In this document: positions 1 through 32,438 of the stretch, in pieces | Numbering within the stretch: position 1 is the stretch's first letter | Layout of the letters: each line of letters begins with the position of its first letter | Assembly (NCBI GenBank): GCA_019429445.1 | Contig: JAHYIW010000030.1 | Coordinates: 1-32,438 of the forward strand | Source of the DNA: Desulfuromonadaceae bacterium | GTDB taxonomy: Bacteria > Desulfobacterota > Desulfuromonadia > Desulfuromonadales > JAHYIW01 | Length of the DNA stretch: 32,438 bases | Reading direction: 5' to 3' | Notes under the pieces: generated by a model | What the model saw: the letters and a program-made list of their open reading frames with translations, nothing else | Databases searched by the model: none | Told to the model about the DNA's origin: nothing | Made by a program: the position numbers and the translations under genes

Positions 1-127
1 TAGGGTACACCGGTTGAAAAAAAAGTGCAATATATAGATGACGAAACAAAATCAGGGCCTGTGTCAGCTACCGCTGATTCATATCGCGCCATTCAGCTTT
101 GGAAATTATCACCTGCTCGTTGCTTAA
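1..127 (+). repeat. Left copy of 127-bp terminal inverted repeat
   Basis: Bases 1-127 are the exact reverse complement of 32312-32438. The stretch is AT-rich, has no credible gene, and ends in TTAA (124-127). After TTAA the left copy continues into GATC and the right copy enters the insertion sequence. It contains a small TCAGC/GCTGA hairpin. The length of exactly 127 bases suggests a shared assembly k-mer, so this may be a collapsed repeat boundary rather than a mapped genomic duplication. Bases 128-254 before the first gene hold only the repeat described next. Confidence 0.9.
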
Positions 128-176
128 GATCAAAGGCAACGACTTGTTTTTGATTTTCAACCCAGAAGATTTTGAT

Positions 177-263
177 TCTCTCCGTGTCCTCCGTGGTGAA
201 ATATTCAGTTCCTTCTTACCACCCGTTCGCTTCGCTCACTGGAGATCACAGAGATCACGGAGA
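177..263. repeat. Palindromic CGTGGTGA-type intergenic repeat, copy 1
   Basis: The arm TCTCCGTG (179-186) can pair with CACGGAGA (256-263). Between them lies a 30-bp block (215-244, beginning CTTACCACCCGTTCGC) that recurs almost unchanged at 13550-13579. The right arm overlaps the end of the PilZ gene, so the last residues and the TGA stop of that gene are encoded by the repeat. The same CGTGTCCTYCGTGGTGAAA words occur next to mutY. Confidence 0.7.
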
Positions 264-647
264 AAACATAAGCGATGACTTGTCCTTGACCCACGCGTCG
301 ATACGCTCGGCCAGTTCTTTGGGTAGATCAACAAACTTCAGCCCCATTCCCGGCTCGTATTGACTTTTACGACTGAAGTTGCGCTGCCAGACAACTTCGC
401 AAGCGCAGGTGATCGTCGTTGCGATCGGTGCCGGGAAGGGAATTTCAACGTTGAACTGACTCCCCGGCTCTTTAGGATTGGTGGTGCCGATAAACATGCC
501 GCTGCGGCTGATATTTTTGGCATAACCAAAAAAGGCTTTCTGGCCGGCAGGCTCAACCTTGACATTCTGCACCAGCAAAGGTGATCGCAACTCCCGGCGC
601 TGATCGCCGGGTGGGCGCTCTTCTGGATTCTGGTCTTTTGGCACCAT
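255..647 (-). CDS. PilZ-domain protein (c-di-GMP receptor)
   Basis: A 130-aa soluble protein with the two PilZ signatures: RRELR at residues 17-21 (RxxxR) and NISRSG at 44-49 (N/DxSxxG), followed by a beta-barrel-like stretch ending GMGLKFVDL. In this family these residues bind cyclic di-GMP, and single-domain members usually act as effectors on motility, polysaccharide or secretion machinery. The partner cannot be told from sequence. AAGGAGG lies only 2 nt before the ATG at 647; the GTG codon just after it (644) would have the more usual 5-nt spacing, so translation may start at residue 2. The last residues and stop come from an intergenic repeat. It lies 64 nt downstream of a glycosyltransferase gene on the same strand and could be co-transcribed with it. 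Confidence 0.85.
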   Translation of the reverse strand: MVPKDQNPEERPPGDQRRELRSPLLVQNVKVEPAGQKAFFGYAKNISRSGMFIGTTNPKEPGSQFNVEIPFPAPIATTITCACEVVWQRNFSRKSQYEPGMGLKFVDLPKELAERIDAWVKDKSSLMFSP

Positions 648-711
648 GGCCTCCTTGGCAGAGGGACGTTTCTCTTACTGCAAGCAAATATAACTTATAT
701 ACACAAAAAAT

Positions 712-1980
712 TCATAGCGGTTTTTGCAAACGCCGTAAAACGCCTAATTGGCGCGCTGGTTCGACAGGAGCAACAATTCCAACCTGACGCAACAGTTCGG
801 GCACGCTTGCTGCGCAGGGAACACGTTTTGCTGCGGGACAAAGGGTATGGATCAAACGCACGCTTTTGAGTCCGTCAAACCAGCCGTGAAATGCACTGGC
901 GAACCTTTCCGGCGTTGCGTGGTTGTTCTGCAATCGCCCCCAAACGTCTTCAAAATTGGTCTCGTCAAGGAAATCACTCAGGCGCGGGTCGATCATCCGC
1001 GCCTGCTGCAACACTTCTGTGGCCGAATTTTTCCAGCCTGAGCGCGCGGCCTGTAGCCACTCCCTGAGCAGGCGATAAACATCCGGCGCATAAAAAAATG
1101 TCCCGTTATTCTCACCCGTGCGCAACTCCGCCACACTGTGGCCGGTCCCGAACGGGGTACGGCTCGACATCCGCGCCGAGGGGAAGACACAGGTGCCGCG
1201 CAGCGCTGAAACCCCGCAGGTCTTGACCAGTTGCTGCACAAAGTAAAAATCCTCCCCCGCCTGGCGACGATTCATCCCCCCCGCCGCGACATAGGCATCA
1301 ACGCGTACGGCAACAGTGCTACCGATTGTGTGCCAGGCATAAGGCGACCGTGCCAGCGTCAAACCCAACAAATGATGGCGCAGATAGAGCTCATAAAGAT
1401 CGATCGCCGCCTGTCCTGCAGAATCAGCCCCCCGGCGGTGACAAAAGGGGATCACCGCACCCCCGGCAGAAGCCGTCGCAAAGTGCTGCCTGATCGCCGC
1501 CAGATAGTTGCTCAGCACCAGCGTATCGGCATCAAGGCAGACCAGGACAGGAGGTGTCCTGACGTAGTCGCAACGTTGCAACGCCAGATCAAGCCCGATT
1601 TTGCGTGCCACCCCGACGCCGCCGTCCCCTGGCGCCAGTTCCCGCCCCGCCGACGCCGCATCGATCCACCCCAGCTTGAGCTGCGGATAACGGTGGGCGA
1701 AGCGGGGCAGCCGATCGAGCGTCGCCGCATTATCCCTTTTGTCAGCAACCGCCGCGTCCTCGCGTTGATTTATGACTACCAGCAGCAGAAACTGTTCGAG
1801 CAGTTCAGGCGGGTTTTTCGCCAGCCATTTTAGAGCAACAAAAAGCTCGGCACTCTCCGCCAGCGCCGGAATGACCACCGCGCCACAGAAATCGGTGCGT
1901 TCAGTTCCGGCAATATGCCATGGCCCGGCAATCGCCCGCCGCTCCAGATAACGCGCCACCGCTACCGGCAGAACACTCAC
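712..1980 (-). CDS. Family 2-like glycosyltransferase
   Basis: A 422-aa protein with a GT-A fold pattern: a beta strand GAVVIPAL near residues 33-40, a DAD metal/nucleotide-sugar motif at 150-152 (VLVCLDADT), and GEDFYF at 242-247, equivalent to the ED acceptor/base motif of GT2 enzymes. No membrane segments are obvious, so it is probably cytoplasmic. Donor and acceptor are unknown. The GTG start overlaps the miaA stop (GTGA, 4 nt), which indicates translational coupling to miaA and fixes this start. The C-terminal ~150 residues do not resemble a domain I recognise. The functional link with tRNA modification is unclear; the arrangement may be only an operon of convenience. Confidence 0.75.
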   Translation of the reverse strand: MSVLPVAVARYLERRAIAGPWHIAGTERTDFCGAVVIPALAESAELFVALKWLAKNPPELLEQFLLLVVINQREDAAVADKRDNAATLDRLPRFAHRYPQLKLGWIDAASAGRELAPGDGGVGVARKIGLDLALQRCDYVRTPPVLVCLDADTLVLSNYLAAIRQHFATASAGGAVIPFCHRRGADSAGQAAIDLYELYLRHHLLGLTLARSPYAWHTIGSTVAVRVDAYVAAGGMNRRQAGEDFYFVQQLVKTCGVSALRGTCVFPSARMSSRTPFGTGHSVAELRTGENNGTFFYAPDVYRLLREWLQAARSGWKNSATEVLQQARMIDPRLSDFLDETNFEDVWGRLQNNHATPERFASAFHGWFDGLKSVRLIHTLCPAAKRVPCAASVPELLRQVGIVAPVEPARQLGVLRRLQKPL

Positions 1981-2900
1981 CGCAGCGACTCAACAACGGC
2001 CAGCGCCGCCGCAAGCGGATCGCCAGCGCCGGCGACCCAGTGAATCGTCATCCCCTGCTTTTCCATCCGCCGGAACCAGGTTTCCTGCCGTTTGGCGAAG
2101 TGATGAATGGCACTGTTCAGTTTCTGAAAAAGGTCGTTGCGATTGAGCTGCCCTTGCAGATATTGAGCGACAAAACGGTATTCGAGCCCGTAGAATTCGA
2201 GCCGCGCCCACGGCACTCCGGCGGCATGGAGTGACGCAACCTCCTCGATCATCCCCCCATCCAGGCGCATACTCAGACGTCTGGTGATCCGCTCGCGGAG
2301 CAGCTTACGGTCCCAATGCACGCCGATAATCAATGGATTGATCAGCGGCGGCGCGGGCAGATGCTCCGCTGTATCTTGCTCGGCCAGCGCAATTTCAATC
2401 GCCCGGATCAACCGTTCGCGCTCAACCAGGTCGGTGCTGTTGTGCTGTTGCGGTCTGAGTTCGTGCAACCGGGCAGCCAACTGTGCATCGTCCAGCGCCG
2501 CCAACTCATCCCGCAGGGCGCGATTTAGTGGCGCGAGTACCAGCCGGTAACCACGCAACGCCGCCTCAAGATAGAGCCCGGTGCCGCCGACCAGCAGTGG
2601 CAACCGCCCGCGCGCACGAATCTCGGCAAACGCCTGATAGAACCGTTGCTGAAAATCGAAAACGCTGAATTCGCTCCCCGCAGCGACTATGTCGATCAGA
2701 TGATAAGGAATTTCCTCGTACTCGTCGCTATCCTTGCCACTGCCGATATCCATGCCACGATAGACCTGGCGCGAATCGGCAGAGATAATCTCACCATCCA
2801 ACGCCCGTGCCAGTTGCACGCCGAGACGGGTTTTACCACTGGCGGTGGGACCAAGGACGGTAAACAAATTAAAGGTGTTGGCAGAGGAATCCGGCATCAT
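1977..2900 (-). CDS. miaA: tRNA dimethylallyltransferase
   Basis: Transfers a dimethylallyl group to N6 of A37 in tRNAs that read UNN codons, the first step towards ms2i6A. The 307-aa length fits the family. Visible motifs are the P-loop GPTASGKT (17-24), ADSRQVYRGMDIG (about 41-53), the HLIDI strand, VGGTGLYLEAALRG, EFYGLEYR and the C-terminal FAKRQETWFR. The frame is open to a TTG at 2954, but family alignment favours the ATG pair at 2900/2897 just before the P-loop strand. The Shine-Dalgarno there is weak. The stop overlaps the start of the downstream glycosyltransferase. It is divergent from the DUF445 gene, with a 151-bp palindromic repeat between them. Confidence 0.95.
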   Translation of the reverse strand: MMPDSSANTFNLFTVLGPTASGKTRLGVQLARALDGEIISADSRQVYRGMDIGSGKDSDEYEEIPYHLIDIVAAGSEFSVFDFQQRFYQAFAEIRARGRLPLLVGGTGLYLEAALRGYRLVLAPLNRALRDELAALDDAQLAARLHELRPQQHNSTDLVERERLIRAIEIALAEQDTAEHLPAPPLINPLIIGVHWDRKLLRERITRRLSMRLDGGMIEEVASLHAAGVPWARLEFYGLEYRFVAQYLQGQLNRNDLFQKLNSAIHHFAKRQETWFRRMEKQGMTIHWVAGAGDPLAAALAVVESLR

Positions 2901-3004
2901 AGTCGCTACTTTATTGCGTTTACATTCTGAATGCAACACCTTGCCCCGCAACAACTTTCCCGCTATGATATCCGCTCTTCAACAAGACGGGAACGAATCA
3001 ATCA

Positions 3005-3155
3005 TGATGGCATCGCAAAAAGTCCGCCCTGCTGTGTTACGCCGGTTTTTCAGGACCTCGACCTACCTGATGTAGGTCTTCGCCCCTGAAAAACCACCAG
3101 GCCTTGTAGAACAAAATTTTTGCTTAGCCATCTAATTTTTTTTGCGAGTACATCA
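3005..3155 (+). repeat. 151-bp palindromic dispersed element, copy A
   Basis: Roughly 90% identical (by eye) to the reverse complement of 16357-16507, with the same 151-bp length. The ends form an imperfect terminal inverted repeat (TGATGGCATCGCAAAAA against TTTTTGCGAGTACATCA). An internal hairpin combines GGTTTTTCAGG/CCTGAAAAACC with GACCTAC/GTAGGTC around a CTGAT loop. It encodes no credible protein; the short peptide ending FFRTSTYLM read through it is an artefact. It sits between the divergent miaA and DUF445 genes and ends 4 bp before the DUF445 ATG. It is MITE- or REP-like in form. No transposase of matching ends is visible here. Confidence 0.8.
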
Positions 3156-3159
3156 ATTC

Positions 3160-4743
3160 ATGGAACACTATCTCCCCTGGCTGGTACCGCCGCTGCTCGG
3201 CGCACTGATCGGCTACGTCACCAACTACATCGCCATCAAGATGCTCTTCCGCCCGCTGAAAGCGTGGCGGATCTTTGGGCTGCACGTCCCGCTGACCCCC
3301 GGCATTATCCCCTCCAAACGCGGGGAACTGGCTCAACGAATGGGAAACACCGTCGGCGGCCACCTGCTGACCTCCGCAGATATTGGTGGCGCCCTGGAAA
3401 CAGCGACGTTCCGTCGCGAATTGCGCGGGGCGCTCCACGACCGGCTCGGCCATTTCCTCAACCGCGAACTCGCCCCCCCGGCGGCGCTGGTTCCAAAAGA
3501 GTACCGGGCGCGCTTCGACGAGCTGGTCCTTATCCTGCGCCGTAAATGTGTCGATGCCGTCGGCCAGTGGGTTGACAGCGCTGATTGCGAAGCCCGTCTG
3601 CGCAAATTTCTGGCGGCTAAAGAGCGCGAGCTTCTCGGTCGCGACCTGGAAAGTTTCATGACGCCCGAGCGCTTCGCCGCATTGTCTACCCACCTTGACG
3701 AGCGCATCGGGACGACGCTGCGTTCCGCTACCTTGACGATGGCCGTTGAGCAATTCGTCGATCGCCAGACCGACCGGCTCCTTTGCAGCGAGCGTTCCCT
3801 CAAGGAACTGTTGCCGGATGACTTATGCGAAACACTGATTGCCCAACTGGAAAAGGAGCTGCCGCCGCTCCTGGAAAAATTCGGTGGCATGCTCCATGAT
3901 CCGGCCTTTCGCAAACAGCTCACCACGCGGGCCAGAGAGGGGATCGAAAAATTCCTCGATTCTCTCGGCGGACTGACGGCGGTTCTGGCCGGGTTTTTCG
4001 ATATGGAAAAGGTCTACACTAAAATCCCCGACTTTCTTGATCAGGCCGGAGAAGAGGTTGCGATTTGGCTGCAACGCGCCGCAACCCAGGAGCAGGTGGC
4101 GGCCATGCTGCGTGAACGGATTAACGCATTTCTCGACCGCCCGCTGAAAAGTTATCTGGAAAAAATGCCGTTCGAAAAAGTCGCCGGGATGCGCACTTAC
4201 CTGCGGGCTCGTGTCATCACCCTGCTCCACGACCGGCGCACCACCGAACGCCTGGTTGGCCTGGCGGGAGCGGGGATTGAGCGCATCAAGGACCGCCCGT
4301 TTCACCAACTCCTCGACGGCATCCTCCCGCCACGGGGACGTGAGCGCATGCGGGATGCATTCGCCGACCGCCTGCTGGAGACCTTGCGCGCCCCGGCCAC
4401 CCGTCAGGCGTTCGACCGGTTCCTGGCCGACAAGTTCGACTACTGGCTCTACCAATGCCCTCTCGGTCACCTTGCCGCGCGGATTCCCGCCGATCTGCGT
4501 GAAGAGCTCGAGGAGGGGATCTATCTGCAACTGAAAGATGTCCTGCAGCAAGAAGTTCCCCCGTTGATCGACGCCCTCGATATTACCCGCATGGTCGAGA
4601 AAAAGGTCAACCAGCTCGACCTGCTCCAGGTGGAAGATCTGGTCCTCGGCATCATGAAGGAACAGTTCAAGTACATCAACCTCTTTGGCGGTCTGCTCGG
4701 TTTTCTGATCGGGCTGATGAACCTGTTTCTGTTGAAACTCTGA
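3160..4743 (+). CDS. DUF445 family membrane-anchored protein
   Basis: A 527-aa protein with a hydrophobic N-terminal segment (LPWLVPPLLGALIGYVTNYI, residues ~5-24), followed by AIKMLFRPLK and TPGIIPSKR, which are hallmarks of DUF445. A long charged, helical middle region precedes a C-terminal membrane segment (FGGLLGFLIGLMNLFLL). The topology therefore looks like two membrane anchors flanking a large soluble region. The biochemical role is not known to me. The frame extends to a TTG at 3142, but that lies inside the palindromic repeat; ATG 3160 is the natural start, although no clear ribosome-binding site precedes it. A flavoprotein gene follows 41 bp downstream on the same strand and may share its transcript. 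Confidence 0.85.
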   Translation: MEHYLPWLVPPLLGALIGYVTNYIAIKMLFRPLKAWRIFGLHVPLTPGIIPSKRGELAQRMGNTVGGHLLTSADIGGALETATFRRELRGALHDRLGHFLNRELAPPAALVPKEYRARFDELVLILRRKCVDAVGQWVDSADCEARLRKFLAAKERELLGRDLESFMTPERFAALSTHLDERIGTTLRSATLTMAVEQFVDRQTDRLLCSERSLKELLPDDLCETLIAQLEKELPPLLEKFGGMLHDPAFRKQLTTRAREGIEKFLDSLGGLTAVLAGFFDMEKVYTKIPDFLDQAGEEVAIWLQRAATQEQVAAMLRERINAFLDRPLKSYLEKMPFEKVAGMRTYLRARVITLLHDRRTTERLVGLAGAGIERIKDRPFHQLLDGILPPRGRERMRDAFADRLLETLRAPATRQAFDRFLADKFDYWLYQCPLGHLAARIPADLREELEEGIYLQLKDVLQQEVPPLIDALDITRMVEKKVNQLDLLQVEDLVLGIMKEQFKYINLFGGLLGFLIGLMNLFLLKL

Positions 4744-4784
4744 AGCGAATCATGCAACCAACCCTGGAAGAAAGGAATCGCCCG

Positions 4785-5363
4785 ATGAAAGTTATCGCCA
4801 TTAACGGGAGCGCCCGAAAAGACGGCAACACTGCAATTTTGATCCGCCAGGTCTTTGCCGAACTGGAAAAAGCGGGGATTGAAACCGAGTTGATTCAACT
4901 GGCGGGGAACATCGTCCGTGGCTGTACCGCCTGTTATCAGTGCTGGGAAAAACAGGATCGGCGCTGTGCGGTCAAGAACGATCTGATCAACGATTGTATC
5001 GAAAAAATGGCCGCCGCGGACGGAATTATCCTCGCTTCGCCGACCTACTTTGCCGATGTCTCGGCAGAGATGAAGGCCGTGATCGATCGCACCGGCATGG
5101 TTAATCGTGCCAATGGCGATCTTTTCCGCCGCAAGGTCGGGGCGGCGGTCGTCGCGGTGCGGCGCGGTGGCGCTCACCATGCCTTTACGACGATTAATAA
5201 CTACTTCACCATCAGCCAGATGATAATTCCCGGCTCAAGCTACTGGAACTTCGGTATGGGCAAAGCGATTGGTGAGGTGGAACAGGACGAGGAAGGGATC
5301 AAAACCATGCAGGTGCTGGGCGAAAACATGGCCTGGCTGCTGGGGAAAATCGGCAAGGAGTAA
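4785..5363 (+). CDS. Iron-sulfur flavoprotein, NADPH-dependent FMN reductase family
   Basis: A 192-aa flavodoxin-fold protein. The N-terminal NGSARKDGNT loop (7-16) is the FMN-phosphate binding site of this family, and ASPTYFADVSAEMKAVIDR is the second flavin-contacting segment. Four cysteines, C47, C50, C53 and C61, form CX2CX2CX7C, the compact motif of archaeal and anaerobic Isf proteins that holds a [4Fe-4S] cluster. It is therefore probably a one- or two-electron transfer flavoprotein; partner and substrate are unknown. The ATG at 4785 is preceded by AAAGGA at good spacing, so the in-frame upstream ATG at 4752 is less likely. A second family member lies at 24758. Confidence 0.85.
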   Translation: MKVIAINGSARKDGNTAILIRQVFAELEKAGIETELIQLAGNIVRGCTACYQCWEKQDRRCAVKNDLINDCIEKMAAADGIILASPTYFADVSAEMKAVIDRTGMVNRANGDLFRRKVGAAVVAVRRGGAHHAFTTINNYFTISQMIIPGSSYWNFGMGKAIGEVEQDEEGIKTMQVLGENMAWLLGKIGKE

Positions 5364-5446
5364 CCCCCATTGGCCATTCCTGCGGACTTGCCGGTAGCGT
5401 TGCAGCTTTTATGCACGATTCAGGGTGTGGCGCGAAATTGCAGCGG

Positions 5447-6040
5447 TTAGCCTCCCTCCACCGCAAAGGCATCCTCGATCCGTTCCCAAATTTCGTCCAT
5501 GCCTTCGCGAGTCTTCGCCGAAAAGAGGGAAAATGCCTCCAGCGGCAGGTTGGTTGCTTCAAGGATCGGTTTTATCTGTTTGCCCCGTTGACTGCGACTG
5601 ATTTTGTCAATTTTGGTGATCACCGGAATGGTCGGTGCACCGAACTCTTCAAGCCAGTCGAGCAGCTGGATATCTTCCTCGCGCGGCACACGACGCACAT
5701 CAAAGAGCGTGACAACCGCCTTGAGATTGACGCGGGTTTCCAGATAGGTGCGCATCATCGGCCCCCACTGCGACTTGACCGTCAGCGGCACCTTGGCGAA
5801 ACCGTAACCGGGGAGGTCAACCAGGGTAAACTCACCGTTAATATTAAAAAAATTGATCAGCTGCGTGCGGCCAGGCGTATTCGAGGTACGCACCAGTGCC
5901 TTGCGGTTGACCAGGGCATTGATCAGGCTGCTCTTGCCAACATTGCTGCGCCCGGCAAAAGCGACCTCGGCAAGCAAACTGGCGGGGTATTGGTCCGGCC
6001 TGGTTGCTGATTTGATAAATTCGGCTGATTTAATGATCAT
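5447..6040 (-). CDS. engB: Ribosome biogenesis GTP-binding protein YsxC/EngB
   Basis: A 197-aa TrmE-Era-EngA-YihA-type GTPase required for large-subunit assembly in bacteria that have been studied. All G motifs are present: G1 GRSNVGKSS (30-38), TPGRTQ after the switch I region, G3 DLPGYG (75-80), G4 TKID (142-145) and G5 SAK (174-176). The start at 6040 is preceded by AAGGAG at 6-nt spacing; 16 further in-frame codons upstream lack support. It is convergent with the flavoprotein gene and divergent from ferritin. Confidence 0.96.
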
Positions 6041-6100
6041 GTCAGGCTCCTTGGCGCGGAGCATAGCCCAGACGCGGGTCGATTGCAATCGGGGACATCA

Positions 6101-6148
6101 CCTTTTAAAAGGACCGAAGCTGGACATGCTTGAGTCTTTTGGTATGAT
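6101..6148 (+). promoter_or_regulatory. Ferritin promoter with upstream perfect palindrome
   Basis: TGGACA (6121-6126), a 16-bp spacer and TATGAT (6143-6148) make a credible sigma-70-type promoter 41 bp before the ferritin start. Directly upstream is a perfect 12-bp palindrome, CCTTTTAAAAGG (6101-6112), with a second 10-bp palindrome GATTGCAATC at 6081-6090. The palindromes may be regulator sites, but neither matches a Fur box that I can recognise. Confidence 0.5.
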
Positions 6149-6188
6149 TTAAAACGCGCAAACAACTAATTGCTTCAGGAGGCAACAT

Positions 6189-6698
6189 ATGCTCAGCGAA
6201 AAACTGGTCGATGAACTCAATGAACAGATCAAGTATGAATTTTTTTCAGCCTACTTCTACATGGCGATTTCCGGCTATTTTGAGGCAGAGGATTTACCGG
6301 GGTTCGCCGCGTGGATGCGGATCCAAGCACTGGAAGAAATGACCCATGCAGAGAAGCTTTTTAATTTCATCTGCGACGCCGGAGGGCGGACCGACCTGCG
6401 CGGTTTTGAAAAACCCAAAAACGACTATGCTTCACCGTTGGCGGCCTTTGAATACAGCCTGGAACACGAAAAATTTGTCACCAATCGCATCAATGGGCTG
6501 ATGGATCTGGCCAAAACGGAAGGGAGTCATGCCACGCAAATATTATTGCAGTGGTTTGTCACCGAGCAGGTCGAGGAAGAATCGAATTTCGGACTGATTG
6601 TCAAAAAACTGCGCCGCATCGGCAATGATGGCAACGGCTTGTTGCGTCTCGACGAAGATCTCGCGACACGAACCTTTGTTTATACCCCACCGGCATAA
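6189..6698 (+). CDS. ftnA: Non-haem ferritin
   Basis: A 169-aa iron-storage subunit, expected to form a 24-mer cage that oxidises Fe(II) and stores the mineral in the cytoplasm. The residues used in the E. coli FtnA ferroxidase centre are all at matching positions: E17, E50, H53, E94, Q127 and E130. There is no axial methionine of the bacterioferritin type. AGGAGG precedes the ATG by 6 nt, and a promoter with a palindrome lies just upstream. It is monocistronic: divergent from engB and convergent with the SDR gene. Confidence 0.95.
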   Translation: MLSEKLVDELNEQIKYEFFSAYFYMAISGYFEAEDLPGFAAWMRIQALEEMTHAEKLFNFICDAGGRTDLRGFEKPKNDYASPLAAFEYSLEHEKFVTNRINGLMDLAKTEGSHATQILLQWFVTEQVEEESNFGLIVKKLRRIGNDGNGLLRLDEDLATRTFVYTPPA

Positions 6699-6722
6699 TC
6701 GGGGACACGTCAGCGTTCGTTA

Positions 6723-6763
6723 CGCTCAGCGGGGATCGCCGGTCGGATATTCACCGCTGAGCG
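6723..6763. terminator. Hairpin between convergent ferritin and SDR genes
   Basis: CGCTCAGCGG (6723-6732) pairs perfectly with CCGCTGAGCG (6754-6763) across a 21-nt loop, in the 71-bp gap between convergent genes. Neither side has a T-tract, so if it terminates it does so weakly or with Rho; it could also protect 3' ends. Confidence 0.45.
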
Positions 6764-6769
6764 CAACCA

Positions 6770-7693
6770 TCAATGCTTGTTCTGTGTTGCGCCGGATTCA
6801 AGCTTTTGCAGCAAACTGGCAACTTCCCGCGCCAGGTCGGGCAGGGCGCTGTGCAGGGTGGGATATTTTAACGTTACCCCAAGTTTTTCGCGCAATCGGG
6901 TGTTATCCAGCCGTCGTGATTCGCTCAGGTACGATAACATCGTCGGATTCATTTCGTGCTGCGCCTCCGCCAGTGACACCTGGCGGGGGGGCGAAAAACC
7001 GAACAGTTCCGCCAACACGGTAAAATACTCGGTCATTGTCGATGGCTGGCCATCGCTGACGTTGAAAATATCACCATCCTCGCCCCGTTCGGCAGCCGCC
7101 AGACAGACCTGTGCCAGGTCATCGGCATGAATCCGGTTGGTCGGCGGCGCCTCTTCCGGGCGCAAGACCGGATGATCGCCCTGGAGACGCATCAACGGTG
7201 TAAACTCCGGACCATAGATCCCGGTAACCCGCAAGACCACTGTCGGCACCCGATGTTTCGCGCCCCATGCGCGGACCCCGGTTTCTGCATCAAAACGTCG
7301 CTTGGCCCGTGCGGTCTGCGGATTCGGCGGTGTATCCTCGCTGACCAGCTCCCCCCCCTGATCGCCATAGACGCCGCTGGTACTCAGATAAACAATTTTT
7401 TCCGGCTCGTCCCCGGCTGCAATCGCCGCCAGAAAATTACGCATCCGCGGGTCAGTATGGCCACCGCCCGGTGGCGGGGCGGTAAACAGCACCGTTGTTC
7501 CGGCGGTCGGCAGTGCCAACAGACTGCCGGGATCGTCAAGATTCGCGGTGACCACTGTCGCCCCCAACGCCACGCACTGCGCACGTCTCTCCTGACTGCG
7601 TGCCGTAGCCAACGTCGCAATTCCTTGCGCCCCGGCAAGGGCCAGCACGCGTCGACCGATATTTCCACAGCCGACAATAAACAGTTTTTTCAT
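6770..7693 (-). CDS. Atypical SDR, NAD-dependent epimerase/dehydratase-like
   Basis: A 307-aa Rossmann protein with GCGNIG (8-13) for dinucleotide binding and STSGVYG (104-110), typical of the extended/atypical SDR group. The expected active-site YxxxK is absent: where it should follow STSGVYG the protein reads ARAKRRFD (128-135). It may therefore be a regulatory NAD(P)-sensing SDR or use different residues. The N-terminal MKKLFIVGCGNIG and ATARSQERRA resemble proteins annotated as nucleoside-diphosphate-sugar epimerases of the YeeZ type. Substrate unknown. It is divergent from the disulfide reductase gene. Confidence 0.7.
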   Translation of the reverse strand: MKKLFIVGCGNIGRRVLALAGAQGIATLATARSQERRAQCVALGATVVTANLDDPGSLLALPTAGTTVLFTAPPPGGGHTDPRMRNFLAAIAAGDEPEKIVYLSTSGVYGDQGGELVSEDTPPNPQTARAKRRFDAETGVRAWGAKHRVPTVVLRVTGIYGPEFTPLMRLQGDHPVLRPEEAPPTNRIHADDLAQVCLAAAERGEDGDIFNVSDGQPSTMTEYFTVLAELFGFSPPRQVSLAEAQHEMNPTMLSYLSESRRLDNTRLREKLGVTLKYPTLHSALPDLAREVASLLQKLESGATQNKH

Positions 7694-7767
7694 GGCTTAT
7701 TTCATCCCATCAATTTATGCTTCGCGACGAAGTCGCGCCGTGCGATGAGACTATGTCCAGCGAACGT

Positions 7768-7803
7768 CAGCTGTCAACCTCCAATTGACGCTGGAGCTTT
7801 TTT
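7768..7803 (+). terminator. Intrinsic terminator without an upstream plus-strand gene
   Basis: CAGC-T-GTCAA (one bulged T) pairs with TTGACGCTG across a 7-nt loop (7768-7793), followed by GAGC and six T (7798-7803) and a second T-run. It points along the plus strand, yet the nearest upstream plus-strand gene (ferritin) ends more than 1 kb away, across a minus-strand gene. It may end a short unannotated transcript or an antisense RNA to the SDR 5' end. Confidence 0.5.
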
Positions 7804-7876
7804 GCTTTTTTCTATTTAACAGATCCACTGCTCCCTACGAGCATATGCGAAAAGTGGTGCAATTCAGAACTTCAGC

Positions 7877-7882
7877 TATAAT
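7877..7882 (+). promoter_or_regulatory. Candidate -10 box for the disulfide reductase gene
   Basis: A perfect TATAAT lies 41 bp before the GTG start at 7924. No good -35 is found at 16-18 bp upstream, so an activator or an alternative arrangement would be needed. Confidence 0.35.
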
Positions 7883-7923
7883 GCCAACGACACATAATAG
7901 TTGTCCAGCCGAGGAGTTGCCTT

Positions 7924-9381
7924 GTGGAAAGTAGAGCAAAATCGAAAAAATATGATTACAACATTGCAGTAATCGGCGGCGGATCGGCCGGTTTGGTAAC
8001 CGCTTATATTGCCGCTGCGGTCAAGGCTAAAGTCGTGTTGATCGAAAAAAGCGCGATGGGCGGCGACTGCCTCAATCGCGGGTGCGTGCCGAGCAAGGCG
8101 CTATTGCGTTGCGCGAAGATGGCCGCGTATGCCAACCGGGCGCAGGAATTCGGCTTCAAAAAAAACCCGCTGGAGTTCGATTTTTGTGATGTTCTGAAAC
8201 GGGTAAAAGAGGTGGTTGATGAAATCGCTCCGCACGATTCTGTCGCGCGCTATGTCGATCTCGGAGTGGATTGTGTCCGCGGAAATGCCCGCCTGGTTGG
8301 ACCGCATACGATTGCTGTCGACGGCCGCACGATTACCGCGCGCAATATTGTGATCGCCACTGGCGCACGGCCGTTCGTGCCACCATTCAGCGGTCTTGAT
8401 CAGATTGATTATTTGACCTCCGAGACGATCTGGAGCTTGCGCGAGCAACCCAAACGCCTTGCCGTCGTGGGCGGGGGTGCGATCGGGTGCGAACTGACGC
8501 AGGCCTTTGCCCGTCTGGGGAGTGAAGTGACCCAGGTGGAGATGGGTGCGCGCATTCTCGGGCGCGACGATCCAGAGGTCTCGGAACTGATACAACGCAA
8601 GTTTGAAAACGAAGGCGTGCGCATTCTCACCCATCATGGCATAAAAGAAATCCGCCGGGACGGTAAACGTAAAATCCTCGTCTGCGTCTGTAAAGATGAA
8701 TTGGTCGAAATAGAGTTTGATGCATTATTGATCGCGGTGGGACGCAAGGCCAACGTCAGCGGCTTCGGGCTTGAGGAATTAGGCGTCAAACTGGCACCGC
8801 AGGGAACTATCGCCGTTGACGATTTCCTGCGCACAAATTTCCCGCATATTTACTGCGCCGGCGATGTGGCCGGGCCGTTCCAGTTTTCCCATACCGCCGC
8901 ACATCAGGCCTGGTACGCGGCAGTCAACTCGCTCTTTGGCGGATTAAAGTCGTTCCGCGTCGATTACAGCGTCGTTCCCTGGGCAACCTATACCGATCCT
9001 GAGGTTGCCCAGGTCGGTCTGAATGAGTCTGCGGCCAAACGACAGAAAATCCCCTATGAGGCGGTGCGTTATGATTTCAAAGACATCGATCGCGCCGTTA
9101 TTGACCGGGAAAGTCAGGGGTTTGTCAAAGTGCTGACCAAGCCGGGGACGGACAGGATCCTCGGCGTGACGATTGTCGGTTCGCATGCCAGTGATCTCAT
9201 TGCCGAATACATTCTGGCCATGAAACACGGTATCGGCCTGAACAAGATTCTCGGCACGATGCACATCTACCCGACCCTGGCTGAGGTGAATAAAGCAACG
9301 GCAGGAGAATGGAAACGCTTGCATGCTCCACACAAGCTGTTGCGGTGGGTCGCGCGTTTTCATGACTGGCGCCGCGGATGA
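7924..9381 (+). CDS. MerA-like FAD-dependent pyridine nucleotide-disulfide oxidoreductase
   Basis: A 485-aa class I flavoprotein disulfide reductase. It has an FAD site GGGSAG (18-23), redox pair C49/C54 in GGDCLNRGCVPSK, a central NAD(P) site GGGAIGCE, the second FAD motif FPHIYCAGDVAG, and a C-terminal dimerisation domain with HIYPTLAEVNK, whose His is the general acid/base. The sequence is closest in style to mercuric reductase. It lacks both the N-terminal CxxC metal-binding domain and the C-terminal vicinal cysteines of MerA, so mercury reduction should not be assumed. The substrate may be a small disulfide or a quinone. The GTG start has GAGGAG at 8-nt spacing. A carbonic anhydrase gene follows after 65 bp. 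Confidence 0.85.
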   Translation: MESRAKSKKYDYNIAVIGGGSAGLVTAYIAAAVKAKVVLIEKSAMGGDCLNRGCVPSKALLRCAKMAAYANRAQEFGFKKNPLEFDFCDVLKRVKEVVDEIAPHDSVARYVDLGVDCVRGNARLVGPHTIAVDGRTITARNIVIATGARPFVPPFSGLDQIDYLTSETIWSLREQPKRLAVVGGGAIGCELTQAFARLGSEVTQVEMGARILGRDDPEVSELIQRKFENEGVRILTHHGIKEIRRDGKRKILVCVCKDELVEIEFDALLIAVGRKANVSGFGLEELGVKLAPQGTIAVDDFLRTNFPHIYCAGDVAGPFQFSHTAAHQAWYAAVNSLFGGLKSFRVDYSVVPWATYTDPEVAQVGLNESAAKRQKIPYEAVRYDFKDIDRAVIDRESQGFVKVLTKPGTDRILGVTIVGSHASDLIAEYILAMKHGIGLNKILGTMHIYPTLAEVNKATAGEWKRLHAPHKLLRWVARFHDWRRG

Positions 9382-9446
9382 GGTACGGATGGAGATTCAG
9401 CAGAGTTAATTATTGATAAAATTATTTACTTAAAGTAAAAAAGATT

Positions 9447-10070
9447 GTGAAAGAACTTTTTCGTGGCATCATGCGCTTTCGGCGCGACGATTTCGAATCT
9501 CACAAGGAGCTGTTTCAGCAACTGGGGCGGGTGCAACAACCGCATACCCTTTTTATCGGTTGTTCCGACTCCCGGGTGGTTCCGAACCTGATTACCGGAA
9601 CCGGCCCTGGCGAGTTGTTTGTTGTCCGCAACATCGCAAACATCGTCCCTCCCTACCGCAAAACCGAAGAATATGTCTCCACCACTTCGGCCATCGAATA
9701 TGCTGTCCTGGCTCTGGGGGTCAGCACTATCGTCGTCTGCGGACATTCCAACTGCGGCGGCTGTTCAGCGCTGAACCTGTCAACCGCAGAGCTGCAAGAG
9801 CTGCCGCATGTGCGCAAGTGGCTGGAAGTTTCAGCCGAGGTGCGACCGCGGGTCGACAAGCTGGTTACCGAAGACACCCCCGCCGAGCGTGAGTGGTTGA
9901 CCGAACAGGTCAATATCCTGGTGCAGATCAAAAACCTGCTGACCTATCCCTATGTGCGCGAGCGGGTAGAAAATGGTGTCATCAAACTGCTCGGGTGGCA
10001 CTATCTTATCGAAACCGGTGAGATCTACAATTTTATTGACGTTACGCAAAACTTTGAACCGGTGACCTGA
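9447..10070 (+). CDS. Beta-class carbonic anhydrase
   Basis: A 207-aa enzyme interconverting CO2 and bicarbonate. Zinc ligands C39, H100 and C103 lie in CSDSR and CGHSNCGG, and the D41/R43 catalytic dyad is present. The fold marker GELFVVRNIAN is also conserved. It is cytoplasmic, with no signal peptide, and is probably there to supply bicarbonate for carboxylases. The GTG start at 9447 is preceded only by an A-rich stretch without a strong Shine-Dalgarno. It is convergent with the J-domain gene, 14 bp away. Confidence 0.93.
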   Translation: MKELFRGIMRFRRDDFESHKELFQQLGRVQQPHTLFIGCSDSRVVPNLITGTGPGELFVVRNIANIVPPYRKTEEYVSTTSAIEYAVLALGVSTIVVCGHSNCGGCSALNLSTAELQELPHVRKWLEVSAEVRPRVDKLVTEDTPAEREWLTEQVNILVQIKNLLTYPYVRERVENGVIKLLGWHYLIETGEIYNFIDVTQNFEPVT

Positions 10071-10084
10071 ATACATGGCACCCC

Positions 10085-10381
10085 TTAATCAGGCTTGGCC
10101 CCTCCCCAGACCGGATCCCAGCCAAACTGCTGTCGCAGCCGCTCCTCAGGATACTGCTCAAGAAACTCTGCGGCTGAAAATCTGTACTTATATTCCGCAC
10201 AATAGCCTGACAGCAAGGTATAGGCCGCATTAATGTCGCGAATGGCTGCATCGTCGACACCGTGACTGTCCGGGTGATATTTTCTGACCAGTTCCCGATG
10301 ACGAGCCTTCAACTCCCTCAGCGTCACCTGCTCAGGCAGTTTAAAAAGCGTAACTGCCGCCATGAATTCTTCAACTGTCAT
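10085..10381 (-). CDS. Small J-domain protein
   Basis: A 98-aa protein whose core is a DnaJ-like helix pair with HPD at 36-38 (LVRKYHPDSHG) followed by INAAYTLLSGY. J domains stimulate the ATPase of an Hsp70. The C-terminal 38 residues (EYKYRFSAAEFLEQYPEERL and a Trp-rich end) have no zinc-finger or G/F region, so this is a class III-type J protein. ATG 10381 has AGGA three bases upstream; longer in-frame extensions lack support. It lies 94 nt downstream of, and on the same strand as, the BCAM0308-type gene, so the two may be co-expressed. Confidence 0.8.
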   Translation of the reverse strand: MTVEEFMAAVTLFKLPEQVTLRELKARHRELVRKYHPDSHGVDDAAIRDINAAYTLLSGYCAEYKYRFSAAEFLEQYPEERLRQQFGWDPVWGGAKPD

Positions 10382-10475
10382 GAGTCCTGTTTCCACCCAA
10401 AAAAATTGATAACGTCGGCGCTTGCACAACAATGCTTCTTCTATGCAGCGAACAGCCGGGTTCAGACTGGTCGCC

Positions 10476-10970
10476 TCAGCGTTCCCAGAACACCCGGACA
10501 ACATCAGCCTCCGCGGTATAATGAATATCGAGGGTGCCACCGTGGGCATTCTCTATAGCCTGCCCTACTCCGCGCGGAAGATGGGTATCGGTGAAAGTTA
10601 TCACCGTTTTCCCGTCCTCTTGCTCGTCAATGGTCATCAAGCGCTTCATCGGGTGCTGCGCCTTTTGCCCCTCAACTTTATTATTTATCAGGTTCAGGAT
10701 TTCCGCGTGATGTCCGGCAAAAAAACTGCCACTCAACGTCAAAATTCCGGCGGGGTGGTTGTCACGCGTACGTTTGCACGCCGGACAGAGACTACTGTAG
10801 GCAGCGGCGGGAATTTCAGACGGCCATTGCCAGCGTCCGCCACTGAACACCACGTTACACGCGGGACACAGGGTCGGCTCCTTGAGCTTGCTGTGCGTCA
10901 TGTAGGGGTCATGCGTTTGCTCCTTGAGTAAACGATCCTGCCGGTGCACACCACCATTCTTTCCGTTCAT
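10476..10970 (-). CDS. BCAM0308 family zinc-binding protein
   Basis: A 164-aa protein with two CPAC pairs (C35/C38 and C62/C65) that should hold one zinc, the GRWQW segment between them, then PAGILTLSGSF and a C-terminal region ending RVFWER. This layout matches the family named after Burkholderia BCAM0308; the zinc ribbon resembles that of the NMD3 nuclear-export adaptor. Its function is not established. GGAG sits at normal spacing before the ATG at 10970. It is likely the first gene of a two-gene unit with the mini J protein. Confidence 0.8.
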   Translation of the reverse strand: MNGKNGGVHRQDRLLKEQTHDPYMTHSKLKEPTLCPACNVVFSGGRWQWPSEIPAAAYSSLCPACKRTRDNHPAGILTLSGSFFAGHHAEILNLINNKVEGQKAQHPMKRLMTIDEQEDGKTVITFTDTHLPRGVGQAIENAHGGTLDIHYTAEADVVRVFWER

Positions 10971-11140
10971 AGTCCACTCCAGTGCCGTCGTTTATTCCTG
11001 ATGCCGAGCATCATCTGCACAGGGCACCTGATTGGCGAAACAGCGCCATTACCGTAAAAGCTAACACAACTCTGGTAATAGTAAACTGCCGATCGAATTC
11101 CCGCCGAACCGCAGGGCTCCTTCAGCTTGTGGATCGGCCC

Positions 11141-11191
11141 TTGACTGTCACATGAAAAATCAATTTTCTTGCCTGACAGCGGTTTTTCATG
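11141..11191 (+). promoter_or_regulatory. TTGACT box and inverted repeat upstream of ilvE
   Basis: TTGACT (11141-11146) is a plausible -35, though no good -10 follows at the right distance. A perfect inverted repeat, CATGAAAAA (11151-11159) and TTTTTCATG (11183-11191), with a 23-nt spacer lies 39 bp before the ilvE start. It could be an operator pair or an mRNA-leader hairpin. The remaining intergenic DNA (10971-11140) shows nothing clear. Confidence 0.3.
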
Positions 11192-11229
11192 CTACAAAAA
11201 TTTTTCATTCCCGTCTTGAGGAGTCCGTC

Positions 11230-12294
11230 ATGAAACTTGAAATTTTGCCCCTTGACAGTCAAAAAAAACCGATTGAAGACGAAACCAGGCTAGTCTTCGG
11301 CAAGCAGTTTACCGACCGCATGTTTGTGATGGAATTTGATCGTGCACAGGGTTGGCATTCCGCGCGTATCCAACCTTATCAGCCCTTCGTCCTCGACCCT
11401 GCGGCGATGGTTTTTCACTATTCCCAGGAAATTTTTGAAGGACTCAAAGCTTTTCGCCGCATCGACGGTGAGATCGCGCTTTTTCGTCCGGCGGACAATA
11501 TTGAGCGTTTCAACCGTAGCGCCCGCCGGATGTGTATGCCCGAAGTTGATAGCGGATTTTTTCTCGATGCCCTCCGGCAACTGGTCCGCCTGGAAGCCCA
11601 TTGGGTGCCGCGCAGCGAAGGGACGAGTCTCTATATTCGACCGACGATGATTGCCAACGAACCAATGCTCGGCGTGCACCCGGCAGATCAATATCTCTGT
11701 TATATTATTCTGTCGCCGGTCGGCGCCTACTACAAGGGGGGGATCGCGCCGGTTAAAATCTGGATTTCTGACGAGTATGTTCGCTCGTCCCAGGGAGGCA
11801 CCGGTGAAGCCAAAACCGGCGGCAATTATGCGGCCAGCCTCTACGCTTCAGAACTGGCGAGCAAGGCCGGGTGTGATCAGGTTTTGTGGCTTGACGCCAA
11901 AGAAAGACGTTACGTGGAAGAAGTCGGCAGTATGAATATGCTCTTCGTCTACGACGGCAAGATCGTCACTTCGCCGCTCAAGGGAACCGTTCTCGATGGC
12001 ATCACCCGGCGTTCAGTACTGACACTGGTGAAGGAGATGGGCGTGGCGGTTGAGGAACGGGCGTTGAGTGTCGATGAGGTGCTGGAAGGCGCTCAAAACG
12101 GTCGCCTCAGTGAAGCGTTCGGCACTGGCACCGCAGTGGTGATTTCGCCGGTCGGCCAGTTCACCTACAAAGGGCAGACGGTCGAGCTGGGCGGCGGGAA
12201 GATCGGGACATTGACCCGCAAGCTCTATGATGCACTGACCGGGATTCAATATGGTCGAATTGCCGATGAGCATAATTGGGTCATGCCTCTGTAG
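11230..12294 (+). CDS. ilvE: Branched-chain amino acid aminotransferase
   Basis: A 354-aa fold-type IV PLP enzyme that transfers amino groups between glutamate and the keto acids of leucine, isoleucine and valine. The Schiff-base lysine is K195 in GEAKTGGNYAASL. EVGSMNMLFV and LDGITRRS, which contact the cofactor, follow. The length and motifs fit the BCAT group similar to the eukaryotic and Bacillus enzymes rather than the shorter E. coli IlvE. The ATG at 11230 has GAGGAG 6 nt upstream; 26 earlier in-frame codons are unlikely to be translated. It is monocistronic, followed by a GC-rich terminator hairpin. Confidence 0.93.
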   Translation: MKLEILPLDSQKKPIEDETRLVFGKQFTDRMFVMEFDRAQGWHSARIQPYQPFVLDPAAMVFHYSQEIFEGLKAFRRIDGEIALFRPADNIERFNRSARRMCMPEVDSGFFLDALRQLVRLEAHWVPRSEGTSLYIRPTMIANEPMLGVHPADQYLCYIILSPVGAYYKGGIAPVKIWISDEYVRSSQGGTGEAKTGGNYAASLYASELASKAGCDQVLWLDAKERRYVEEVGSMNMLFVYDGKIVTSPLKGTVLDGITRRSVLTLVKEMGVAVEERALSVDEVLEGAQNGRLSEAFGTGTAVVISPVGQFTYKGQTVELGGGKIGTLTRKLYDALTGIQYGRIADEHNWVMPL

Positions 12295-12314
12295 GATACT
12301 TCTGGGTTTCATGC

Positions 12315-12346
12315 AGCGCCCCCGTTTTGTTTTGAGCGGGGGCGCT
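12315..12346 (+). terminator. Terminator hairpin after ilvE
   Basis: AGCGCCCCCG (12315-12324) pairs perfectly with CGGGGGCGCT (12337-12346) across a 12-nt T-rich loop, 21 bp after the ilvE stop. The trailing T-run is poor (CGTGTTTG), so termination may be incomplete. Confidence 0.65.
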
Positions 12347-12485
12347 CGTGTTTGGGTGCTGTTGCAATTTGCGCTTGCACCTTTATCACGGGTGGTTTAA
12401 GGTTGCCGCAGTCGGCACCTAAAATCATAACTTACTGAGTTTGCACACTATTTTTAAAAACAAATTTTCTCCAGGGGGAGGATTG

Positions 12486-13538
12486 ATGTTGCCATTACGT
12501 AAAATTATCGCTGAGATGGACGCCTATATCCCCGGATTTCAACCACCCGACGCGCTCAGCTGGATCAAACTGAATACCAATGAAAATCCTTACCCGCCGT
12601 CACCGCGCGTGCGTGAGGCGATCCTCGCGGAACTTGGCGATGACGGCGAGACCCTGCGCAAATATCCCGACCCGAGGAGCCAGGCGGGGCGTGATGCGGC
12701 GGCAAAGCTGTACGGCTTTGATCCATCGTGGGTGATCATGGCGAACGGCTCGGATGAGCTGATCAATAACCTGATTCGCGCTTTTGCCGGGGAGGGGGAA
12801 GAGGTCGCCTACGTCGCCCCCTCCTACTCCTACTATGCCACACTGGCCAAAATTCAGGGGGCCCAGGTGCGCACATTCGGCTTCGCCGCAGACTGGACGT
12901 TGGCCGACTTTCCCAATCTCTATCAAGGCAAGCTCTTCTTTCTGACCAGTCCGAACGCCCCGCTCGGGGTGACTTTTGACAATGCCTACATCAAGGAGCT
13001 GGCCGGATGTTGCAGCGGGATACTGGTGGTTGACGAGGCCTATGCCGATTTTTCCGCCGCCAATGCATTGCAGCTGGTGCGCGAATGTGACAATGTGGTG
13101 ATTACCCGCACCCTGTCGAAGAGCTATTCCCTCGCCGGGATGCGTCTCGGGCTGGCCATTGCCCGCCCCGAGATCATTGCCGCCCTCGACAAGATTCGCG
13201 ATCATTACAATGTGGACCGGCTCGCTCAGGCTGCGGTGGTGGCAGCGCTCCATGATCAGCCTTATTTCAACAGCTGCGTCGCCAAGGTTCGCGCGACGCG
13301 CGAGCGTTTCAGCGCCGGACTGAATAAAATTGGCTACGGGGTGATCCCGTCGAGCGGGAACTACGTCTTTGCCCTCCCCCCGGACAAGGACGGCAAACGG
13401 GTCTATGACGCACTCTTTTCCCGCAAAATTCTGGTCCGGCACTTCTCCGACCCACTGCTCAGCCACGGGCTGCGCATCACCATCGGCACCGACGAAGAGA
13501 TGGAGCGGACACTGGCGGCACTGGCGGAGATCGGTTGA
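12486..13538 (+). CDS. hisC: Histidinol-phosphate aminotransferase
   Basis: A 350-aa fold-type I PLP aminotransferase converting imidazole-acetol phosphate to histidinol phosphate. Visible motifs are [13 protein letters not shown] at the N-terminus, [14 protein letters not shown] (154-161, a variant of NPNNPTG), VDEAYADF (D183) and the PLP lysine K212 in [25 protein letters not shown] near the end holds the substrate-carboxylate arginine. GGGGAGG at 5-nt spacing fixes ATG 12486. It stands alone, outside any visible his operon, as is common outside enterics. Confidence 0.92.
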
Positions 13539-13549
13539 TTTTTTTACCT

Positions 13550-13639
13550 CTTACCACCCGTTCGCGCTGCTCACTGGAGGACACGAAGCTCACGAAGTTG
13601 ACAACCGGTTGCCTTTTTTTCTTCGTGTGCCTCGTGTCC
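13550..13639. repeat. Palindromic CACGAAG repeat, copy 2, upstream of mutY
   Basis: A 30-bp block at 13550-13579 matches 215-244. It runs into a hairpin with arms 13579-13597 and 13621-13639, complementary at 17 of 19 positions (GGACACGAAG...CACGAAG against CTTCGTG...CGTGTCC). A CAACCGGTTG palindrome and a T-run sit in the loop. The next bases, TTCGTGGTGAAAC, immediately precede the mutY ATG, so the element forms the mutY translation-start region. Confidence 0.75.
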
Positions 13640-13652
13640 TTCGTGGTGAAAC

Positions 13653-14744
13653 ATGCCTGATTTATCGGTTTCCGCTGAAGACATTTCTTCCCGCCTGCTT
13701 GCCTGGTACCGTGACGCCGGTCGCGCGTTGCCGTGGCGCAACACACGCGATCCCTACTGTATTTGGCTCTCCGAGATCATGTTGCAGCAGACCACGGTCG
13801 AAGCGGTGATTCCGTATTACGAGCGCTTTCTAGCGAATTTCAGCAGCGTTGCGGCGTTGGCCGCCGCGCCGCTCGATTCGGTGCTCGACCTGTGGGCCGG
13901 ACTCGGCTATTATTCGCGGGCGCGTAACCTGCACAAAGCCGCCCGCATAGTGGTCGAAGATTTCTGCGGCGAATTCCCGGCCGATCTGGCCGAGCTGCAA
14001 AGATTGCCCGGTATCGGTCGTTCAACTGCCGGAGCGATTTTGTCGATTGCCTTCGACCTGCCCGGCCCGATCCTCGACGGCAATGTGCGCCGGGTTCTTT
14101 GTCGCCTCCATGCGGTGACCACCGATCCCCGTGCCAGCGCGACCGAGAAACAACTCTGGCAGCGGGCGGAAAGTTTGACCCCGGTGAGCCGACCACACGA
14201 TTACGCGCAAGCAATTATGGATTTGGGGGCGACTCTTTGCACCCCGCGTCAGCCGCGCTGCCCGCTCTGTCCGTTGCGGGCGCACTGTCAGGCGTTCGCG
14301 CAGAGTTTACAAGGTGACATTCCGGTCCGACGCAAGAAGCCACCGGTGCCAAAACGTGCCCAGGTGGTGCTGCTGCTGGAAGATCAGCGCGGTGCCCGGC
14401 TGGTGCGCAAACGCCCCTACGACGGAATGCTCGGCGGTCTGTGGGAATTTCCCGCCGCTCCGGTCGAGGCCAGGCAGACCACCGCTGCCGTCATCTCCCG
14501 CCTCATTGCCACGTTGGGTGTTTGCGGTGCACCGGAACGGTTCGGGGTGGTGAAGCATGTCTACAGTCACTTTGCACTGACTTGCACCGTGTTTCGCTGC
14601 CGCGTGTCGTTACTGCCGCAAGTCGCCGAAGAGGAAGACCGGCAATGGGTGCCCCCGCTTGAATTGGCGGACCTGGCACTGCACGGAGCACACAAAAAGG
14701 TACTCAAACTGGTTACCGAAAAAACTGAAAAGGACAAGATGTGA
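13653..14744 (+). CDS. mutY: Adenine DNA glycosylase
   Basis: A 363-aa base-excision repair enzyme removing adenine opposite 8-oxoguanine. Catalytic E41 lies in SEIMLQQT, the helix-hairpin-helix is LPGIGRSTAGAI (118-129), and catalytic D142 lies in LDGNVRRV. The [4Fe-4S] ligands C196, C203, C206 and C212 give CX6CX2CX5C. The C-terminal NUDIX-like domain that senses 8-oxoG (about 235-350) contains GGLWEFP. The Shine-Dalgarno is weak and overlaps the end of a palindromic repeat. The last codons overlap the start of rnd by 4 nt. Confidence 0.95.
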   Translation: MPDLSVSAEDISSRLLAWYRDAGRALPWRNTRDPYCIWLSEIMLQQTTVEAVIPYYERFLANFSSVAALAAAPLDSVLDLWAGLGYYSRARNLHKAARIVVEDFCGEFPADLAELQRLPGIGRSTAGAILSIAFDLPGPILDGNVRRVLCRLHAVTTDPRASATEKQLWQRAESLTPVSRPHDYAQAIMDLGATLCTPRQPRCPLCPLRAHCQAFAQSLQGDIPVRRKKPPVPKRAQVVLLLEDQRGARLVRKRPYDGMLGGLWEFPAAPVEARQTTAAVISRLIATLGVCGAPERFGVVKHVYSHFALTCTVFRCRVSLLPQVAEEEDRQWVPPLELADLALHGAHKKVLKLVTEKTEKDKM

Positions 14745-15868
14745 TTCCATTGTTGACTGAAAACAGCGCCGTGGCCCAATTCGCTGCGGTGCTGGCCGAA
14801 GAATCGATCATCGCCGTCGATCTGGAAGCCGATTCCCTCCATTCGTACAATGAAAAAGTTTGCTTGCTGCAAGTGACGATACCAGGCAAGACGGTGTTGA
14901 TCGATCCGCTGGCAGCGGATGACCTGACTCCGTTTGGTGCAGTTCTGGCTGATCCGGCCATCGTCAAGATCTTTCACGCGGCCGATTACGACATTCGCTG
15001 TTTGTACCGCGATTTCGGCTTCACGGTACGGGGGTTGTTCGATACGATGATCAGCAGCCAGTTTCTCGGTGAAGAAAAGGTCGGCTTGGCTGACATGCTC
15101 AACAAGTATTTCGGGGTCGAACTCAACAAACAGTATCAGCGCGCCGACTGGTCAATGCGTCCGCTGTCAGCGCCGATGCTCGACTATGCGGCGGAAGATA
15201 CCAACCATCTGCATAAATTGCATGCATTGCTGGAAAAACGCCTGATCGGCTGCGGACGGCGCGACTGGGTCACGGAAGAATTTTTGCGTTTGGAAGAAGG
15301 CCGCTTTTTGCAGCATGACGGGCCGTTATGCCTGCGGGTCAAAGGCGCCGGCAGACTCGATCGGCGGCAGTTGGCGATCCTTGAAGGGCTGCTGCAATGG
15401 CGCGATGGCGAGGCGCGCAAACGTGACTGCCCGTCGTTCAAGGTGATTGGGCCCCAGGCGCTGTTGGCAATCGCCACAAAAGCGCCCGAAACGCTGGACG
15501 AGATGGCCGGTCTGGAAGGGCTTTTCCCGCGCCTTGTCGAACGCTATGGCAAACACTTTCTGACCATCGTTGCCACCGCCCGAGCCCTGCCGACCGAGGC
15601 GTTGCCCATCTTTCCACGCAGTGAACGGCGAGAAAAAGATCCGCTGGCGGAGAAGCGATTTATGGCGCTCAGGGAATGGCGGAAAAACAAGGCCATCGCC
15701 CTTGAACTTGACGCGGGAATTCTGATCAACAACGCCCTGCTGGAGGAAATTTCGCGCCAGATCCCAAAAACACTGGACGATTTTGATTCCATGCCACTTA
15801 TGCGCCAGTGGCAAAAACGGGAATTGGGCACCGACATTTTAAACGTTATCAACGGGAAACGCGGGTAA
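14741..15868 (+). CDS. rnd: Ribonuclease D
   Basis: A 375-aa 3'-5' exoribonuclease involved in tRNA and stable-RNA 3' maturation. DEDDy residues are visible: D27 and E29 in VDLEAD, D84 in HAADYDIRCL, and Y149/D153 in YAAEDTNHL. An HRDC domain (about 208-290) and a second helical region follow. The GTG start overlaps the mutY stop (GTGA), with AAGGA upstream, so the two genes are translationally coupled. It is convergent with the DCC-family gene, 23 bp away. Confidence 0.93.
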   Translation: MIPLLTENSAVAQFAAVLAEESIIAVDLEADSLHSYNEKVCLLQVTIPGKTVLIDPLAADDLTPFGAVLADPAIVKIFHAADYDIRCLYRDFGFTVRGLFDTMISSQFLGEEKVGLADMLNKYFGVELNKQYQRADWSMRPLSAPMLDYAAEDTNHLHKLHALLEKRLIGCGRRDWVTEEFLRLEEGRFLQHDGPLCLRVKGAGRLDRRQLAILEGLLQWRDGEARKRDCPSFKVIGPQALLAIATKAPETLDEMAGLEGLFPRLVERYGKHFLTIVATARALPTEALPIFPRSERREKDPLAEKRFMALREWRKNKAIALELDAGILINNALLEEISRQIPKTLDDFDSMPLMRQWQKRELGTDILNVINGKRG

Positions 15869-15891
15869 GACAACGTGCAGCGCACGCGGCA

Positions 15892-16290
15892 TTAATGCAG
15901 CGCACAGTTGTCGCCCTGGCAGCGCGTGCGTTTCGGCAGATATCTGCGGTAGCGGGCGAAGAGCGCATAACCGCACCTGGCCGCGCAGTGGATGCCGGGG
16001 AGGGCGATCACTTTGCCCAGCAATCGATAACCACGATTCGGCAGCGCCGACCAGATTTCCAGAAAAGCGTCAACACCGACATGAAAGTTGCCGACGGCGT
16101 CTTTGACGTGTATGCGGGCCATGAACGCACCCTGCGTGCGACCGTAAATGGCGGCATCGAAATCGGGGGCGGTGATATCGACAAATTGCAGACGTCCCTG
16201 ATGCTGCAAGCTGCGATAGTGGTCAATTTCTGTCGCGCAGACGATGCAGCTACCGTCGTAGTAGATAGTCAGAGGAAATTTTGTGTTCAT
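15892..16290 (-). CDS. DCC (DUF393) family thiol-oxidoreductase-like protein
   Basis: A 132-aa protein beginning LTIYYDGSCIVC, with D12, C15 and C18 giving the DxxCxxC signature of the DCC family, which is thought to have a thioredoxin-like fold. Substrate unknown. GGAG at 5-nt spacing supports ATG 16290. The frame stays open for 34 more codons, but these run into the 151-bp palindromic repeat and are not protein-coding. It is divergent from the RdgC-like gene. Confidence 0.82.
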   Translation of the reverse strand: MNTKFPLTIYYDGSCIVCATEIDHYRSLQHQGRLQFVDITAPDFDAAIYGRTQGAFMARIHVKDAVGNFHVGVDAFLEIWSALPNRGYRLLGKVIALPGIHCAARCGYALFARYRRYLPKRTRCQGDNCALH

Positions 16291-16356
16291 GCCGTCTCCG
16301 TAACTTGTGAAGGCTATTCTAAACCAATACATTATTTTTTCCACTACCGCAAAACT

Positions 16357-16507
16357 TGATGCACTCGCAAAAAAAATGAGGTCGCTAAGCAAAAATTTCG
16401 TCCTCCAAGGCTTGGTGGTTTTGCAGGGGCGAAGGCCTACATCAGGTAGGTCGAGGTCCTGAAAAACCAGCGTAACGCAGTAGGGCGGACTTTTTGCGAC
16501 GCCATCA
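16357..16507 (-). repeat. 151-bp palindromic dispersed element, copy B
   Basis: The reverse-complement partner of 3005-3155, same length, about 15 differences by eye. The central hairpin is kept, but one arm position differs (CCTGCAAAACC instead of CCTGAAAAACC) and GTAGGTC has become GTAGGCC. As with copy A it lies between two divergent genes (DCC protein and RdgC-like protein). Its end is 22 bp from the RdgC-like ATG, just before the Shine-Dalgarno. Confidence 0.8.
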
Positions 16508-16529
16508 AACTTAACCCGGAGGAATAGCT

Positions 16530-17696
16530 ATGGGTCTGCTCAGCAACACCACAAGTCTCTGTCAGTTTCACATCGTTGGCACCCCGCCGACTGATGACTT
16601 TTTCACCTGGGCCGGAGCCCGGCTCACGGCGCAGGGATTTCGTTCGATCGATGACTGTGCCGATGAGCTTTCCATGGGCTGGGTGCAGCTTGATGATACA
16701 CGTGACAGCACGTTTGAGGTGCGCGACACTTTTCAGCGGGACCATTACCTGACCTTTACCCTGCGGCGCGATCAGCGCCGGGTTCCGGCAGCGCTGCTCC
16801 GTGCACATTTCGAGCAGGCGCAGCGCGAATTCCTCACTGCACACCCCGGTTTGCAGCGTGTCCCAAAACAAAAAAAGGCTGATTTGCGCGAGGCGGTTTT
16901 TGGTAAACTGCTGGCCAGAACGTTACCCGCTCCGGCCTGTTACGATGTACTGTGGGATACGCGTAACGGCGTGGTGACGTTTGCCAACCTCGGTGGAAAG
17001 ATGGTTGATACCTTTGTCGAACTGTTCAAAAAAACCTTCGACGGGTTGCGGCTGGTGGCCATTCATCCTTATGCGCGGGCCGAAAGTCTGCTTGATGCGC
17101 CGTTACAGCACGCGTTGCGTGCGGCCAATGGTTCCGGGGCGACGACGGAACTTGACCTGATTCGCGAGTATCACTGGCTCGGCGCCGATTTTCTGCTCTG
17201 GCTGATGTATCAGACGATGAACGAATCATCCAGCTACGCGATCTGTCGTCCCGGTCCGGCAACTGTCGGGGAGGGGTTTGTTGCCTACCTGAATGACCGC
17301 CTGCAACTGGTTGGTGGTGGGGAAGCAGGGGCACAGAAGGTGACGGTGGCCGGGCCGCAGGACAGCTTCCGTGAAGTGTGCGTGGCACTCCAGTCAGGAA
17401 AACAAATGGCCGAGGCCCTGCTCTACTTCGAAAAGGGGGAGCATCAGTGGAAGCTGACCCTGAAAGGGACTCTCTTCCAGTTTGCCTCGTTCAAAGCGCC
17501 ATCAGTGCGCCTCGAACGCGACAACCTGACCGATCCCGACAGTGAACGCAACGCACTCTTTTATGAGCGGATGCACGTCATGGAAGAGGGGTTACAACTC
17601 TTCGACAGTCTGTATCGCATCTTCCTTGATCTGCGCCTGGGCACCAGCTGGGCAGCAGTGCGACAGCGCATTGACGCGTGGCTGGCCGCAGCGTAA
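16530..17696 (+). CDS. rdgC: RdgC-family recombination-associated protein
   Basis: A 388-aa protein. The N-terminal half shows the RdgC pattern: GFRSIDDCADELSMGWV, then KADLREAVFGKLLARTLPAPACYDV, WDTRNGVVTFANL and a VELFKKTF segment. E. coli RdgC (about 300 aa) forms a ring around double-stranded DNA and restrains RecA. Here the C-terminal half carries FLLWLMYQTMNESSSYAI and FVAYLNDRLQLVGGG, which I do not see in the E. coli protein, so it is a longer variant whose activity may differ. A clear GGAGGA site precedes the ATG. A 151-bp palindromic element lies immediately upstream, and a 15-bp perfect hairpin follows. Confidence 0.65.
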   Translation: MGLLSNTTSLCQFHIVGTPPTDDFFTWAGARLTAQGFRSIDDCADELSMGWVQLDDTRDSTFEVRDTFQRDHYLTFTLRRDQRRVPAALLRAHFEQAQREFLTAHPGLQRVPKQKKADLREAVFGKLLARTLPAPACYDVLWDTRNGVVTFANLGGKMVDTFVELFKKTFDGLRLVAIHPYARAESLLDAPLQHALRAANGSGATTELDLIREYHWLGADFLLWLMYQTMNESSSYAICRPGPATVGEGFVAYLNDRLQLVGGGEAGAQKVTVAGPQDSFREVCVALQSGKQMAEALLYFEKGEHQWKLTLKGTLFQFASFKAPSVRLERDNLTDPDSERNALFYERMHVMEEGLQLFDSLYRIFLDLRLGTSWAAVRQRIDAWLAAA

Positions 17697-17725
17697 GCGG
17701 CGACCAGTTTATCCCCCGTTAAAAC

Positions 17726-17760
17726 TCAGTGGCGCTTGCCTTACTGGCAAGCGCCACTGA
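17726..17760. terminator. Perfect 15-bp hairpin between convergent rdgC-like and speA
   Basis: TCAGTGGCGCTTGCC (17726-17740) and GGCAAGCGCCACTGA (17746-17760) pair perfectly around TTACT. Read on the minus strand it is followed by GTTTTAA, giving a moderate terminator for the speE-speA transcript. On the plus strand no T-run follows. Confidence 0.7.
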
Positions 17761-17806
17761 AAGGAATGGTTGCCGATACGAAATCGGCAGCTTGAGATTT
17801 GTCGAG

Positions 17807-19723
17807 CTACTGCTCAAAATAAGTGTAACCATTCAGGCTCGCAGCATACTCCTCAACCAGCTGCTGTCGTTCCGCGACACTCATCCGCCCGGCGCGAACC
17901 ACCCCCTCAACGCGTGACCGAAATGCCTCAAACAGTGTCTGCGGATGATACTCAACAAAACTGAGAACCTCGGCGATGGTATCACCATTGAGCTCATTGA
18001 GGACGTCAAACCCGCCCCCCTCATTGATGCGTATGCTGACGACATGGGTGTCACCGAAAAGATTGTGCAGATCACCGAGGGTTTCCTGATAAGCTCCCAT
18101 CAGAAAAACACCGAGCAGATAGTCTTCCTCGTCACGCAGCGGATGCAACGGCAGGGTTGACTGTTCTTTTCCGGCGACAATGAAGGTGTCGAGTTTGCCG
18201 TCGCAGTCGCAGGTCAGATCAGAGATGATCGCCTCGCGGGTCGGCGCTTCGAGGTGACGATTGATCGGCATGACCGGAAAAAGCTGGCCGATGGCCCAGG
18301 TATCGGGGAGCGATTGAAAGACGCTGAAGTTGCCATAATAGATGTCGGCGAGATTCGCTTTCAATCCGGCCAGTTCAGCCGGGATCGTGGTCAAGGCAAC
18401 AAGGCGGGAGGCGATGTGCTGGGCAATGGCCAGAAAAATGTTTTCTGCCAGGGACCGTTCACGCAAGTTGATCTCTCCACCGCGAAACAGTTCCCGCAGC
18501 GTGTCGCGTCCGGCGAGCGCGCCCTGATAGGTTGCGATAAAGTCGTCTGTGTCGGCCAGCTGTTTAAAAAGAGTAAAAAGTTGACCGGTCGCCGGGTGGG
18601 CGTCCGGCGGCAGGGTTTTCGGAAAAGGTTCCGCTTCAAAGTGCATGGTGTCGAGGATATTAAAGAGCAACAGCGAGCTGTGGGCGATCATTGCCCGTCC
18701 TGATTCTGTCAGGATGAGCGGATGATCGATGCCCAGCGGCTCAAGGGTTGCAGCAATCGTGGCAACGATGGTGTGACAGTAATCGGCGAGTTGGTAATCG
18801 CGGGAATGAACCTGATTCTCAAGGGTGCCGGTATAGTCGATAGCCAGCCCGCCGCCGAGATCAAGGCAGCTCAGCGGCGCTCCTTCACGGACCAGATCAG
18901 CATAAAAACGGCTTGCCTCGCGAACGCCGGTGCGAATGTCGGCCAGGGCCGGAATTTGCGAGCCGAGGTGGCAGTGCAGCAGTTGCAGACAATCGAGCAG
19001 CCCCTCGTTCTTGAGTTGTTCGACGACGCCGATCAATTGTGTGGGACTCAACCCGAAACTGCTGCGGTCGCCGCTGGTTTCCGTCCACAGCCCGCCGACC
19101 TTGGCGGAGACCTTGACCCGCACACCGAAAAGCGGCGCGATCCCCAGCGCACGGGAGCGTTCGATAATCAGTGGCAGTTCAGCGGGGGACTCAATGACGA
19201 AGAAACAGCGATAACTGAGTTTATTGGCCCACAGGCCGAGATCGACAAATTCCCGGTCCTTGTAGCCGTTGAGGATCAGCAGCCCGTGCTCCGGCAGTGA
19301 TGCCAGCGCAATCAGCAACTCCGCCTTGCTCCCCGCCTCCAATCCGAGATTATAGCGTGCGCCGAAACGACAGATCTCCTTGATGACCTGACACTGCTGG
19401 TTGACCTTGATCGGAAATACCCCCTGATATTCGCCGCGGTAGCCGACGTCGGCAATCGCGGCGCGGAAGGTTTCGTTAATCAGGCGAATGCGGTCATCGA
19501 GCAGGTTTTCGATGCGCAGCAACAGGGGCATGTTGTGTCCGCGTGCCGCCGCACCCGCGACAATTTCGGTTAACGGTACGGCAATTTCACCGCTTACGAA
19601 CGGCGCTTTGACCGTCACCTCACCGGCTGCGTTGAGGCCGAAATTCCCTTTTCCCCAGGCATCAATGCCATAGAGAGCAGCGGCATCCTTGATCGTCCAG
19701 TGCGTGGTTGTTTCAGGAGTCAT
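17807..19723 (-). CDS. speA: Biosynthetic arginine decarboxylase
   Basis: A 638-aa PLP enzyme (fold type III) converting arginine to agmatine, the entry to polyamine synthesis. PLP lysine K106 lies in GVFPIKVNQQ. HCHLGSQI, LDLGGGLAIDY and DLTCDCDGK are further active-site segments, and the length matches SpeA (about 630-660). ATG 19723 lies 4 nt after the speE stop and the frame open upstream belongs to the speE region, so the two genes form an operon. The Shine-Dalgarno is poor, so coupling to speE translation is likely. The agmatine-to-putrescine enzymes are not in this window. Confidence 0.95.
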   Translation of the reverse strand: MTPETTTHWTIKDAAALYGIDAWGKGNFGLNAAGEVTVKAPFVSGEIAVPLTEIVAGAAARGHNMPLLLRIENLLDDRIRLINETFRAAIADVGYRGEYQGVFPIKVNQQCQVIKEICRFGARYNLGLEAGSKAELLIALASLPEHGLLILNGYKDREFVDLGLWANKLSYRCFFVIESPAELPLIIERSRALGIAPLFGVRVKVSAKVGGLWTETSGDRSSFGLSPTQLIGVVEQLKNEGLLDCLQLLHCHLGSQIPALADIRTGVREASRFYADLVREGAPLSCLDLGGGLAIDYTGTLENQVHSRDYQLADYCHTIVATIAATLEPLGIDHPLILTESGRAMIAHSSLLLFNILDTMHFEAEPFPKTLPPDAHPATGQLFTLFKQLADTDDFIATYQGALAGRDTLRELFRGGEINLRERSLAENIFLAIAQHIASRLVALTTIPAELAGLKANLADIYYGNFSVFQSLPDTWAIGQLFPVMPINRHLEAPTREAIISDLTCDCDGKLDTFIVAGKEQSTLPLHPLRDEEDYLLGVFLMGAYQETLGDLHNLFGDTHVVSIRINEGGGFDVLNELNGDTIAEVLSFVEYHPQTLFEAFRSRVEGVVRAGRMSVAERQQLVEEYAASLNGYTYFEQ

Positions 19724-19727
19724 CGGT

Positions 19728-20573
19728 CTATTCTGCAATATTTTCTTTGGCGAAGGTCGGCAGCATGAAAGCCCCTGAATGCAGATCTTCATTGTAGTAT
19801 TTAGTGTGAAAATTTCGGCGCGCAGCGCGATCACGATTGAAATCCCGGAGCGGATGATAGCGCTTGCTGGCGAAGGCGAACGACCATAGCCCGCTCGGGT
19901 AGGTCGGAATGAACGCCTGATACATCGCGACGAGCGGAAAGACAGCGCGCAGGTTGCGATACATGTTTTTCTGAATCTCGGCGTGATAGAAGGGGGATTC
20001 GCTTTGGGCGACCATGATCCCGTCGGCTTTCAGCGCGTCGTGGACGAGGCGATAAAAATCCTTTTCAAAGAGACCGACCGCCGGGCCGATCGGGTCGGTT
20101 GAATCGACCAGAATGACGTCGAATGCATTCTGGTGCTTGCGGATGTAGTCGAGGCCATCAGCGATATGCAACTTGACTTTGGGGTGTTGGCCGTCGATAG
20201 CGCTTGCCATGGAAGGGAGCAGCTCGACCGATTTGTCGACCACCAGTCCGTCGATTTCGCAGAGTGTCGCCAGTTCCACTTCGGGATGCCTGACAATTTC
20301 GCGGATACTGCCACCGTCGCCGCCACCGATCACCAGCACCTGCTGCGGACTGGGGTGGGTAAAGAGCGCCGGGTGGACGAGCATGTCGTGATAAATGAAC
20401 TCATCACGTTCGGTGACCATCACCAGCCCGTCAAGAAGCATCATCTTGCCATATTCAAGGGTGTTGACAATGTCCAGTTGCTGGAACTCGCTCTTGCCGG
20501 AAAAAAGGGTTTCACTCACCCGCATGGTGATGCCAACATTTTCCGAATGTTTTTCGGTGTACCACATATCCAT
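19728..20573 (-). CDS. speE: Spermidine synthase (polyamine aminopropyltransferase)
   Basis: A 281-aa enzyme transferring an aminopropyl group from decarboxylated SAM to putrescine. The Rossmann motif GGGDGG (83-88), the acidic end of strand 2 (CEID) and VDSTDPIGPA (156-165, with the catalytic and substrate-binding aspartates) are all present. MWYTEKHSENVGI at the start is typical. ATG 20573 fits both the family length and the promoter found just upstream; 34 extra codons upstream would overrun that promoter. First gene of speE-speA. Confidence 0.94.
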   Translation of the reverse strand: MDMWYTEKHSENVGITMRVSETLFSGKSEFQQLDIVNTLEYGKMMLLDGLVMVTERDEFIYHDMLVHPALFTHPSPQQVLVIGGGDGGSIREIVRHPEVELATLCEIDGLVVDKSVELLPSMASAIDGQHPKVKLHIADGLDYIRKHQNAFDVILVDSTDPIGPAVGLFEKDFYRLVHDALKADGIMVAQSESPFYHAEIQKNMYRNLRAVFPLVAMYQAFIPTYPSGLWSFAFASKRYHPLRDFNRDRAARRNFHTKYYNEDLHSGAFMLPTFAKENIAE

Positions 20574-20595
20574 TGTAACGGCCCCGGAATTAAGG

Positions 20596-20624
20596 TTTAT
20601 ATTGAGTGCGTCATCGCTTGACAA
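20596..20624 (-). promoter_or_regulatory. Promoter of the speE-speA operon
   Basis: On the minus strand TTGTCA (20619-20624), a 17-bp spacer and TATAAA (20596-20601) form a near-consensus sigma-70 promoter. The transcript should start near 20589, leaving a leader of only about 16 nt before the speE ATG. Confidence 0.7.
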
Positions 20625-20680
20625 GTGCCACCCTTTTCGCTTTACTGGTCGGATAATATCACCTGAAAAGGACAAACTCC

Positions 20681-21487
20681 ATGAAAAATAAAGAGAAGAT
20701 CGGTTTTATCGGTGGCGGAAACATGGCTGAGGCAATTCTCAAGGGGATTCTCGTTGCCAATGTATCGCCACAGGCGGTGCTGGTCGCGGAGCCGCTTGAT
20801 GCACGGCGCGACTATTTGTCGGCAACATACGGCGTTGCCGTGACGGCGGATAACGATCAGGTGGTTGCTGACAGCGATATTATCGTCCTGGCGATCAAAC
20901 CGCAAATGGCCGCCGAGGTTGTAGGGGCCTTTGCCGATCAATTCACGGCGGATAAACTTTTGATTTCGATCCTTGCCGGGACGTCAACGGCGAAACTGGA
21001 AGCACTGCTCAACGTGGCCGCAAAAGTGGTGCGGGTGATGCCGAATACTCCGGCGTTGATCGGTTGTGGTGCAGCGGCACTCTGTTCCGGGCAGTATGCC
21101 GGGGGGGCTGAACTGGAAACAGCGCGCAAGATCTTTGCCGCTGTCGGTTCAGTGGTCACGGTTAAAGAGATGCAGATGGATGCCGTTACTGCGGTCTCCG
21201 GGTCCGGTCCCGCCTATGTATTTACCGTTATTGAGGCGTTGGTTGCTGGCGGTGTTGCCGAAGGACTGGATCGGGAAACCGCGCTGGCACTGGCGATCCG
21301 CACTGTCGAAGGGGCAGCGCGACTGGTTGCAGAAAGCGGCGAAGAACCGGCTGAGCTGCGGCGCAAGGTCTGTTCTCCCGGAGGCACAACGCTGGCCGCA
21401 ATCGAAAAGCTTGATGCGGGGGGCTTTGGTGATCTGCTCGTTGCTGCGGTTCGGCGTGCGGCAGAACGATCACGCGAATTGGGGTGA
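20681..21487 (+). CDS. proC: Pyrroline-5-carboxylate reductase
   Basis: A 268-aa NAD(P)H enzyme catalysing the last step of proline synthesis. The N-terminal dinucleotide fold begins KIGFIGGGNMAEAILKG. VVRVMPNTPALIGCG and the C-terminal signature region VSGSGPAYVFTVIEAL... and SPGGTTLAAIEKL are all in place. AAAGGA lies 8 nt before the ATG. It is divergent from speE, sharing a 107-bp intergenic region; no good plus-strand promoter was found apart from a GATAAT near 20652. Confidence 0.95.
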   Translation: MKNKEKIGFIGGGNMAEAILKGILVANVSPQAVLVAEPLDARRDYLSATYGVAVTADNDQVVADSDIIVLAIKPQMAAEVVGAFADQFTADKLLISILAGTSTAKLEALLNVAAKVVRVMPNTPALIGCGAAALCSGQYAGGAELETARKIFAAVGSVVTVKEMQMDAVTAVSGSGPAYVFTVIEALVAGGVAEGLDRETALALAIRTVEGAARLVAESGEEPAELRRKVCSPGGTTLAAIEKLDAGGFGDLLVAAVRRAAERSRELG

Positions 21488-21566
21488 CGCTGGACAAAGA
21501 GCAAAAACTTCCTCGACAAAACGATCCGCATCAATTGAGCAAGGGAAACCCTTCCCGGGCGCTCCC

Positions 21567-21612
21567 TTGAATATGCAGATTTCCCGGTTATAATGTGACC
21601 AGAGATGTCACA
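21567..21612 (+). promoter_or_regulatory. Strong promoter with palindromic operator at the start site
   Basis: TTGAAT (21567-21572), a 16-bp spacer and consensus TATAAT (21589-21594) make one of the best promoters in the window. Immediately downstream, TGTGAC (21594-21599) and GTCACA (21607-21612) form an inverted repeat with a 7-nt spacer, covering the expected start site near 21600. A repressor site or a 5'-end mRNA hairpin are both possible. A 7-bp inverted repeat CAAGGGA/TCCCTTG (21540-21569) overlaps the -35. Confidence 0.65.
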
Positions 21613-21631
21613 ATTAGCCAGGAGGTGATTT

Positions 21632-21907
21632 ATGCGTATCGATATCCTGTGCAAACCAGAAAGTGACGGACGCTGTGAGCTGGTTCTCGATAATGTGCGT
21701 GAGGCGCTTGATCGTTTGAATGTAGAGGCCGAAGTCCATTATTATCGTGACCGGCGCAAGATGATTGATAATCGAATCTATGTCTCTCCCGCCCTGATGA
21801 TTGATGATAATGTGCGCATTGCCGGACGAATTCCCGCCGTCAAGGAAGTTGAAGAGTTGATCCGCGAACGGCCTCGTTACACCCGTCGTCTGGAGAAGGT
21901 CGCCTGA
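21632..21907 (+). CDS. Small thioredoxin-fold-like protein without CxxC
   Basis: A 91-aa protein. The pattern of a first strand (MRIDILCKP), a helix, and then VSPALMIDDNVRIAGRIPAVKEVEELI resembles thioredoxin-like proteins: the SPA is in the cis-proline position and AGRIPSxxE is typical of small redox-disulfide proteins. It has only two cysteines, C7 and C15, spaced CX7C, so it lacks a normal active site. Function unknown; a redox sensor or partner-binding role is possible. AGGAGG is well placed before the ATG, and a strong promoter with an operator-like palindrome precedes it, so it is probably well expressed and regulated. Confidence 0.6.
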   Translation: MRIDILCKPESDGRCELVLDNVREALDRLNVEAEVHYYRDRRKMIDNRIYVSPALMIDDNVRIAGRIPAVKEVEELIRERPRYTRRLEKVA

Positions 21908-22090
21908 CGCGTTTATTTGGGGCTTTCTTCTCGGGCAAGCGGTGTGCAGTGCTTCGTCGTGCTCCTCTTTGATCGGTGAAAGAAGCCGTGAGCCCGCCCG
22001 GCTCATCCTGCATAGGTTTTTCCGACCACCGCCGCGACCACCGGCCTTGCCACCTCCATCAAACAGCGAATTCCGAAGATCAACAGCGCG

Positions 22091-24346
22091 TCAGTTGTGC
22101 GCGTCGGGATCAATCTCTCCAAATGAGTTTTCAAAAATCTCCAGCAGTTCCAGGTTCTGTTTCGACAGCATCATCGCATTGCCAATGATCGCATAGTAAA
22201 GAATGCTGAGGCGCGTCTTCGATGTATTGTCACTGATCCGCGCCATTTGCACTTCATTCAGCCGTGCCGCCAGGTCCCGCAACTGGCGATCTTTCGCCGT
22301 CAAGCCGGGATGATCGGCAATCCGGTGCCGGGTGAAGGTGGTTTCGACTTCCAGTAAAATATCATGCAGCAGTGTCCGCACCTGTTCGAGTTCGGCAATT
22401 TGTACATCGAGCAACCCTTTGTGGTGGTTCCCCACATGCCGGTAAGCGCGCAGCACGATATCGCGATGCCCGTCCGACAATTTTTGCAGCCGCCGAATCG
22501 TTTGCGGATACTGATGTGACACCGCGTGTCCCTGCCGTGCCAGCAGGCGCATCGTCTTGAAAACGTTGGCGCTGATCACGTTCGACCACTTCTGGGTCTG
22601 CATCAGCTTCTTGCGTTCCACGCCGAGGCGATCGAACTCCTGACGGAAGAGCGCGTCGAGGGTGTTGTCGAGCGAGGTGCGGATATAGCCGAGGAGCACA
22701 CTCATATGTTCGAAGGTCGTCGCGACACTTTCGCGTGCGTCCTTGACCGACTTGAGGTTAAAGACTTCGTGTTGTTTCGCCTCGGCGGTCATCTGCGCAT
22801 GCTTGAGTCGCGCATTCCAGATCAACGCGGCGGCCACGACAACCAGCACCAGGACCCCGACCCCCTGCCCGTAAAAGATCACCGCAGCGAAGAGCCCGGC
22901 GCAGGAGAAAGCGATAACTGCGGTCATAAACCAGCCACCGATAACCGTGAGGACGCCGGTGACGCGGTAGACCGCACTCTCGCGCCCCCATGCCTGATCG
23001 GCGAAAGACGATCCCATGGCGACCATGAAGGTGACGTAGGTGGTGGAGAGGGGGAGCTTGTTCGCCGTTGCGTAGGAAACCACCGCGCTCGCGACCATCA
23101 GGTTGACCGAAGCACGCAACAGATCGAACGAAGGCCGGTTGCCGTCCTTGAATGTCGGGCGCACCACGCTCGGGTCGAGGCGGCGGCTGATCACCCTGCG
23201 CAGACCGGCGGGAACCACCAGCTTGACCGATTCAAAGAGGTGCAGCACCAGCCGGACAATCGCCCGCGACAGGAAGATCGACTCAAAACGCTCATGCCCC
23301 TCTTCCTGCTGGCTGAGGCTGATCTCGGTTTCGGTAACGGTGCGCGCCTTTCTGGAAAACCACAAGGTGACAACCATGAGAAGCCCGGCGAAGAGCAGAT
23401 AAAGCGTTTCGGTTTTGACTTTTGCACCGAGGGAACCCATGGTGACCGTGAGCGGATCGCCACTCGCCATCGCAGCGGAGTAAGCATGAACCCCGGCCAG
23501 CGGCACACCGATGAAGTTGACCAGATCGTTAGCGGCAAAGGCCATCGCCAGGGCAAAGGTGCCGATCAGTACAACCGGCTTGAGAATATCGAATTTCAGC
23601 AGTTGCAGAACCTGCAACAGGAGCGCGGAAACCACGAAGATCATGGCCAGCAGCAGGGCAGAGTTGTCATTGATCCAGACGACATTCTCCTTCGAGATGA
23701 ACGAGGCCCCTTTCGCCCCTTTGACGAGGATAAAGTAGGTGATCGACGCCAGCGCCATCCCCCCCCACAACGCCCCGTAGCGCTTGATCCGCCGCTGGTA
23801 GTTAAAGGTAAAAAGCAACCGTGTCAAAAACTGCACCACCGCCCCGCAGACAAAAGAAATCGCCACCGAGAGCAGAATCCCCATGATGATGGTAATCGCC
23901 TTGGCTGAGTTAATGTACTGGACGATGGAGCTCAGGTCGTCACCAGACTGCACGATTTTGAGCAGGGAGACCACCACCGCCGCGCCAAGCAGTTCGAACA
24001 CAATTGAAACGGTGGTCGAGGTCGGTAACCCGTAGGTATTAAACAGATCAAGCAGAATGATATCGGTGATCATCACCGCCAGAAAGATCGTCAGCAGTTC
24101 TGGCATGGTGAAAAATTGCGGGTGAAAAATTCCCTTGCGGGCAACCTCCATCATCCCGCTGGAGAAGGTCACCCCGGCCATGATGCCGAGGCTGGCAATC
24201 AATAAAATAACTTTTTGCGGGGCAACCCGCGAACCGATTGACGAATTGAGAAAGTTGACCGCATCGTTGCTGACGCCGACGACGATATCGAAAATGGCAA
24301 CGATGACCAAAATACCAACCCCGATCAAAAAAAATTCGCTACTCAT
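22091..24346 (-). CDS. PiT-family inorganic phosphate transporter with PhoU-like C-terminus
   Basis: A 751-aa inner-membrane protein. The two repeat signatures of PiT/PHO4 carriers are visible: GVSNDAVNFLNSSIG (about 24-38) and FAANDLVNFIG in the second half, with about ten hydrophobic segments. Residues from about 520 on are soluble, helical and charged (EHMSVLLGYIRTSLDN... and LEQVRTLLHDIL), in the manner of a PhoU-like regulatory domain fused to the carrier. Likely role: cation-coupled phosphate uptake with built-in regulation. The PhoU assignment is inference from helical pattern and position. The Shine-Dalgarno is weak. It is convergent with the 91-aa gene and divergent from the flavoprotein gene. 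Confidence 0.85.
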   Translation of the reverse strand: MSSEFFLIGVGILVIVAIFDIVVGVSNDAVNFLNSSIGSRVAPQKVILLIASLGIMAGVTFSSGMMEVARKGIFHPQFFTMPELLTIFLAVMITDIILLDLFNTYGLPTSTTVSIVFELLGAAVVVSLLKIVQSGDDLSSIVQYINSAKAITIIMGILLSVAISFVCGAVVQFLTRLLFTFNYQRRIKRYGALWGGMALASITYFILVKGAKGASFISKENVVWINDNSALLLAMIFVVSALLLQVLQLLKFDILKPVVLIGTFALAMAFAANDLVNFIGVPLAGVHAYSAAMASGDPLTVTMGSLGAKVKTETLYLLFAGLLMVVTLWFSRKARTVTETEISLSQQEEGHERFESIFLSRAIVRLVLHLFESVKLVVPAGLRRVISRRLDPSVVRPTFKDGNRPSFDLLRASVNLMVASAVVSYATANKLPLSTTYVTFMVAMGSSFADQAWGRESAVYRVTGVLTVIGGWFMTAVIAFSCAGLFAAVIFYGQGVGVLVLVVVAAALIWNARLKHAQMTAEAKQHEVFNLKSVKDARESVATTFEHMSVLLGYIRTSLDNTLDALFRQEFDRLGVERKKLMQTQKWSNVISANVFKTMRLLARQGHAVSHQYPQTIRRLQKLSDGHRDIVLRAYRHVGNHHKGLLDVQIAELEQVRTLLHDILLEVETTFTRHRIADHPGLTAKDRQLRDLAARLNEVQMARISDNTSKTRLSILYYAIIGNAMMLSKQNLELLEIFENSFGEIDPDAHN

Positions 24347-24757
24347 GATGAATTTATTATCCCTGTCGAATTATGTGATTGCGTCAAACACGCGCCTTTG
24401 CCTCGGTCACGAAGTGTAACCGAATCTGACCAAAAAACACACACTTTATGTCAAAAGAACGGGCTACTAATCGTATGGAGTTTCATGCAAAGCGCTCAAG
24501 GCGGGAGCACGACCCAGCAAGGAGCTGTCCCAGACTCCGGCATTGTTTTTGCGGGGCGTTGATTCCTGCGCAGAAATTTTGTCGATCACAAATGTGAAAT
24601 ATTTGATACATTATATTTTAAGCCACGTCGCATCACATCAACCGATTCAGGAGCATGCGGCCCTCAAATTCCGGCCACCGCATCGATTGGCCAGTGGGCA
24701 CAAGCTGCCCTGACGGCCATCCTTGACCGATCTTCTGACGCATGGAGGAAACCATTA
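24347..24757 (+). promoter_or_regulatory. 411-bp intergenic region with leader hairpins
   Basis: No gene is seen here. A modest promoter TTGTCG (24579-24584), 17 bp, TTTGAT (24602-24607) points to the flavoprotein gene. Downstream, two successive hairpins lie in the would-be leader: ATGCGG/CCGCAT with an inner CC/GG (about 24654-24682), and TGGCC...GGGCA caagc TGCCC...GGCCA (24688-24719). A GGAGGA ribosome site follows at 24742. The small palindrome TCACAAATGTGA lies at the promoter. No known riboswitch consensus is recognised. The part from 24347 to 24570 shows nothing clear. Confidence 0.4.
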
Positions 24758-25429
24758 ATGAAAATCATTGCTGTTATTGGCAGCCCGCGCGGCATGCAGG
24801 GAAATACCGGGCGGCTGCTCGAAGGAGTCCTTGCCGGGGCCGGGGAGGCCGGGGCCGACACGGAAACTCTTTCCCTGGCAACACTCAACGTCAAGCCCTG
24901 TGTCGCCTGCGATCTCTGTCATCGCACCGGGGTCTGTAATATCAAGGACGACTACGAAGCAATTAAGGAAAAACTGCTCGCCGGTGACGGCTTCATTCTG
25001 GCCAGTCCCAATTATATTGTCAGCGTCTCCGCCCAGATGAAAGCATTTTTCGATCGCTGCAACGGCCTGATTCATTGCCAGACCCTCGAAGGAAAATATG
25101 CCGCTGTCGTTGAAACCTCGGGGGGGGGTGAGGACAAGTTTGTGCTGAACTACATGGAACGTTTCACCCAGCTGCTCGGTGCGTCATCAGTCGGTGGCGT
25201 TGGCTCGCATACCAGCGGTGCGCGCACTTTTCCCGAAGAAGAAGCACTCTTCGCACACGCCGCACAGCTGGGACGCGAACTATGTCGCTGCATTGAGGAG
25301 AAACAGACCTTCCCCAATCAGCAAATTTTTCGCGACAACATCAAGGCACGCATGATGACACTGGTTGAAATGATGCGCGATGACTGGATTTTTGAACGGG
25401 ACTATTGGGCAACTAAATCGACCGACTGA
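24758..25429 (+). CDS. Iron-sulfur flavoprotein, NADPH-dependent FMN reductase family (second copy)
   Basis: A 223-aa flavodoxin-fold protein with the FMN-phosphate loop GSPRGMQGNT (8-17) and four cysteines C48, C51, C54 and C60 spaced CX2CX2CX5C, the spacing reported for Methanosarcina Isf, which binds one [4Fe-4S] cluster. ASPNYIVSVSAQMKAFFDR is the second flavin segment. It is a paralogue of the protein at 4785, with a longer C-terminal helix. Its role is probably electron transfer in anaerobic or oxygen-stress metabolism; partner unknown. GGAGGA precedes the ATG at 8 nt. A terminator follows directly, so it is monocistronic. Confidence 0.85.
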   Translation: MKIIAVIGSPRGMQGNTGRLLEGVLAGAGEAGADTETLSLATLNVKPCVACDLCHRTGVCNIKDDYEAIKEKLLAGDGFILASPNYIVSVSAQMKAFFDRCNGLIHCQTLEGKYAAVVETSGGGEDKFVLNYMERFTQLLGASSVGGVGSHTSGARTFPEEEALFAHAAQLGRELCRCIEEKQTFPNQQIFRDNIKARMMTLVEMMRDDWIFERDYWATKSTD

Positions 25430-25443
25430 CACCGCTCCGGCAA

Positions 25444-25462
25444 GGGCAAAATTGCCCGTTTT
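25444..25462 (+). terminator. Terminator of the flavoprotein gene
   Basis: GGGCAA (25444-25449) and TTGCCC (25452-25457) form a tight hairpin followed by GTTTT, 14 bp after the stop codon. Confidence 0.6.
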
Positions 25463-25474
25463 CAACTATTTACC

Positions 25475-25504
25475 TTGACATAAGGCCTGCACCACTGCTA
25501 CCGT
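25475..25504 (+). promoter_or_regulatory. Promoter of the helicase leader
   Basis: A perfect TTGACA (25475-25480), an 18-bp spacer and TACCGT (25499-25504) preceded by TGC, an extended -10 arrangement. Transcription from it would run into the terminator at 25552 about 40-70 nt later, before reaching the helicase gene. Confidence 0.5.
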
Positions 25505-25551
25505 GGCGAAGTATGACCGCAGTTTTTAGATGAAACAACCAAATCATCGCA

Positions 25552-25580
25552 GGCCCCGGTATACCCGCCGGGGCCTTTTT
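25552..25580 (+). terminator. Strong terminator in the leader of the DEAD-box helicase gene
   Basis: GGCCCCGG (25552-25559) pairs with CCGGGGCC (25568-25575) around an 8-nt loop, followed directly by five T. It lies after the -35/-10 pair at 25475 and 56 bp before the helicase ATG. The preceding flavoprotein gene already has its own terminator, so this one is placed like a transcription attenuator, or as the end of a short independent RNA of about 70 nt. Confidence 0.75.
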
Positions 25581-25635
25581 ATTAATGAGCTGTCAGCATT
25601 TAACATGTTCAAGCAGCTCACAGCAAAGGAACACC

Positions 25636-26913
25636 ATGCAATTTAACCAGTTTAATTTCCACCCCAAAGTCACAAGCGGTATTACCACCGCCGGCTATGT
25701 CACGCCCACTCCGATTCAGGCGCAAGCTATCCCCAAAGTCATGCAAGGTCTTGATGTGATGGGCCTGGCGCAAACCGGCACCGGAAAAACCGCAGCCTTC
25801 GCCCTGCCGATCCTCCATCGGTTGATGGATGGCGGGCGCAAATCCGTCCGCGCTTTGGTGATCGCACCGACCCGCGAGCTGGCAGAACAGATCCATACGT
25901 CATTTGAGCAGTTTGGTGCCGCGACCGGGCTGCGCAGTATCACCATCTACGGAGGGGTCGGTTTTGGGCCACAGGCCAAAAAACTGAAGCAGGGGGCGGA
26001 AATCGTCGTTGCCTGCCCCGGTCGACTCCTTGACCATATTCAGCAAAAAACCATCGACCTCGCGCGGATTGACGTTCTGGTCCTCGACGAAGCCGATCAA
26101 ATGTTTGACATGGGGTTTTTCCCTGACATCCGCAAGATTCTTTCCCACTTGCCAAAGCGTCGCCAGACGCTGCTCTTTTCGGCCACCATGCCGAATGAAA
26201 TCCGCAAGCTGGCACACGAGGTGTTGAATAACCCGGAAACCGTCCAGGTCGCCACCGCCGCTCCGGCCGACACGGTCAGTCACGCCCTCTATCCGGTCCC
26301 GCAGCACCTGAAGGCTGATCTGCTGCTGGAACTGCTCCGCCACACCGACACCGACTCGGTACTGGTCTTTACCCGCACCAAACATCGCGCCAAACGGCTC
26401 GGTGAAAAACTCACCGGCAGCGGCTACCAGGCCGCCTCGTTGCAGGGAAACCTGTCCCAGTCACGCCGTCAGGAGGCCCTTGACGGGTTTCGCAGCGGCA
26501 AATATCAGGTACTCGTTGCCACCGATATCGCCGCCCGCGGCATTGACGTTTCGCAAATTTCACATGTGGTTAATTTTGATATCCCCAATACCCCGGAAGC
26601 CTATATCCATCGCATCGGTCGGACCGGTCGTGCGACACGCACCGGCGATGCCTTTACCATGGTCACCGGTGAAGACACGGCGATGATCCGCGCCATCGAA
26701 AAGACCCTCGGGGGGACTATCGAGCGCCGCAAGGTGGATAACTTCAACTACAGTGTCGCTGCGCCCCTCAAGCAGGAGCAACCGCCACGGCGCCCACGGC
26801 AGCAGCCGACAAGTCGCAAACCGGCGACCAAAGTCAGCGGCAGCGAGGGAGCCAAACAAGCTCAACGCCGCCGCCCGCCAAGTCGTACAACGTCGCCAGC
26901 GCGCGTCGGCTAG
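25636..26913 (+). CDS. rhlE: DEAD-box ATP-dependent RNA helicase, RhlE type
   Basis: A 425-aa RNA helicase. All motifs are visible in order: Q motif PTPIQAQAIP, I AQTGTGKT, Ia PTRELAEQ, GG, Ib CPGRLLD, II DEAD, III SAT, V TDIAARGIDV and VI HRIGRTGRA. A basic, low-complexity tail (about 375-425, rich in Arg, Pro and Gln) would bind RNA. The short core and tail fit the RhlE subgroup, which acts in ribosome assembly, RNA decay and cold adaptation. AAAGGA lies 5 nt before ATG 25636; 17 upstream in-frame codons overlap the leader. The gene lies behind a promoter-terminator leader, suggesting attenuation control, and ends at a bidirectional terminator. Confidence 0.93.
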   Translation: MQFNQFNFHPKVTSGITTAGYVTPTPIQAQAIPKVMQGLDVMGLAQTGTGKTAAFALPILHRLMDGGRKSVRALVIAPTRELAEQIHTSFEQFGAATGLRSITIYGGVGFGPQAKKLKQGAEIVVACPGRLLDHIQQKTIDLARIDVLVLDEADQMFDMGFFPDIRKILSHLPKRRQTLLFSATMPNEIRKLAHEVLNNPETVQVATAAPADTVSHALYPVPQHLKADLLLELLRHTDTDSVLVFTRTKHRAKRLGEKLTGSGYQAASLQGNLSQSRRQEALDGFRSGKYQVLVATDIAARGIDVSQISHVVNFDIPNTPEAYIHRIGRTGRATRTGDAFTMVTGEDTAMIRAIEKTLGGTIERRKVDNFNYSVAAPLKQEQPPRRPRQQPTSRKPATKVSGSEGAKQAQRRRPPSRTTSPARVG

Positions 26914-26948
26914 AACTCACGACCCGGCAAGATTCCGCATTAATCGCT

Positions 26949-26987
26949 AAAAGGGCAGGTTGCTACTAATCAGCAACCTGCCCTTTT
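26949..26987. terminator. Bidirectional terminator after the helicase gene
   Basis: AAAAGGGCAGGTTGCT (26949-26964) and AGCAACCTGCCCTTTT (26972-26987) are perfectly complementary (16 bp) around ACTAATC. The T-run is four bases and is matched by A on the other side. Confidence 0.85.
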
Positions 26988-27040
26988 GTGACTCGAACAG
27001 GGATCGCGATAAGATTGATGTGGCACCGATTGTTTTGATC

Positions 27041-27049
27041 TGCTATAAT
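27041..27049 (+). promoter_or_regulatory. Extended -10 promoter for the ketoacyl synthase gene
   Basis: TGCTATAAT: a consensus TATAAT (27044-27049) with the TGn extension, 103 bp before the ATG. No -35 is recognisable, which is acceptable for an extended -10 promoter. Confidence 0.55.
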
Positions 27050-27152
27050 TTCTCATTAGTTTTTCTGCCAGAAGCAATCAACGTCAACAGTCCGCGGCCA
27101 TTTACTTGCCCTTTCCCGCAGGGGACATCCTGCGCAAAAAAGGAAAAAGATC

Positions 27153-28073
27153 ATGCTCGGTATAGAACAAATCGGCACCTATATCCCGTCTCAGCGCATC
27201 TCCAATTATGATCGTCAGGAACAGTTCGGCATCGATTCACACTTCATCGAAAAAAAGATCGGGGTGCGTTCCGTCTCGCGCAAGAGCGCCCAGGAAGAAA
27301 CTTCCGATCTCGGACAACGGGCGGTGGAATCCCTTGTAAAACGCAGCGGCCTCGATCTCGCTACGGTCGAATTGCTGGTCGTCGTCACCCAGACCCCCGA
27401 CTACCCGATCCCCCACACTTCGGCCATTCTTCACGGACGGTTGGGCCTCGATACACAGTGCGCCTGTTTCGATATCTCCCTGGGTTGTTCCGGTTTCGTC
27501 TACGGACTGTCGGTAGTGAAATCATTCATGGAGAGCAACGGCCTGAAACGCGGAATCCTGGTCACGGCTGATCCTTACTCCAAGGTTGTAAACCCGGACG
27601 ACAAGAACACCACCTTGCTGTTCGGTGACGCCGCCGCCGCGACCCTTATCTCCGATCATCCCGTCCTTGTTCCCGGCGCCTTTACCTTTGGCAGCATGGG
27701 GGCCGAGTACGATAAACTCATCTGTCGCGACGGTGTGCTGTCGATGAACGGCAGAGCGGTCTTTAACTTTGCGGCCAAACAGATCCCCGGCGATCTGCGT
27801 CTGATGGCAGAGAAAAACAATATTGCCCTGGAGAAGATCGACCGCTTTCTGCTCCACCAGGGGAGCCTGATCATCGTCGAGACGATTACCGCGAAACTCG
27901 GCCTGGAACCGGGACGGGTCCCCTTTTCTGCCGGTGATTTTGGTAACAGTTGTTCCTCGACAATTCCCATCCTGCTCATTGATGAAATCGACGATCCGAC
28001 CGTAAAGACCATCGCTGTCAGCGGCTTCGGCGTTGGCCTTTCCTGGGCAAGCACCTTGCTTCGCCGGGTCTGA
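27153..28073 (+). CDS. FabH-like 3-oxoacyl-ACP synthase III family protein
   Basis: A 306-aa thiolase-fold condensing enzyme. The catalytic triad is visible: C112 in ISLGCSGFVYGL, H235 in LLHQGS and N265 in FGNSCSSTIP. FabH proper initiates fatty-acid synthesis from acetyl-CoA and malonyl-ACP. This protein is somewhat shorter, stands outside any fab cluster, and has LLHQGS rather than the usual VPHQAN-type context, so it may be a specialised ketoacyl synthase (surface lipid, sugar acyl group or secondary metabolite). AAGGA precedes the ATG at 27153. An extended -10 promoter lies upstream and a strong terminator downstream, so it is monocistronic. Confidence 0.85.
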   Translation: MLGIEQIGTYIPSQRISNYDRQEQFGIDSHFIEKKIGVRSVSRKSAQEETSDLGQRAVESLVKRSGLDLATVELLVVVTQTPDYPIPHTSAILHGRLGLDTQCACFDISLGCSGFVYGLSVVKSFMESNGLKRGILVTADPYSKVVNPDDKNTTLLFGDAAAATLISDHPVLVPGAFTFGSMGAEYDKLICRDGVLSMNGRAVFNFAAKQIPGDLRLMAEKNNIALEKIDRFLLHQGSLIIVETITAKLGLEPGRVPFSAGDFGNSCSSTIPILLIDEIDDPTVKTIAVSGFGVGLSWASTLLRRV

Positions 28074-28093
28074 CCGGGCACCAGCAGATCGAT

Positions 28094-28130
28094 AAAAAAG
28101 GCCGTCTGTTTTACCACAGACGGCCTTTTT
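28094..28130. terminator. Bidirectional terminator after the ketoacyl synthase gene
   Basis: AAAAAGGCCGTCTGT (ending 28109) and ACAGACGGCCTTTTT (28116-28130) pair perfectly around a 6-nt loop. The T-run points along the plus strand and the A-run supplies the same for the minus strand. Confidence 0.88.
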
Positions 28131-28152
28131 AGGTGAGCTTTGCACCGAGTAC

Positions 28153-28304
28153 CCTGTAACCCATAATCTTTCGCATCTTGCTTGTTCTTTACCGCGTCAG
28201 CTACGTTCCGATTTCAGCTGTTTAGCTACGCTAGGCAACAGAAATCGCGCCTTGCTGACACGTCAAAGCCCTGCGCAATCCCTCGAAATCCTATGGGTTA
28301 CAGG
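28153..28304. repeat. 152-bp nested palindromic intergenic element
   Basis: Outer arms CCTGTAACCCAT (28153-28164) and ATGGGTTACAGG (28293-28304) are perfectly complementary. Inside are CGCGTCAGC (28193-28201) against GCTGACACG (28254-28262), CGATTTC (28209-28215) against GAAATCG (28241-28247), CTGTT/AACAG and TAGC/GCTA around a 3-nt tip. The whole forms one nearly continuous long hairpin. No other copy is seen in this window, and the sequence is unlike the 151-bp element. It lies between convergent genes, ending 7 bp from the Bax-inhibitor stop. Confidence 0.75.
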
Positions 28305-28311
28305 CTGCTAG

Positions 28312-29010
28312 TCAGCGGCGATTGCCGAAGATCCGCAGCAACATCAGAAACAAATTGATAAAGTCGAGATAGAGCCGCAGCGCCCCCATGATCGCACCCT
28401 TGTGATAGTCCTCTGCGCTGCTGAAACCTTGCGCGGCCAGCTGCTTGATTTTGTGGGTATCGTAGGCGGTGAGGCCGACAAAAACGATGACCCCGCAAAA
28501 AGTTGACACCCAGTAGACCATCGAACTCTGCATAAAGATGTTGACCACCGAGGCAATCACCACGCCGATCAACCCCATGAACAGAAAGCTCCCCCACGAA
28601 CTGAGATCTTTTTTGGTCAGGTAGCCGTATGCGCTCATGGCGCCGAACGTTCCGGCGGTGATCATGAAGGTCGAAACAATTGAGCTTTTGGTATAGACGA
28701 GAAAAATCGACGCAAACGTCACGCCGTTGAGGGCCGAGTAGGCCAGAAACATCAGCGTGGCGGTTTTGGCACTGAGCTTGGTGATCGCCGCACTCAGCCA
28801 GATCACCAGTCCGAGCTCACCAAGAATCAACCCGTAAAAAACCATTTTGTTGCCAAAAATCAGTTCCAGCAGGGTGGTGCTGCTGAGCGTCACATACGCC
28901 GCCAATGCAGTCAGCAGCAAGCCGCACCCCATCCAGGTGTAGACCTGACGGAAAAAATCGGCCGGAACGGCAATGGCGCGGGTTGCGGTATAGTTGAGCG
29001 GTGTTTCCAT
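28312..29010 (-). CDS. Bax inhibitor-1/YccA family membrane protein
   Basis: A 232-aa inner-membrane protein with about seven hydrophobic segments and the family signatures: an Ala/Gly-rich first helix after FFRQVYTWM, YSALNGVTFASIFLVYT, and near the end FVGLTAYDTHKIKQL, which carries the conserved Asp, then a final helix FINLFLMLLRIFG. YccA-type proteins modulate FtsH proteolysis and BsYetJ is a pH-sensitive calcium-leak channel; which role applies here is unknown. GGAG 6 nt before ATG 29010 supports this start over codons upstream. It is 22 bp downstream of the yehS-like gene on the same strand, so probably co-transcribed. Confidence 0.92.
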   Translation of the reverse strand: METPLNYTATRAIAVPADFFRQVYTWMGCGLLLTALAAYVTLSSTTLLELIFGNKMVFYGLILGELGLVIWLSAAITKLSAKTATLMFLAYSALNGVTFASIFLVYTKSSIVSTFMITAGTFGAMSAYGYLTKKDLSSWGSFLFMGLIGVVIASVVNIFMQSSMVYWVSTFCGVIVFVGLTAYDTHKIKQLAAQGFSSAEDYHKGAIMGALRLYLDFINLFLMLLRIFGNRR

Positions 29011-29032
29011 GGGCATCTCCAACGTTGTAAGG

Positions 29033-29509
29033 TTAACTCTTGTCGCAAAGATTATCGCGATATTTCAGCTGAATGCCTTTCAGGAACTTGCGCAGCACCT
29101 GATCCTGACATTCGCGGTAATGTTTGTGCTCTGTGTTGCGAAAGAAAGCGCTGAGTTCGTGCTTGCCGATGCGCATCCCGGCCAGTGCCATGAGCTCCAG
29201 AATATCATCATCTTTCAACTCCAGGGCAATTTTCAGTTTCCGAAAAACAAGGTTGTTGGTCAGCCGCTGTTCCGGCATCGGCTGCACACCCTCTTTTTTG
29301 CCGCGCCGATCGATAATAAAACCGTTCAAAAAGGTTGCCAGCTGCACGTCACGGCAGTCCTGAAACGCCGGGTCCTCGTCTTTTTTGAGCCAGGCACTGA
29401 TCTGTTCGCGGGTGACCTCATGAGCAGCCAGAGCAAAGGTGGCGATCATCCCCGCGTCACTCAAATCAAAAGCATAGCGGAGACGGCGCAGAATATCGTT
29501 ATTCGTCAC
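29033..29509 (-). CDS. yehS: DUF1456 family protein (YehS homologue)
   Basis: A 158-aa cytoplasmic protein made of two similar halves: NDILRRLRYAFDL...AWLKK...FLNGFI, and again LVFRKLKIALEL...FRNTEHKHYRECQDQVLRKFLKG. This is the duplicated DUF1456 arrangement of E. coli YehS, with the RECxDQxLRxFLxG ending. Function not established. The GTG start at 29509 has GGAG at 7-nt spacing; a TTG two codons earlier is less likely. It is upstream of the Bax-inhibitor gene in a probable two-gene operon. Confidence 0.88.
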   Translation of the reverse strand: MTNNDILRRLRYAFDLSDAGMIATFALAAHEVTREQISAWLKKDEDPAFQDCRDVQLATFLNGFIIDRRGKKEGVQPMPEQRLTNNLVFRKLKIALELKDDDILELMALAGMRIGKHELSAFFRNTEHKHYRECQDQVLRKFLKGIQLKYRDNLCDKS

Positions 29510-29710
29510 AAGCAAACTCCAATCGAATCAGTATCAGTAGCATGAGCCCATCGAAGAGCTTAGTCGATTTTTCGGCAAAAAGGAACCTTTTCGCGCTGCC
29601 CCTCTGCCGGTGCCGATAACGACCGGCCATGATTCAACTGGTATCGGCGGCGATAGTGCGCTAGTCTGCTGATGAGTGGTTTTCCATGGAACCCCGACGG
29701 AGAATTTGCA

Positions 29711-30052
29711 ATGGAATTATTTCTCAGCAAGACGACGATGGCGATCATCCTCTTTTTATGTGCCGGAATCATCCAATCGTTCTGCTACATGAACAAACGC
29801 CTCCCCGCCGGGCGGCGCTCGCCGGTCTATCCCACGGAATCCGGCAAGGCGACGCTGCTGAATTTGTCATGGATCTTTCAGGCGGTCATCGCTACGGTCA
29901 TGACCATGCCCGAGGGGCCGGTTCGGCTGGGGGTGACGCTGGCCAGCTACTTTCTGGTGTTGCCCTTCGTGGTTCAGATCCCGATGGCCCGCATGCTTGG
30001 GTTCAAGAGTTTCCGAGAGTATATGGCCGTTGTCGATGGGCGAAAAAAATAG
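29711..30052 (+). CDS. Small hypothetical membrane protein
   Basis: A 113-aa protein with three hydrophobic segments: AIILFLCAGIIQSFCYM near the N-terminus, LLNLSWIFQAVIATVMTM in the middle and VTLASYFLVLPFVVQIPMA near the C-terminus, separated by short charged loops (NKRLPAGRRSPVYPTESGKAT). I do not recognise the family. ATG 29711 is preceded by ACGGAG at about 8 nt; an earlier in-frame ATG at 29672 has weaker support. It is convergent with the truncated ABC exporter gene, whose stop lies 20 bp away. Codon use looks native, so it is probably a real gene. Confidence 0.6.
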   Translation: MELFLSKTTMAIILFLCAGIIQSFCYMNKRLPAGRRSPVYPTESGKATLLNLSWIFQAVIATVMTMPEGPVRLGVTLASYFLVLPFVVQIPMARMLGFKSFREYMAVVDGRKK

Positions 30053-30071
30053 CGTCAGGTACGGATGATGC

Positions 30072-30251
30072 TCAACGATACCTCTCTGCCTGCAAGGTGA
30101 AGAGGTAGGCGTACTGCCCGCCAAGAGACATCAGCTCGGCATGACTCCACCGCTCGACGATCCGCCCCTTAGCGATGACAACAATCTGATCGGCCATGCG
30201 CACAGTGGAGAAGCGGTGGGAGATCAGCACCGTCATCTTGCCACGACTTAA
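30072..30251 (-). pseudogene. 3' end of ABC exporter ATPase gene, cut by insertion sequence
   Basis: The minus strand encodes the last ~59 residues of an ABC transporter nucleotide-binding domain: LSRGKMTVLISHRFSTVRMAD, with the H-loop histidine, then QIVVIAKGRIVERWSHAEL, the usual D-loop-distal strand of exporter (MsbA/ABCB-like) ATPases, and a short C-terminus ending at a TGA (30072-30074). The 5' part, with Walker A/B and the membrane domain, is missing, because the IS begins at TTAA in the LS codons. The sequence on the other side of the IS does not continue the gene, so this is more than a simple clean insertion, or the remainder lies elsewhere in the assembly. Confidence 0.85.
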
Positions 30252-32316
30252 CCCACATTTAACACCCTGAATTATTTCTCCTGTAAAAACGGGATATTAC
30301 CATTTAAAAAAATCCGTCTGGCACTACATTCGCGTTTTTAAGCATCAGTTAATCAGTTTTTGGATTCCTCCCGGCGCGGCAGACAGGCCCAAGACGTCAT
30401 AGAGTCTCTTCAGTTTCGGTTCAGCGACCGTGGCCTTGCGGACATGGAGAGTTCGGCCATCCCGTTGCTTGAATGTCGCGGTAACCCGTTGCTGCACCGA
30501 AAAGGTCTCCCGTAATGTGCTCCAGCTATCCACGATGTCCCCGGTTTTCAGCTTTTGCCGCAGCGCCTGAACCGCTTGGTAGGCCAAAACGGTGATAAAC
30601 AGATGCCCTTCGGCCCGTTCTTCCTTGTGGTGATAGACCGGTCGTAACCCCAATTCTGATTTCAGGCTGCGAAAGACCGCTTCCAGATCGGTCAGCATGG
30701 TGTAGGTCCGCCATAAGGTGGCCTCATCCCAGTTCAGCTCGTTGGTGCGCAGGCAATAGACACCCGGGTGGGTCAGGAGTGTCCCGTCCACCGGCTGCTT
30801 TTCCCAGCTAAGGGCGACGGCGTTGGTGCCACTTTCATCCAGGATCAGCTCGACTGTGTAATGCTGCCCGATCCCGTGACTCTTCGCCTTGAGGCGCCCA
30901 ATCCTTTGCAGCAACTTCTCCGGCCGCTTCTCGTTGCGGGGTTTCTGGAGCCCTTCGGCCAGTTTGGTGAGCCCTTCTTCAAAGCGCCGGGTGAACTGTT
31001 CGGCCATCGCCGTCTCTTTCTCCTGGCGCTCTGGGGAGTGGCAGTACAGACGCACTTCCTTGCCGCCCTCGCTGAGAACCCGCTGAATCCGGATGGTCTG
31101 CTCGGATGCCGTGGTCGTTGCTACCGCCTGACTCTCGTCAAACTGACGCCTGCGCTCGCGACTGACCACCAGGTAGCGGTAATGATGTTCCACCAGCCAG
31201 GCGATATTGGCCTCGGTAGCGATCCCGGCGTCCATCACGACCAGTGCCCCCGGCGGGGTATCGAGCCCCCGCAGCATCCCTTCGAGGGTTTTCCCCTCAG
31301 AAACATTGCCCTCGAACATCTGTGAGCGCCGCACGAACCCGCTGCCGTCCAGCACCAATCCCAGAGTCACCAGCGGGCAGTCGCTTCGCTTCTCCTTGGA
31401 GCGACCACGGCGCGCCTTGGCATTGCCGGCCATCTCCCCTTCAAAATAGGTGTTGGTCAGATCGTAAAGGGTCACCGTTTCAGGAATCGTGAAGAGACTT
31501 TGGATTCGCGGAAACAGAGCTTCCTCAATGGCCTGCCGATGCCGCACCAGCAAATCGGACACCCGATACAAACGCATCAGCGGCATGGCTTCAAAATCGG
31601 TATCCAGAAGCTCGCCCAGAGCGCTGCGCTCCGTCAGCCAGCGATAGGTGGCCAGTTCACTTCCGGGGGCGGCCATCCGGCCGATGATGCTTCCCAGCGC
31701 CGCAGCCCTCTGGACACCATTGAACCCGACAGATTCAAGGATCTGCGGCATCTCCAGCCAGGAAAGAGCGCTCAATCCGACGTGCTCCACTCCGACCGAG
31801 CGAGGACGGACCAGTTCCAGAGAGTCGATATCGACTTCCTGATACTCCACTTCGGAACTCTCTTGAACCGGAGCGGCCGGTGCACTGAGAACCACAAGAC
31901 GTGCGGCATAACGCTGGGCCTCAACCTCAACCTCGGCGGATTCAGGCAAAAATGCTTCTTGTCCGGAGAGGATCTGATCAATCCGCGCACACAGCTGAGG
32001 CCAATGTTCCTTCGGCAGGGAAAAGTTCCTCCCCAGGTTCAGCAAAGTGCGTTGCTTGACCTTCGTACCGACCCGCTCCGAGGCGACCAGGCGAAAGGTG
32101 TAGTAGTCTTCGCCATTTTTTGAGCTTCTGGTTTTTGTTTGTCGAATATACATGGAGACAGGGTGGCACAAGCCAGACTTCATGTCAACAACAAAATACT
32201 TTTTATGGCACTACAATCAAGAGTAAAAAACTAAGTTGCTGAAATCATTTAGTTTATTTTTTGAAAAACCCAAATTTCCCTCAAAATACTAGACAAAATG
32301 TTAAATATGGGTTAAG
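30247..32316 (-). mobile_element. IS1634-family insertion sequence
   Basis: A complete element of about 2.07 kb. The ends share the inverted repeat CTTAACCCAYATTTAACA (left 30247-30264; right as reverse complement of 32299-32316), with one mismatch in 18. Both ends include TTAA (30248-30251 and 32312-32315), which could be part of the repeat or a 4-bp palindromic target duplication; in the latter case the element is 30252-32311. It holds one intact transposase gene. It interrupts an ABC exporter gene on its left and meets the contig-end repeat on its right. Confidence 0.85.
30345..32153 (-). CDS. IS1634-family transposase
   Basis: A 602-aa DDE transposase related to the IS4 superfamily. The N-terminus MYIRQTKTRSSKNGEDYYTF is typical of the family. 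YDLTNTYFEGEMAGN carries the first catalytic Asp, LVVMDAGIATEANIAWL the second, and the C-terminal block TDLEAVFRSLKSELGLRPVYH the Glu with the surrounding Y-R-E-K-type signature; EGHLFITVLAYQAVQALR follows. The frame is intact and full length, so the element may be active. ATG 32153 matches the family start; an ATG 30 nt upstream is also in frame. Neither has a clear Shine-Dalgarno, as expected for low transposase expression. Confidence 0.93.
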   Translation of the reverse strand: MYIRQTKTRSSKNGEDYYTFRLVASERVGTKVKQRTLLNLGRNFSLPKEHWPQLCARIDQILSGQEAFLPESAEVEVEAQRYAARLVVLSAPAAPVQESSEVEYQEVDIDSLELVRPRSVGVEHVGLSALSWLEMPQILESVGFNGVQRAAALGSIIGRMAAPGSELATYRWLTERSALGELLDTDFEAMPLMRLYRVSDLLVRHRQAIEEALFPRIQSLFTIPETVTLYDLTNTYFEGEMAGNAKARRGRSKEKRSDCPLVTLGLVLDGSGFVRRSQMFEGNVSEGKTLEGMLRGLDTPPGALVVMDAGIATEANIAWLVEHHYRYLVVSRERRRQFDESQAVATTTASEQTIRIQRVLSEGGKEVRLYCHSPERQEKETAMAEQFTRRFEEGLTKLAEGLQKPRNEKRPEKLLQRIGRLKAKSHGIGQHYTVELILDESGTNAVALSWEKQPVDGTLLTHPGVYCLRTNELNWDEATLWRTYTMLTDLEAVFRSLKSELGLRPVYHHKEERAEGHLFITVLAYQAVQALRQKLKTGDIVDSWSTLRETFSVQQRVTATFKQRDGRTLHVRKATVAEPKLKRLYDVLGLSAAPGGIQKLIN

Positions 32317-32438
32317 CAACGAGCAGGTGATAATTTCCAAAGCTGAATGGCGCGATATGAATCAGCGGTAGCTGACACAGGCCCTGATTTTGTTTCGTCA
32401 TCTATATATTGCACTTTTTTTTCAACCGGTGTACCCTA
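32312..32438 (-). repeat. Right copy of 127-bp terminal inverted repeat
   Basis: Exact reverse complement of 1-127. It starts at the TTAA of the IS right end and runs to the end of the window. It does not continue the ABC exporter gene that flanks the IS on the other side. Bases 32154-32311, between the transposase start and this repeat, are the AT-rich IS terminal region and hold nothing else. Confidence 0.9.

Follow-up and report, generated by a model that had tools for sequence, protein, structure and literature searches.

The contig studied here carries two copies of a palindromic sequence of about 150 bp, each next to a start codon, which raises the question of whether this is a mobile element or a sequence that serves the neighbouring genes. 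The window, i.e. the whole stretch of 32,438 nucleotides that was analysed, is contig 30 of the genome of a Desulfuromonadaceae bacterium (2.9 Mb in 64 contigs; hereafter the own genome or G000). A first-pass annotation made from the sequence alone had described an element of 151 bp and had proposed either a non-autonomous mobile element (MITE) or a domesticated regulatory or structured-RNA element. The best explanation overall is a non-autonomous, MITE-like DNA transposable element of about 150 bp (probability about 0.8), which is supported by the many copies, by target duplications of 6 bp, by the empty site of one copy in the relative G001 and by a patchy distribution within genera.

Borders, anatomy and copy number

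The two copies in the window are about 91% identical, close to the 90% estimated previously. Copy 1 is located on the plus strand (3006..3154) and occupies the same place in G001. Copy 2 is located on the minus strand (16358..16506), and G001 has an empty site there. Both copies are 149 bp long rather than 151 bp, because the borders are set by target duplications: AATCAT to the left of copy 1 (3000..3005) and AAACTT on the low (16352..16357) and high (16507..16512) sides of copy 2. The right flank of copy 1, AATTCAT (3155-3161), has one T more than AATCAT, which flanks the G001 orthologue on both sides. As described before, the terminal inverted repeats are imperfect, with 13 of 16 positions matching (GATGGCGTCGCAAAAA / GATGCACTCGCAAAAA). 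The strong hairpin arms GGTTTTTCAGG/CCTGAAAAACC are exact in copy 1, but there is one mismatch in copy 2 (CCTGCAAAACC).

Copy 1 is flanked by a gene for an IPP transferase of the MiaA type (1977..2954, minus strand; PF01715) and by a DUF445 gene (3160..4743, plus strand), the open reading frame (ORF) of which was listed from TTG 3142. The neighbours of copy 2 are a DCC1-like thiol-disulfide oxidoreductase gene (15892..16290, minus strand; PF04134) and an RdgC-like gene (16530..17696, plus strand; PF04381). Both copies indeed lie next to start codons, but the element ends 5 bp and 23 bp upstream of the ATGs of the DUF445 (3160) and RdgC-like (16530) genes and not 4 bp and 22 bp. Moreover, the reading FFRTSTYLM followed by a stop codon, which had been expected to yield spurious peptides, is present in the sequence, and an annotation rule for the repeat family would keep gene callers from naming such peptides inside the copies.

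It had been argued that two copies in 32 kb imply many in the genome, and this turned out to be correct. A blastn search of the own genome gave at least 43 matches at E ≤ 0.001, fragments included, among the 40 of 88 candidates that were scored. The exact end motif GATGNNNTCGCAAAAA occurs 57 times in forward and 57 times in reverse orientation, whereas its reversed control does not occur in either; the repeat is thus far beyond chance. A structure model of the core yielded 68 matches at E ≤ 0.001 and 65 at E ≤ 1e-6. The family thus comprises about 60-68 copies in this genome. With at most two mismatches allowed per end, 57 copies could be extracted with both ends, 37 of which are 150 bp and eight 149 bp long; the other 12 range from 106 to 340 bp. 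The repeat is therefore short, non-coding and multicopy, with 45 of 57 copies measuring 149-150 bp, and has terminal inverted repeats, as is characteristic of MITEs.

The element starts with the left end GATGGCGTCGCAAAAAGTCC, which is followed by a hairpin. An inner right end, TTTTTGCTTAGCCATC, closes the hairpin at position 127, and a 23-bp extension beyond it leads to the outer right end TTTTTGCGAGTGCATC. Thus, the right end bears two end-like motifs, and since the inner one lies 23 bp inside the right end, the true palindrome consists of the left 127 bp. In copy 1, the hairpin corresponds to 3006..3132 and the right-end extension, which bears the outer end TTTTTTTTGCGAGTACATC, to 3133..3154 (both plus strand); the hairpin of copy 2 is located at 16380..16506 (minus strand). 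Head-to-tail tandem copies were observed at three places (G000 C12:67349-67745, G000 C23:19067-19318 and G023 C1:1258513-1258949). By eye, deletion derivatives of about 40 bp that have both ends and lack the hairpin were recognised at L168, L173, L176, L177, L192 and L097 (700-745), some of which are still flanked by a target duplication. Furthermore, a lone right end (L083 5900-6030) adjoins a GTGTTCTTC microsatellite.

Insertion sites and the search for a transposase

The strongest evidence for mobility comes from the flanks of the copies. An exact 6-bp target duplication is present at 28 of the 57 own copies, while 300 shuffles gave a mean of 0.89 and a maximum of 4. Among 56 distinct copies from other genomes, 27 have an exact 6-bp duplication (shuffled mean 0.64, maximum 3; these shuffles were run on 58 rows, two of which represent the same copy in both orientations). 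Exact duplications of other lengths are rare in the own and the other genomes, respectively (5 bp, 1 and 1; 7 bp, 5 and 5; 8 bp, 0 and 0). One base separates a further 12 own copies and four copies of other genomes from a 6-bp duplication; others of the 29 own copies without an exact duplication show shifts. The 28 exact own duplications begin with A in 26 cases and end with T in 26 cases; to their right, G follows in 23 and then A in 20 cases, and to their left, T stands in 16 and C in 12 cases. These base counts give ANNNNT|GA as the preferred target, along with a weaker preference for TC on the opposite side. With the simple ORF caller used here, an upstream ORF closes at a TGA made of the flanking T and the first bases, GA, of the element at L010, L017, L020, L025 and L153.

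The close relative G001, which is 96-97% identical to G000 over the region, lacks copy 2. At the one empty site examined, G001 has GCAAAACTTAACC, where G000 has GCAAAACTT, the element and AAACTTAACC. Within the intergenic region that contains this site (window position 16357), G001 contig 27 (L134) carries a different palindromic element of 159 bp with 16-bp ends (TACCCTGTAACCCATA).

Could the family be old and static, with copies spreading only by recombination and descent? By blastn, the identity of the own copies with copy 1 is 88-95%, and the family is therefore not young. Moreover, one of the seven G001 copies with both ends has flanks matching two different G000 copies (L031 with L005 and L010), and another has only one flank in common with a G000 copy (L140 with L102), which suggests either exchange between copies or misassembly of the draft genomes. 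However, about half of the copies have exact target duplications and the insertion of copy 2 is missing from a 96%-identical relative, so that a purely static family is highly improbable. For the mobile element favoured here, the following route can be envisaged. A recombinase, putatively of the DDE type and supplied in trans, would bind the end motifs, i.e. GATGGCGTCGCAAAAA on the left and two such motifs spaced by 23 bp on the right, make cuts in the target that are staggered by 6 nt, and then insert the element. The copies also mark places where genomes may rearrange.

The check for a transposase with matching ends, which had been recommended in the first-pass annotation, did not identify an autonomous element among 60 stretches judged by end pairs, 20 of which are from the own genome (most of them around seemingly single ends) and 40 from five other genomes. 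Between 13 far-apart end pairs there are 29 ORFs, and the 20 that were scanned are mostly ordinary genes, none of them a transposase framed by the ends. Neither the ISNCY_2 nor the IS1634 transposase matches are framed by the ends of the element. One of the scanned ORFs is an IS91 (Y2)-type transposase, found together with an integrase gene (L185), but it has no second end adjoining, as the apparent one is a three-mismatch match within the gene. An IS1634 element of G037 (L319), which lies a few hundred bp from a complete copy (L319 3021-3173), was taken as neighbourhood only. In the own genome, weak end-like matches close to a broken IS4/IS1634-like gene (L328) did not look like ends. The window itself contains an IS1634-family transposase gene (30345-32183, minus strand) within 30247-32316, with inverted repeats CTTAACCCACATTT that are unlike the ends of the element; by eye, this insertion seems to interrupt a transporter-like gene.

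The folded core and the fate of single copies

The 127-bp body of copy 1 folds at -58.7 kcal/mol on the minus strand (z -7.5) and at -44.9 kcal/mol on the plus strand (z -5.6), and none of 200 shuffles folds as well on either strand. For copy 2, the better strand reaches -53.6 kcal/mol (z -4.9); the other has a z of only -1.6, with 18 of 200 shuffles folding equally well. The stems are interrupted by the conserved core motifs GCGTT/GCCTTG and CGAC/GCCT, and an alignment of 18 sequences from two subfamilies holds GCGTT, CGAC, GCCT and GCCTTG in place (covariation 0.301 vs at most 0.095 when the alignment was slid). From this alignment the model R1 was built. A widened alignment of 19 distinct sequences, 13 of which were chosen from the R1 matches in the phylum, gave the model R2. 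Because an automatic RNAalifold run on the subfamily-1 alignment yielded a poor structure, the pairs were set by hand, and the pair counts hence lean toward that structure; in the widened alignment, 88.6% of the cells are paired and 15 of 19 pairs show double changes, with 47 doubly changed cells vs 13.5 in shuffled alignments (0 of 500 shuffles as high) and a covariation of 0.371 vs at most 0.150 in slid ones. The compensatory changes that the first-pass annotation had suggested looking for are thus present, and the pairing of the core is kept by them across the order and the phylum, also behind other ends. Rfam has no match in the window, and with copy 1 as query at E ≤ 10 only two matches appeared, far below the gathering scores.

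A structure kept in this way could also belong to a domesticated regulatory or structured-RNA element that acts on its neighbours, for instance as a UTR hairpin, an RNase site, a terminator or an insulator. Besides the compensatory changes, the A5 and T5 tracts that flank the hairpin and the reported effects of ERIC and Correia hairpins on transcripts (PMC10969869) would fit such a role, and so would the better folding of one strand, the one that reads CAAGGC..AACGCA, in 37 of 40 genomes. However, these genomes are related by descent and the strand preference is not independent between them. Furthermore, the copies occur in all gene contexts. According to the simple ORF caller (ORFs of at least 90 aa), 55 of the 57 own copies lie outside ORFs, and the other two fall within ORFs that are weak (99 and 125 aa). 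The location between divergent genes noted for both window copies applies to only 14 of the 55 classifiable own copies, while 19 + 13 lie between genes of the same direction and nine between convergent ones; a specificity for divergent promoters was therefore rejected. A scan of both window copies found no promoter-like or terminator-like match, and the element was rejected as a terminator.

Shared copies also speak against domestication. Seven G001 copies with both ends were compared, and for two of them a G000 copy has the same flanks on both sides. Both of these copies have changed more than their flanks, which are partly coding and hence no neutral yardstick. Copy 1 is 91.3% identical between G000 and G001 (11 mismatches, 2 gaps), whereas its 600-bp flanks are 95.8 and 96.3% identical; the L025/L158 pair is 92.6% identical outside an insert, with flanks of 96.0 and 97.5%. 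Domestication is therefore not supported, and a role for the neighbours is unlikely: the proposal of a structured nucleic acid stood, the proposal of a regulator did not. The fixed copies do not look protected, and the family keeps its fold across the phylum. This is most simply read as selection that acts while the element propagates and not on every single copy. In the transposition route outlined above, the core would be retained because, as a folded single strand of RNA or DNA, it may matter in propagation, given that copies drift once they are fixed, whereas the family as a whole is conserved.

A better-folding strand would fit RNA, but this test is weak, as the genomes are not independent. 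At the paired positions of 62 equal-length copies, A.C (154) outnumbers G.T (24); two constant columns account for 106 of the A.C, leaving 48 A.C vs 24 G.T. Since the A.C excess mostly stems from two columns and the genomes share descent, a decision for RNA rather than DNA from the strand bias was rejected.

Some copies contain inserts. A 92-bp cargo with two hairpins is found at the same site in three copies of the own genome (L003 1256-1495, L097 10545-10786 and L101 998-1239). The resulting 242-bp form was discarded as proof of copying, as the cargo is 100% identical and the rest of the copies differ. An identical cargo at the same site of three diverged copies points to a younger nested element, and the cargo is probably a mobile element that targets the repeat. 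A second nested insert, which is longer (about 190 bp) and has GTAACTRTTCA-like ends, is present in one copy of the own genome (L089 1101-1440) and one of G001 (L158 1535-1873), at different places of the element.

Distribution, other ends and relationship to known repeats

The search of the whole genome and its relatives, which had been proposed as a check, revealed that the family is multicopy in the own genome and also occurs in relatives. At least 24 of the 58 genomes of the order, the own genome included, gave blastn matches with up to 14 candidates scored per genome. Under the same limit, the matches listed for genus g14 were none in G014, at least eight in G030 and none in G050, and those for genus g3 none in G003, at least 15 in G044 and at least two in G052. 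The exact end motif was found in 38 of the 58 genomes, its reversed control once in one genome. In four genomes that have end motifs but in which blastn matches are sparse or weak (G024, G027, G008 and G005), most of 30 inspected loci belong to a second subfamily that has the same ends and layout and different stem sequences. The model R2 finds the core in 42 of the 58 genomes of the order, and R1 finds it in 60 of a sample of 198 genomes of the phylum, the own genome included.

The core is also associated with other ends. Five genomes have core matches without any exact GATGNNNTCGCAAAAA end (G004, 33; G012, 20; G028, 38; G009, 7; G045, 10), and in 30 of their loci the core lies behind GGCTGATGAAAAA-, GGCGGCTGAAA- or similar ends where it could be placed, the placement having failed or gone astray in several of them. 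From 56 loci, i.e. these 30 and 26 from the phylum search, 24 elements with GGC-type ends were extracted, and no target duplication was detected at any of them at any offset or length tried. The insertion mechanism may thus apply to only part of the superfamily. Of nine extracted members that have TCGTAAAAA-type ends, three show, by eye, exact 6-bp duplications, two are one base off and one has an exact duplication of 7 bp.

The GGC-ended members without target duplication, together with the palindromic, intergenic and sometimes tandem nature of the repeat, recall REP/REPIN-type repeats, which are short palindromes with a GTAG/CGTC tag and are moved by a RAYT (Y1) transposase. However, the 6-bp target duplications of the GATG-ended members do not fit this explanation, and at about 150 bp these members are longer than REPs, for which 20-40 bp are stated (PMC3733652). 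A REP/REPIN origin thus appears very improbable. Within the reading as a transposable element, we tentatively propose that what lasts is the ancient folded core rather than the ends; as a functional RNA or single-stranded DNA module, it might have been passed between mobilisation systems and might help its carriers spread. This is plausible, if short of probable. If true, a single core with its conserved internal-loop motifs would be combined with differing ends and target behaviour across Desulfobacterota and Enterobacteria: 6-bp duplications for GATG-ended elements, no detectable ones for GGC-ended elements and the TA reported for ERIC. With its clean duplications, its covariation and its interchangeable ends, a set that spans the phylum would allow a comparison that can separate end-linked from core-linked parts.

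ERIC (RU-1/IRU), a 127-bp enterobacterial MITE, resembles the element in its size class, its intergenic location, its one long hairpin and the order of its core motifs (TGCGTT .. TTAC/GTAA .. GCCGCCTTGC). The ERIC consensus in Table 1a of PMC2759123 aligns with the whole of a G036 core, one of a panel of 31 cores chosen by the author from those at hand, with a score of 61, which tops 1500 dinucleotide shuffles (maximum 53) and 1500 hairpin-preserving shuffles (maximum 54), and it does so in one orientation only (61 vs 26). Four ERIC copies, of which two represent one and the same locus of E. coli, reach scores of 48-50, compared to a maximum of 41 for 1073 overlapping windows of real sequence. 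The window's own subfamily has a mean score of 22 against ERIC, which is less than the best scores of the null average, and the models R2 and R3, both built without ERIC, hit the right stretch of ERIC copies with only 6.7-9.6 bits, which is not significant and lies among or below the background. Moreover, ERIC has TATACCC-type ends and reported TA duplications (PMC2759123), whereas the element described here has the ends GATGGCGTCGCAAAAA / TTTTTGCGAGTGCATC and a 6-bp duplication. Judged by these alignments, the core of other superfamily members is likely but unproven to be related to ERIC, with convergence of hairpins as the alternative. The 159-bp TACCC element of G001 was not accepted as a relative of the core; its scores (10.6 bits, E 0.19; 11.4 bits, E 0.5; alignment score 38 vs a null maximum of 41) are suggestive only.

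By description, Correia/NEMIS, YPAL/RU-2 and RUP are likewise small, protein-less, hairpin-forming and mostly intergenic, and terminal inverted repeats and target duplications are listed for Correia/NEMIS and RUP (PMC2229807). Four of the seven bacterial MITE families tabled in the same source have TA termini, whereas the family described here has a 6-bp duplication. In the same broad group of bacteria, Geobacter metallireducens and G. bemidjiensis are reported to have multicopy palindromic sequences, and Pelobacter carbinolicus to have multicopy sequences (PMC2700814, PMC2996986, PMC3543383). Compared by description, they are also largely intergenic, and as their alignments are in supplements, parts of the family may have been drawn before. 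No published description of the repeat family was found in the literature searched, supplements excepted. MITE-like elements are a known kind; what we would call new is that elements with different ends share a core, and that this core resembles ERIC.

Plasmid records contain no match for the window element, the class-3 consensus or subfamily 2. Phage records have none for the window element or the class-3 consensus. In viral contigs, one stretch matched, and a subfamily-2 pattern gave no match. This 42-kb viral contig starts inside one copy and contains a partial second copy (L082 1-110), and by eye the nearby ORFs look phage-like.
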